Below are positions 1 through 44,865 of a stretch of DNA of 44,865 bases, one piece after another (position 1 is the stretch's first letter; each line of letters starts with the position of its first letter). This stretch comes from Deltaproteobacteria bacterium (GTDB lineage: Bacteria; Myxococcota; Myxococcia; Myxococcales; JAHFDP01). The stretch lies in assembly GCA_023248955.1 (NCBI GenBank), contig JAHFDP010000005.1:48827-93691 (forward strand), in the 5' to 3' direction. The position numbers and the translations under genes are program-made. The notes under the pieces were generated by a model. It had not been told where the DNA came from. It searched no databases and saw only the letters and a program-made list of their open reading frames with translations.

Positions 1-739
1 TGCCACCAAACACAGGCGGCGGCTCGTCGAAATCGATTCCGCGCTCCGCGGCTTCGGCGCATGCGGCTTCCGCGAGCGAGGCCATGTCGGCGATTACGCG
101 ATGGCGCGCGCGCCAGGTGCGGTACCACATCGGACCGCTGGAGACGTACGCCGGATCGCCGCTCGGCACGTCGCAGAGCACGAGGACCGTTCCCGGAAGA
201 TCCACCAGCGCACGCGCCAAACCACCACCCTTGAGACGCGAGCGCATGCGGCGCTGTTTGTTGATCTCCTCGATCGGCGCACCGCCTTTGAGTAGCGATT
301 CAGTTTCGCGAACCACGTCTTCGAGCGAATAACGCGCATCGAGAACTTCCGCGAGCGCCGATCCGCCGCCCGAGAGAAGGACGACCGCGCTCTTCGCGGA
401 TTGTCGCGCGCGCTCAGCGATCGCGATCAGCTCAGCTCCGGCGATGAGCGAATCCGCATCGAGCAGCGGATGACCACTTGTGACCAACTTAGCCCACTCG
501 AGCTGACGCGAACCACGCGGCGCCACAACGATCGATTCACCGATCCGATCACCGAGTGCGTCGCGCGCACCCTCGGCCATTTCCACGGCCACTTTTCCGA
601 GCGAAAAAACAGCAACCGGCGTGGGCAGCGTCGACGCGGTTAGCGCACGCGCAACGAGCGGTCGTGCCTGCACACGGGCGATCGCGCCGTCGAAAATCTG
701 CTTCGCAACCTCGCCGAGTTGCGACCGCGCCTCAGCCAA
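1..739 (-). CDS. Glycerate 2-kinase (DUF4147/MOFRL family), partial: C-terminus lies beyond the window edge
   Basis: About 246 N-terminal residues of an enzyme that phosphorylates D-glycerate to 2-phosphoglycerate. Visible in the minus-strand translation are the family's LLSGGGSAL nucleotide-site motif (bases about 365-395), the following LLKGGAPIEEINKQRR and RLKGGGLARAL stretches, and LCDVPSGDPAYVSSGP, all in the order found in GckA/TtuD-type kinases. The frame is open back to a TTG at 737-739, which lies inside the stop of the upstream gene (8-base overlap), so the two are probably translationally coupled. No strong Shine-Dalgarno sequence is seen, so the exact start is uncertain. The catalytic MOFRL domain is cut off by the window end. 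Confidence 0.85.
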   Translation of the reverse strand, partial: MAEARSQLGEVAKQIFDGAIARVQARPLVARALTASTLPTPVAVFSLGKVAVEMAEGARDALGDRIGESIVVAPRGSRQLEWAKLVTSGHPLLDADSLIAGAELIAIAERARQSAKSAVVLLSGGGSALAEVLDARYSLEDVVRETESLLKGGAPIEEINKQRRMRSRLKGGGLARALVDLPGTVLVLCDVPSGDPAYVSSGPMWYRTWRARHRVIADMASLAEAACAEAAERGIDFDEPPPVFGG

Positions 740-1010
740 GCAGGCCGGCCATCTTCTGCTCGACGCGCTCGACGATCGCACCCTTCAACGGTCGCATCAG
801 AAACGGCAAATCCGCGCGGATGGCCACTTCCGTCGCGCTGTGCGTGAGCTCGCCCTTCACGCCGCGGCCTTCGAAGCGCACGGTGTGATCGTCGTGCCAG
901 CGCCACGTCAGACCGAATTTCGTGGCCAAGTCGCGCACGGTGTCTTCGATGCGTTTCTTGATCTCCTCGGTCGAGAGCTTGTGCGCGCGCTTGATTTCGA
1001 TGTCGGGCAT
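732..1010 (-). CDS. Polyhydroxyalkanoic acid system family protein (PHA_gran_rgn-like)
   Basis: A 92-residue protein beginning MPDIEIKRAH and containing KFGLTWRW, FEGRGVKGEL and LPFLMRPLKGAIVERVE, the pattern of the small polyhydroxyalkanoate granule/system family (TIGR02610 type). Members have a START-like or polyketide-cyclase-like appearance and are often found near storage-polymer or lipid genes; the molecular role is not established. ATG at 1008-1010 is preferred over an in-frame TTG at 1022 because GGAG sits six bases before it. The stop overlaps the start of the glycerate kinase gene, suggesting a two-gene operon. It could simply be a cytosolic protein of unknown role; the family assignment is moderately sure. 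Confidence 0.75.
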   Translation of the reverse strand: MPDIEIKRAHKLSTEEIKKRIEDTVRDLATKFGLTWRWHDDHTVRFEGRGVKGELTHSATEVAIRADLPFLMRPLKGAIVERVEQKMAGLLG

Positions 1011-1051
1011 TTTGTTCTCCAAAAAAAAGAAACACGGTAATCGTTCAGTCT

Positions 1052-1129
1052 GTCATGGCCGGGCTTGACCCGGCCATCCACGAGGGTTTCGGTGCACGTG
1101 GATGGCCGGCTCTTTCGGCCGGCCATGAC
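1052..1129. repeat. Pair of palindromic hairpins, REP/BIME-like
   Basis: Two hairpins in 78 bases: the first has arms ATGGCCGGG/CCCGGCCAT around a 5-base loop, the second ATGGCCGGC/GCCGGCCAT around a 7-base loop. The outer sequences GTCATGGCCGG (1052-1062) and CCGGCCATGAC (1119-1129) also pair, as do CGGCCATCCACG and CGTGGATGGCCG inside, so the whole block can fold as one long hairpin or two short ones. It lies in the intergenic space between two divergent genes. Dispersed copies of very similar palindromes are, as I recall, common in alphaproteobacteria; only one copy is seen here. Confidence 0.75.
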
Positions 1130-1177
1130 GACTGATGGGCCGGATTGAACGGATACGAAACACGCTATATCCGAGGC

Positions 1178-1822
1178 ATGCCGGAATCAAAGGCGGCCAA
1201 GACCGCGCGCACCGAAAAGGTGCTCGACCTTCTCGCCAAGCAGATGCCCGACGTGCGCTCGGCGCTCGTGTATGACGATGCATTACAACTGCTCGTCGCG
1301 GTGATCCTGTCTGCGCAGTGCACCGATGCGGTGGTGAATCAGGTGACGCCGGCACTCTTCGCGAAATGCAAGCGAGCGGCGGATTACGTACAGCTCGGCG
1401 CGAATGGCATCGAGCCCTTCATCAAGCGCGTGGGACTTTTTCACACGAAGGCGAAAAACATTGCGGCAGCGATGCGCACGCTTGAAGAGCAGCATGGAGG
1501 TGGGGTGCCGCGCGATCGCCAGGCGCTGGAAGCGTTGCCGGGCGTGGGGCGCAAAACGGCGGGCGTGGTATTGTCGAATGCGTTCGATATTCCGGCTCTG
1601 CCGGTCGATACGCACGTCGGGCGCGTAGCACGGCGGCTGGGGCTTTCAAGGAACACGAATCCGGACAAAGTGGAGGCGGATCTCTGCGCACTGATTCCGC
1701 CGGAGCGCTGGGGAAAGGCGCACCACCTGCTGATCTGGCATGGGCGGCGGACCTGCGATGCGCGCGCACCGAAATGCGCGGTGTGCGTGGTGACGGAGTT
1801 GTGTCCAAAGCGGGGCGTGTGA
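1178..1822 (+). CDS. nth: Endonuclease III (DNA glycosylase/AP lyase)
   Basis: A 214-residue base-excision repair enzyme that removes oxidised pyrimidines and cleaves the abasic site. The helix-hairpin-helix LPGVGRKTAGV (residues 120-130) carries the catalytic Lys126, the VDTHV motif carries Asp144, and the C-terminal 4Fe-4S cluster loop is complete as C-x6-C-x2-C-x5-C at Cys193, 200, 203 and 209. Length matches the family. An in-frame TTG lies at 1145, but ATG 1178 has an AGG six bases upstream and gives the normal N-terminus. The last codons and the stop form part of a 27-base repeat that recurs at 7079, and a small hairpin (TGACAG-CGG-CTGTCA, 1820-1834) covers the stop. Confidence 0.95.
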   Translation: MPESKAAKTARTEKVLDLLAKQMPDVRSALVYDDALQLLVAVILSAQCTDAVVNQVTPALFAKCKRAADYVQLGANGIEPFIKRVGLFHTKAKNIAAAMRTLEEQHGGGVPRDRQALEALPGVGRKTAGVVLSNAFDIPALPVDTHVGRVARRLGLSRNTNPDKVEADLCALIPPERWGKAHHLLIWHGRRTCDARAPKCAVCVVTELCPKRGV

Positions 1823-1825
1823 CAG
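1799..1825. repeat. 27-bp dispersed repeat, copy 1 (overlaps the 3' end of nth)
   Basis: Core TGTCCAAAGCGGGGCGTG followed by TGACAG. It matches the copy at 7079-7105 in 24 of 27 positions. Here it encodes the last residues and stop of endonuclease III; the second copy is intergenic. Both copies lie at the 3' end of a gene. Origin unknown; it may be the end of a short mobile or REP-type repeat. Confidence 0.6.
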
Positions 1826-1842
1826 CGGCTGTCAGCAACCAA

Positions 1843-2343
1843 TTACCGGCACTGCGCATCGTTGCAAACGCAAACAACCTCGTCGGGCACGGGCCCCGCG
1901 CAACCATCCTTCGGGTCCATCACGATCTCAATCGTGTTGAACCCCGGCTGTAGGATGAGATTCTTCGTGAACAGCTTATAGCCCGTCTTTCCCACCGCGA
2001 GAAGTTGCGGGCCGCCCGCGGAGAGCGCGCGCAGATTGAAATAACTCTTACTGCTATCCGAGCAGACGCTCTTCCCGTCGATGGAAACCCGCGCCGAGAG
2101 CGGGGCACGATCGCAACTGCGCACGATCGTGCCCGAGATCTCCGCAGCGCCCGCCGACTCTTCGCAGCGACCGGTGGCGACGTTGCAAAACTGCGCGGTC
2201 AAGCAACCTGTCGTGTCGCACGCATGCGGCGTCGGCGGCGGGGGTGTCTGTTGCGGCGCTCCATCCAGATCGCTACTCGACAAGTCGGAAACGCCACAGC
2301 CAGCAATCAGGACGAGCAGAAGAGACAGGCTCCTACCGGCCAT
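1843..2343 (-). CDS. Secreted Cys-rich lipoprotein with a carboxypeptidase-regulatory-like domain
   Basis: A 166-residue predicted lipoprotein: MAGRSLSLLLVLIAGC is a lipoprotein signal with the lipid-attachment Cys at residue 16. A short Pro/Thr linker precedes a Cys-rich stretch (CDTTGCLTAQFCNVATGRC) of the kind common in myxobacterial lipoproteins. The rest (ISGTIVRSCDRAPLSARVSI ... QPGFNTIEIVMD) reads like a carboxypeptidase-regulatory or transthyretin-like beta-sandwich. The ATG at 2341-2343 overlaps the end of the caspase gene by 11 bases; the ORF is open further upstream, but that would lose the signal peptide. It is the last gene of the sigma/anti-sigma/caspase cluster and may be the surface or periplasmic partner of the caspase. 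No defined function. Confidence 0.75.
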   Translation of the reverse strand: MAGRSLSLLLVLIAGCGVSDLSSSDLDGAPQQTPPPPTPHACDTTGCLTAQFCNVATGRCEESAGAAEISGTIVRSCDRAPLSARVSIDGKSVCSDSSKSYFNLRALSAGGPQLLAVGKTGYKLFTKNLILQPGFNTIEIVMDPKDGCAGPVPDEVVCVCNDAQCR

Positions 2344-4000
2344 AGTTGACTCCAATCGAACCAAAGAACTGCCCGAAGGGCTGGCGCACGCCATCGACTT
2401 TCATCCAGACGTTTTCGTAGCCGGCCTCGGCGTACAAGGAAAAATCGGCCGCCAGCGCGAATGGCATGGAGAGCAGGCCGCGCAGAGCCGGCGCCGCAGC
2501 GTCACCGTGGATCGGCGAGCCTTTCCGAAAAAGAAACGTTGACCGCACGCCCGCGGCGATCGCGATGCCCAGGTGAGGGATAGAATCGAATTCTCCGAGG
2601 AGAAAAAGGCCCGGGCGGCGCAGTTCGTAGCCCTTCCCGTTTGGAAACGATGTTCGGTAATCGGCGTGCACACCGTAGGAAAAGCGCGTCTCTCTTCGGC
2701 GGACGTCGAGCTCGACAGCTTGATCTAAGCCGACCAGCCCGAGCGGAGCGAGCGCAACGCCGTAGCCAAGACGCAACCCAAAAAGCGAGCGTGGGTGCAT
2801 GAACGACGGCTCGCGGCCGGACTGAAAGCCAGCAGCCAGTGTGGCCACGATCTCACTCGTAAATGGCGCGGCAAATCCTGCGCGTGCAGAGTCGGGGACC
2901 TCCGCGCCGCGTTGGCCATCCAACTCGGCGAGCTCCACATCAAGCGTAAGCGCGCGATCGTCGATGGCGGTATCGGTCTCTCCTAACGAGACGTCACCAG
3001 CCCGTCCGTGATCAGCATCGAGCAGATGCACCACACGGTAATGCCCCGGCGGCAGCAGAAGCTTCAGCGATTGCCCCTCCCCTTTATTGGCCTCGGCGAA
3101 AACCGGCCGACCCTCGCGCGATTCCACGCGGTAGTGTCCCGCCTGCTCGCCGAAAACCAGGCGCCCACGGCGATTGCGGTGATCGATGGCCGTCGCATTG
3201 AGATCACCCCCAGGTGGATCAAACCAAGGGCGCTGGCCCGTTAGGCGCTGCGTGTTGAACGCCACGAAAGCCGCGAGCTCACCGAACGTCACGACATCAT
3301 CGCCATTGGCATCCGCCGCGCCCGCCAAGCCCGAAGCCAACACGTGCGAGAAGGTGCCCGCTTGGAGATCCGCGGCTTCACCAGCGGGCTGGTTGCTGGT
3401 GGCGGCGGTGAGTACACCGATCGAAACCGCGCTGGCACGACGCTCGAGCTCGTCGACCTCCGCGGCCAAATCCGGACCGCTGTCCGCGCCCCGCTCCACG
3501 AAGAGACTTTGCGCGCGGCAGGCATCGATAAAAACCGCGGCCCGTTCGATGGGTAGCGTGCCCAATGCCGCGCGCAGCTCGTGACCGGTGAAAGCAGCTT
3601 CAGTCGCTCCCTCCGGCTGCAGCAAGAAACGCCCCGAGAGCCCGTGTCCTGCGTAGACGAAGTAGAGCAGCGCAGCGCGACCCGGCGGACGCTGGGCAAG
3701 TTTCACGCGCAGCGAATCGAAGGCGGCGAAAAGCGATCGGCGCGTGGGCGACTCTACGGAAGGAATGACCAACTTCGCCCGGGCGAATGTTTCCTGCGTC
3801 TGCGCATCCGGCGTGGTGAGAAGAACAACGTGGTCCTCGCCGGCCAGCGCCCCGAAGAATCGCGCGAATCCGATCGCGTCATCATCGGCGTAATGCAGCG
3901 TTGGCAGACCAGCCGCCGCGCCGTTGTAGCCAATCACGATCGCGTACATGTCTGGAGGAGGCGCCGCGAGAGCAACCGCAAAGGCAAGCGCGGTCAGCAC
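2333..4000 (-). CDS. Exported caspase-family (C14-like) protease with EF-hand loop and barrel-like C-terminus
   Basis: A 555-residue protein from GTG 3998-4000, chosen because GGAG lies eight bases upstream and the start gives a clean signal peptide (VLTALAFAVALAA). The caspase-like domain (about 20-230) starts with MYAIVIGYN and has the catalytic dyad His119 in YFVYAGHG and Cys161 in FIDACRA. A canonical EF-hand loop, DANGDDVVTFGE (about 230-241), follows, as in many prokaryotic caspase homologues. Residues 260-370 look like beta-sandwich, and the last 190 are rich in alternating barrel-like strands. It follows the anti-sigma gene immediately and overlaps the next lipoprotein gene. A periplasmic protease is inferred; its substrate is unknown. 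Both catalytic residues are present, so it is probably active rather than a pseudo-enzyme. Confidence 0.85.
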   Translation of the reverse strand: MLTALAFAVALAAPPPDMYAIVIGYNGAAAGLPTLHYADDDAIGFARFFGALAGEDHVVLLTTPDAQTQETFARAKLVIPSVESPTRRSLFAAFDSLRVKLAQRPPGRAALLYFVYAGHGLSGRFLLQPEGATEAAFTGHELRAALGTLPIERAAVFIDACRAQSLFVERGADSGPDLAAEVDELERRASAVSIGVLTAATSNQPAGEAADLQAGTFSHVLASGLAGAADANGDDVVTFGELAAFVAFNTQRLTGQRPWFDPPGGDLNATAIDHRNRRGRLVFGEQAGHYRVESREGRPVFAEANKGEGQSLKLLLPPGHYRVVHLLDADHGRAGDVSLGETDTAIDDRALTLDVELAELDGQRGAEVPDSARAGFAAPFTSEIVATLAAGFQSGREPSFMHPRSLFGLRLGYGVALAPLGLVGLDQAVELDVRRRETRFSYGVHADYRTSFPNGKGYELRRPGLFLLGEFDSIPHLGIAIAAGVRSTFLFRKGSPIHGDAAAPALRGLLSMPFALAADFSLYAEAGYENVWMKVDGVRQPFGQFFGSIGVNYGR

Positions 4001-4002
4001 GA

Positions 4003-4806
4003 TTACGGCTCCACCGAGAAAAGGCCGCTCACCTGTTCGCCCGGAAGAGCAAGAGGCCCGCCAGCCTCCAACGCGGCAGCCGTGTCTCGCGCGGCAGACG
4101 CAAGGCGAGCGGACTCGATCGGTGACGCCGAGAAAATCGCGTAGAGACGAAACCGCCCAGCCCGATCCCACGTGCCAAGATCGATGCTCTTGCCGAACGG
4201 TCGAGGCTTTTGCGTGGGCGTGGTCAAGAGACCTGTTTCGTAGAGGGTGATCTCGCCGCTTTCCCGAACCGCGACGACAGCGACATACGCCGCGCCGAGC
4301 GATTGCCGGTAAGCGAACTGCACCTCGTCGTGCATCGACAATCGACCTTCCACGGAACCGGGAAGATCCGCCGCAAGCCGCAACGGCGCTCGGCCACCGG
4401 GTCTCTTCTCGCTCGCATAGACGAGCAGACTCGCCTTGGACTCGGTGGCCATCGGACCACCGCGGTAGGTGACTGCTGGCTCCTCTTTCCTCGCGGGCAG
4501 GCGCACGACAACGAACGCTGCAGCCAAGGCACCGGCGGGTAGGAGAATCGCGACCAACCGACGGCGCGGCGAAAACCTAGGCGCCATCACCGTTCGCTCG
4601 TCAAGTTGTGCGAAAAGGCGTTCGGCCTCGCGCGCGCCCGAGTCGCTCTCATCCCCAAGCGCGCGCGCAGTGCGGCTCAAGGAGTCGTAATACAAACGAC
4701 ATCGGTTGCATTGCATGCAGTGCGCCCGCAGCCTCAGTTCCTCGCGGCCCGAAAGCTCGCCTGCCACCGCGTGTTCGATCGCCCGGCGATGAAAGAGAAG
4801 ACTCAC
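4003..4806 (-). CDS. Zinc-finger anti-sigma factor with one membrane segment and a DUF4384-like outer domain
   Basis: A 267-residue protein starting at GTG 4804-4806, which overlaps the sigma factor stop (GTGA) and has GGAGGAG just upstream. The N-terminal cytoplasmic part has the anti-sigma zinc motif H-x3-C-x2-C (AHCMQCNRC) that holds ECF sigma factors inactive. A single transmembrane helix follows (RRRLVAILLPAGALAAAFVV, about residues 80-100). The periplasmic part (VQFAYRQSLGAAYVAVVAVR ... GEITLYETG) resembles DUF4384 domains found beside caspases in myxobacteria. It pairs with the sigma factor encoded just upstream. The long outer domain suggests it senses or binds something in the periplasm, possibly the caspase encoded next to it; that is inference. 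Confidence 0.85.
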   Translation of the reverse strand: MSLLFHRRAIEHAVAGELSGREELRLRAHCMQCNRCRLYYDSLSRTARALGDESDSGAREAERLFAQLDERTVMAPRFSPRRRLVAILLPAGALAAAFVVVRLPARKEEPAVTYRGGPMATESKASLLVYASEKRPGGRAPLRLAADLPGSVEGRLSMHDEVQFAYRQSLGAAYVAVVAVRESGEITLYETGLLTTPTQKPRPFGKSIDLGTWDRAGRFRLYAIFSASPIESARLASAARDTAAALEAGGPLALPGEQVSGLFSVEP

Positions 4807-5405
4807 GGAGTCTCCTCCAACTCGCGCATCGCCGCTTGCAACTCCGGATCCGACAGCGCGCGCGCCAGAACTTTTTTCTTCAAATACTTGCACTGCCGCA
4901 CGGTCGCGCCGAGCGTGGCCGCGATCTCTTCGTGACTCCGCTCCTCGGCAAAACCAAGCCGCAGCATCGCCCGCTCGTCCCCAGAAAGTTTCGCCGCAAA
5001 GCGCGCCACGATCTCCCGAAGGCGCGATCGGTGCACCGTGACTTCCGGATTCCGATCATCATCTGGCGGATCTTCCAACGCGTTTAAATCGGCGTCGCTC
5101 ATTCCCGACCGCGCATTGAGCGCTGGTTGGCGTCCGCGCGCGCGCAGGATCTCCCTGCACCTGTTGGCGGTCACCGTCCAGAGCCAACCTCGGAACGAAC
5201 CGCGCTCGGGAACGTAGGTCGTACAATTGCGGTGAACCATCAACCAGACCTCCTGCACCGCTTCCTCACGCTCGAAGATGCTGGCAAAGAACCGCGCCAC
5301 CCAACGTCGAATGTCGTTGCCATACGCACCATAAACCTCGCGAAAGCCCGCACGCTCACCGCGCCGGAAGCGATCCAGAACCTCCGGCGCGAGCGCTGAC
5401 AACAA
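4803..5405 (-). CDS. ECF-type RNA polymerase sigma factor
   Basis: A 200-residue sigma-70 family protein with region 2 at about residues 16-90 (AVQEVWLMVHRN, GSFRGWLWTVTANRCREILR) and region 4 at about 135-185 (LSGDERAMLRLGFAEERSHE, IAATLGATVRQCKYLKKKVL). There is no region 1 or 3, as expected of extracytoplasmic-function sigma factors. The start appears to be TTG at 5403-5405 or the adjacent TTG at 5402; GAGGGAG lies rather far upstream, so this is not settled. It is the first gene of a four-gene overlapping cluster with its anti-sigma factor, a caspase and a lipoprotein, and probably controls that cluster or surface-stress genes. Target promoters cannot be read with confidence. Confidence 0.9.
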   Translation of the reverse strand: MLSALAPEVLDRFRRGERAGFREVYGAYGNDIRRWVARFFASIFEREEAVQEVWLMVHRNCTTYVPERGSFRGWLWTVTANRCREILRARGRQPALNARSGMSDADLNALEDPPDDDRNPEVTVHRSRLREIVARFAAKLSGDERAMLRLGFAEERSHEEIAATLGATVRQCKYLKKKVLARALSDPELQAAMRELEETP

Positions 5406-5479
5406 GAGTGCGATGGGAGCTCCCTCGATGGCGTTGGCGCATCATCGCCTCCGGGGATCGGCATCCGCAAGCGGCGATC

Positions 5480-6970
5480 TTATTGTGCCCACGCCGGAGC
5501 CCAGCGGTGTGTGCCACGGATCTCAGAAAGCAGCTTCTGACCGGCCGCCTGCACCGGAGCATCATTCGCCGTGAGCTGCAGCGCGCGCGTGAGCATCGGC
5601 TCGGCAAATCGGCCGAGGCCAAGGAAGTGCGCGCGGGCCGCGGTCTGGGCCTGCTGGTCACCTTTGTCGAGATCCTTGAGCCAGACAACGAACAAGTCCT
5701 CTTGTTCGGGCATCACGATCTCCGCGCGAATAACCATGGTGCGCTTGAGGTGGGCCGGTGCGGGGGTCACCGTGAGAGGAATCAGCTGGTTGGTATCATC
5801 TTGCGGCAGCAGGTAGAGAAGTCGGACGCCTGGAGTCCGAAACCAGGAGTGGGACCAGGTATCGACCATGGCCTTCGCCTCGTCGGCGTAGAGGCCGTCC
5901 TTGACAAGGCTGGCGGCGAGGCGATCTCCGAGCGTAACAACGAAAGCGTCCAGCGGCTCGCGTCCCTCTTTGGTAGCAAAATGCAACCCCGTTGCCTGAT
6001 CGATCCAGCGAGGTACGGTCGCACCGATCGTCGATCCGGCTTGCAGATCGCCCAGGTCGAAGAGTGTTCCGCTCTCTGAATCAACCGCGAGTAAGAAAAC
6101 GCTCCCCAGAACCCTTGCTTTTTCTTCATTGCTAAACGACGGCTCCTGGAATTTGTCGTTTCCGGTGGCGGGATGGAACTGCACACGCATCGGTGGATCG
6201 AAGTTCCCGAGCCCACGGTAGAAGAGAAACTTCTCGGTCTGCTTAGGCGCGCTCGGATCGTTTGGGTTGTAGGTCACGCGGATCGGATTCGACGTGGTAT
6301 TGCGCGCAAAACCCCACGTCGTTTTCCCGAGCGGACTTGGCAGGTCCGCGGAGTCGTGCGGCGCGAGAACCTCCACGGTTCCCCAATCGAGTTTGCCGTC
6401 GTGAAAACCCGTTTTGGCGAATTCCATTTCAAATCTTCCCCTGCACGAGTCGGACAACGTTGCGGTGGTATCGATCCATGGATCGATGCTCCCGTTGCTG
6501 CCTTGATAGGTCGGCGGATTCATGCTCTGGACGAGTGGAAACCACTGCGTAAAAATACCCTTCGGAAACGCAACCTGAACGCTCACCTGTCGTGGTGTCG
6601 GCGAATAGAAGTAGGTGACCGGAGTCTCCATCTTCTGATCAACCGTCCAGGGAACCGCCGTACCCTCGGCCATGCGATCGGCGACGAATCCGGGAAGATC
6701 TTCCTCTTCGTGATGGAGCCCCGGCAGCAGCGTGCCATCGGACGCGATCACCGAGGTAAGCGTTCCCCACTCGTGGACAGTAAAGCCGTCTTTCGCCGGG
6801 TCGTAGGCGGAGCTCGTCGGGTTGACGTTCGAACCCGCATCGGGCTGATCGTGTCCGCCGTCTGCAGAGCCTGGATCGCTCTTGGAACTGTCTTTCGATG
6901 GGTCAGACTTGGCGGTCAGGCCACAAGCAGCAAGGGCAAAAACCAAGGGTGCAGCAGTCGTCAATCGCAT
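5480..6970 (-). CDS. Large secreted lipoprotein of unknown function (HEWGT-type)
   Basis: A 496-residue predicted lipoprotein. MRLTTAAPLVFALAACG supplies the signal and the lipidated Cys at residue 16; ATG 6968-6970 has GGAGGAT just before it, which favours it over the open frame upstream. A low-complexity Ser/Asp/Pro linker (residues 17-55) precedes a conserved block, FTVHEWGTLTSVIASDG and LPGLHHEEEDLPGFV. I recall similar proteins in myxobacteria and planctomycetes, always without an assigned role. No catalytic motif could be named. The C-terminal 80 residues look helical (RAHFLGLGRFAEPMLTRAL). It ends 74 bases before the sigma factor start on the same strand, so it may be cotranscribed with that cluster or be independent. 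Confidence 0.75.
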   Translation of the reverse strand: MRLTTAAPLVFALAACGLTAKSDPSKDSSKSDPGSADGGHDQPDAGSNVNPTSSAYDPAKDGFTVHEWGTLTSVIASDGTLLPGLHHEEEDLPGFVADRMAEGTAVPWTVDQKMETPVTYFYSPTPRQVSVQVAFPKGIFTQWFPLVQSMNPPTYQGSNGSIDPWIDTTATLSDSCRGRFEMEFAKTGFHDGKLDWGTVEVLAPHDSADLPSPLGKTTWGFARNTTSNPIRVTYNPNDPSAPKQTEKFLFYRGLGNFDPPMRVQFHPATGNDKFQEPSFSNEEKARVLGSVFLLAVDSESGTLFDLGDLQAGSTIGATVPRWIDQATGLHFATKEGREPLDAFVVTLGDRLAASLVKDGLYADEAKAMVDTWSHSWFRTPGVRLLYLLPQDDTNQLIPLTVTPAPAHLKRTMVIRAEIVMPEQEDLFVVWLKDLDKGDQQAQTAARAHFLGLGRFAEPMLTRALQLTANDAPVQAAGQKLLSEIRGTHRWAPAWAQ

Positions 6971-7078
6971 TTGTATCCTCCGCTTGGCTCCTATGCCGAG
7001 GCAGTCGCGGAAGGACAAAGCACCGTTCGTGGAAATCCCAAAATTCGCTTGAGTTGAGGCGGATTTCCGCCGGAGCGT

Positions 7079-7105
7079 TGTGTCCGAAGTGGGGCGTCTG
7101 ACAGC
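7079..7105. repeat. 27-bp dispersed repeat, copy 2 (downstream of def)
   Basis: Same sequence as the repeat at the end of nth (24 of 27 identical), with core TGTCCGAAGTGGGGCGTC then TGACAG. It directly adjoins the stop codon of the peptide deformylase gene, which reads in the opposite direction. It encodes nothing here, which suggests the repeat is a DNA element rather than a protein motif. Confidence 0.6.
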
Positions 7106-7644
7106 TACAACGCCGGCTGCTCCGAATGCGGCGTCTCGTGCTCACGCTCGCTCTTCAACTTCTTCATCCGCCGCCGGATTAACTCTCGCTTGAGCGCGCT
7201 GATACGGTCGACAAAGAGCACGCCTTCGAGGTGATCCATCTCGTGCTGGAATGCGATGGCGAGCAACTCCTGGGCGTGCATCTCCACCGTTTTTCCGAAT
7301 CGGTCCTGGAAGCGCATATCGACGGAGGCGAAGCGCTCGACTTCCTCGGCCTCGCCGGGCACCGAGAGGCAACCTTCGTTGTAAGTGGTAGCCCCCTCTC
7401 CGCGCACGAGAACGGGGTTGATGACCTCGATCAGCTTCTGCCCCTCTTGGCGCGGTGAGGTGTCGATCACGAGAATGCGCTGGAGCACGTCCACCTGCGG
7501 CGCGGCCAAGCCCACGCCCTCGGCGGCGTACATGGTTTCAGCCATGTCGTCCAAGAGGCGATGCAACGCGGTGTCGAAGGTCCGCACGGGCGCGGACTTC
7601 TTCTTGAGGCGCGGATCGGGCCAGATGAGGATTTCGCGAAGCAT
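7105..7644 (-). CDS. def: Peptide deformylase
   Basis: A 179-residue metalloenzyme that removes the formyl group from nascent N-terminal methionine. All three family motifs are present: GVGLAAPQ (43-50), EGCLS with the metal-binding Cys92, and HEMDH with the metal-binding His134 and His138 and catalytic Glu135. The C-terminal tail (LKRELIRRRMKKLKSEREHE) is long and basic, which can assist ribosome binding. Start ATG at 7642-7644. It stands alone: formyltransferase (fmt) is not adjacent, unlike the common def-fmt pair. The stop codon adjoins the dispersed 27-bp repeat. Confidence 0.95.
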   Translation of the reverse strand: MLREILIWPDPRLKKKSAPVRTFDTALHRLLDDMAETMYAAEGVGLAAPQVDVLQRILVIDTSPRQEGQKLIEVINPVLVRGEGATTYNEGCLSVPGEAEEVERFASVDMRFQDRFGKTVEMHAQELLAIAFQHEMDHLEGVLFVDRISALKRELIRRRMKKLKSEREHETPHSEQPAL

Positions 7645-7702
7645 TTGGATTTAAGAGTAACGTCCCAAGTTACGCATGCCAAGTTGGGGCGGCAGAGGCG
7701 GT

Positions 7703-7730
7703 TTGACGCGTACACCAAGAACGATAGAAT
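7703..7730 (+). promoter_or_regulatory. Promoter of the vapBC operon (sigma-70 type), likely leaderless transcript
   Basis: TTGACG (7703-7708), a 16-base spacer, and TAGAAT (7725-7730). Transcription would begin about 6-7 bases after the -10 box, that is at or next to the ATG at 7737, so the antitoxin mRNA is predicted to have no 5' leader. No convincing Shine-Dalgarno sequence lies between the -10 box and the ATG, in keeping with this. Confidence 0.55.
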
Positions 7731-7736
7731 AGGTGT

Positions 7737-7961
7737 ATGGCCAGAACAAACATCGTTCTCGACGATGCGCTCGTCCGTAAAGCAATGAAGCTGACCGGAG
7801 CAAAGACCAAGCGCCAGCTCGTCGATATCGCGCTCCGAAAACTCATCGAGCAGGAGGATGAGATCCTCAAGCGACGTGCGCTCAACGCGCGAATTCTAAA
7901 ACTGCGCGGCAAACTGCATTGGGAAGGCAACCTCGACGAGATGCGGAGATCGCGCGTTTGA
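7737..7961 (+). CDS. vapB: VapB-type antitoxin
   Basis: A 74-residue antitoxin. The N-terminal ribbon-helix-helix pattern (MARTNIVLDDALVRKAMKLT) is the DNA-binding dimer of VapB proteins of the DUF2191 kind; the charged C-terminus (KLHWEGNLDEMRRSR) is the usual toxin-binding tail. It neutralises the PIN-domain toxin encoded next and normally represses the operon. The stop codon overlaps the TTG start of the toxin gene by two bases (TTGA). A sigma-70-like promoter ends seven bases before the ATG. Confidence 0.85.
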   Translation: MARTNIVLDDALVRKAMKLTGAKTKRQLVDIALRKLIEQEDEILKRRALNARILKLRGKLHWEGNLDEMRRSRV

Positions 7962-8362
7962 TTCTCGTCGACTCGTCGATTTGGATCGATTTCTTCGAGG
8001 GCAAGGCAACGATTGGGGCGTTGTGGCTAGAGCAGGCCGTAGCCGATGATCGCCAGATCGTGACGTGCCCTACGGTCATGACTGAAGTGCTTCAGGGATT
8101 CCGTATGGACCATGCATTCGAAGAGGCGCGTAACATGCTCGTTGATTGCAGATTGCTGGATTTGGATCGCGAAGGCCACATCGAAGCCGCGCAGCTTTAT
8201 CGAACGCTTCGGCGGAAAGGCTTCACCGTTCGCAGCACGCTCGATTGCATTATTGCCCAGACGTGCATTCTGAACGAGGTTGAGCTGCTGGGACGCGATA
8301 GCGATTTTGATTTCATCGCGCGGCATGTGCCGTTGCGGCTGGTGCAGATTACGAACGCGTAA
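7958..8362 (+). CDS. vapC: VapC-type PIN-domain ribonuclease toxin
   Basis: A 134-residue PIN-domain toxin. The acidic Mg-binding residues are all present: Asp5 in ILVDSSIWIDFF, Glu43 in MTEVLQG, Asp96 in STLDCIIAQ and Asp114/116 in LLGRDSDFD. The TTG at 7958-7960 is chosen because it overlaps the antitoxin stop, lies nine bases after a GGAG and places the first motif at the very N-terminus as in other VapC proteins; an in-frame ATG at 7919 would add 13 unrelated residues. The likely activity is cleavage of tRNA or rRNA when free of VapB. Not recently decayed. Confidence 0.88.
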   Translation: MILVDSSIWIDFFEGKATIGALWLEQAVADDRQIVTCPTVMTEVLQGFRMDHAFEEARNMLVDCRLLDLDREGHIEAAQLYRTLRRKGFTVRSTLDCIIAQTCILNEVELLGRDSDFDFIARHVPLRLVQITNA

Positions 8363-8395
8363 CGGCGTGCCGTCGAGCGACACTCAACACGTCGA

Positions 8396-10786
8396 CTAGA
8401 GCAACGAGCCCGGATCCACATCCGCGATCACGCGTAGTCCACTCGGCCGGGGCGCGGCGAGCACTTCCGAAGCCACGTGCGCGAGCGGCCCGTGCGTCGT
8501 TCCGCGAATCAGCGCTTGCCACCGCCATCGGCCGCGCAACCTCGGCAGCGGCGCCGGCGCGGGACCGAGCACTTGCACGCCTTTGTGCGAGCGCGCAGCG
8601 CGCGTGGCAAGTGACGAGAGTTGTCGCGCGCCCGCTTCCGTCGCCGCCGCGTCTTCTCCCTCGAAGCGGAGCAGCACCAGTCGCGAAAAGGGCGGATAGC
8701 CGAGGTCGCGACGCTCGTTGAGCTCACTTTCCGCAAACGACAAAAAGTCATGTCCCTGCGCGCAGCGAATTGCCGGCGCGTCCGGTGCGAAAGCCTGCAC
8801 GATCACTTCGCCCTTGAGCGTACCGCGGCCCGCGCGACCGGCAACCTGCGTGAGCAGCTGAAAGCAGCGTTCCGCCGACCGGAAATCGGGAAGCCTCAGT
8901 GCAGCGTCCGCGCAAAGCACGCCGACCAGCGTCACACCGGGAAAGTCGTGACCCTTGGCCACCATTTGCGTGCCGACCAACACGTCTGCTTCGTGCCGCG
9001 CGAATTTGGCGAGGATCGCGGCAGTGGCGCCACGCGCGCGCGTGGTGTCGGCGTCGAGTCGCAACGCGCGGGCCGCTGGAAAAAAAGACGCCAGCTCTTC
9101 TTCCACTTTTTCGGTGCCCGCACCGAGCAGCAGAAGTTCCGCAGCGCCGCACGACGGACAAACGTCGGGAGCGAGCGCGGTATGACCGCAGGTATGACAC
9201 ACCAGCCGCCGCGCGCCTTGGTGATGCGTGAGCGAGAGATCGCAATTGGGGCACCGGACCGGCAGGCCGCAGGCGCGGCAGAGCACCACCGTCGAGTGGC
9301 CGCGGCGGTTTAGAAAAATAATCGCCTGCTCGCCACGCGAGAGCGTTGCCGCGAGCGCATCGCCGAGCTCTTGCGTGAAGAGTCCCGTTTCGCGCGACGC
9401 AGCGCTCGGACGTTTCAAGTTGCGCAGCGAAACGAGCCGCACCACGGGTAATGGACGATCATCGATTCGCGACGGAAGCGTGAGCAGCCGGTAGCGGCCT
9501 TCGCGCGCATTGCGCAGCGTCTCCAACGATGGCGTGGCCGAACCGAGCACCACTGGCGCACCGACGATGCTGGCGCGTTTCACGGCGAGATCACGGCCGT
9601 TGTAGCGCGGCGATTCGTCTTGTTTGTAGGAAGGCTCATGCTCTTCGTCGACGACGAAGAGTCCGGGATTCTGTACGGGTGCGAAGATCGCGCTGCGCGC
9701 GCCCACGACGATGCCCGCGTCGCCCGCGCGCACGCGACGCCATTCGCCGAGCCGCTCCGACGGTGAAAGTCCTGAGTGCAAAACCGCCACGTCGTCGCCA
9801 AAGCGCGCACGAAAACGTCCCGCGAGTTGTGGCGTCAACGCGATTTCTGGAACGAGGACAACCGCACCCAGCTTGCGCGCGCGCGCCTCGGCGATGGCGC
9901 GCAAGTAGACTTCCGTCTTGCCCGATCCGGTAACGCCATGAAGCAGAAACGGCGCGTACGATCCGAGCGATGCCGCGATCGCTTCGACCGCCGCGCGTTG
10001 ATCGGCATTTGGATCGGGCGCTTTTTTCGCATCCCACGGTCCGGCACCAATGACAGCGGGACCTGCCGCGATTTCGCTCAGCGAAACGAGATCGCGCGCC
10101 GCGAGTTTTTTGAGCAACGCACGCGCCGTCGGAAACGCAGCGACGATTTCTTCGAGCGGAACGGCACCGCGGCCGATCAGGTATTCGAGCAAACGTTTCT
10201 GCGCCAGCGATCTTGATATTTCCGCAAGTCGCGATTCGGCGCCTGGAAGCACCTGCGCGATTTCAACGGAGGGCGCTTGTGTTCGCGGCGTCTGTTCTTC
10301 CGTCACTTCAATCGCCAGGCTCGCGGCGAGAAATTCATCCTGCACACGCGACGACACGCCGACGCCCGACGCGATCGCACCGAGCACCCGCCGCTGCGAC
10401 GCCGGCAACGTGTTTCCTTCCAGCGCGGCGCGGCCCAAATCGGTGAGCGCTAACGCGCGGGTCTCGGTAACATCGATCCCAGGAGGCAACGCCGCGCGCA
10501 CCGCGAGCCCGAGCGGACAGAGATAGTAGTCGGCCGCGAACAGCACCAGCGCGAGTACATCCGACGGAAGGAGCGGACCGTCATCGAGCGCCCGCAATAT
10601 TTCGCGTGCGTTTTCGGTGGATGCATCATCTGCCGCGGGCCGTACCGCGACACCCGTGAGCCGTCGCGATCCCAGCGGAACGAGCACGCGCCGCCCTGGC
10701 ACAACAGCATCCACGAGCGCATCTGGCACCGCGTACGTGAGCGCACCCGCGAGCGGCGCTGGAACGGCGACTTCGTAGAAGCGCAC
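8396..10786 (-). CDS. priA: Primosomal protein N' (replication restart helicase PriA)
   Basis: A 796-residue superfamily 2 3'-5' DNA helicase that reloads the replisome at stalled forks. Visible parts in order: the N-terminal 3'-DNA-binding domain (VRFYEVAVPAPLAGALTYAV), Walker A HGVTGSGKTEVYL, the DEEH box (VVDEEHEPSYKQDE), GSATPSLE, the eight-cysteine zinc module (CRAC, CPNC, CHTC, CPSC) and the C-terminal helicase motifs (VGTQMVAKGHDFP, QVAGRAGR). GTG at 10784-10786 starts five bases after the stop of the upstream gene; the ORF continues further but only through that gene. The neighbouring exported protein is probably cotranscribed. Complete by every motif I can see. Confidence 0.95.
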   Translation of the reverse strand: MRFYEVAVPAPLAGALTYAVPDALVDAVVPGRRVLVPLGSRRLTGVAVRPAADDASTENAREILRALDDGPLLPSDVLALVLFAADYYLCPLGLAVRAALPPGIDVTETRALALTDLGRAALEGNTLPASQRRVLGAIASGVGVSSRVQDEFLAASLAIEVTEEQTPRTQAPSVEIAQVLPGAESRLAEISRSLAQKRLLEYLIGRGAVPLEEIVAAFPTARALLKKLAARDLVSLSEIAAGPAVIGAGPWDAKKAPDPNADQRAAVEAIAASLGSYAPFLLHGVTGSGKTEVYLRAIAEARARKLGAVVLVPEIALTPQLAGRFRARFGDDVAVLHSGLSPSERLGEWRRVRAGDAGIVVGARSAIFAPVQNPGLFVVDEEHEPSYKQDESPRYNGRDLAVKRASIVGAPVVLGSATPSLETLRNAREGRYRLLTLPSRIDDRPLPVVRLVSLRNLKRPSAASRETGLFTQELGDALAATLSRGEQAIIFLNRRGHSTVVLCRACGLPVRCPNCDLSLTHHQGARRLVCHTCGHTALAPDVCPSCGAAELLLLGAGTEKVEEELASFFPAARALRLDADTTRARGATAAILAKFARHEADVLVGTQMVAKGHDFPGVTLVGVLCADAALRLPDFRSAERCFQLLTQVAGRAGRGTLKGEVIVQAFAPDAPAIRCAQGHDFLSFAESELNERRDLGYPPFSRLVLLRFEGEDAAATEAGARQLSSLATRAARSHKGVQVLGPAPAPLPRLRGRWRWQALIRGTTHGPLAHVASEVLAAPRPSGLRVIADVDPGSLL

Positions 10787-10791
10787 GGCAG

Positions 10792-11367
10792 CTACCGCGT
10801 CGCGCGCTCGACGGAGAGTTTCAAGAGCGCGCGATCGCCTTCCCACAATTCGATCGTTCGCGGAAAAGAGTCGCCGACGGCGGGCGAGCTCCATTCGCCA
10901 ATGCGAAGGTCGACCGTGCGCGCGCCAGCTTTGGCCGAGAGCCGCACGGGGCGAAATTCTTGCCGCGAAAGCCAAAGCTGTTGAGGAGCGACGCCAAGGA
11001 CGTAGCTCGCTTCGCTGTTGAGACGCGTCAGCGCGATCGGCGCCAACGCGATCTGCTGCCGCTCGAGAAATCGGCGCAGAATCGATTCGCCCTCTTCGGA
11101 CGAACCGCCGCGCAGCGTCACCAGCGGGCAGGCCAGCTCGAGCAAGAGATCGCGCGTCGCGGAAACGGCGGGCGGAAGTTCGAGCGCACAGTGATGCTTC
11201 GATTTGAGCTGAAGCGTAAAGGGCGCGTGTTGACCGTCTTCGAGTGTGGCGATCCCGGAGAGCGTGCCGAGCGGAGTGGATTCACCCTCGGCGCGCGTGA
11301 CAGCGTGGCGAAGCAATGCGCCGGAGGGAAGGAGATAAGCGAAGAGCAGCGCGGAGAAGAGACGCAT
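10792..11367 (-). CDS. Exported protein of unknown function, possibly LolA-like
   Basis: A 191-residue protein with an N-terminal signal (MRLFSALLFAYLLPSGALL). The central region has a single Cys pair-like arrangement (HHCALEL, LELACPL), and the last 70 residues (YVLGVAPQQLWLSRQEFRPV, RTIELWEGDRALLKLSVE) look like the beta-strand pattern of LolA/lipoprotein-sorting folds, where an amphipathic half-barrel binds acyl chains. This is only a weak resemblance, so the function should be treated as unknown. It lies five bases upstream of priA, in the same direction, with the truncated methyltransferase gene reading away on the other side. Confidence 0.65.
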   Translation of the reverse strand: MRLFSALLFAYLLPSGALLRHAVTRAEGESTPLGTLSGIATLEDGQHAPFTLQLKSKHHCALELPPAVSATRDLLLELACPLVTLRGGSSEEGESILRRFLERQQIALAPIALTRLNSEASYVLGVAPQQLWLSRQEFRPVRLSAKAGARTVDLRIGEWSSPAVGDSFPRTIELWEGDRALLKLSVERATR

Positions 11368-11405
11368 GCGGCGGAAGTTAGCATGGCCGTGCTAGAGGGT
11401 GCGCC

Positions 11406-11522
11406 ATGACCGTCCACCCCTCCGCGGCCGAGGGTTTTCGCACCGCTGATTTGTATGAACGCGGCAGAGCCAGTTATCCAAGCGAAGCGATCATGCATCT
11501 TTGCAGCGCGCTCGACAGGTAA
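11406..11522 (+). pseudogene. Remnant of a class I SAM-dependent methyltransferase gene (N-terminus only)
   Basis: ATG at 11406 opens 38 codons, MTVHPSAAEGFRTADLYERG then RASYPSEAIMHL, and stops with TAA at 11520-11522. The pattern AEGF..AA..YERGRP.YP.EA is the standard N-terminus of small SAM methyltransferases, which are normally about 250 residues long. The SAM-binding glycine-rich motif that should follow is missing, and no continuation is found in any frame downstream, where an unrelated DUF4240 gene reads in the opposite direction. The gene was therefore truncated, most simply by the arrival or rearrangement of the DNA at about 11523. Confidence 0.65.
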
Positions 11523-11541
11523 AGAGCATGGCGGTGGGCGT

Positions 11542-12138
11542 CTAGAGTTCGTCTCCGCCGCTGGCCTTGTTGATGATCCTTCCGGCCACGTATTGAAACT
11601 CCTCGAAATCGACTGCTTCTGATTCGGCCGCAACCGAACGCAGTGTGGAGGGGTTCTGAAGTGCGGCGCGGTAAACCTCTCGTCCGCGTGAGACTACCCA
11701 ACTACAGAAGTCGCTCCATCCATCGTCGCCGGCACCACCGCCAAGCTCTTGGGCCATCTCGCGCAGGTCGGCGTGATCTTCTGCCTGATTGCGGTAGTCG
11801 TGGAACATCTGCTCGAAACCCTCCACCGCCGCGGTCGGCAGAGCGGAGAGAAGATCATTCAGCCGTTGCGCCTGGGCATCAAAACCCTCCTCGGGCTTGG
11901 TCGCGGCAATGACCGACCAGAATTTCTGCTTGGTCATCGCATCGCTAGCGCCGCCGCCAACGTAGAAGGTCTTCGTAACCGTTTTTGAGGAGTTGCCGTG
12001 CCGCCCCTTCGGATGTGTAACGACGGTAGGCATGGTCGGAGATTGGCGAGAAGTTGCTTTCTGAGACGTTCGGTGAACGCCTCCCTCCGATTGAGTGGCA
12101 GGATTTGGCGTTGGGTGCTTGGTGCTTCTTTTTTTCAT
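11542..12138 (-). CDS. DUF4240 domain protein
   Basis: A 198-residue protein. The N-terminal 60 residues are polar, rich in Lys, Thr, Pro and His and probably disordered. From MTKQKFWSVIAATKPEEGFD onward it matches the DUF4240 pattern: LPTAAVEGFEQMFHDYRNQA, then a GGGAGDDGWSDFCSWVVSRG stretch and REVYRAALQNP. Members are small soluble proteins of unknown role in many bacteria. ATG 12136-12138 is preferred to an upstream GTG because GGAG lies five bases before it. The gene sits beside a truncated methyltransferase and seems less G+C-rich than its neighbours by eye, so recent acquisition is plausible. Confidence 0.7.
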   Translation of the reverse strand: MKKRSTKHPTPNPATQSEGGVHRTSQKATSRQSPTMPTVVTHPKGRHGNSSKTVTKTFYVGGGASDAMTKQKFWSVIAATKPEEGFDAQAQRLNDLLSALPTAAVEGFEQMFHDYRNQAEDHADLREMAQELGGGAGDDGWSDFCSWVVSRGREVYRAALQNPSTLRSVAAESEAVDFEEFQYVAGRIINKASGGDEL

Positions 12139-12263
12139 CCTCACTCCACGTTCTCAAGGAGTTTGCGCTGCTCTCCAAGTAGGCCTTTCATGTGGACTTC
12201 CTTGCTCGCCCTACTCGCTAAACTCCGGCGGGATCACTGTCTCTCTCATGTACGAACATCGCG

Positions 12264-13136
12264 CTACCGCACCAACTCGCGCATGTATGCGATCAACCCA
12301 TCCCGCAACTCCGGTCGTTTCATCGCGTACGCCAAATTCGCTTTCAAATAGCCGAGCCGATCTCCAGCATCGTGTCGCGTGCCTTCCAACTCCACGCCGA
12401 TGAGCCGTCCCTCAACCGCGAGTTGCGCCAGTGCGTCCGTAAGCTGAACCTCCCCGCCCGCGCCGGGCTTCACCTTCCGCAAGATCGCAAAAACATCCGG
12501 TGGCAAAACGTAGCGACCGATGATGGCGAGATTCGACTTCACCGTTCCCGGCTTCGGTTTTTCCACGAGGTGTTCGATCGCAGTTCGTCGCGCCCCCGCA
12601 GATTTTCCTGTCGCGATTCCGTACAGCGAAGTTTCCCTTTCCGGCACCGCAAGCAGCGCGACTGCGCCCTTCCCTGTCTCTTGCGCCACACGCACGAGCT
12701 GTCCGATTCCCGGGTCCACGCTGTCGATGAGATCGTCGCCCAGCATCACCGCGAATGGCTCGTCGCCTACCGCCGCCTCTGCGCACAGCACCGCATGTCC
12801 CAATCCCAGCGGCTCTTTTTGTCGCACCGAATGCACGTGCGCCAAATTCGCAATCGCACGCAGCCCATCCGCCTGCGCCGTTTTTCCGCGCGCGCGCAGC
12901 GTCGTCTCCATTTCGAACGCAATGTCGAAGTGATCCTCGATGGCGCTCTTACCGCGGCCGTTGACAAGCACCACGTCGGTGAATCCCGCAGCGACGGCCT
13001 CCTCGACCACAAGCTGCAACGTCGGCACATCGACGATGGGCAAGAGCTCCTTCGGAATCGCTTTGGTGGCCGGCAAAAAACGCGTGCCCAAGCCCGCGGC
13101 GGGGATGACGACTTTGCGAATTTTCCAGTCGGCCAT
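12264..13136 (-). CDS. galU: UTP-glucose-1-phosphate uridylyltransferase
   Basis: A 290-residue nucleotidyltransferase making UDP-glucose from UTP and glucose 1-phosphate, feeding exopolysaccharide, LPS and trehalose synthesis. The nucleotide-binding signature AGLGTRFLPATKAIPKELLP (residues 12-31) is complete, followed by the family's EEAVAAGFTDVVLV, LGLGHAVLCA and VMLGDDLID with the metal-binding Asp. The end VELEGTRHDAGDRLGYLKAN is characteristic of GalU. ATG 13134-13136 gives the usual N-terminus; an ATG at 13169 is also possible. It is divergent from an outer-membrane protein gene. Confidence 0.93.
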   Translation of the reverse strand: MADWKIRKVVIPAAGLGTRFLPATKAIPKELLPIVDVPTLQLVVEEAVAAGFTDVVLVNGRGKSAIEDHFDIAFEMETTLRARGKTAQADGLRAIANLAHVHSVRQKEPLGLGHAVLCAEAAVGDEPFAVMLGDDLIDSVDPGIGQLVRVAQETGKGAVALLAVPERETSLYGIATGKSAGARRTAIEHLVEKPKPGTVKSNLAIIGRYVLPPDVFAILRKVKPGAGGEVQLTDALAQLAVEGRLIGVELEGTRHDAGDRLGYLKANLAYAMKRPELRDGLIAYMRELVR

Positions 13137-13192
13137 GGGCAAATCTTTACCACGGACAACCATACTCACCGAAGGCGCGCTAAACTGCCCCC

Positions 13193-14020
13193 ATGCTGTG
13201 TATTACATTCGCGATCGCTTCGATCATTGCCGCCGCAGCGCCGCCCGGCGGACCTTCTGGACTCGACGTGACCACGCGCGCGCTCGGAATGGCCGACGCC
13301 AACCGCGCCATCGCCACCGGCAACGACAGCGTCTACTTAAATCCCGCTGGCGCAGCTTTCGGGCATCGCTACACCATCGAGTTCGACGGGGTGCGCGACG
13401 TGGCCACAGGCGGATTCGTCACCGGCGCGTCGGTGGTCGATTCCACCTCCTCACAACCAGTCGCGGGTGCCTTCAGCTACACGCGCTGGCAACTCGGTGA
13501 CGTGACAGGAAACGTCGTTCATTTGGGATTTGCCTATCCCGCGTCGCCGAAATTTCTCATTGGCACCACCACAAAATATCTAGGACTCTCCGGCCCCGAT
13601 GGCGACGTAAGCCGATGGACTACCGACATCGGTGCCCTCATTCTCACCGGCCCTTTTTCACTCGGGTTCGTTGGACAAAACCTCGTCCCCACGCATTCCG
13701 CGCTCGCGCCAGTCGGCATTGGCTACGGCATCGCGTTTGGCGAGGACACCACGTTTCGCCTGGCCATCGACGGAACGACCACGTTTCTCCCAGGTGGTGT
13801 ACGCGCACTGTCGACGAAAGCTGGCGCGGAATATCTCGTGAGCGGAGCTTTTCCAATTCGCGCCGGCGTCGCCTACGACTGGACCACGCGCGCTTACGAT
13901 TTTGCGGCCGGCGTCGGATTCGTTACACCGCAAGCGGGAATTGATCTCGGCTACCGACAACCCGGCCATGGTAACGGAGCGCGCTACCTCGGCGCCGCGC
14001 TAAAGTTTTTCATCGAGTGA
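13193..14020 (+). CDS. Outer-membrane beta-barrel protein, PorV/FadL-like, function unknown
   Basis: A 275-residue exported protein: signal MLCITFAIASIIAAAA, then TRALGMADANRAIATGNDSV and YLNPAGAAFG, a start typical of barrel proteins of the PorV/UPF0164/FadL type (a mature N-terminus with Asn-Pro-Ala-Gly). The rest shows alternating hydrophobic and polar strands of 8-10 residues, and the protein ends in a barrel strand (YLGAALKFFIE). No plug or ligand motif is visible. It overlaps the convergent btuD gene by 21 bases at its 3' end. Transport or assembly role is possible but unproven. Confidence 0.7.
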   Translation: MLCITFAIASIIAAAAPPGGPSGLDVTTRALGMADANRAIATGNDSVYLNPAGAAFGHRYTIEFDGVRDVATGGFVTGASVVDSTSSQPVAGAFSYTRWQLGDVTGNVVHLGFAYPASPKFLIGTTTKYLGLSGPDGDVSRWTTDIGALILTGPFSLGFVGQNLVPTHSALAPVGIGYGIAFGEDTTFRLAIDGTTTFLPGGVRALSTKAGAEYLVSGAFPIRAGVAYDWTTRAYDFAAGVGFVTPQAGIDLGYRQPGHGNGARYLGAALKFFIE

Positions 14021-14788
14021 TGGCAGCACGATGGGCGCGCCCGTCTTTGGATCGGCGATGACACGCACGCTCGTTTCATAAGCGGCCGCGAGCGGCGCGG
14101 GTGCGAGCACATCGTGAGGAGCGCCACTCGCCACAACACTTCCACGTGAAAGCAGCGTCAGGTGATCGCACACCGCGCCGGCAAACGAGAGATCGTGCAC
14201 GACTACGAGCGCACCTCCACCGCGGGCGGCGTGCGATTTCAGTGCGCGCGCAAGATCCGTTTGATGCGCCAAATCCAGCGCGCTGGTTGGTTCGTCGAGA
14301 ACAACGAGCGGCGCGGCCTGCGCGATCGCGCGCGCTAAAATGCAGAGCTGTTTCTCGCCACCGGAAAGCGTGTCGAAAGCGCGTTCGGCGAGATGCGAAA
14401 TGCGCACTTCGGCGAGCGCAGCATCGGCGAGGCGCACATCTTCCGCGCTCTCCAGTGCGAGCAAGCCCAAGTGGGGCGCACGTCCCATCAGCACGACTTC
14501 GCGTGATGTGAACGGCAATTCCGTTGGAATCAGTTGCGACACCAGCGCCGCGCGCCGCGCGGCTTCGCGACGCGGGAGTGCGTGCGCATTTGTTCCGCCC
14601 AGGAGAGCCTCACCGAACCGCGGTGCGAGAAGTCCGCACAAAAGCCGCGCCAGCGTTGATTTCCCGGAGGCGTTGGGGCCAATCACGCCGGCGATTTGGC
14701 CGCGTGTAATCGAAAGCGATACATCCGTGATCACGTCGCGCACGCCATAAGCGAACGAGACGCGCGACAATTCGCCGAGCGCTGTCAC
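14000..14788 (-). CDS. btuD: ABC transporter ATPase, vitamin B12 import (BtuD type)
   Basis: A 262-residue ATPase of the iron-siderophore/cobalamin family. Walker A GPNASGKS (residues 37-44), the ABC signature LSGGE (141-145), Walker B LVVLDEP (161-167) and the switch His in VVHDLS are all intact. The start GTG at 14786-14788 overlaps the permease stop (GTGA) and has AGGA just before it, so the long open frame upstream is ignored. It energises the permease encoded immediately upstream. Its substrate is assigned from the riboswitch that heads the operon, not from the ATPase itself; iron-siderophore use would look the same. Confidence 0.88.
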   Translation of the reverse strand: MTALGELSRVSFAYGVRDVITDVSLSITRGQIAGVIGPNASGKSTLARLLCGLLAPRFGEALLGGTNAHALPRREAARRAALVSQLIPTELPFTSREVVLMGRAPHLGLLALESAEDVRLADAALAEVRISHLAERAFDTLSGGEKQLCILARAIAQAAPLVVLDEPTSALDLAHQTDLARALKSHAARGGGALVVVHDLSFAGAVCDHLTLLSRGSVVASGAPHDVLAPAPLAAAYETSVRVIADPKTGAPIVLPSLDEKL

Positions 14789-15798
14789 GTCTTTTCCTGT
14801 TGTCGCGCGAGGAGCCAAAGAAAGAGTGGACCACCGAGAAGTGCGGTCACCACGCCAACGGGTGGCTCTGTACCGAGCGATCGAAACAAAAGTCGCGCAC
14901 CCGTATCGGCGAGCACCAGCGCGGCCGCGCCGCCCAAAGCGCAAGCGGGCACCAGCGATCGGTGATCGGGACCGAGGATCAAGCGTGCCGCGTGCGGAAC
15001 GAGAAGTCCGACAAAGCCAACCAGTCCCGCGAGTGAAACCGCAGCACCGGTTACGAGCGACGCCGCGAGAAAAAGTGCGCCGCGCGTGCGCGGAACATCG
15101 ACGCCGACCGCTGCCGCGCCCTCCTCGCCGAGCGCGAGGAGATTCATGCGACCGGCCAGAATCATCATCGTGAAAATTCCCGCGGCGGAAAAAGCGGCGG
15201 CGACGAGGAGCGCGGTGGGCCGCTCGTAGCCGAGTGATCCGACGAGCCACGAGAGCAGTGTCTGTGCGCGCGACGGCGAAACGGAAATCTTAATTCCGGT
15301 GATGACCGCCGAGGCGAAGGCGTTGAAAACGACGCCGACCAGGAGCGCGCGCTCAGGAACGAGGCGACCGCCGACGCGGCCCAATGCGTAAACGCCGAGG
15401 GCGGCAGCGAGCGCGCCAGCGAATGCCGCGACGGCGACCGGCGAAAAGCCGGCGGTGGAAGCGACACCGAGCACGGTTCCCAGTGCGGCGAAGAGCGTTG
15501 CGCCGAGCGCGGCACCGCCGGAAACGCCGAGTACAAAAGGATCAGCGAGTGGATTGCGCAAGAGCGCTTGCAAGGCGAGCCCCGCGCTGGCGAGACACGC
15601 TCCGACCAGCGCGCCAAGCAGCGCTCGCGGCAAACGCAGCGCAACGACGATGTCGCGATCGGGAGGAACTCCGCGCCAGGCGCGGCTCAGATCGATCGGC
15701 TCCGCTCCGGTGGCCACGGCGGCGATCAGCGTAAGCGTAAGCAAAATGCTAAGTGTGATCGTCACCGCAAGGGCGCGCGCGAGCGGACGCGGCGTCAT
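14785..15798 (-). CDS. btuC: FecCD/BtuC-type permease, vitamin B12 import
   Basis: A 337-residue integral membrane protein with about ten hydrophobic helices, the usual size of BtuC/FecCD permeases. Family landmarks are RLPRALLGALVGACLASAGL, QALLRNPLADPFVLGVSGGA and GFVGLLVPHAARLILGPDHR near the C-terminus, the last forming part of the ATPase coupling surface. It would move cobalamin from the binding protein across the inner membrane. ATG 15796-15798 overlaps the stop of the binding protein gene (ATGA), and its own stop overlaps the ATPase start, so the operon is tightly coupled. Confidence 0.9.
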   Translation of the reverse strand: MTPRPLARALAVTITLSILLTLTLIAAVATGAEPIDLSRAWRGVPPDRDIVVALRLPRALLGALVGACLASAGLALQALLRNPLADPFVLGVSGGAALGATLFAALGTVLGVASTAGFSPVAVAAFAGALAAALGVYALGRVGGRLVPERALLVGVVFNAFASAVITGIKISVSPSRAQTLLSWLVGSLGYERPTALLVAAAFSAAGIFTMMILAGRMNLLALGEEGAAAVGVDVPRTRGALFLAASLVTGAAVSLAGLVGFVGLLVPHAARLILGPDHRSLVPACALGGAAALVLADTGARLLFRSLGTEPPVGVVTALLGGPLFLWLLARQQEKT

Positions 15799-16589
15799 TT
15801 CTTCTCGTGCGGATGCAGGGCTTCGTCGATTTCGTCGAGCGCTTCGCCGAGCCGCGGACCGGGTCGCAAAATCGCCGGAGAGGCCAGTTGCACCACGCGG
15901 GCGCGCGACAGACCGGGCGGCAATCGAAGCGATTCGGCGGCGTCCGGCGCCACGAGAATCACGTTCGGAGAAAGCGCGACTGCGCGCTCCGCGGCTATCG
16001 TCGGAAACGGCACCGCCGATTCGCCCGCCACATTGTCTGCCCCCGCATCCGCGAGGAGTTCGCCAGCAAACGATCCTTGGCCAGCAACAACGAGTGGCGC
16101 GGTTCCCAAGACCAGCAGCGCACGCACGGGCGAAAGCTTCGCGACGCGCGCACGCACGCGTTCACGGTGCGCCGAAATTTCCGCGGCGATCTGCTCTGCT
16201 TCAACTTTGCGCGCAAGCAGTGCACCCATCGCGCGCACGGTTTCCTGGACGTCGGCCACCGTGTTGAGCTGATACGCAACGACCGACACACCGAGCCGCG
16301 CCAGCACTTCCACCACGCCGCGATTTCCCGGTGACGGCTGCGCAACGAGCAAGTCCGGATGCAGCGCCAGGATCGTCTCGGCCGACGGATCGCTGTAACC
16401 ACCGACGCGCGGCAACTTCGCCACGCGGGGATCGTCGTCGTAGCGCGTGACACCGACGAGCCCCTCGCCAGCACCGAGCGAGAGCACGATCTCCGTGAGG
16501 CTCGGCGCCAGCGTGACGATGCGCCGCGGGTTGGCGCTGGGCGCGGGGCCCAGCGTCAACACCGCGGCAAGGAGAAAACTACTGAGCAT
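15795..16589 (-). CDS. btuF: Periplasmic cobalamin-binding protein (BtuF type)
   Basis: A 264-residue class III (cluster A) solute-binding protein. Signal MLSSFLLAAVLTLGPAPSAN is followed by RRIVTLAPSLTEIVLSLGAG, the standard opening of BtuF/FhuD-type proteins, then VGVTRYDDDP and VGGYSDPSAETILALHPDLL. It has the two-lobed pattern joined by a helix (about 120-150). Start ATG 16587-16589 lies within the end of the propeller lipoprotein gene (11-base overlap). It would pass B12 from the outer-membrane receptor to BtuCD. It appears complete. Confidence 0.88.
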   Translation of the reverse strand: MLSSFLLAAVLTLGPAPSANPRRIVTLAPSLTEIVLSLGAGEGLVGVTRYDDDPRVAKLPRVGGYSDPSAETILALHPDLLVAQPSPGNRGVVEVLARLGVSVVAYQLNTVADVQETVRAMGALLARKVEAEQIAAEISAHRERVRARVAKLSPVRALLVLGTAPLVVAGQGSFAGELLADAGADNVAGESAVPFPTIAAERAVALSPNVILVAPDAAESLRLPPGLSRARVVQLASPAILRPGPRLGEALDEIDEALHPHEKK

Positions 16590-17682
16590 GAAATTCGACG
16601 CGCGCGACTTTGTTCGTCAAGTTTTCCGTGACGTAGAGCACGTCGGGAGCCACGACGGCGAGGTTGTAGGGATTCGATCCGTCCTCGAGGTGGGCCACGG
16701 CGAGGACCCTCAACTTCTCCGGATCGAATTTGACGACGTTGTTGGTTCCAGAATCCACGATGTAAGCGGCGCCGTCCGCAAACACGACCTGCTGCGGCGC
16801 TGCCTTAGCCGTACCACCACCCGTGAGATCAATCGCGCTCTTCGACGTGCTCAGCGTCGCACCCGAAGAAACGCGGTCAACGGAGTTCGCCAAGCTAGAT
16901 GCGACCCAGGTGTCCTTGCCATCCCAGGCGAGGCTGACCGGCCCATCGGAAACCGTGGCGCTGGCGTCCGCAATGGGCTGGCCGGTCACGCGGTTCAACG
17001 CGACGATCTGGTTGGTGTTGAAGCAAGCCGCCAGCAGTTGCGATCCCGTGTCGACGAGATCGGCGACGAAGGCGAGTCCTTTGCTATTCGCCGGGCAAAC
17101 CATAATTGGCGCAGCGCCACCGCGGCCGTTCTGCACGACGTGGCTCACGGCATCGACGCGGAGAAGTCCGCCGCTGGCCGCATCGCCAATGAAAATTTCG
17201 CCACCCGCGCGAACGGCCGTGCCGGGAGCAGCGCCGGTGTCGATGACGATCGCCGTATCCGTGGTCGTATCGTAGATGGCGAGGCCAGCACCGCCAGCCG
17301 CACTTCCCGAGAAATCGCCCGCGCAAGTGATAATCAAGTTCGATCCATCAGCCCGCGCGAATCCAGGATCGCGACAAGCGCCGAGCGAAACGGTCTTCTG
17401 TATTGCATTCGTGATCGGATCGATCACAACGACGAGGCCGGGGCCTCCGGCGGTGTAGTCCGGAGCGAGGTTGGTGAGCACGACGTAGACATTTCCGCCG
17501 ATGGCCGCGATGCCCTGTGGAGCGGATCGGGTGCTCTTCCCGCTGTCTGGTAAGAGCGCCGTGCCACTCGGAAGATCGAGGGTGGACGCGACTTTCCCGG
17601 TCCAGGATTGTGGAGCCGCCGGATTCGAGGTCGTGGTTCCACCACAAGCAGCAACGAGGGCAACGAGACAAATTCGTTTCAT
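16579..17682 (-). CDS. Beta-propeller (YncE-like) lipoprotein in the B12 operon; BtuG-like candidate
   Basis: A 367-residue predicted lipoprotein: MKRICLVALVAACGG has the lipidated Cys at residue 13. The mature protein shows repeated propeller blades, for example GNVYVVLTNLAP, GGEIFIGDAASGGLLRVDA, DTWVASSLANSVDRV, GAAYIVDSGTNNVVKFDP and DVLYVTENLTNKVARVEF. The gene lies between the BtuB receptor and btuF, with an ATGA overlap, under the cobalamin riboswitch. In Bacteroides a surface beta-propeller lipoprotein, BtuG, binds B12 very tightly and hands it to BtuB; the same position and fold suggest a comparable job here. Sequence homology to BtuG itself cannot be judged by eye, and an unrelated propeller is possible. 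Confidence 0.75.
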   Translation of the reverse strand: MKRICLVALVAACGGTTTSNPAAPQSWTGKVASTLDLPSGTALLPDSGKSTRSAPQGIAAIGGNVYVVLTNLAPDYTAGGPGLVVVIDPITNAIQKTVSLGACRDPGFARADGSNLIITCAGDFSGSAAGGAGLAIYDTTTDTAIVIDTGAAPGTAVRAGGEIFIGDAASGGLLRVDAVSHVVQNGRGGAAPIMVCPANSKGLAFVADLVDTGSQLLAACFNTNQIVALNRVTGQPIADASATVSDGPVSLAWDGKDTWVASSLANSVDRVSSGATLSTSKSAIDLTGGGTAKAAPQQVVFADGAAYIVDSGTNNVVKFDPEKLRVLAVAHLEDGSNPYNLAVVAPDVLYVTENLTNKVARVEFHAQ

Positions 17683-19628
17683 GACGATTCCTTTTCGGTT
17701 GGAGTTGACGACTCCCAGCGAAGCGTCGCATTCACGGCGCGGCCAGGAAGGGGATAGCCAGAGATCTCTTCGAGCGTCTGTTGGTCGAGCAAGTTGGAGA
17801 CCTCGGCGCCGATCCAAAAACCGGCACCAAGGCGAATGGATGCGCCCGCGTTCACGAGGGTGCGGGTGGCGAGAAAAACGGTTGCGGCGCGGTTCACCGG
17901 CGTGCGCGATTGTGCGGACAATTCGGCGAACGCGCGGAGACGGTCGCCCTCCCAACCCGCGCGCCCAAGGAAACCGTGCGGCGTTCGGTAGGGCACGGGA
18001 TTTCCGTGCACGCCGGCAAGATCGATCTCATTGCGCGAAACGAGGAGTGCGTAGCCAAGCTTGGCGCGAAGTGCGCGGCGACGAAAATGCGCAGCGACCT
18101 CGCCGCCCCAGAGCGTGGCGCCGGGGAGATTGAATGGGCGCACTCGCGCCGGCGGGTAGAGCTCGTAAAGAATGAGGTCGCGGTAGCGCGTCCAAAAAGC
18201 ATCGGCGGAGAGCGAAACCATCCCGAAGCGCCACGTCGCACCACCGTCCATTCCAACGTTGCGTTCGGGCACGAGATCAGGATTCGGGGTGAGCGGACCG
18301 GACGCGTAGTAGAGCTCGAAGAAACTGGGCGCGCGGCGACCGGCACCGCCACCGATGCGAAACTCGAGGGCGCTATCGGGACGAATCACTAATCCCGCCC
18401 GTGGGCTCACGCCGCCAAAATCGCCTTGGCGTTCCGCGCGGACCGCTGCGATGAAAAGAAGCGGATCGAACATGCGCCATTCCCACCCGCCGCCGACAGC
18501 TACGGAAGCGCGAGCCGGATCGCCAAATGCCGCCGAGAGTAGTGACTCGCGCGCACCGTCAATTGTGAAGCGAAAAAGATGACGCTGGGCGGCCTGCCAA
18601 GACGAGTGAAAACGAACGCCGGCGTCACGCTCAAGTGCATCGAGCGGAAAATCACCACCGCGTACCGATCTGTTGTCCCGTCGGAAATAGATCATCGTTT
18701 CGGCATCGAGCGTGTTCCAAGATCCTGCGGCGCGCGCCGATGCGTTGAGGTTGCCTTCATTTTCCCGAGCGCTGCTCGGTAAAGCTCCACGCGGCGAGGG
18801 AAGCCCTCGATCAAGGAAGGTCGATTGAACCAAGACGCCTGCCGAAATTCCGTCGTTTTCGAAGATGGCCTTGCCGAGCACGGCTGCGCGCGAAGCGTCC
18901 GCTCCCTGGCGTATCGTAGTCACGTCAGCGGCCGAACCGGGAAGCTCCGGCGTTGGATCGTAGCGGTAGGGAAAATCTCCAGCCGTACGAAAAAAGTCGG
19001 CGGCAGCGAGCCATCTCCACTGACCGCTAGCTCCTACGACGCTCCCGGAAAGCGCGCCCGTTCCGAATGATCCAATCGAGATCGCAGAGTCGATCGCAAC
19101 GGGAACGACGGACCGACGCGTGACGAGCACGACGGCTCCGCCCATCGCCCCTGCACCGTAAAGAGCGCCTACCGGACCACGAATCACATCCACGCGGTCA
19201 AGGAACCCGGCGGGCAACGCGGAAAGATCAACTCCGCCACCAATAGCGCCGGTAATTGGAAAGCCATCGAGCAACACGACGACTTCGTCGCTCGAGGAGC
19301 CGCGAATTGTGGCGGTCGATGCAGCTCCCGGCCCTCCGAATCCCCGCACGCCTGCGCCCGGGACTTGTGCGACCAGATCTTCGATCGTCCGAAGTCCGCC
19401 AGTCAGGTTCACGTCAACCGATTCCGACGACGCTGTTGGATCGATCCCTGCGTGCGTTCGTGGTGCACGAATGACCACGGGCGGCAGCACGAACGCCGGC
19501 CGTTCGTCTCCGGACGTCGCTGGCTCACCGGCCATGGCCATCTGGGCGCAGCCAAGCCAAACCACGAGCCCGATGGCGTTGAAACGTTTCGCTAATGCGC
19601 CCGTTCGGGCGAAATCGTACGGCGGCAG
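17679..19628 (-). CDS. btuB: TonB-dependent vitamin B12 receptor (BtuB type)
   Basis: About 649 residues. After a signal peptide (VVWLGCAQMAMA) comes the TonB-box region (PPVVIRAPRTHAG), the plug domain (TIEDLVAQVPGAGVRGFGG, TIRGSSSDEVVVLLDGFPI, RVDVIRGPVGALYGAGAMGG) and a 22-strand barrel of usual length. The first barrel strands, RIGGGAGRRAPSFFELYYA and the end of the protein (LPGRAVNATLRWESS) are typical. The start is unusual: no ATG, GTG or TTG gives a full signal peptide below the riboswitch, but a CTG at 19626-19628 with AGAGG seven bases upstream does; a GTG at 19565 would leave too short a signal. It heads the operon and its stop overlaps the propeller gene (ATGA). Confidence 0.88.
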   Translation of the reverse strand: MPPYDFARTGALAKRFNAIGLVVWLGCAQMAMAGEPATSGDERPAFVLPPVVIRAPRTHAGIDPTASSESVDVNLTGGLRTIEDLVAQVPGAGVRGFGGPGAASTATIRGSSSDEVVVLLDGFPITGAIGGGVDLSALPAGFLDRVDVIRGPVGALYGAGAMGGAVVLVTRRSVVPVAIDSAISIGSFGTGALSGSVVGASGQWRWLAAADFFRTAGDFPYRYDPTPELPGSAADVTTIRQGADASRAAVLGKAIFENDGISAGVLVQSTFLDRGLPSPRGALPSSARENEGNLNASARAAGSWNTLDAETMIYFRRDNRSVRGGDFPLDALERDAGVRFHSSWQAAQRHLFRFTIDGARESLLSAAFGDPARASVAVGGGWEWRMFDPLLFIAAVRAERQGDFGGVSPRAGLVIRPDSALEFRIGGGAGRRAPSFFELYYASGPLTPNPDLVPERNVGMDGGATWRFGMVSLSADAFWTRYRDLILYELYPPARVRPFNLPGATLWGGEVAAHFRRRALRAKLGYALLVSRNEIDLAGVHGNPVPYRTPHGFLGRAGWEGDRLRAFAELSAQSRTPVNRAATVFLATRTLVNAGASIRLGAGFWIGAEVSNLLDQQTLEEISGYPLPGRAVNATLRWESSTPTEKESS

Positions 19629-19708
19629 GGCGTACCTCTTTCTCTCGAAGAGGAAAAAGCCCGCGACCCCAGCCGCCGCACCATGCGTCGGCCGAGATCG
19701 CAAATGGA

Positions 19709-19900
19709 TCGATGGGCAGGTCTCCTGGCTCCCAGGTCTGCCGCTCCAAAACTTCAGAGCTGCGCGCTCCACCTCGCCTTCCCCGCCTCTCTAGGCGAGT
19801 GGAGTCGAGAGCGGTGCTGCCTGGCTACAGTGGCGGGACCGCGCCGGCTTCAGCACCGGCTTCCCTTGAAATCCGATTTCGCAACCGGATCACCCATCGA
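19709..19900 (-). promoter_or_regulatory. Cobalamin (AdoCbl/B12) riboswitch of the btu operon
   Basis: On the minus strand the aptamer has the conserved core GGGAAGCCGGTG, then the CGGCGCGGTCCCGCCACTGT block (B12 box, about 19820-19845), and the 3' AGCCAGGAGACCTGCC element (about 19714-19730). The closing P1 stem is UCGAUGGGU (19892-19900) with GCCCAUCGA (19709-19717). Length 192 nucleotides. The downstream leader (19629-19708) contains a hairpin CCTCTT/AAGAGG that could serve as the expression platform just before the btuB start. When B12 is plentiful such elements shut off translation or transcription of the uptake genes. Confidence 0.93.
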
Positions 19901-19911
19901 AATGTCGCCGA

Positions 19912-19940
19912 CGCTTACGCTCGAGGATTGTCGCTGTCAA
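19912..19940 (-). promoter_or_regulatory. Promoter of the B12 operon
   Basis: On the minus strand, TTGACA (19940-19935), a 17-base spacer and TAAGCG (19917-19912). Transcription would begin near 19905, directly before the first base of the riboswitch P1 stem at 19900, so the positions fit well. The -35 box is a perfect consensus and the -10 box is weak. Confidence 0.6.
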
Positions 19941-19950
19941 CCGAACAAGG

Positions 19951-20280
19951 TCATTGCGGCTCCCTTTTCGTTGGAAGAACAACAGCAGAACGGACCGGCG
20001 AAGGGCGTGCTGTCAGGTGAGCACGCAGTCGCCGCGTGAGGCTCCGCCCGAATCCGCGAACATGCACCAGCTCATCCGGCGAACCAAACGCGTGCTCCTT
20101 GCGACGCTCGACGACAGCACGCGCTCGCTTAAGACCAACACCGGGCAAACGCATGAGCTGGGCTTCAGTTGCACTGTTGATGTCGATCGTTTCGCTTTCG
20201 GCGAGCGGCGTCTTCGTCTTGGCGTGCGCAGCCGCCGAGAATCCTATCAAGGCCAGCGCAGCCACCACGGCGCAGCGCAT
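19951..20280 (-). CDS. Exported helix-hairpin-helix (ComEA-like) protein
   Basis: A 109-residue protein with a signal peptide (MRCAVVAALALIGFSAAAHA) followed by a single ComEA-type helix-hairpin-helix repeat: IDINSATEAQLMRLPGVGLK, RARAVVERRKE, FGSPDELVHVRGFG. Such proteins bind double-stranded DNA in the periplasm during natural transformation, though short stand-alone copies occur in many genomes without competence genes. ATG at 20278-20280 lies one base after the stop of the preceding small gene, so the two are coupled. No other competence genes are in the window. Confidence 0.85.
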   Translation of the reverse strand: MRCAVVAALALIGFSAAAHAKTKTPLAESETIDINSATEAQLMRLPGVGLKRARAVVERRKEHAFGSPDELVHVRGFGRSLTRRLRAHLTARPSPVRSAVVLPTKREPQ

Positions 20281-20281
20281 C

Positions 20282-20497
20282 TCAGGCTCCCCCGACGAAA
20301 GCAGGCGCCATTGCGTCCGCGCGCTTTTCCGCCCGTTCCTTAAGGCGAAGTCGCCCATTTAAGGGAAAGGTATCGACAAACACTTCTATCGTGTTGTCTG
20401 GCTTAACGAAGGCGTATCCGACGCGATTGAAAAACGGCTCACGGCCATCTTTTTCGGAAATCGAAAACACGCCATACATCTTCTTCGGCTCGCTCAT
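20282..20497 (-). CDS. Small conserved protein of unknown function, upstream of comEA
   Basis: A 71-residue soluble protein, MSEPKKMYGVFSISEKDG then REPFFNRVGYAFVKPDNTIE and VFVDTFPLNGRLRLKERAEK. I recall this short family (a beta-rich pattern with WNRVG or FNRVG and LPLNGKLHIR) in other deltaproteobacteria, sometimes next to ComEA; no function is assigned. ATG 20495-20497 is selected because GGAGGAG precedes it; the ORF is open 31 codons further. It ends one base before the ComEA start. A possible operator lies about 100 bases upstream (20598-20631). Confidence 0.7.
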   Translation of the reverse strand: MSEPKKMYGVFSISEKDGREPFFNRVGYAFVKPDNTIEVFVDTFPLNGRLRLKERAEKRADAMAPAFVGGA

Positions 20498-20597
20498 CTT
20501 CTCCTCCGTAGGCGCCCAAATGGCGCGCGGAGAAATAAGAGCAGCGTTCATGCCAAAGCGTTCTCGGAGTGCGGGAGAACTTTGAACCACTTTGACG

Positions 20598-20631
20598 TCT
20601 CAAATTGAGATTCGAACGAATCAAAATGAGA
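20598..20631. promoter_or_regulatory. Imperfect 34-bp dyad, candidate operator
   Basis: TCTCAAATTGAGA (20598-20610) is a perfect palindrome around a central A, and the adjoining GATTCG-AA-CGAATC is another; the outer TCTCA and TGAGA also pair with each other, so a nested dyad covers 34 bases. It lies in the 142-base gap between two same-strand genes. It lacks the run of T expected of a terminator, so an operator is more likely. No regulator is known. Confidence 0.4.
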
Positions 20632-20639
20632 CCCCGAAT

Positions 20640-20933
20640 CTAGTGGATCCCGAGTTGCTCCGTCTCCGGCCCGCTAATATCGATCTCCCCAAACTTGGCC
20701 TCGAACTTGCTGATGTTGTCCTGCATGGCTGCAACAAGGCGCTTCACATGCTTGGGGCTCGTAATGATCCGCGTTCGGACTTTGGCCTTGGGCTGCTGGG
20801 GCTGGATGTAGATGAAATCCAACGTAAACTCGGTTTCAGAGTGATTGACCATCGCCATGTTGACGTAAATCCCTTGGGCGATGTCGTCATCGAGTTGAAC
20901 TTGAAGTTGAACGGGCTTGTTTTCGTCGGCCAT
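20640..20933 (-). CDS. DUF3467 family protein
   Basis: A 97-residue soluble protein, MADENKPVQLQVQLDDDIAQ ... GIYVNMAMVNHSETEFTLDF ... KVRTRIITSPKHVKRLVAAM, which fits the DUF3467 pattern (YVN..M..HS..EF.LDF, SP.H.KR). Family members are small bacterial and archaeal proteins of unknown function, often single genes. Start ATG 20931-20933 has AGAGAG upstream. It is divergent from the esterase gene across a 140-base gap in which I see no further feature. Confidence 0.9.
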   Translation of the reverse strand: MADENKPVQLQVQLDDDIAQGIYVNMAMVNHSETEFTLDFIYIQPQQPKAKVRTRIITSPKHVKRLVAAMQDNISKFEAKFGEIDISGPETEQLGIH

Positions 20934-21073
20934 GGGAGTCTCTCTTTGCTTGAAATGAATGCGAACGGCGAAGTTATGAGCACGAGGCTAAGGCGGCAAT
21001 GCGGGATACCAGAGGGAGAGCGGTCGTCAACTAATCCAGACAAGCGGGCAAAGCTAGTCGGCGAGTGTGACCC

Positions 21074-21871
21074 GTGGTAGTCGCCCGTTCGATGGTCGCG
21101 CTCGGTGCGGAAGCTTTCGATCTCGGCGAACAACAGGGAGCCGGTAGCGTTTTGCTCCTGCATGGGCTCACGGGATCTCCAGCGGAAATGCGCCCGATCG
21201 GAGAGGCGCTTGCGAGGGCGGGACACCGGGCTGTGTGCCCGCTCCTCCCCGGGCACGGAACGACTCCTCTCGAACTGAACAACGTCAGCGCAGTCGACAT
21301 GAGGGCAGCGGCGGAGCGCGCACTCCAATCGCTGGGACCCGGGCGACATGCCGTTTGTGGCCTCTCCATGGGAGCACTCCTAGCGCTTGGACTTGCGGCA
21401 CATCACTCTGAAATTCGAGGCATCGTGACCATGGCGCCGCCCTTTGTTCCGGCCGGGCGAACCTGGGGCTTCGTCAATGTCCTCGGAAGGCTCCGGATTC
21501 CGAAGCGCTTTGGTCTTCTCCTCCGGAAAGGCAAGAGTGTCGAGCGGCCTGGGACCTACCTAGCGGTTCCGTTACGCTGGGGACGAGAGCTGCGATGTCT
21601 AATCGAACAAGCCCGAATCGATGCCAATCGCATTACGATGCCAGCACTGGTCCTGCATGGCGAAAAGGACGACGCGGCAGATCCGAGAGGTTCTCGTCAG
21701 CTTATGGCGCTGCTGCCCTCCACGACCTCCCGCCTTCTTTTTTTCCCTGGCGCCGGTCATGTGCTGCCGCTCAGCTCCGAGGCGGAGAACGTCTGTTCTG
21801 AAATTGTCCGTTTTGCAACTGAGGGTTTTCTTGATTCTAAAACGCCCATCCATCCGCACGGGAGTTCCTAA
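21074..21871 (+). CDS. Alpha/beta hydrolase (carboxylesterase or monoacylglycerol lipase-like)
   Basis: A 265-residue serine hydrolase. The oxyanion-hole motif LLLHGLTGSP (27-36), nucleophile elbow GLSMGA, acid motif LVLHGEKDDAADP and catalytic His in GAGHVLPL are in the expected order for Est30/monoacylglycerol-lipase-like enzymes. It has no signal peptide and is probably cytoplasmic. The start is GTG 21074 or ATG 21092; neither has a clear Shine-Dalgarno sequence. Its stop overlaps the glpK start (TAATG), which implies a role in lipid breakdown releasing glycerol for the kinase. That metabolic link is inferred from the arrangement. Confidence 0.85.
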   Translation: MVVARSMVALGAEAFDLGEQQGAGSVLLLHGLTGSPAEMRPIGEALARAGHRAVCPLLPGHGTTPLELNNVSAVDMRAAAERALQSLGPGRHAVCGLSMGALLALGLAAHHSEIRGIVTMAPPFVPAGRTWGFVNVLGRLRIPKRFGLLLRKGKSVERPGTYLAVPLRWGRELRCLIEQARIDANRITMPALVLHGEKDDAADPRGSRQLMALLPSTTSRLLFFPGAGHVLPLSSEAENVCSEIVRFATEGFLDSKTPIHPHGSS

Positions 21872-23349
21872 TGGGAAGCTACATCCTGTCCATTGATCAA
21901 GGAACAACGGGAACGACGGCGCTCCTCCTCGACAAACGACTCAATATCAAGGCGCGGGTCAATCGCGAATTTCGGCAACTGTTTCCAAAACCAGGATGGG
22001 TGGAGCACGACTTCGAAGACATCTGGATGAGCACGCAGCACGTGATTATTAAGGTGCTCGCCGAAGCTGGCATTCACGCCAAATCGCTTCACGCTATCGG
22101 CATCACCAACCAGCGCGAAACAACCGTCCTCTGGGACCGGCGAACCGGAAAGCCGATTCACAATGCCATCGTCTGGCAATGCCGGAGGACCGCTGATCAG
22201 TGTGCAGCGCTCAAGTCGGCGGGTAAAGAACCTCTCGTGCGTGACCGAACTGGGCTCGTCTTAGATCCCTATTTCTCGGCAACCAAAATCCGGTGGCTCC
22301 TTGAAAACGTGAAAGGAGCCGAAGCGCGCGCGCGGCGCGGAGAACTCGCTTTCGGCACTATCGACAGCGCACTCGTCAGTCGCCTAAGCAAACATTCCGC
22401 GCACATCACGGACGTTACGAATGCCTCCCGCACGTTACTTATGGATTTGCGCAAGCTCTCCTGGAGTGATGAGCTATGCGATCTTTTCGGCGTCCCGAAA
22501 GAGATCCTCCCCGAGATTCGCGGCTCCTCGGGAGTCGTCGCGCAGACGAAGGGCGTTAAGGGACTTCCCGACGGCATTCCCATTGCGGGAATCGCCGGTG
22601 ATCAGCAAGCGGCGCTGGTTGGCCAGGCCTGCTTCACGCCTGGCGAGGCCAAATGTACCTATGGAACCGGAGCGTTCCTGCTGATGAATGTCGGCCGAAG
22701 CCCCGTGGCATCCGCTTCGGGACTTCTATCGACAGTGGCCTGGCGCATTGGCGATGAGGTCGCTTATGCGCTCGAGGGAAGCGCTTTCATTGCTGGTGCG
22801 GCCGTGCAGTGGCTACGCGACGGGCTCGGCCTGATCCAGAAATCTTCAGACATCGAGGCGCTCGCCAGAACGGTGCCGCATTCGAACGGCGTGGTCTTCG
22901 TTCCAGCGCTGGCCGGTCTTGGTGCGCCCTACTGGCGGCCGCAAGCGCGCGGGCTCTTTGCGGGTATCGATCGCGGAACCAAGCGCGGCCACTTGGCGCG
23001 GGCGGTCCTTGAAGGAATCGCTTTTCAGATCCACGATCTCGTCACTGCGATGGAAAAAGATGCGGGCCAAGCCCTTCCCGCTTTTCGCGTGGACGGTGGC
23101 GCCTCGATGAACGATCTGCTCATGCAGTTTCAATCCGATCTGCTGGGAGTTCCCATCGAACGACCGCGCATGATCGAAACAACCGCTCTTGGCGCGGCTT
23201 TTCTGGCCGGGTTGGGAACCGGTTTTTGGAGCTCCAAAGAAGAGATCCGGAAAACCTGGAAAGTGGGAAAGCGATTTATGCCGAGAATGAAAGTCGAAGA
23301 ACGCGAGACGCATCTCGCGCGATGGAAGGAAATGGTTGCTCGAGCGTGA
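21871..23349 (+). CDS. glpK: Glycerol kinase
   Basis: A 492-residue FGGY kinase that phosphorylates glycerol to sn-glycerol 3-phosphate. The N-terminal ATP site SIDQGTTGTTALL (7-19), glycerol-contact HNAIVWQCRRT, the GIAGDQQAALVGQ loop, CTYGTGAFLLMN and the C-terminal VDGGASMNDLLMQFQSD stretch match GlpK rather than xylulose or fuculose kinases. ATG at 21871 overlaps the esterase stop by one base, with GGGAG before it. No glycerol facilitator or dehydrogenase is adjacent, so uptake must be coded elsewhere. Confidence 0.95.
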   Translation: MGSYILSIDQGTTGTTALLLDKRLNIKARVNREFRQLFPKPGWVEHDFEDIWMSTQHVIIKVLAEAGIHAKSLHAIGITNQRETTVLWDRRTGKPIHNAIVWQCRRTADQCAALKSAGKEPLVRDRTGLVLDPYFSATKIRWLLENVKGAEARARRGELAFGTIDSALVSRLSKHSAHITDVTNASRTLLMDLRKLSWSDELCDLFGVPKEILPEIRGSSGVVAQTKGVKGLPDGIPIAGIAGDQQAALVGQACFTPGEAKCTYGTGAFLLMNVGRSPVASASGLLSTVAWRIGDEVAYALEGSAFIAGAAVQWLRDGLGLIQKSSDIEALARTVPHSNGVVFVPALAGLGAPYWRPQARGLFAGIDRGTKRGHLARAVLEGIAFQIHDLVTAMEKDAGQALPAFRVDGGASMNDLLMQFQSDLLGVPIERPRMIETTALGAAFLAGLGTGFWSSKEEIRKTWKVGKRFMPRMKVEERETHLARWKEMVARA

Positions 23350-23389
23350 TAGCAGGGTGCGAATCAACCACCGGTCCGCCAATCGAACC

Positions 23390-24736
23390 CTAGCCAAACA
23401 CGACCTGTAGCGCCGACTCCAGCGTTGCCACCGGCACCAGCTCCAATGGCGGCTTCTCACACTGCGCACCAGCACCGAGCGGAACAATGGCGCGTGTGAA
23501 TCCAAGCTGGGCCGCCTCCGCCAGTCGCGCCGGGAGCTGACCCACGGCCCGCAGTTCACCAGCCAGTCCGATTTCGCCGAGAACAAGCGTAGTTTCCGCG
23601 ATCGGCTTGTCCCGCAGCGACGAGACCAACGCGGCGGCGACTGCCAAGTCGCATGCTGGCTCAGTCAGCTCTAGTCCGCCGATGACGTTCACATAGAGAT
23701 CGCAGCCCGCCAGATCGATTCCACACTTTCGTTCGAGCACGGCGGCCAGCAATCCGACGCGCGCGGAGTCCACCCCGAGACACGTTCGACGTGGCGCCGG
23801 GATCTGCGAGGGCGTCGCGAGCGCCTGAACTTCCACAAGCACAGGACGCGTCCCGGAAAGCGTCGCCGCCACCGCGGTTCCCGGCGCGCCACGCGGCCGC
23901 TCCGCAAGGAATAGCGCCGAAGGATTCGGAACCTCACTAAGGCCCGATCCCTTCATCTCAAAAACGCCGATCTCGTTCGTGGAACCAAAGCGGTTCTTGT
24001 GCGCGCGCAAGATCCGGTAGGCGTGCCCACGATCGCCCTCGAAGTAGAGCACCGTATCCACCATATGTTCGACCACACGTGGACCAGCGATGGCGCCATC
24101 CTTGGTGACATGCCCCACCAGAAAAACCGGCGTGTCGGTCTCCTTCGCGAAAGCAACCAGCCGCGCAACCACCTCGCGCAACTGCGCCACGCCACCTGGC
24201 GCGCCACCCAACTGCGGCAGATGAACGGTCTGGATCGAATCGATTGCCAACGCCCGCGGGCGCATCCGTTCGGCGGTTGCCAAGATGGCTTCAACGTCGC
24301 CCTCCGCAAAAAGCATCAGGCCGTTCGAGAGCGCTCCCAGCCGCTCCCCGCGCAATCGGATCTGTCGCGGCGACTCCTCTCCCGACACGTAGAGTACCGG
24401 CCCCTGCTGCGCGATCGCATGCATGGCCGCAAGCAGCAGCGTCGATTTTCCGATGCCTGGATCGCCGCCCAACAAAATCGCGGCGCCAGGTACCAGCCCG
24501 CCACCGAGCACGCGATCCAGCTCGCCGATTCCGGTGCTGTCGCGCTTGACCGGCCCGGCTTCCACCGCCGCAATGGCGAGCGGCAACCGGGCAATACCCT
24601 TCCCGCTTGATCGGCCAACTTCCACTTCCCCCATCGACCCCCACGCGCCGCAATCGGGGCACCTCCCCAACCATTTTGGCGTGCGCAAACCACATGCCGT
24701 GCACGCAAATCCCGCCGCCCGCTCTGCCTTGGCCAT
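23390..24736 (-). CDS. radA: DNA repair protein RadA (Sms)
   Basis: A 448-residue RecA-like protein acting in branch migration of recombination intermediates. The order is: C4 zinc finger (Cys12, 15, 26, 29), Walker A GGDPGIGKST (90-99), the YVSGEES motif, the RadA hallmark KNRFG (247-251), and a C-terminal Lon-protease-like domain (DLAVAAALVSSLRDKP, LGEIGLAGELR). ATG 24734-24736 has GGGGAG upstream; the open frame beyond it is noncoding extension. It converges on glpK with a 40-base gap. All motifs look intact. Confidence 0.96.
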   Translation of the reverse strand: MAKAERAAGFACTACGLRTPKWLGRCPDCGAWGSMGEVEVGRSSGKGIARLPLAIAAVEAGPVKRDSTGIGELDRVLGGGLVPGAAILLGGDPGIGKSTLLLAAMHAIAQQGPVLYVSGEESPRQIRLRGERLGALSNGLMLFAEGDVEAILATAERMRPRALAIDSIQTVHLPQLGGAPGGVAQLREVVARLVAFAKETDTPVFLVGHVTKDGAIAGPRVVEHMVDTVLYFEGDRGHAYRILRAHKNRFGSTNEIGVFEMKGSGLSEVPNPSALFLAERPRGAPGTAVAATLSGTRPVLVEVQALATPSQIPAPRRTCLGVDSARVGLLAAVLERKCGIDLAGCDLYVNVIGGLELTEPACDLAVAAALVSSLRDKPIAETTLVLGEIGLAGELRAVGQLPARLAEAAQLGFTRAIVPLGAGAQCEKPPLELVPVATLESALQVVFG

Positions 24737-24831
24737 GTCCGCTCCCCTGTGAAAACGTACCTTACGCGAAGGGTCTGACATCGAAATTCGCGCGCTGGGC
24801 AGAATAACGCCCGTCCTTCTGTTCGACCCCC

Positions 24832-25731
24832 GTGCGCAAAAAAACGCTGATTGCCCTTTTTGCAATCGCCCACTCGCTCGCCTGCCGAAGTGTCTCGACG
24901 TACGTCGTGGACGCACCGTTCGAGAGCCCGCTCCCCCCCAAGATCGACGCTGACCGCGACGGACTCGTCGACGCCGAAGAAGACGCTCTTGCGCGGCTCT
25001 ACGCTCCGCTCGTTTACCTCGACCGAGACGAGCCCAACTTGCCGGCATCTACTCAATGGATTCGGGCACGCGTTCGGCTGCCCTTCGACCCCGATCCCGT
25101 GGACGGCCGCAAAGCCTACATCGCCACGCGCCTTCGCGCAGGCAGCCGTGACCCACGCGACTGGGTCACCTACGCCCACGTCTATTCCCGAAAGGACGGC
25201 GGCATCGATATGCAGTACTGGTTCTACTTCCCGTACAACACGGGCGCTTTTTTCTTCGATCACGACAGCGATTGGGAGCACGTCTCCATTATTCTCGACA
25301 ACACGCGCACCCCGGTCGGCGCCGCCTATGCGCGCCATCGCGACAATGCGCCAGGTCCCTTTCGGCCCTGGAATGCCCTTACCCGACTCGGGACGCACCC
25401 CATCGTGCTCTCCGCGCGTGGCAGCCACGCCAGTTACACCGATTCCAACGACGTTCCCTTTTTCGATCACGTTTCCGGGGCCGGACCGCGCTGGCGCACC
25501 TGGGAAAATGTCGTCAACGTGGGTGAGATCTGGGCACCGCGCAAGGGTTCGGAATTCATTGCCCTGCGCGGCCAGTGGGGCGGCAACGGATCTTTTTGGC
25601 CGGGAACAGATGCACCCGAAGGACCCGCATGGCAGCGAGGATGGTGTCCCGACGGTTTTCGAGGATGCGGACCGGCGCCCGTCCAACAGGCAGCGCGAAG
25701 CAAGCGTGACACCGATGTCCGAACCGAGTAG
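24832..25731 (+). CDS. Secreted Vps62-like lipoprotein with an EF-hand loop
   Basis: A 299-residue protein starting with GTG 24832. The signal MRKKTLIALFAIAHSLAC ends in a likely lipid-attachment Cys18. A canonical EF-hand loop, DADRDGLVDAEE (residues 39-50), is followed by the block LYAPLVYLDRDEPNLPAST, then VTYAHVYSRKDGGIDMQYWF and FFFDHDSDWEHVSIILDN, then RGSHASY. The WYF-rich, HDSDWEH-containing core is like the Vps62-related family seen in secreted plant, fungal and bacterial proteins; no enzymatic activity is established. The family call is moderate. It reads away from radA (divergent). Confidence 0.6.
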   Translation: MRKKTLIALFAIAHSLACRSVSTYVVDAPFESPLPPKIDADRDGLVDAEEDALARLYAPLVYLDRDEPNLPASTQWIRARVRLPFDPDPVDGRKAYIATRLRAGSRDPRDWVTYAHVYSRKDGGIDMQYWFYFPYNTGAFFFDHDSDWEHVSIILDNTRTPVGAAYARHRDNAPGPFRPWNALTRLGTHPIVLSARGSHASYTDSNDVPFFDHVSGAGPRWRTWENVVNVGEIWAPRKGSEFIALRGQWGGNGSFWPGTDAPEGPAWQRGWCPDGFRGCGPAPVQQAARSKRDTDVRTE

Positions 25732-25827
25732 CGCGCGGAGCACCCGTCGCTAGTGAATCAGGTAACCTAGCTGGCGGCACGCCGATTGCTTAAGATCTCC
25801 TAGCTGGAAAGTTCACTGGGAGGCCAC

Positions 25828-27777
25828 ATGCATCGTCGCGCCGCAGTCCTCTTGCTGGCCGCAAGTTGCGCTCAACAGCCCGCGCCATCCGGAAGAGGAA
25901 CGCGCGCTTCCGGGAGTGCCGCGCTTTCGAGCGACGATGCCTTCCTCTACATCGCGGATGCCGACAACAATGCGCTGCATGTCGTCGCCACTGCCAATTT
26001 GGCTCGCGTTGCCTCGGTGCCGGTCGGCAAATGGCCGGAGGCCGTCGCCGTCGGCGCGCACGACGAAATTTATGTCTCCAATCGATACGACCGCACAGTG
26101 AGCGTCGTCGCCCGCGGCAGTTGGGCGGCGCCGGTGGCCACCATCAGCGTTGGAGCCGAACCAACGGGGCTCGCGGTTTCGCCCGATCAAAAAACGCTCC
26201 TGGTGGCGAACAATTCCTCCGGAACCGTGAGCGTGATCGATGTGGATACGCGCAAAGTGAAGGGCGAAATTCCTGTCGCCCATGATGTGCGCGCCGTTGC
26301 TTTTTCACTCGATGGGCAAGCCTGGGCCACCGTCGCCAAGACGGGCGAGGTGATCAAGCTGGATCTCGGCCAGCGCGTGATGGCCCTGCGCATCGGACTC
26401 GCGCAATCGGTTACGCGCAATTCCGGTTCGGATTTTCTGGAGACCCCGCCGTCCGACTTCGGCGGCGACTTCAACTCCGGTGTCGACATGCCGGGTAACT
26501 CCAGCGCGCGGACGCCGGGCCAGGCTGTTTTGCTGGTCGTCTCCGCCGACGGGACGAAGCTTTTCGCTCCGCATGCGGTGTCCAAGCAATCCACCATTCC
26601 CACGCAAGAAACACGCAGCAGCTACGCCGATTCCTCCTCGCCAAACTTGCCACCCGCGCCGGTCGTCGCCCCAGCAGTAGCCACCATCGACTTGAGCGCA
26701 GGCACGCTGGTCCATCCGGACGCCACCGCTTCGCCCGGACACGATATTCCGCCGGCGATGCTTCTCTCTTCGGGCCACGCCATGAACGGTCCGGTGGCCG
26801 GCGTGGTCGATCCGACGGGCGAATGGCTCTTCTTGGTGAACCAAACCAGCAACAACGTCGCCGTGGTCAGCACCACACGCAAAGCGGTGGACAGCGACTC
26901 CTTGGATCAGGGCCTCTTCGGCATCATCGACGTGGGCGCCGGACCACGCGGCATCGCCATCAGCAGAGACGGACGCTTCGCCTACGTGCACAACCAGTTC
27001 GACGAAACCGTCAGCGTGCTTTCGGGCGTCGGGAGCGACAGCATCTCGGTCCGCAACACACTCAAGCTCGCAGAAAACCCGCTTCCCGCACCCGTGGCCC
27101 GCGGACGCGCGCTCTTCTATGCGGCCAACGATGCGCGCATGTCCGACACGAACGTGGGCGGCATCGCTTGCGCCAGCTGCCATCCGCAAGGCCGCGACGA
27201 CGGCCGCACGTGGCAATTTCCGGAAGGGCCGCGCAACACGCCCAGCCTGGTCGGCCGCCACATCGAGAAGACCGCGCCCTACCACTGGGACGGCAAACTC
27301 GAGACCATGCACTCGTTTCAAACCATCGTTCAAGATCGAATGGGCGGTTCTGGAATCGAGGACAGCGACTTCGACGAAATGTTGGCCTACCTGGCGTGGC
27401 AACCTGGGGCGGACAACCCCAACGTCGGCGCCCACGGCGAAATCAGCGCGACCGCGCAACGTGGCGCCGCCGCCTTCTTGAAAGCCAACTGCAACAGCTG
27501 CCACACGGGCGAAACGCTCACGGACAATGCATTCCACGATGTCGGTACACTCAAAATAGAAGCGCAGCGCGTATCCACAAATCTCATCGTGAGCGAGCTC
27601 AACACACCGAGCCTGGCCGGACTCTTCGCTACGGCGCCGTATCTTCACAACGGAAAGGCGGCGACGCTTTCGGCGCGGCTCTCCGATCAGGCGGGCCTCA
27701 CTGGAATTCATGGATCCACGACGCACCTCTCCGCGGCGGAGAAGGACGAGCTTGAGGCGTACTTGAAGACGCTCTAG
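25828..27777 (+). CDS. Lipoprotein with YVTN beta-propeller fused to a MauG-like di-heme cytochrome domain
   Basis: A 649-residue protein. Signal MHRRAAVLLLAASC carries a lipid Cys14. The first 400 residues form a propeller with YVTN-type blades (YIADADNNALHVV, IYVSNRYDRTVSVV, LLVANNSSGTVSVID, LFLVNQTSNNVAVV, AYVHNQFDETVSVL). The C-terminal 220 residues resemble MauG/cytochrome c peroxidase, with two CxxCH heme sites at Cys448-His452 and Cys555-His559, and the RNTPSLVGRH, APYHWDGK and APYLHNGK loops. It is probably an outer-membrane-anchored electron-transfer or oxidase protein. The ATG has GGGAGG upstream. The stop codon is the first CTAG of the possible MITE that follows. Confidence 0.85.
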   Translation: MHRRAAVLLLAASCAQQPAPSGRGTRASGSAALSSDDAFLYIADADNNALHVVATANLARVASVPVGKWPEAVAVGAHDEIYVSNRYDRTVSVVARGSWAAPVATISVGAEPTGLAVSPDQKTLLVANNSSGTVSVIDVDTRKVKGEIPVAHDVRAVAFSLDGQAWATVAKTGEVIKLDLGQRVMALRIGLAQSVTRNSGSDFLETPPSDFGGDFNSGVDMPGNSSARTPGQAVLLVVSADGTKLFAPHAVSKQSTIPTQETRSSYADSSSPNLPPAPVVAPAVATIDLSAGTLVHPDATASPGHDIPPAMLLSSGHAMNGPVAGVVDPTGEWLFLVNQTSNNVAVVSTTRKAVDSDSLDQGLFGIIDVGAGPRGIAISRDGRFAYVHNQFDETVSVLSGVGSDSISVRNTLKLAENPLPAPVARGRALFYAANDARMSDTNVGGIACASCHPQGRDDGRTWQFPEGPRNTPSLVGRHIEKTAPYHWDGKLETMHSFQTIVQDRMGGSGIEDSDFDEMLAYLAWQPGADNPNVGAHGEISATAQRGAAAFLKANCNSCHTGETLTDNAFHDVGTLKIEAQRVSTNLIVSELNTPSLAGLFATAPYLHNGKAATLSARLSDQAGLTGIHGSTTHLSAAEKDELEAYLKTL

Positions 27778-27884
27778 ACAAAATGGTTGGACCCGAAGTT
27801 CACGCGTAACGTGGGTTGCGCGACTTGGAATTCGCCAAGGCGCGTAGAGCCACAGCGGGAGACGAGTCCAACCATTTTGTCTAG
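27774..27884. mobile_element. MITE-like inverted-repeat element between convergent genes
   Basis: A perfect 19-base inverted repeat, CTAGACAAAATGGTTGGAC (27774-27792) and its complement (27866-27884), encloses 73 bases. The inside has its own hairpin (TGCGCGACTTGG/CCAAGGCGCGTA, loop AATTCG). The outer CTAG is palindromic, so the unit can be read as 15-base terminal repeats flanked by a 4-base CTAG target duplication, the layout of a miniature IS5-family-type element. There is no ORF inside. It could instead be a bidirectional terminator, since it lies exactly between two convergent genes. Confidence 0.55.
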
Positions 27885-28454
27885 CTATTTCGCCGCATCG
27901 AGCGCCAGCTTCAGGTGAATGACCACCTGATCATCGACTGGCACGAAGAGCAGTTGCGGGCGCTCCACCTTGAATGACTCCAAGCTGATGGGAAACGAAC
28001 CCTCGGCCGAAACGTGCTCGGCATCCGCTTGCGCCACCTCGAGTTCCACCGTCTGCGGAAGCGACACGCCGTGGAACGTCAATGTTCCCTTGAAATAAAT
28101 TTTGTTCTTCGCGGGGAACGCGGTCACTGGCTTCACGCCTGACGCCACGCCTTTGAATTCGACGTCGGGAAAGCGCGCCGCCTCGACCGTCTCCTTCATG
28201 TGGGCATCGCGGTTGCCGTTGCCGGAGTCGAAGCTCTCGATCTTGGCACGCACCTGGACTTTGATAACGCCGTCCGGCTGAACAAGCCCCTTGCCCTCGA
28301 GCGACTTGGTGACACCTTCGATCTCGTGGAACTTGTGCACGAGTTTGTAAGTCACGCTGCTCGAGGACGGAACAACCGAAAAAATACGGCCTTCCGCCTG
28401 GGCGAGCGGCGCGAACAGCAAAGCAATGAGCGCAGTGGCGACGAAGCGATGCAT
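27885..28454 (-). CDS. YceI family periplasmic lipid-binding protein
   Basis: A 189-residue protein with a signal peptide (MHRFVATALIALLFAPLAQA). The body is a lipocalin-like YceI barrel: VTYKLVHKFHEIEGVTKSLE, RDAHMKETVEAARFPDVEFK, YFKGTLTFHGVSLPQTVELE and SFKVERPQLL. Such proteins bind long polyisoprenoid or similar lipids in the periplasm. ATG at 28452-28454 has GAGGAG six bases upstream. It starts 22 bases after the stop of the upstream thioesterase gene and is likely cotranscribed. Its own stop follows the MITE-like element. Confidence 0.9.
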   Translation of the reverse strand: MHRFVATALIALLFAPLAQAEGRIFSVVPSSSSVTYKLVHKFHEIEGVTKSLEGKGLVQPDGVIKVQVRAKIESFDSGNGNRDAHMKETVEAARFPDVEFKGVASGVKPVTAFPAKNKIYFKGTLTFHGVSLPQTVELEVAQADAEHVSAEGSFPISLESFKVERPQLLFVPVDDQVVIHLKLALDAAK

Positions 28455-28476
28455 CGTTTTCTCCTCGAGGAATGGG

Positions 28477-28935
28477 TTACCAACGGTGAAAAGCCGGATG
28501 TCCTTCTTTGACGACGACAAACACGCCCCGACAAGTGGCGGTAACTTGCCCACGCGCCGAAAGCGTGGCCTCCACTGTCGCCTTGTCGGCGGTCGACTCA
28601 ACGACGCGCGCGACGAGATGAACGGGGCCATCCATCGGCGTGGGGCGGCGCAACTTGACGGCAAACTCGGCGGTGACTGTGCAAGGCGGCTTCTCTTCGC
28701 CGCGCTGCCGCATGAAGTGCCAGGCCGCCGTCCAGTTGGAGTGGCAATCGAGCAGCGCCCCGCAGATGCCGCCGTTGAGCATGCCGGGGAACGCCTCGTG
28801 ATGCGGCTCCGGCGTAAAATCGGCGATCAGCCCTTCGCCCTGCGGGAGACTTTTGATGCGCAGGCCCTTCTCGTTCGCTGGGCCACAGCCAAAGCAGCGA
28901 TTTTGAGGCGCGTAGAGATCTTGCAGCGACACCAT
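28477..28935 (-). CDS. PaaI-type hotdog-fold thioesterase
   Basis: A 152-residue acyl-CoA thioesterase-like protein. The N-terminus has a CxxC pair (CFGCGPANEKGL), common in this subgroup, and then the hotdog core: PHHEAFPGMLNGGICGALLD (active-site-type loop with HEAFPGM and GG), CTVTAEFAVKLRRPTPMDGP and LVARVVESTADKATVEATLS. It would hydrolyse aryl- or acyl-CoA; the substrate is unknown. ATG 28933-28935. It forms a pair with yceI and is divergent from the SDR gene. Confidence 0.8.
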   Translation of the reverse strand: MVSLQDLYAPQNRCFGCGPANEKGLRIKSLPQGEGLIADFTPEPHHEAFPGMLNGGICGALLDCHSNWTAAWHFMRQRGEEKPPCTVTAEFAVKLRRPTPMDGPVHLVARVVESTADKATVEATLSARGQVTATCRGVFVVVKEGHPAFHRW

Positions 28936-29033
28936 GCGTTCATTCTAGAACGGTCGTTTGCGCGCTGCACATTTTCGGACCACGTATTTTGGTAAACCGG
29001 CGTTCACGCAACGTTCACGAGAGGCGGGCTAAG

Positions 29034-29840
29034 ATGATCGACATGAAGACATCGCCGTTTCGCCCGGGACTTTTCAACGGCCGCACCTACGTCGTCACCG
29101 GCGGCGGCACTGGCATGGGCCGCGCGGTGGCGCTGGAGCTGGCCTCGCTGGGCGCACGCGTGGCGATTTGCGGGCGGCGGCCGGAACCCATCAATGCCGT
29201 GGCCGAAGAGATCAAAACACTGGGCCACGAGTGTCTCGCCATGCCATGCGACATCCGCGAGCCAGCGCTGGTCAACGCCTTCGTCGACGCGGTGCTGACG
29301 CGCTTCTCGCGCATCGACGGACTCGTCAACAACGCCGGCGGTCAGTTCGTATCACCCGCGCTGGCCATGAGCCCCAACGGATTCGCGGCGGTGGTGAAAA
29401 ACAATCTGCTCGGTACCTTCAACATGACGCACGCCATCGCCACGAAAGCGTTTCTCGAATCGGGCGGCGGCCGCGTGGTGAACGTGACGGCGCAGGTGCA
29501 GCGCGGCTTTCCGGGGATGGCGCACACCGGCGCGGCGCGGGCGGGCGTGGAAAATCTCGCACGCACGCTGGCCGTGGAGTGGGCACCGATGCGCATTCAG
29601 GTGAACACCATCGCGCCGGGGACGATTCGCTCGACGGGCACGGACAACTATCCGCCGGAGTTCATCGAGCGATCACGGACGCAGACGCCGAGCAAGCGCC
29701 TGGGCACCGTGGAGGAAGTGGCGCATCTCGCGTGCTACCTGCTCTCGGACGCGGCAGATTTCATCACCGGGTCGACCTTTACGATCGACGGTGGCGGCGC
29801 GTTGTGGGGAAATATTTGGGATGTGCCGGAGCCTGGTTAG
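29034..29840 (+). CDS. SDR-family enoyl-CoA reductase, PECR/DECR-like
   Basis: A 268-residue short-chain dehydrogenase. The NADP site TGGGTGMG (22-29) and NNAGG (99-103) are intact. In place of the usual Tyr-x-x-x-Lys there is HTGAARAG (164-171), the pattern I recall from peroxisomal trans-2-enoyl-CoA reductase and related 2,4-dienoyl-CoA reductases, and the C-terminal AADFITGSTFTIDGGGALWG also fits. It probably reduces unsaturated fatty acyl-CoA. ATG 29034-29036; a second ATG at 29043 is possible. Divergent from the thioesterase, suggesting shared fatty-acyl metabolism. Confidence 0.85.
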   Translation: MIDMKTSPFRPGLFNGRTYVVTGGGTGMGRAVALELASLGARVAICGRRPEPINAVAEEIKTLGHECLAMPCDIREPALVNAFVDAVLTRFSRIDGLVNNAGGQFVSPALAMSPNGFAAVVKNNLLGTFNMTHAIATKAFLESGGGRVVNVTAQVQRGFPGMAHTGAARAGVENLARTLAVEWAPMRIQVNTIAPGTIRSTGTDNYPPEFIERSRTQTPSKRLGTVEEVAHLACYLLSDAADFITGSTFTIDGGGALWGNIWDVPEPG

Positions 29841-29857
29841 CAGCGCAACCGTTTAAT

Positions 29858-29873
29858 TACTACAATTGTAGTA
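29858..29873. promoter_or_regulatory. BlaI/MecI-type operator 1
   Basis: TACTACAATTGTAGTA is a perfect 16-bp palindrome with the TACA...TGTA core bound by BlaI/MecI/CopY winged-helix repressors. It precedes the BlaI gene by 33 bases. A second copy lies 25 bases downstream, centre to centre. Confidence 0.8.
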
Positions 29874-29882
29874 TCCGTCACC

Positions 29883-29898
29883 TACTACAATCGTAGTA
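29883..29898. promoter_or_regulatory. BlaI/MecI-type operator 2, overlapping the blaI promoter
   Basis: TACTACAATCGTAGTA differs from operator 1 in one central base. It ends eight bases before the blaI ATG and contains TACAAT (29886-29891), a good -10 box, so binding would block transcription of the repressor itself. The predicted transcript would begin close to the ATG, so its leader is very short. Confidence 0.75.
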
Positions 29899-29906
29899 AT
29901 CAATGA

Positions 29907-30293
29907 ATGTCGCGCCAACACGCCCCAACAACCGCTGCGGAATTTCGGATCCTCAAAGCACTCTGGCGCACCGGCAGCGGGCCGGTCGCCGAAGTCGGCG
30001 CCAAGTACCATGAGCTCTTTCGCGAGCGGCCCGCCTACACGACGGTCATGACGCTCCTGGGTCGCCTCGTCGCCAAGGGTCTGGTGCAGGTCGACAAGTC
30101 TCGCGAGCCCTATCTCTATTCCGCGGCCGTCCGCGAGCAGTCGGTCCTGGGCGCTCAACTTCGGCAGTTCGTCGACCACGTTTTCGACGGCAACGCCAAA
30201 GCGTTGGTGCTGGGCCTGCTTGAAAACGAGTCGCTGAGTGCAAAAGACCTCCGCCGCATCGAGCGAAAACTCGAGAAGGGCGGGAAGCGGTGA
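29907..30293 (+). CDS. BlaI/MecI/CopY family transcriptional repressor
   Basis: A 128-residue winged-helix repressor: TTAAEFRILKALWRTGSGPV, AEVGAKYHELFRERPAYTTV (recognition helix region), MTLLGRLVAKGLVQVDKSRE and a C-terminal dimerisation helix with the usual protease-sensitive region (NAKALVLGLLENESLSAKDL). Such repressors bind paired operators and are released when a BlaR1-type membrane protease cleaves them. Two matching operators lie just upstream. Normally the next gene encodes that protease; here only a stump remains (see the following entries). Start ATG 29907-29909 with no visible Shine-Dalgarno sequence. Confidence 0.92.
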   Translation: MSRQHAPTTAAEFRILKALWRTGSGPVAEVGAKYHELFRERPAYTTVMTLLGRLVAKGLVQVDKSREPYLYSAAVREQSVLGAQLRQFVDHVFDGNAKALVLGLLENESLSAKDLRRIERKLEKGGKR

Positions 30294-30299
30294 CGGTCT

Positions 30300-30398
30300 T
30301 TGGATTCCCTTCTCGATCTCTATTGCCACATTCACGCTCGGAACGATTTCCAACTCGCGATGCTCTCGCGAACCTCACAGCTCGAAAGGAGAATTGAC
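30300..30398 (+). pseudogene. Possible stump of a BlaR1/M56-type peptidase
   Basis: From TTG 30300 the frame reads DLYCHIHARNDFQLAML then SRTSQLERRIDMLLTKAP and runs without a stop into the next entry. The SRTSQLERRI-x-MLL pattern followed by a hydrophobic helix is what I expect at the end of the metalloprotease domain of M56/BlaR1 proteins, just before their last transmembrane segment. The rest of the protease, including the HExxH zinc site, is missing. BlaI and BlaR1 genes usually overlap, which fits the six-base distance here. The sequence identity is judged by eye only. Confidence 0.4.
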
Positions 30399-30830
30399 AT
30401 GCTTCTCACCAAAGCACCCGCTCGGTCGTTCCGCTACGCCGGTGCAGTAATCGCCGGTTGGGCAATTTTGTCGCTCGCTGGAAGCGTGCGTGCCGGAGAC
30501 AATTCTCCGAAGCCGATCGTGATGTCGGATGGACTGAAGCGAGAAGAAATCGGTGGGGTCATTAAGAATCACTGGAACGAGATCAAGCACTGCTACGAAG
30601 ATGGCCTGACGAGAAACGGCGCGCTCGCGGGAAAGATCACCGCCTTTTGGGTAATCAGTCCTACCGGCGCGGTTGACGATGTCCGAATTCAGAATTCCAC
30701 GCTCGCCGATCAACACGTGCAAGACTGCATGACATCGGCGATCCGCGAGTGGCAATTTCCGGCGCCGAAGGGCGGCGGCAATGTCAATGTGACCTATCCG
30801 TGGGTCTTCCTGCCCGCGAAAACAAAATAG
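30399..30830 (+). CDS. Membrane-anchored AgmX/PglI C-terminal domain protein
   Basis: A 143-residue protein. A single N-terminal helix (RYAGAVIAGWAILSLAGSVRA, about 12-32) anchors it or exports it. The remainder, KREEIGGVIKNHWNEIKHCY, EDGLTRNGALAGKITAFWVI, GAVDDVRIQNSTLADQHVQD then CMTSAIREWQFPAPKGGG, has the CYE and WxFPxPxGGG signature of the AgmX/PglI C-terminal domain, a TonB-like fold found mostly in myxobacteria. ATG 30399-30401 has AAAGGAG seven bases before it, but the frame is open back to 30300. It may be the surviving end of a BlaR1-type protein whose sensor part was this domain. Confidence 0.75.
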   Translation: MLLTKAPARSFRYAGAVIAGWAILSLAGSVRAGDNSPKPIVMSDGLKREEIGGVIKNHWNEIKHCYEDGLTRNGALAGKITAFWVISPTGAVDDVRIQNSTLADQHVQDCMTSAIREWQFPAPKGGGNVNVTYPWVFLPAKTK

Positions 30831-30891
30831 GCCATCGTTAATGCCCGCCGTCGGCTCCCGGCCTAAGTCACATGAGTAGGAAAACGTGGGA

Positions 30892-31299
30892 TTATTCAGG
30901 TCCGACTATCGTGAACCGGCCGTATTGACGAAAGTGTTCATCGAATGCGAACGCGGTGGAGACGCTGCGTTTTTCCATGACGGCAAAGCAGACGGCGTCG
31001 CAAAAACTGAAATCTTTGTCGTCGTACGTGGCCAGAATCTCCTGGGCTCGCTCTTCTTCGTGCCTGGTGACATGAACCACCGGTAAGCTTGCCGACAACA
31101 ACCATTCACGCGCAATGGCCCGTCCGAGTTTGGAAAGGAGAAGGGCATGCGTCTCGGCGAGCGTGTAGTTGGTGATGAAGCTGGGCCGCTTATGTTTGGC
31201 GATATCAACAGCGACGCGCTTTGCGGCAGCATGATCAGCGTCTTTCCCGTCGATGAGCGCCAGGATGGCCCCAGAATCCCAGAGCACGGTTCGTCTCAT
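30892..31299 (-). CDS. PIN-domain toxin (VapC-like)
   Basis: A 135-residue PIN ribonuclease with its four acidic residues: Asp8 in WDSGAILALID, Glu49 in TLAETHALLL, Asp101 in FCDAVCFAVM and Asp120 in FAFDEHF. The family cleaves tRNA, rRNA or mRNA when unrestrained. The ATG at 31297-31299 overlaps the stop of the upstream gene (ATGA), the standard antitoxin-toxin arrangement. It is unrelated at the N-terminus to the VapC at 7958, so there are two independent PIN toxins in the window. Confidence 0.85.
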   Translation of the reverse strand: MRRTVLWDSGAILALIDGKDADHAAAKRVAVDIAKHKRPSFITNYTLAETHALLLSKLGRAIAREWLLSASLPVVHVTRHEEERAQEILATYDDKDFSFCDAVCFAVMEKRSVSTAFAFDEHFRQYGRFTIVGPE

Positions 31300-31586
31300 T
31301 GGGCGAGAATCTTATGCTTGTCGCGAGCCCCAGGGAGGGTTCCGCTCTTACCAGCACCGACGAGCCGAAAGAGCGGATTGTCTAGGGTGAAGGGGGGGAT
31401 TCGTTCACTGCGAATGCGGCTCGTTCGAGCGACCAGCCCGCGGGCCGGAATGAGCCGTCGGCCACCTTTTCGAACATTCTCGACCGCTCCACTGCGAATC
31501 ATTCGCCAAATCGTGGAAACCGAAACGCCCATCGCTTCACTCGCTTCAGCGACGCCGAGAAGTGGAATTTGCTTGGACTTCCGCAT
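31296..31586 (-). CDS. Helix-turn-helix antitoxin (excisionase/MerR-like)
   Basis: A 96-residue protein with a small winged-helix DNA-binding domain, PLLGVAEASEAMGVSVSTIW then RMIRSGAVENVRKGGRRLIP (residues about 8-48), as in AlpA/Xis-type regulators, followed by a basic, probably flexible C-terminus that would contact the toxin. It overlaps the PIN toxin gene and so is its presumed antitoxin. This is not the usual VapB, Phd or AbrB type of PIN partner. The upstream 90 bases are A+T-rich with near-direct repeats of TCAATT at about 31617-31635, a likely promoter/operator. Confidence 0.75.
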   Translation of the reverse strand: MRKSKQIPLLGVAEASEAMGVSVSTIWRMIRSGAVENVRKGGRRLIPARGLVARTSRIRSERIPPFTLDNPLFRLVGAGKSGTLPGARDKHKILAQ

Positions 31587-31676
31587 GTGCGAGATCTATC
31601 AAACGACTATCATTAGTTCAATTGTGTCAATTAGTTTGGAACGCCCAGTGGATCTTTAAGCCTGCCAATCCACTAT

Positions 31677-32102
31677 TCAGTGTCCGCCATTCGTCCCGCC
31701 GTCCGCTGATGCAATTCCAGGATCGCCCGGCGCACACGCCATGGGGACGCACCCGTGGAGCGTACTCCCCGGATTGTTCGGATCACGTTGGCAAATCGCG
31801 GAGGGACCGCAGTCTCCATTCACGCTGCATGGGCGCGTGCAAAACGGCGGCGCGGTTTTGTCTTGATCGACGGTGCAGAGAAACGCACCGCTAAAGCCAT
31901 TGCTCGCGCATTCGTCGCCGCCACTTGTGCAAAATTGCCCGACGTGAAGTGAATTCCCTTTGTCGCAACGGGAAACGCAGCCCGTGTCTGCTTCCAGTAT
32001 GCAACCGGCGTCGGCCGTCGAAGACGAATGCCCCGTATTGCATGCGGCAAAGCCACCCGCGACAATCGCGCCGATGACCACGCTCGAAAAACTTCTTCCC
32101 AT
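31677..32102 (-). CDS. Cys-rich secreted lipoprotein
   Basis: A 141-residue lipoprotein: MGRSFSSVVIGAIVAGGFAAC with lipid Cys21. The mature part is Cys-rich (CILEADTGCVSRCDKGN, FCTSGGDECASN, FCTRPCSVNGDCGPSAIC) and ends in a low-complexity DGGTNGGH. Similar Cys-rich lipoproteins with spaced CxxxxxC knots are common in myxobacteria. ATG at 32100-32102 has GAGGAG upstream; an upstream extension exists but would lose the signal. Its 5' end overlaps the 5' end of a gene on the other strand by 29 bases. Function unknown. Confidence 0.7.
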   Translation of the reverse strand: MGRSFSSVVIGAIVAGGFAACNTGHSSSTADAGCILEADTGCVSRCDKGNSLHVGQFCTSGGDECASNGFSGAFLCTVDQDKTAPPFCTRPCSVNGDCGPSAICQRDPNNPGSTLHGCVPMACAPGDPGIASADGGTNGGH

Positions 32103-32484
32103 GGCGCTTCTCCTCGCGGCCTGCCCTGGGCCAGCGCCGAGTCTGGATCCGAAGCTATCTGTAATCCAGAAGAACATTTTTTCGATCAATTGCACGCAGT
32201 CGTCGTGCCACTCCGCGGCAGGGCATGCGGGCAATTTGGATCTCGCCGACGGTCACGCCTTCGCGCAGCTGGTCGGGCATGTCGCGGACAATGCAGCCGC
32301 GCAGGCGGATGGGCTGTCGCGCGTGAAGGCTAGCGACACGAGCAAGAGTTTTCTCCTCTTAAAACTGCATGCGACGATCGATGCGAAGTATGGCGCGAAC
32401 ATGCCGTTCAATTCGACGCCGCTTTCGGATGGAGACCGCGGCGTGATTGAGCAGTGGATTACGAGCGGGGCGTTGAACGACTGA
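32074..32484 (+). CDS. Lipoprotein with a CX4CH (cytochrome-like) motif
   Basis: A 136-residue protein with signal MTTLEKLLPMALLLAAC (lipid Cys17) and the motif CTQSSCH at Cys40-His46. The pattern SINCTQSSCHSAAGHAGNLD ... LVGHVADNAA ... LLKLHATIDAKYGANMPFNS ... IEQWITSGAL matches a group of myxobacterial proteins, usually annotated as cytochrome-like, with two Cys and a His spaced CX4CH instead of CxxCH. Heme attachment is thus uncertain. ATG 32074 is preferred over ATG 32101 for a charged n-region; neither has a clear Shine-Dalgarno sequence. Neighbour on the 3' side is a convergent copper-monooxygenase-like lipoprotein, two bases away. Confidence 0.7.
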   Translation: MTTLEKLLPMALLLAACPGPAPSLDPKLSVIQKNIFSINCTQSSCHSAAGHAGNLDLADGHAFAQLVGHVADNAAAQADGLSRVKASDTSKSFLLLKLHATIDAKYGANMPFNSTPLSDGDRGVIEQWITSGALND

Positions 32485-32486
32485 CG

Positions 32487-33407
32487 TTACTCCAACACCA
32501 CCGTCGAGCCGGCGTTGCAATCCACGAATCCCTTCGACGGGTAGTAGAGCAAAAGTCCCTGGCACATCTCCTCCGGAAACTGGATGGCGTGATCGGTCGT
32601 GTTGCTCCATCCGCACGTGTAGCGCAGCGTATCGCCCGCCTTGAGCGGCAGCGGCGCGTCGATCGGATAACTCTTGCGCGGCGGGTCGTTGCGCATTAGG
32701 AGTCCATTGGTCTCTCGGTAGAGCTGATCGCTGCTGCCCGCTCCGGCGCGTGTGAGATCGAGCTGAAAAAGATTCCCGTATTGGTGCGTGTGACCGCGGA
32801 CATCGAGGACGTTGATGTTGGCGTCGAGCGTGCAATTTGCTGCGGTCTGGTAAGAGGGGCCGACCGGAATCCGGATGTTGACGTCGCCCACGAGCCAGTA
32901 ATTCGCTTGAATGTATTTCTGGCCCGGGTCGCCGGCGATCACGTTGAGCACGTCCCGCACACGAATCGGATCTTTTCCGGCCACGTAGTGGGACTGCATC
33001 ATCAGCGTCTTGCCGGCCGAAATCGTCAGGGCCACGCCATCCGGCAGCTTGTGTGCGATTCCCGCGTTGACACCGTCGACGAATCGCCAGTTCACCATGT
33101 CGAGCGCGCCCTCTGAACCGTCGCACCGGTAGGCGCCCGGCTTGAAGCTCTTCGTCAACGTGAACAGCGCCACGTGGTGCCCGCCGGGCGCCTGATAACC
33201 CTCGAGCGCAACGACCGTGGTCTCGTGCGCCAGCGGTTCGAATGGTGTGCACCACTGCTGCTCTTGACCAGCGGGGATATCGATCTCGGGCCCCACCAGT
33301 TGAAAGCCGCGCGCCGGTGGTGCAACGGTCGCCTGGTAGATTGGCTGCGCTGGTGTTGGTTTTCCACAGGCGACGACGGCGAGACCGAGCAGTGCGAGTG
33401 AGCGCAT
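32487..33407 (-). CDS. Lipoprotein with a copper type II monooxygenase-like (PHM-like) domain
   Basis: A 306-residue lipoprotein (MRSLALLGLAVVAC, lipid Cys14). In order it shows GGHHVAL (His77, His78), QSHYV (His140), RGHTHQYG (His206, His208) and EEMC (Met281): the six copper ligands of peptidylglycine alpha-hydroxylating and dopamine beta-monooxygenases (HH, H; HxH, M). Several Cys residues (53, 95, 192, 265, 282, 297) could pair. Bacterial homologues in myxobacteria have no proven substrate. ATG has GGAG five bases upstream. It converges on the CX4CH lipoprotein, which hints at an electron-transfer partner, by inference only. Confidence 0.8.
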   Translation of the reverse strand: MRSLALLGLAVVACGKPTPAQPIYQATVAPPARGFQLVGPEIDIPAGQEQQWCTPFEPLAHETTVVALEGYQAPGGHHVALFTLTKSFKPGAYRCDGSEGALDMVNWRFVDGVNAGIAHKLPDGVALTISAGKTLMMQSHYVAGKDPIRVRDVLNVIAGDPGQKYIQANYWLVGDVNIRIPVGPSYQTAANCTLDANINVLDVRGHTHQYGNLFQLDLTRAGAGSSDQLYRETNGLLMRNDPPRKSYPIDAPLPLKAGDTLRYTCGWSNTTDHAIQFPEEMCQGLLLYYPSKGFVDCNAGSTVVLE

Positions 33408-33514
33408 GGGTTCTCCGGGCCGTGCAGTCTATAGAGTCACCGCCGGATTCGGTAGAGTTGGCGCCTTCGTCCGCCCAACCACGCCGTATTACAAAGAATT
33501 ACAAACGACCTACA

Positions 33515-34828
33515 ATGAATAACATCGCCCTCTCCGCCACCGCACAACCGCGCCGCGAATTCGCCGGCCTCTCGCCCTACCAATGGCTGGTCTTCTTTGC
33601 CGCTTGGCTCGGCTGGGGCTTTGACGTCTTCGACGGATTGCTTTTCAATTACGTCTCTCCAATCTGCGTTCCGGATCTTTTGCACCTCACGCCGGGAACG
33701 GCTGTGGCGCGCGGCGCAACGACGTTCTGGACCGGCGCACTCACCAGCGCGCTGCTCCTGGGCTGGGCGCTGGGCGGCGTGCTTTTCGGACGTCTCGCCG
33801 ATCGTATCGGCCGCACGCGCACGCTGCTCATCACCATGCTTACGTACGCGCTCGCCACGCTGGCCTGCGCCTTCGCGCCAAATCTCGCCGTGCTCGCGGC
33901 GTTTCGTTTCATCGCCAGCCTCGGCATCGGCGGCGAGTGGGCAGCCGGCGCGGCGCTCGTCGCGGAAACGGTTCCCGAAAAAAAGCGCGTTCAATTCGGC
34001 GCGCTACTCTACACTTCCGCGCCGGCCGGACTTTTTCTCGCCACCTACGTCAACGATCTCTTCACGCGGCAACTCTCGGTCGTGGCGTCCAATCCAAGTT
34101 TGTCGTGGCGACTCGTCTTCGCCACCGGCCTCATTCCGGCGATCGTCGCCGTGGCCATCCGCTGGAAAGTCAAAGAGCCCGAGCGTTGGGCCGACGCAAG
34201 AACCGAACACGCGAAGCTCGCCGACCTCTTCACGCCCGCCATGCGCGGCCGCACGCTCGGCGGCTTGGCCATGGCTGCGACCGCGCTCGTAACTTGGTGG
34301 AGCTGCAACGCCTTCATTCCGATGATCGCGCGCCTGCTGGCGGAAGACGCGCACCAGCCGCCCGCGAAGTTCGTCACCATCGCCACCAGCGCGTTCAATT
34401 TGGGCGGACTTTTGGGAACGCTGCTCACCGTTCCGATCGCGCTGTGGCTCGGCCGCCGCGCCATGTTCGCGCTCTATTTTCTCTCCAGCTCGGCAGCGAT
34501 TTGGCTGGCCTTCGGATTCGCCTTTCCGCCGGAGACGCGGCTTTACTTGATCGGCCTCATCGGGCTGACCGTCTTCGGCGTGTTCGGAAGTTTTACGTTT
34601 TATCTGCCGGAACTTTTTCCGACGCACCTGCGGGGGACCGGCAGCGGCTTTTGTTACAATACCGGACGAATCATCACGGCAGCTGGGCCCATTGCGGTCG
34701 GCGTGATTGCGCAGAGTGGACAGAATCCGATCGACATCGTGCGTTGGGTGGCGCTGGCACCACTGATGGGGATCGTGTTCCTGCTGCTCGGACTCGGTGC
34801 TGAGACGCGCGGGGAAACGTTGGCGTAA
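33515..34828 (+). CDS. MFS transporter, aromatic acid:H+ symporter-like
   Basis: A 437-residue carrier with 12 predicted helices. The 2-3 loop motif GVLFGRLADRIGRTRTLLIT and the repeat in the second half (TVPIALWLGRRAMFALYFL) are typical of the major facilitator superfamily; GFDVFDGLLFNYVSPICVPD in helix 1 is like sugar-acid/aromatic acid symporters. It probably imports an organic acid with protons. The ATG at 33515 is chosen although no Shine-Dalgarno sequence is visible, because the longer open frame upstream (from 33242) reads through the copper-protein gene on the other strand. No catabolic genes adjoin it. Confidence 0.85.
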   Translation: MNNIALSATAQPRREFAGLSPYQWLVFFAAWLGWGFDVFDGLLFNYVSPICVPDLLHLTPGTAVARGATTFWTGALTSALLLGWALGGVLFGRLADRIGRTRTLLITMLTYALATLACAFAPNLAVLAAFRFIASLGIGGEWAAGAALVAETVPEKKRVQFGALLYTSAPAGLFLATYVNDLFTRQLSVVASNPSLSWRLVFATGLIPAIVAVAIRWKVKEPERWADARTEHAKLADLFTPAMRGRTLGGLAMAATALVTWWSCNAFIPMIARLLAEDAHQPPAKFVTIATSAFNLGGLLGTLLTVPIALWLGRRAMFALYFLSSSAAIWLAFGFAFPPETRLYLIGLIGLTVFGVFGSFTFYLPELFPTHLRGTGSGFCYNTGRIITAAGPIAVGVIAQSGQNPIDIVRWVALAPLMGIVFLLLGLGAETRGETLA

Positions 34829-34839
34829 ACCCTATCGAG

Positions 34840-35097
34840 TCATCGATAGACTTCTTTGCGATGCCGAACGCGAACCACCAAAACGACGAGCGCAGCGTCC
34901 GTGATTTCGTAGATGACGCGGTAGTCGCTTATGCGAATGCGATAAGCATCCTCGCCCACAAGCTTCTTAACGCCGGGTGGTCGCGGATCAGCGGATAGTG
35001 CATCAATGGCGGATTCCACGCGCAAACGAATGGCGCGAGGGAGCGTGGTCAAATCCTTCGCAACGCGCGGCGCGATCTCGATGCGGTAGCGCTTCAC
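34840..35097 (-). CDS. RelE/ParE-type toxin
   Basis: An 85-residue toxin, KRYRIEIAPRVAKDLTTLPR ... IDALSADPRPPGVKKL ... RIRISDYRVIYEITDAALVV ... RVRHRKEVYR, the standard RelE/ParE fold with the DYRVIYEI strand and C-terminal HRKxVY. RelE types cut ribosome-bound mRNA, ParE types poison gyrase; which applies is not clear, although the YRVIYEI and HRKEVYR ends favour RelE. The start GTG 35095-35097 overlaps the antitoxin stop (GTGA). Confidence 0.9.
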   Translation of the reverse strand: MKRYRIEIAPRVAKDLTTLPRAIRLRVESAIDALSADPRPPGVKKLVGEDAYRIRISDYRVIYEITDAALVVLVVRVRHRKEVYR

Positions 35098-35426
35098 TTG
35101 GTCCGTGAAGTCCGTTTGGCTGGCGCCCTTCGGGTTCCCTTAGGCCCGGCAACGGTCGAGCCTTCGCGCTTGAATCGCGCCCAAGGAATCGGACGCTCGC
35201 CCGTCCTGGCCATCTCGGCTTTAGCTTGGCGGTAAGCAGCAACATCGCGCCGGTCTTCTTCTTGTTCGGATAACCCCTCGAGGAGAGCAAGTTCCTCAAA
35301 GGGAACCACGGCGACAAGTGGTTTCCCGTTCCGCTCAATCACCAGGCGTTGCTTACCAAAGGCGACCTTGCTCAGCTCTTCGGCGAAATGGTTTCGAACT
35401 TTGGTGGCTTCCATCTTTGTGGTCAT
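35094..35426 (-). CDS. Phd/YefM-type antitoxin
   Basis: A 110-residue antitoxin: MTTKMEATKVRNHFAEELSK, VAFGKQRLVIERNGKPLVAV and VVPFEELALLEGLSEQEEDR give the Phd/YefM DNA-binding domain, followed by a disordered basic tail (RRAPAKRTSRTK) longer than usual. It neutralises the RelE/ParE toxin encoded just downstream. ATG 35424-35426 is chosen because a 13-base palindrome at 35430-35442 ends just before it; upstream in-frame ATGs at 35444 and 35453 would place that palindrome inside the gene, and ATG 35414 is also possible. Confidence 0.85.
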   Translation of the reverse strand: MTTKMEATKVRNHFAEELSKVAFGKQRLVIERNGKPLVAVVPFEELALLEGLSEQEEDRRDVAAYRQAKAEMARTGERPIPWARFKREGSTVAGPKGTRRAPAKRTSRTK

Positions 35427-35429
35427 TTC

Positions 35430-35442
35430 GTACAAAGTGTAC
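35430..35442. promoter_or_regulatory. Palindrome upstream of the antitoxin gene, likely autoregulatory operator
   Basis: GTACAAAGTGTAC has GTAC arms around AAAGT. It lies three bases before the antitoxin ATG and resembles the TGTACA-type sites of Phd/YefM proteins, which repress their own operon together with the toxin. One copy is visible; a second half-site with CTGCAC follows. Confidence 0.5.
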
Positions 35443-35468
35443 ATACTGCACAATGTGAACGCAAGGCA

Positions 35469-36110
35469 CTAAAAACCGCCGATCAACGCCGCGACTTCGC
35501 CTGTGGAGTGGCATACGTATGCCGGTTTCGCCGCTCGCAGCGCCGCTTCATCACCAAGCCCCCAAGTAACGGCGCAACAAGGCACGCCTGCCGCTGCCGC
35601 GGTCGCCACATCAACGGTGCTGTCTCCCACCATCAACGCTTCTTCTGGTCGCACACCCAAACGCGCGCACAATGCGAGCAGCCCATCTGGCCGCGGTTTC
35701 TTCGGTGCTTCATCGCCACCGATCACTTGCGCAAACGCACGCGCCAATCCGAGCCCTTCCAGAATACTTCGCGAAAGCACGCCCGGTTTGTTCGTGAGCA
35801 CCGCGCGTTTCACCGGTGCAATCGCGATCAGTGCTGCGATTCCGGGATACGCCCGCGTCCGATCGAGCAGGTGCACGCTGTAGTGCGCGCGGTATCGAAC
35901 CACCGCCTCCGACACCAGCGCCTGCTGCGATTCTCCGAGCGATCGCTCGAGCAGCCGCTCCACGCCCTCACCGATGAATCCGCGAATCTCCTCCCGCGTG
36001 CGCGGCGCCAGCCCCAACGCGGCCAGCGTCACATTCACCGAAGTCGCCATGTCGTCGAGTGAATCGATCAACGTTCCATCGAGATCGTAAATGACCGCTG
36101 CGAGCCGCAT
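35469..36110 (-). CDS. gph: Phosphoglycolate phosphatase-like HAD hydrolase
   Basis: A 213-residue HAD phosphatase. Motif I DLDGTLIDS (Asp9, Asp11), motif II (VLTNKPG), Lys in GGDEAPKKPRPDGL and motif IV GDSTVDVATAAAAGVP are complete. Cap-domain residues EIRGFIGEGVERLLERSLGE match Gph, which removes phosphate from 2-phosphoglycolate. ATG 36108-36110 gives the normal N-terminus. It ends 15 bases before the antitoxin region. Other small-molecule phosphatases share these motifs, so the substrate is provisional. Confidence 0.85.
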   Translation of the reverse strand: MRLAAVIYDLDGTLIDSLDDMATSVNVTLAALGLAPRTREEIRGFIGEGVERLLERSLGESQQALVSEAVVRYRAHYSVHLLDRTRAYPGIAALIAIAPVKRAVLTNKPGVLSRSILEGLGLARAFAQVIGGDEAPKKPRPDGLLALCARLGVRPEEALMVGDSTVDVATAAAAGVPCCAVTWGLGDEAALRAAKPAYVCHSTGEVAALIGGF

Positions 36111-36159
36111 CGAAAGCAAGCTTACTCCGTGACGCCACGGCGCCGATCTGCAACAATCC

Positions 36160-38510
36160 TTGGCCGTGCTCATCTCGGCTCGCCCCACTGGCCTCTCGAG
36201 CGCCGAGGCCGCGGCGAGGTTGGCCGCGTCCGGCCCCAACGAGCTCACGCCGACCACCAAGGAAGAATCGCTCTGGCACGCCGTGCTCGAGGCGCTGGCC
36301 GATCCGATGGTGCTGTTCTTGCTGGTCGCCGGTGTCATCTACGTCATCACCGGCGATCGCTTCGAAGCCACGTTTCTTTTCGGCGCCATCGTGCCGGTGC
36401 TGGCGCTGAACCTCTCGCTCGAGCAGCGCTCGTTGCGCACGTTGCGAGGACTGCGCGCGGTGCTGTCGCTCGAGGCAAACGTGGTGCGCGACGGTGTTGT
36501 CGTTCGGATCGCTTCGCGGAATCTCGTCCCGGGCGATGTCTTGGTGCTCGCCGAAGGCGATGAGATCGCGGCCGATGCGATCGTGCTTTCCGGTCACGAT
36601 TTGCAAGTCAACCAGGCCGTTTTCACGGGTGAACCCGAGCCGGTGGAGAAACCCGCGCGCGCGCTCCTCTTCGCCGGAACAACGCTGCTTACCGGATCGG
36701 GATTTGCCGAGGTCACAACGACAGGGCGCCATACTCGGTATGGCGAATTGGTCGCGCTGGCCGAAGCCGCCAAGCGTCCGCCGACGCCGGTGGAGCAGGC
36801 CGTGCGACGATTCGTGTTCTGGATCGCCATCGTAGCGATTATTACAAGCGTGATCATTTGTATGTTGGAAGTAATACGCGGCCACGGCTGGGAGCGCGGA
36901 ATCGTGGCGGCCATGACGCTGCTGGTGGCCAGCCTTCCCGAGGAATTTCCCGCCGCATACACGCTCTTTCTCGCCTTCGGAAACGTGCGCATGGCGAGGA
37001 GCCACGCGGTGGCGCGCGACAACCGTGTGCTCGAAGCACTCGGCGCAGTGACGGCAATCGCCACCGACAAAACGGGCACGTTGACGGAAGGCCGCCTCAC
37101 TCTTTCGGAGTTGTGGCATCCGACGAGCAGCGACGATTCGCTCGTCCGCGCGGCGTTGGCGGCATGTGATGCGCAACCGATCGATCCGCTCGAACGCGCG
37201 ATCTTCGAGCTGGCCAACGCGCGTTTACCCGACGCGGTTGCGTGGCGGCTCACTTGCAACACCGGCGCCGAATATCCCTTTTCGGCGACGTTGCGGCGCC
37301 ATTCGCACGAGCTGCCTCTGGAGCGCGCTCTCTTCGTCAAGGGAGCACCGGACGCGATCTTGACGTTGTGCAAACAGGGTCCGATCGCCGAAGCCGCAGC
37401 TGCCGTGGAGACGCTGGCGGGACGCGCGTTCCGCGTGTTGGCAGTGGCGCGGCGTAGCAACTTCGTGGCCACCGGAACGCGCGAAATCGACGAGGCCGAT
37501 CTGGAGCTGCTGGGCCTGCTCGCGTTTCGCGATCCCGTGCGTGCGGGAATCGCCGAGAGCGTCGCCGCCTGCCGAAAAGCAGGCATCGACGTCTGGATGA
37601 TGACGGGCGATCATCCAACAACCGCCGCGGCCATCGCGCGTGAAGTCGGCATCGCCGCAGACCGCGTGCTGGCGCGACTCGAGCCGGCGCAGAAGCTCGC
37701 GCACGTCGAACGTCTCCTCGCTGCCGGCGAAGTGGTGGCGGTCACCGGCGACGGCGTCAACGATGTGCCTGCACTTCGCCGCGCATCTGTAGGCATCGCC
37801 ATGGGCATGCGTGGATCGCCCGCTGCGCGCGAAGCCGGAAGCCTCGTTTTGCTCGACGACTCTTTCCGCACGCTGGCCGATTCACTCTGGCTCGGACGCG
37901 GATTCGAGCTCGGGCTGCGGCAGTGTTTCGGCTACCTCACCATGGCGCATGCGGCGATCATTTTGTCCGCGCTGCTCCTGCCGCTGCTCGGCGCACCGCT
38001 CGTTTACTTGCCGATTCACATCGTCTGGTTCGAGCTGATCGTGCATCCCACGATGAGCTTCGCTTTCCAGGATCCACTCCCCGCAAGCGAGCTCCAGCGA
38101 CATCCGCCGCGGCGCGGAGCGCTGCTCACAATTCCCGAAATGTCGGCGTCGATCGGGGTAGGCACGCTGCTCGGAATTCTCATCTTGGCGCTCTACTTTT
38201 TTGGCCGCCGTTCCGGCGAAGCGCACGGACGCGCGCTGGCGATGGCAGCGCTCTTCCTCGGAAACTTTGCGATGGTGCTGGCGTTGCGCCTCGACGGAAT
38301 TCGCCGCGCTTCGCGTTGGACGCTGGTAGCGTTGATGCTTCCGGTGGCGTCGCTTCTCCTCGCCTTTGCGCTCCCGGCCGCGCGGAGCGTGGTGCAGATC
38401 ACACCGCTCGCCTGGAACGAGTGGATACTCGCCGCGAGCGCGGCGTTAGCGACGGGCGTGTTGGCGCGGTTTCTGGTGCATCAACGCTACTTGGCACCGC
38501 AAAAAACGAC

Positions 38511-38514
<4 letters not shown>
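36160..38514 (+). CDS. Cation-transporting P-type ATPase
   Basis: A 784-residue type II-like P-type ATPase. Starting at TTG 36160 it has the N-terminal GLSSAEAAARLAASGPNELT, actuator-domain FTGEPEPVEK, the LPEEFP helix 4 motif, the phosphorylation site DKTGT (Asp303), KGAPD in the nucleotide-binding domain, MMTGDHPTTA, and the hinge VTGDGVNDVPALRR. It is some 100 residues shorter than most Ca/H ATPases. The transported ion cannot be told; LPEEFP-type proteins occur in many bacteria. GTG at 36166 is an alternative start. The stop overlaps aidB by four bases (ATGA). Confidence 0.88.
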
Positions 38515-40139
<1,625 letters not shown>

Positions 40140-40178
40140 TATAGTTTCCCCTTAACGTTCCTTGAACCGGAGGGCTCT

Positions 40179-40742
40179 ATGCGAACATTCAGCGCGTTGT
40201 CGTCACTCTGGTTGACCGCGATGGTCGTGGGTTGCGGCAGCAGCCCTCCGTCGGAAACACCGCTCCCGAAGGCCTCCTTCTCCGCAGCGGAAGTGACCAA
40301 AACGCAGATGGTGGCCGTGGTCGAGGCGTACCGCCGTTTTCACGCCGACACCAAGGCCTGGCCGGACGCCAGCTCAACTTGGAGCATCAACACCGAGGGA
40401 AGCTTCGCGCCGGAATCACTCAACGAGGCGCACACCGCGCTGTTCGTTCCACCGAGTGGCATGGCCGCTTGCGACGAAGGCGTGATCGCTGGCTGCTGGC
40501 GCGGCCCGTACCTCAGCAGCGAACCGATGAAGGCATTCGTGGACGGTTGGGGCGATCCGCTGCAAGTCTTTTTGGTCGCCAACGCCGATTTTTCAGCGGC
40601 GAATACGCCAGGTGGCGCCATCGTCGTCTACAGCCTAGGGCCCAACGGCATCGACGACAGTCGAGCCGATCTTACGGAGCTCGCCAACGGCCACGGCCAC
40701 GGTGACGACATCGTCATGGTCGTTGCCAACGACGTGAAGTAG
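40179..40742 (+). CDS. Lipoprotein with a type II secretion pseudopilin (GspG)-like C-terminal domain
   Basis: A 187-residue lipoprotein: MRTFSALSSLWLTAMVVGC, lipid Cys19. Instead of the pilin helix, a soluble domain follows: helix AAEVTKTQMVAVVEAYRRFH, then GPYLSSEPMKAFVDGWGDPL, FLVANADFS, GGAIVVYSLGPNGIDDS and GDDIVMVV, the WGDPxxY/F ... YSLGxxGxxxx ... GDDI pattern of GspG, where acidic residues bind calcium. It is a pseudopilin-like globular domain carried on a lipid anchor. ATG has GGAGG nearby. It ends one base before the convergent HIT gene. Confidence 0.7.
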   Translation: MRTFSALSSLWLTAMVVGCGSSPPSETPLPKASFSAAEVTKTQMVAVVEAYRRFHADTKAWPDASSTWSINTEGSFAPESLNEAHTALFVPPSGMAACDEGVIAGCWRGPYLSSEPMKAFVDGWGDPLQVFLVANADFSAANTPGGAIVVYSLGPNGIDDSRADLTELANGHGHGDDIVMVVANDVK

Positions 40743-41093
40743 CTACCCCGGCGGCCACGAAAAGGGGCGGCCACCCAGCACGTGCAAGTGGATGTGAAAC
40801 ACCGTCTGGCCCGCGCCCCGGTTGACGTTGAACGTCGCGCGCCATCCGGCGTCCGCATGGCCACGGCCTCTCGCAATTTCGGCGCCCACACGCAGGAGAT
40901 GTCCCGCCAGCGCTTCGTCGGCCGCGGCAAGATCATTTAACGTGGCGATGTGCGTGCGTGGCATCACCAGCACGTGCGTCGGCGCCTGCGGGTTAATGTC
41001 CTCGATGGCGATGCATCGGTCGTCCTCGTGTACGCGCTTCACCGGAATCGTGCGGGCGACCATTTTGCAGAAGAGGCAGGAGTGGTCAGTCAT
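40743..41093 (-). CDS. HIT family protein (histidine triad nucleotide hydrolase)
   Basis: A 116-residue HINT-like protein with the triad HIHLHVLGGRP and the N-terminal zinc-type pair CLFCK. These enzymes cleave AMP-lysine or AMP-NH2-type substrates. Its C-terminus ends just after the triad (FSWPPG). ATG 41091-41093. Convergent with the pseudopilin-like gene (no gap) and divergent from the arginine catabolic operon. Confidence 0.92.
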   Translation of the reverse strand: MTDHSCLFCKMVARTIPVKRVHEDDRCIAIEDINPQAPTHVLVMPRTHIATLNDLAAADEALAGHLLRVGAEIARGRGHADAGWRATFNVNRGAGQTVFHIHLHVLGGRPFSWPPG

Positions 41094-41151
41094 GAGTGAA
41101 GCCTCACTGTGTGTAGGATCGCTTGATGACGGAGAGGCCGTCCGGCACTAC

Positions 41152-41181
41152 AACCATCCGCGCTAAAACCATCCGCGCTAA
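41152..41181. repeat. Tandem duplication of a 15-bp sequence
   Basis: AACCATCCGCGCTAA occurs twice without interruption (41152-41166 and 41167-41181) in the 162-base gap between the HIT gene and the M20 gene. It is followed by an A+T-rich stretch (41231-41253, with TATTTTAAAT) likely to hold the promoter of the arginine operon. Confidence 0.8.
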
Positions 41182-41255
41182 GGTAGTCGTGATTGCGTGG
41201 CTCTGGTAGCCTTGCCGGCCGTCGTAGGCCATATTTTAAATACATTAAACTGAAA

Positions 41256-42638
41256 ATGCTCCCTGCCTGGATCGACACCGCCCGCGCCCTGATTGCCGCC
41301 GACACTTCTCCCGGCCATGGGACGCGCGCAGCCGCGGAGATCCTCGCCCCGCTCTATCGTGCCGCCGGACTGACCGTGCAGGTTGATCCCGTGGGCGATG
41401 ACGACATCAACGTGATCGCGTCGCGACCGGAGTCGGGCGACGCGCTCCTCTTGGTCACCCACCTCGACACCGTACCGACTGGCCCCAAGGAACTCTGGAC
41501 GCGCGGCGATCCACACACGCTTACCGTCGACGGCGACACCGCCTATGGCCTCGGCACGGCGGACGTCAAACTCGATGCCTTGGCCAAAGCATTGGCGGCG
41601 GCGCGTTTCACGAACACCAAACTTGCGCGACCCTTTCATCTCTTGGGAACGTTCGGCGAAGAGGTCGGCCTCCGCGGCGCCAAGCGATTCGTCACGCACG
41701 GTGCATTCAAACCGCGCTGGGTGGCCTGCGGCGAGCCGTCGGAGCTGCGCGTCATCAACGCACACAAAGGCTACTGCGTGGTGCGCGCGCGTGTGCGTGA
41801 TCGCGCTGCACGCGCCATCGAAACTCCGGAGACCGACCTGCTCACCTTCGACGGTCGCGCCGCGCACAGCTCAACGCCCGCGCTTGGTGTGAACGCCATC
41901 GAAAAGGCCGTCGCGTTTGCGTTGCAGACCAGCGCCAGCATCGTCGCCGTCGAGGGCGGAACCGCCGCCAACATGATCCCGAGCCGCTGCACGCTCACCG
42001 TTGGCGCACCTTTCGAACGTCGTTCGGCCATCGTGCCCGACTTCGCGCGGCCTGGTTCGCTGCGCACCGATCGCCCGAAGAATCTCTGGCGCGCGCTTGC
42101 AACGGGCGCGAGCGCACTGACCGATCTGTGGCGCCAATTGGCGCAGGATCTTTCTCCAAGCGAAGACGCGCGTTTTTCGCCGCCGGGCGCCGTTGCCAAC
42201 GTGACCCTGATCTCTTCCGGCGCCGATTTCGTGGAGGTGACGCTCGACGCGCGGCTGCTTCCCACGCACGATCCCGATGCGCTCTGCACGTCATTTGCCT
42301 CCCGCGCGCAGGCGTGGGCCGATCGCCTCGGCGATGGCGCGCTCGACGTCACGGTCACCGTCGATCGCAGCAATGCCGGGATGGCGCTTCCCGCAACCGC
42401 GCTCCTGGCCCAAGCCGCTGGCCGCGCGGCTCGGACGTTGAAACTCGATCCCACGCCGCTCGCCAAACCAACGTCGACCGAAGCCGGAATTTTTTCGCGC
42501 GCAGGCGCCGAGGCCATCGTCTTCGGCGCGGGACGCTCGACGGGCAACGCCCACTGCGCCAACGAACACACGTCTCTCTCGCAGCTCGAACGTGCGGTCG
42601 ATTTTTACGAGCAGCTGATTCGAGAGCTCTGCGCATGA
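41256..42638 (+). CDS. M20-family metallo-deacylase, first gene of the arginine succinyltransferase operon
   Basis: A 460-residue zinc deacylase of the ArgE/DapE/peptidase M20 family. Ligands and catalytic residues: THLDTVP (His69, Asp71), GTADVK (Asp103), GEEVG (Glu135, Glu136), GEPSEL (Glu160) and the C-terminal NEHTSL His; the dimerisation domain begins INAHKGY and GRAAHSSTPALGVN. ATG 41256 is in an A+T-rich leader without a strong Shine-Dalgarno sequence. The stop overlaps astA (ATGA). Since AstE desuccinylase belongs to another family (M14-like) and no astE is seen here, this enzyme may perform a deacylation in the same pathway; this is inferred. Confidence 0.85.
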   Translation: MLPAWIDTARALIAADTSPGHGTRAAAEILAPLYRAAGLTVQVDPVGDDDINVIASRPESGDALLLVTHLDTVPTGPKELWTRGDPHTLTVDGDTAYGLGTADVKLDALAKALAAARFTNTKLARPFHLLGTFGEEVGLRGAKRFVTHGAFKPRWVACGEPSELRVINAHKGYCVVRARVRDRAARAIETPETDLLTFDGRAAHSSTPALGVNAIEKAVAFALQTSASIVAVEGGTAANMIPSRCTLTVGAPFERRSAIVPDFARPGSLRTDRPKNLWRALATGASALTDLWRQLAQDLSPSEDARFSPPGAVANVTLISSGADFVEVTLDARLLPTHDPDALCTSFASRAQAWADRLGDGALDVTVTVDRSNAGMALPATALLAQAAGRAARTLKLDPTPLAKPTSTEAGIFSRAGAEAIVFGAGRSTGNAHCANEHTSLSQLERAVDFYEQLIRELCA

Positions 42639-43684
42639 CTCAAAAGCATCACGGTCCCCGTTACGTGTTGCGCGACGTGCAGCGCACCGATCTCGCTGGC
42701 ATCAAGCGCGTCGCGGCGCTGCTGAATTCGCAAAATCTTCCCGACGATGAAAAAGCGCTCGCCGAGCTGATCGATACCTCCGTGCGCTCCTTCACAGGCG
42801 CCATCCGAAATCCATTCGAGCGGCAGTATATTTTCGTCCTCGAGGAGCTGCGAACGGCGCGCATCGTCGGTACCAGCATGATCATCGCGCAGCACGGCAC
42901 GCGCGAATCGCCCCATATCTATTTAGATATCTACGAGAAGGAGCACTACTCGGCCTTCCTCGACAAACACCTTCGCCATCGCGTCTTGCAGATTGGCTAC
43001 AACTTCGAAGGCCCCACGGAAATCGGCGGCCTGGTGGTCGATCCCGCGTTTCGCCACCATGACAAACCGGGCAAGCAACTTTCGTTTTGCCGCTTCCTCT
43101 TCATGGCCATTCGACCGCAGCGTTTTCGCGAACGCGTCTTGGCCGAGCTAATGCCACCACTCACACCCGAGGGGAAAAGCCGTCTCTGGGAAGCGTTCGG
43201 ATCCAAATTTACGAACCTCTCGTACCAAGACGCCGACCGCGCTAGCCGTCGCAACAAAGAGTTCATCCAGCAGCTTTTTCCGCAGGGCGAAATTTACGCC
43301 ACGCTCTTCTCCAAGAGCGTGCAGGAAGTCATCGGCGAAGTCGGCCCGGATACCGTGGGCGTGCGCACCATGCTCGAGAAAATCGGCTTTCGGTACGACG
43401 AACACATCGATCCGTTCGACGGCGGCCCCCACTTTTCGGCGCCAGTGCGCGAGGTGGGACCGATCAAGTTGTACGCGCGCGCCAAACTTTCAGCGGAGCA
43501 GCTTCCCGCAGGCGAAGGCGAAGACCGCCTCGTTGCCATCGAGCGCCCGCGGCGCCGGCAACGCTTTCGCGCGGTGTGGACGCTGGCCCGTTTCGATGAA
43601 GACGCGGTCCTGTTGCCGACGCCAGCGGTGGAAGCACTCGGCGCGCAGACGGGCGACGTCGTGCACACGATTCCGTTTTACTAA
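42635..43684 (+). CDS. astA: Arginine N-succinyltransferase
   Basis: A 349-residue acyltransferase that starts the AST pathway of arginine breakdown by transferring succinyl from succinyl-CoA to arginine. It contains the RDVQRTDLAGIKRVAALLNS opening, EEKHYSAF-like EKEHYSAFLDKHLR, GPTEIGGLVVDPAFRHHDKP (the acetyl-CoA-type loop) and the long stretch SFCRFLFMAIRPQRFRERVL, then AELMPPLTPEGKSRLWEAFG and KFTNLSYQDADR with the usual NLSY motif. ATG 42635-42637 overlaps the deacylase stop. It is followed 15 bases later by astD. Confidence 0.9.
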   Translation: MTQKHHGPRYVLRDVQRTDLAGIKRVAALLNSQNLPDDEKALAELIDTSVRSFTGAIRNPFERQYIFVLEELRTARIVGTSMIIAQHGTRESPHIYLDIYEKEHYSAFLDKHLRHRVLQIGYNFEGPTEIGGLVVDPAFRHHDKPGKQLSFCRFLFMAIRPQRFRERVLAELMPPLTPEGKSRLWEAFGSKFTNLSYQDADRASRRNKEFIQQLFPQGEIYATLFSKSVQEVIGEVGPDTVGVRTMLEKIGFRYDEHIDPFDGGPHFSAPVREVGPIKLYARAKLSAEQLPAGEGEDRLVAIERPRRRQRFRAVWTLARFDEDAVLLPTPAVEALGAQTGDVVHTIPFY

Positions 43685-43699
43685 AATGAATGGGATCCC

Positions 43700-44865
43700 A
43701 TGGATTACGATCAATCCGCCGGCGAATTGGAAGATCGTTCCCCCGCCGACATGTCCGATGTGATCGGACGATTTCCTTGGTCGCTTGACCAAGCTAACCG
43801 CGCGGTCGAGGCGGCCCGCGCGGCCGGGCCAGGCTGGTCCCGGCTTTCCCTGGCCGAGCGAACCAGCGTGCTCTACCGTTTTCGCGACGCCATCGCCGCA
43901 CGCAAGGAAGAGTTGGCGCGCATCATCGCTCGCGACATCGGCAAGCCGCTCTGGGAGGCGCGCACCGAAGTCGACGCCTCCGTCAACAAATTCGAGATTA
44001 CGCTCACCGAGGGCATGAAGCTTGTGACGCCCTTTGCCGCCGTGGGCCAGCCCGGCGCGGAGTGCCGATTCAAACCGCACGGCGTGCTGGCGGTGTTGGG
44101 GCCATTTAATTTTCCGTTGCATCTTCCCAACGGCCATATCGTCCCCGCGCTCGCGTGCGGCAACACCGTGGTCTTCAAGCCGAGCGACACTGCTCCCGCC
44201 GTGGCCAACGCTTACGCCGCGTGCGCGATCGCCGCGGGACTCCCTCTTGGTATTTTAAATATCGTCCATGGCCCGTCCGCTGTTGGCGCGCACCTCGTGG
44301 AGCACGACGCCGTGGACGGCGTGCTGCTGACCGGCGGTTACATGGTCGGTCAGGCCATCAAGCGCGCCACCGCCGACAGCACCAAGATCCTAGCGCTCGA
44401 GCTCGGCGGAAAAAATGCGGCGCTCGTTGCCACCGACGCGGATCTCGACAAAGCCGCGCATGATGTCGCCTTCGCCGCGTTCGTCAGCGCCGGACAGCGC
44501 TGCACCGCGACCAGCCGCGTTTTGGTCGAACGATCGGTCTCGGATTCCTTCGTCGACAAACTCGCCGCCTGGGCGCGCAAAGTTCGCGTCGGCGATCCGC
44601 TTGGCGATCCGCAGCCGTTTCTTGGGCCACTCGCTTCCGAAAACGCGCACCGACAATTCGCCGCCGGCATTGCCGCCGCGCGCGCAACGCCCGGCATCTC
44701 CGCGATCGTGGAGTCGCGTTCGCTCGATGTTGGCAAATGCGGTTTCTATGTCTCGCCCTCGGTACACCTCGCCACGCCGCGCCCGAGCGAAACGGTCTAT
44801 CTCGCCGAAGAACTCTTCGGACCCGACGTAGCCATTACGGTCGTCGCCGATCTCGACGAAGCGAT
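43700..44865 (+). CDS. astD: Succinylglutamate semialdehyde dehydrogenase, partial: C-terminus beyond the window edge
   Basis: The first 388 residues of an aldehyde dehydrogenase. Landmarks: GPFNFPLHLPNGHIVPALAC, GNTVVFKPSDTAP (Lys160), LALELGGKN (Glu234) and the active-site AGQRCTATSR (Cys268). It oxidises N-succinylglutamate 5-semialdehyde to N-succinylglutamate with NAD, the fourth AST step. ATG 43700-43702 gives a short N-terminus (MDYDQSAGELEDRSPADMSD); an ATG at 43686 is in another frame. It is 15 bases after astA and likely cotranscribed. The remaining 90 or so residues lie outside the window. Confidence 0.88.
   Translation, partial: MDYDQSAGELEDRSPADMSDVIGRFPWSLDQANRAVEAARAAGPGWSRLSLAERTSVLYRFRDAIAARKEELARIIARDIGKPLWEARTEVDASVNKFEITLTEGMKLVTPFAAVGQPGAECRFKPHGVLAVLGPFNFPLHLPNGHIVPALACGNTVVFKPSDTAPAVANAYAACAIAAGLPLGILNIVHGPSAVGAHLVEHDAVDGVLLTGGYMVGQAIKRATADSTKILALELGGKNAALVATDADLDKAAHDVAFAAFVSAGQRCTATSRVLVERSVSDSFVDKLAAWARKVRVGDPLGDPQPFLGPLASENAHRQFAAGIAAARATPGISAIVESRSLDVGKCGFYVSPSVHLATPRPSETVYLAEELFGPDVAITVVADLDEA

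Follow-up and report, generated by a model that had tools for sequence, protein, structure and literature searches.

In Myxococcota, the gene that stands directly after btuB in a cobalamin riboswitch-associated operon, encoding a predicted lipoprotein with a β-propeller fold (hereafter LP), has been recurrently circularly permuted in place. No description of such an in-place permutation was found in the literature searched. As for the role of this protein, we lean towards considering LP an outer-membrane lipoprotein that serves BtuB as a dedicated partner; it would capture corrinoids and hand them over to the receptor, and would thus function in a BtuG-like manner while standing outside the BtuG family. 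The recurrent permutation is better supported than this analogy with BtuG.

The B12 uptake operon and its lipoprotein gene

The window analysed is a stretch of 44,865 nucleotides from contig JAHFDP010000005.1 of a myxococcal genome (G000). A single unit on its minus strand, between positions 14000 and 19907, contains a cobalamin riboswitch followed by btuB, the LP gene, btuF, btuC and btuD (Table 1). The initial annotation, made from the letters alone, had described precisely this order with each gene overlapping the next, and the description holds, the four junctions overlapping by ATGA (btuB/LP), 11 nt (LP/btuF), ATGA (btuF/btuC) and GTGA (btuC/btuD). The LP reading frame is therefore placed immediately behind the receptor, in a BtuG-like position, as had been claimed. 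The span originally given (16579-19900) takes in the LP gene, btuB and the riboswitch, but leaves btuFCD outside.

Table 1. Features of the minus-strand B12 uptake unit (positions in the window)
Feature	Position	Strand	Basis
Cobalamin riboswitch aptamer RF00174	19698..19907	-	cmscan 93.4 bits (gathering score 31.5 bits), E 4.5e-22, full model 1-189
btuB, TonB-dependent B12 receptor	17679..19697	-	PF07715 and PF00593 (plug, barrel)
LP, 367-aa lipoprotein, seven-bladed β-propeller, register A	16579..17682	-	ORF, lipobox, AlphaFold2 (predicted fold), same slot in relatives
btuF, periplasmic B12-binding protein	15795..16589	-	best NCBIfam model PRK03379 BtuF, E 3.9e-30; PF01497
btuC, permease	14785..15798	-	best NCBIfam model BtuC, E 5.4e-67; PF01032
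btuD, ATPase; its GTG start overlaps the stop of btuC	14000..14788	-	ABC_tran (Pfam)

The unit combines the elements of a BtuBFCD uptake operon, namely a cobalamin riboswitch, a TonB receptor, a FecCD-type permease, a Peripla_BP_2 protein and an ABC ATPase. The best NCBIfam match of the receptor is the B12 receptor model TIGR01779 (E 1.7e-35, under the model cut-off), and for btuD the corrinoid ATPase model PRK09536 (E 6.7e-63) ranks third, after an F420-0 model and a heme model, the best models being generic. That the operon proteins miss the equivalog cut-offs is expected, since they are distant orthologues. The btuB reading frame, which ends at 17679, extends up to 19772, with no clear ATG start 3' of the aptamer; candidate starts are an in-frame TTG at 19703, within the aptamer 3' end, a GTG at 19565 and an ATG at 19541. 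The operon is flanked by galU, an outer-membrane-protein-like gene and a helix-hairpin-helix gene (12264-14020 and 19951-20358), and the same genes surround it in families f5 and f7, constituting a long-range conserved neighbourhood.

A scan of the whole genome found no cobalamin riboswitch other than this one. The genome encodes several B12-binding enzymes, and neither CbiD nor CbiC was found in a search of it, so that the organism probably depends on corrinoid uptake. Thus, it is probably a corrin auxotroph, with the operon in the window as its sole riboswitch-controlled uptake operon.

The arrangement of btuB and LP behind the riboswitch is not local to the window, and the suggested check for the same pair in related genomes found it there. 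When positions were compared in the 40 nearest genomes (order Myxococcales), 35 had LP on the strand of RF00174, 2-4 kb further downstream. The remaining five comprise G032, where the locus is cut by the contig end, G004, G008 and G014, with weak matches for which positions are not given, and G019 (69% complete), with neither an LP nor a riboswitch match. In 20 neighbourhoods from this order, a btuB-like gene directly precedes LP and btuF follows wherever the sequence is readable; all loci readable on both sides have LP between btuB and btuF. Further Myxococcota also carry LP, the profile matching in 163 of 179 genomes of the phylum, although the weak matches may be other propellers. No LP was found in virus contigs, and PADLOC gave no match.

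Recurrent circular permutation of the lipoprotein

The lipoprotein nature read from the letters is sustained at the level of prediction by a signal peptide and a lipobox (MKRICLVALVAAC-GG), and an N-terminal signal with its Cys, indicating predicted lipidation, is found in 41/41 LP orthologues. The proposed β-propeller is not evident when LP alone is compared with Pfam (best E 0.029), but it is supported by family profiles and by structure prediction. AlphaFold2 gives a seven-bladed model for the window LP (pLDDT 70.5, pTM 0.76), in which an N-terminal strand, residues 30-36, closes blade 7 (Velcro 1-3), and the model of one relative has the same layout (pTM 0.78). Both models are of moderate confidence, were built from two-sequence alignments and cover the window LP and one relative, neither of them a permuted orthologue.

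In many relatives, the LP profile matches as two pieces in swapped order, and the assignment of 41 LP proteins yields four registers. Register A, the native order, is found in f1 (the family of the window), f7, f8 and genus g10 of f3. Register B, in which positions 215-368 are followed by 24-214, is present in f2, f4, f5, f6 and genera g3 and g19 of f3. Register C (255-368, then 26-254) corresponds to f11, and register D (about 91-366, then 28-88) to f10; the riboswitch is present for these last two registers as well. When sequences of registers C and D were doubled, a single full-length match was regained in 6/7 cases (for L225, from 146 to 197 bits). The two segments of doubled register-B sequences did not merge, because a Cys-rich spacer intervenes, and this register was assessed by crossed BLAST segments.

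Taking into account that propeller blades are alike and their registers confusable, it could be argued that the permutations only reflect misaligned repeats or faulty assembly. We regard this as extremely improbable. In the comparison of L048 (register A) with L221 (register B), both from f3, residues 37-233 align with 330-527 and 236-401 with 151-320 (41% and 44%, respectively; E 1e-36 to 1e-39), and landmark cysteines retain their blade identity across registers. Moreover, register B is seen in the single-contig genomes G005, G022, G033 and G072. The four chain breaks fall in A-B loops (registers B and C) or in C-D loops (registers A and D, the break of A being placed by the strand order of the window model), giving Velcro 3-1 or 1-3 closures, which are the two common in nature, 2-2 being rare (PMC8458387).

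The tree of BtuB, BtuF and BtuC requires at least four register changes, with A arising twice, and in it the f3 members of register A nest with those of register B (100% SH-aLRT). The operon-gene and LP trees conflict at deeper joints (f5, f6, f8), and they include long branches; the number of events is fixed no further than two for A/B. In the LP tree, calculated in a common register, the f3 A and f3 B proteins are sisters (100/98.9) and a single clade for register A is rejected (p-AU 5.5e-8). Thus, the LP gene underwent repeated permutation within its slot, and was not replaced.

Circular permutants of propellers have been engineered, as in WRAP-T and Pizza, in which the fold is kept and the termini are moved between strands (PMC8458387). 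Unlike these, the LP permutants are natural, recurrent and orthologues occupying one operon slot. The four permutations in a single operon gene constitute a natural experiment in propeller evolution, in which the slot and the conserved face are the same while the chain ends and the anchor differ.

Comparison with BtuG and other propellers

BtuG, reported from Bacteroidetes alone (PMC6143338), forms a seven-bladed lipoprotein lid over BtuB; its pocket is lined by Trp194, Trp272 and Tyr316 (PMC10404256). Femtomolar cobalamin binding and a stable, surface-exposed complex with BtuB also characterise BtuG. The claim that no surface helper of this kind is described for the group of the window agrees with the literature searched, in which none was found. 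Like LP, the Bacteroides proteins BtuG1, BtuG2 and BtuG3 (PF16819, DUF5074; PDB 3DSM, 8BMX, 8OKV, 8BLW) are acidic, seven-bladed propeller lipoproteins whose genes adjoin btuB downstream of a cobalamin riboswitch (PMC6143338, PMC10404256). The net charge is -18 in BtuG2 (PMC10404256) and ranges from -5 to -45 in the LPs, being acidic in 41/41 (-10 in the window LP). In contrast, the window LP, in which GGTTTSN follows the Cys, lacks the Bacteroidetes-specific signal for surface export that comes after this residue, MKWD in BtuG2 (PMC6143338). The BtuG sequences in print, together with the rotated profile alignment, suggest for BtuG a closure like that of registers B and C, whereas the window LP has a Velcro 1-3 closure.

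The initial annotation had itself named a likeness limited to a generic propeller as refuting BtuG identity, and such a limited likeness is what was found. PF16819 gave no match for the window LP at E 1 or for 13 members of the LP family at E 0.1, while six Bacteroidota PF16819 proteins match it at 1e-12 to 1e-32. With both LP models, Foldseek returns generic propellers of seven and eight blades, namely WD40 proteins, Vgb lyase and YncE; no BtuG entry is among the top 50 in either case. Thus, the assignment of LP to the BtuG family is not supported by these sequence and model comparisons, the fold evidence going no further than a generic propeller.

It might still be thought that LP and BtuG are true homologues, derived from one ancestral B12 propeller and diverged and permuted beyond the reach of ordinary searches, which we consider unlikely. 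The best PDB sequences for the permuted LP profile are those of BtuG1 (8ptf, 8ptd, 8blw; E 1e-5, colinear over 235 positions), and an alignment of the LP profile with a doubled BtuG profile is full-length only after rotation (97.5% probability, score 95.6 vs 74.2 unrotated), BtuG then beginning near the start of register B. However, the unpermuted profile prefers 1l0q, an archaeal surface-layer propeller, as its best PDB sequence, and repeat proteins align in several registers. Furthermore, control propellers reach hhalign scores against the LP profile comparable to those of BtuG, although these controls were single sequences, partly picked for matching the LP profile, and the comparison is not clean either way. 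Since the controls scored as high, the hhalign match was rejected as specific for BtuG.

A shared pocket, in which C196, C220 and F221 of LP would correspond to C169, C193 and W194 of BtuG, was also rejected as proof, because C169 is kept in only 4/31 BtuG proteins and the register is ambiguous. Trp194 is Trp in 29/31 BtuG proteins; LP has no conserved Trp, and the residue of the window LP aligned to Trp194 is F221 or T70, depending on the register.

Other accessory proteins can be compared with LP. The E. coli protein YncE (PDB 3VGZ) is, like LP, a seven-bladed propeller encoded near a TonB receptor gene (that of PqqU), and it appears in the Foldseek top lists of both models; unlike LP, it lies outside any B12 operon, and it has no clear sequence match with LP (low hhalign score; PDB profile E 0.001). 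BtuH and BtuJ (DUF4465) are accessory B12 lipoproteins of riboswitch loci, as LP would be, with a different domain. DUF4465 proteins have been reported from Myxococcota also, and DUF4465 genes are reported to neighbour those of PF16819 propellers (PMC13398666), the family that LP does not match. Taking into account that LP is missed by the BtuG family model, helpers of this type may be commonly missed.

Conserved face, location and proposed function

Of the LP positions, 27 are conserved over all four registers (in 80% or more of the 41 sequences), among them C120, C196, C220, N71, D167 and P338. With strands taken from the window model, the 14 conserved positions that lie in loops are all in D-A/B-C loops and none in A-B/C-D loops (116 and 46 loop positions compared, respectively; Fisher p 0.007), and the four chain breaks lie on the opposite face. 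The anchor is always N-terminal to the propeller and the blade order is rotated; therefore, the point of anchoring has travelled around the disc with the conserved face unchanged. This face may be the one that meets the corrinoid and BtuB.

In Myxococcus xanthus, Lys tends to occupy +2 in lipoproteins of the inner membrane, while those of the outer membrane follow no rule (PMC3222651). The residue at +2 is Gly in the window LP and, among 41 N-termini, Lys in L050 only, so that most LPs should reach the outer membrane, which is the likely location on the basis of these N-termini.

By default Lol sorting, established for E. coli, outer-membrane lipoproteins face the periplasm, and this counts for an alternative that we find somewhat unlikely, in which LP, anchored in the outer membrane, would point into the periplasm and there either relay B12 from BtuB to BtuF or aid the folding or assembly of BtuB. 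The propeller lipoprotein BamB or the periplasmic YncE might act in this way, YncE being a solved propeller encoded beside an E. coli TonB receptor, and the LP gene adjoins btuF as much as btuB. On the other hand, two features fit reach at the cell surface better, without proving it: the conserved Cys pairs, which mark LP as a disulfide-rich extracytoplasmic protein, and the spacers of about 100 residues that, in register B, separate the lipid from the propeller and consist of Cys-rich, disulfide-rich, Stig1-like or MXAN_6577-like repeats.

Returning to a BtuG-like working of LP at the surface, this is our best guess, from the position of the gene, the riboswitch, the lipobox, the acidity and the single conserved face. 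Against it stand the lack of any BtuG-specific signal in sequence or fold, the absence of a conserved Trp194 and of the Bacteroidetes export signal, and the fact that pairs of receptor and propeller serve other ligands too, as with pqqU beside yncE in E. coli. We infer that LP is oriented outwards, forms a complex with BtuB and contacts B12. Under low B12, the riboswitch would permit expression of btuB-LP-btuFCD, as in a B12-repressed uptake operon. LP, held by its N-terminal lipid at BtuB and with the D-A/B-C face towards corrinoid and receptor, would then capture or hold the corrinoid and pass it to BtuB, after which BtuF and BtuCD would finish the import.

It is very improbable that LP, instead of being a binding lid, is a surface enzyme of propeller fold whose substrates are corrinoids or their carriers. 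The lyase Vgb is present in the Foldseek lists, and the conserved Asn71, Asp167 and Pro338, located on one face, could be catalytic; nevertheless, no enzyme family signature above threshold was obtained with Pfam or NCBIfam, and no conserved His/Glu cluster exists at the 80% level.

A broader reading, which we put forward tentatively and with some doubt, is that Myxococcota possess a B12-capturing lid of BtuB that evolved independently of that of Bacteroidetes, the lid gene having been permuted in place several times, so that the anchor and hinge moved while the side facing B12 and the receptor stayed fixed. The BtuG-like role would bring to Myxococcota a concept taken from gut Bacteroides, that of a lipoprotein assisting the B12 receptor, and the series of registers allows one to test if the hinge of such a lid has to stay in one place.

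The number of Stig1-like and MXAN_6577-like repeats varies between L043 (7526-8926) and other register-B loci. In L051 (7723-8994), from a groundwater MAG labelled 'Deltaproteobacteria', an EF-hand/dockerin-like and propeller protein lies between btuB and btuF; it is not found by the LP profile at 1e-2, and therefore propellers may have had more than one origin in this slot, or have diverged more widely. A second pair of a btuB-like gene and a register-B LP is present in genome G011 (L049, 5124-8452); the 16 kb read there contains no cobalamin riboswitch, neither btuF nor btuC lies alongside, and the pair is possibly a paralogue for another ligand. In G039, a further cobalamin riboswitch is located directly 3' of LP (L236, 7744-7967), so that the downstream genes there have their own switch.
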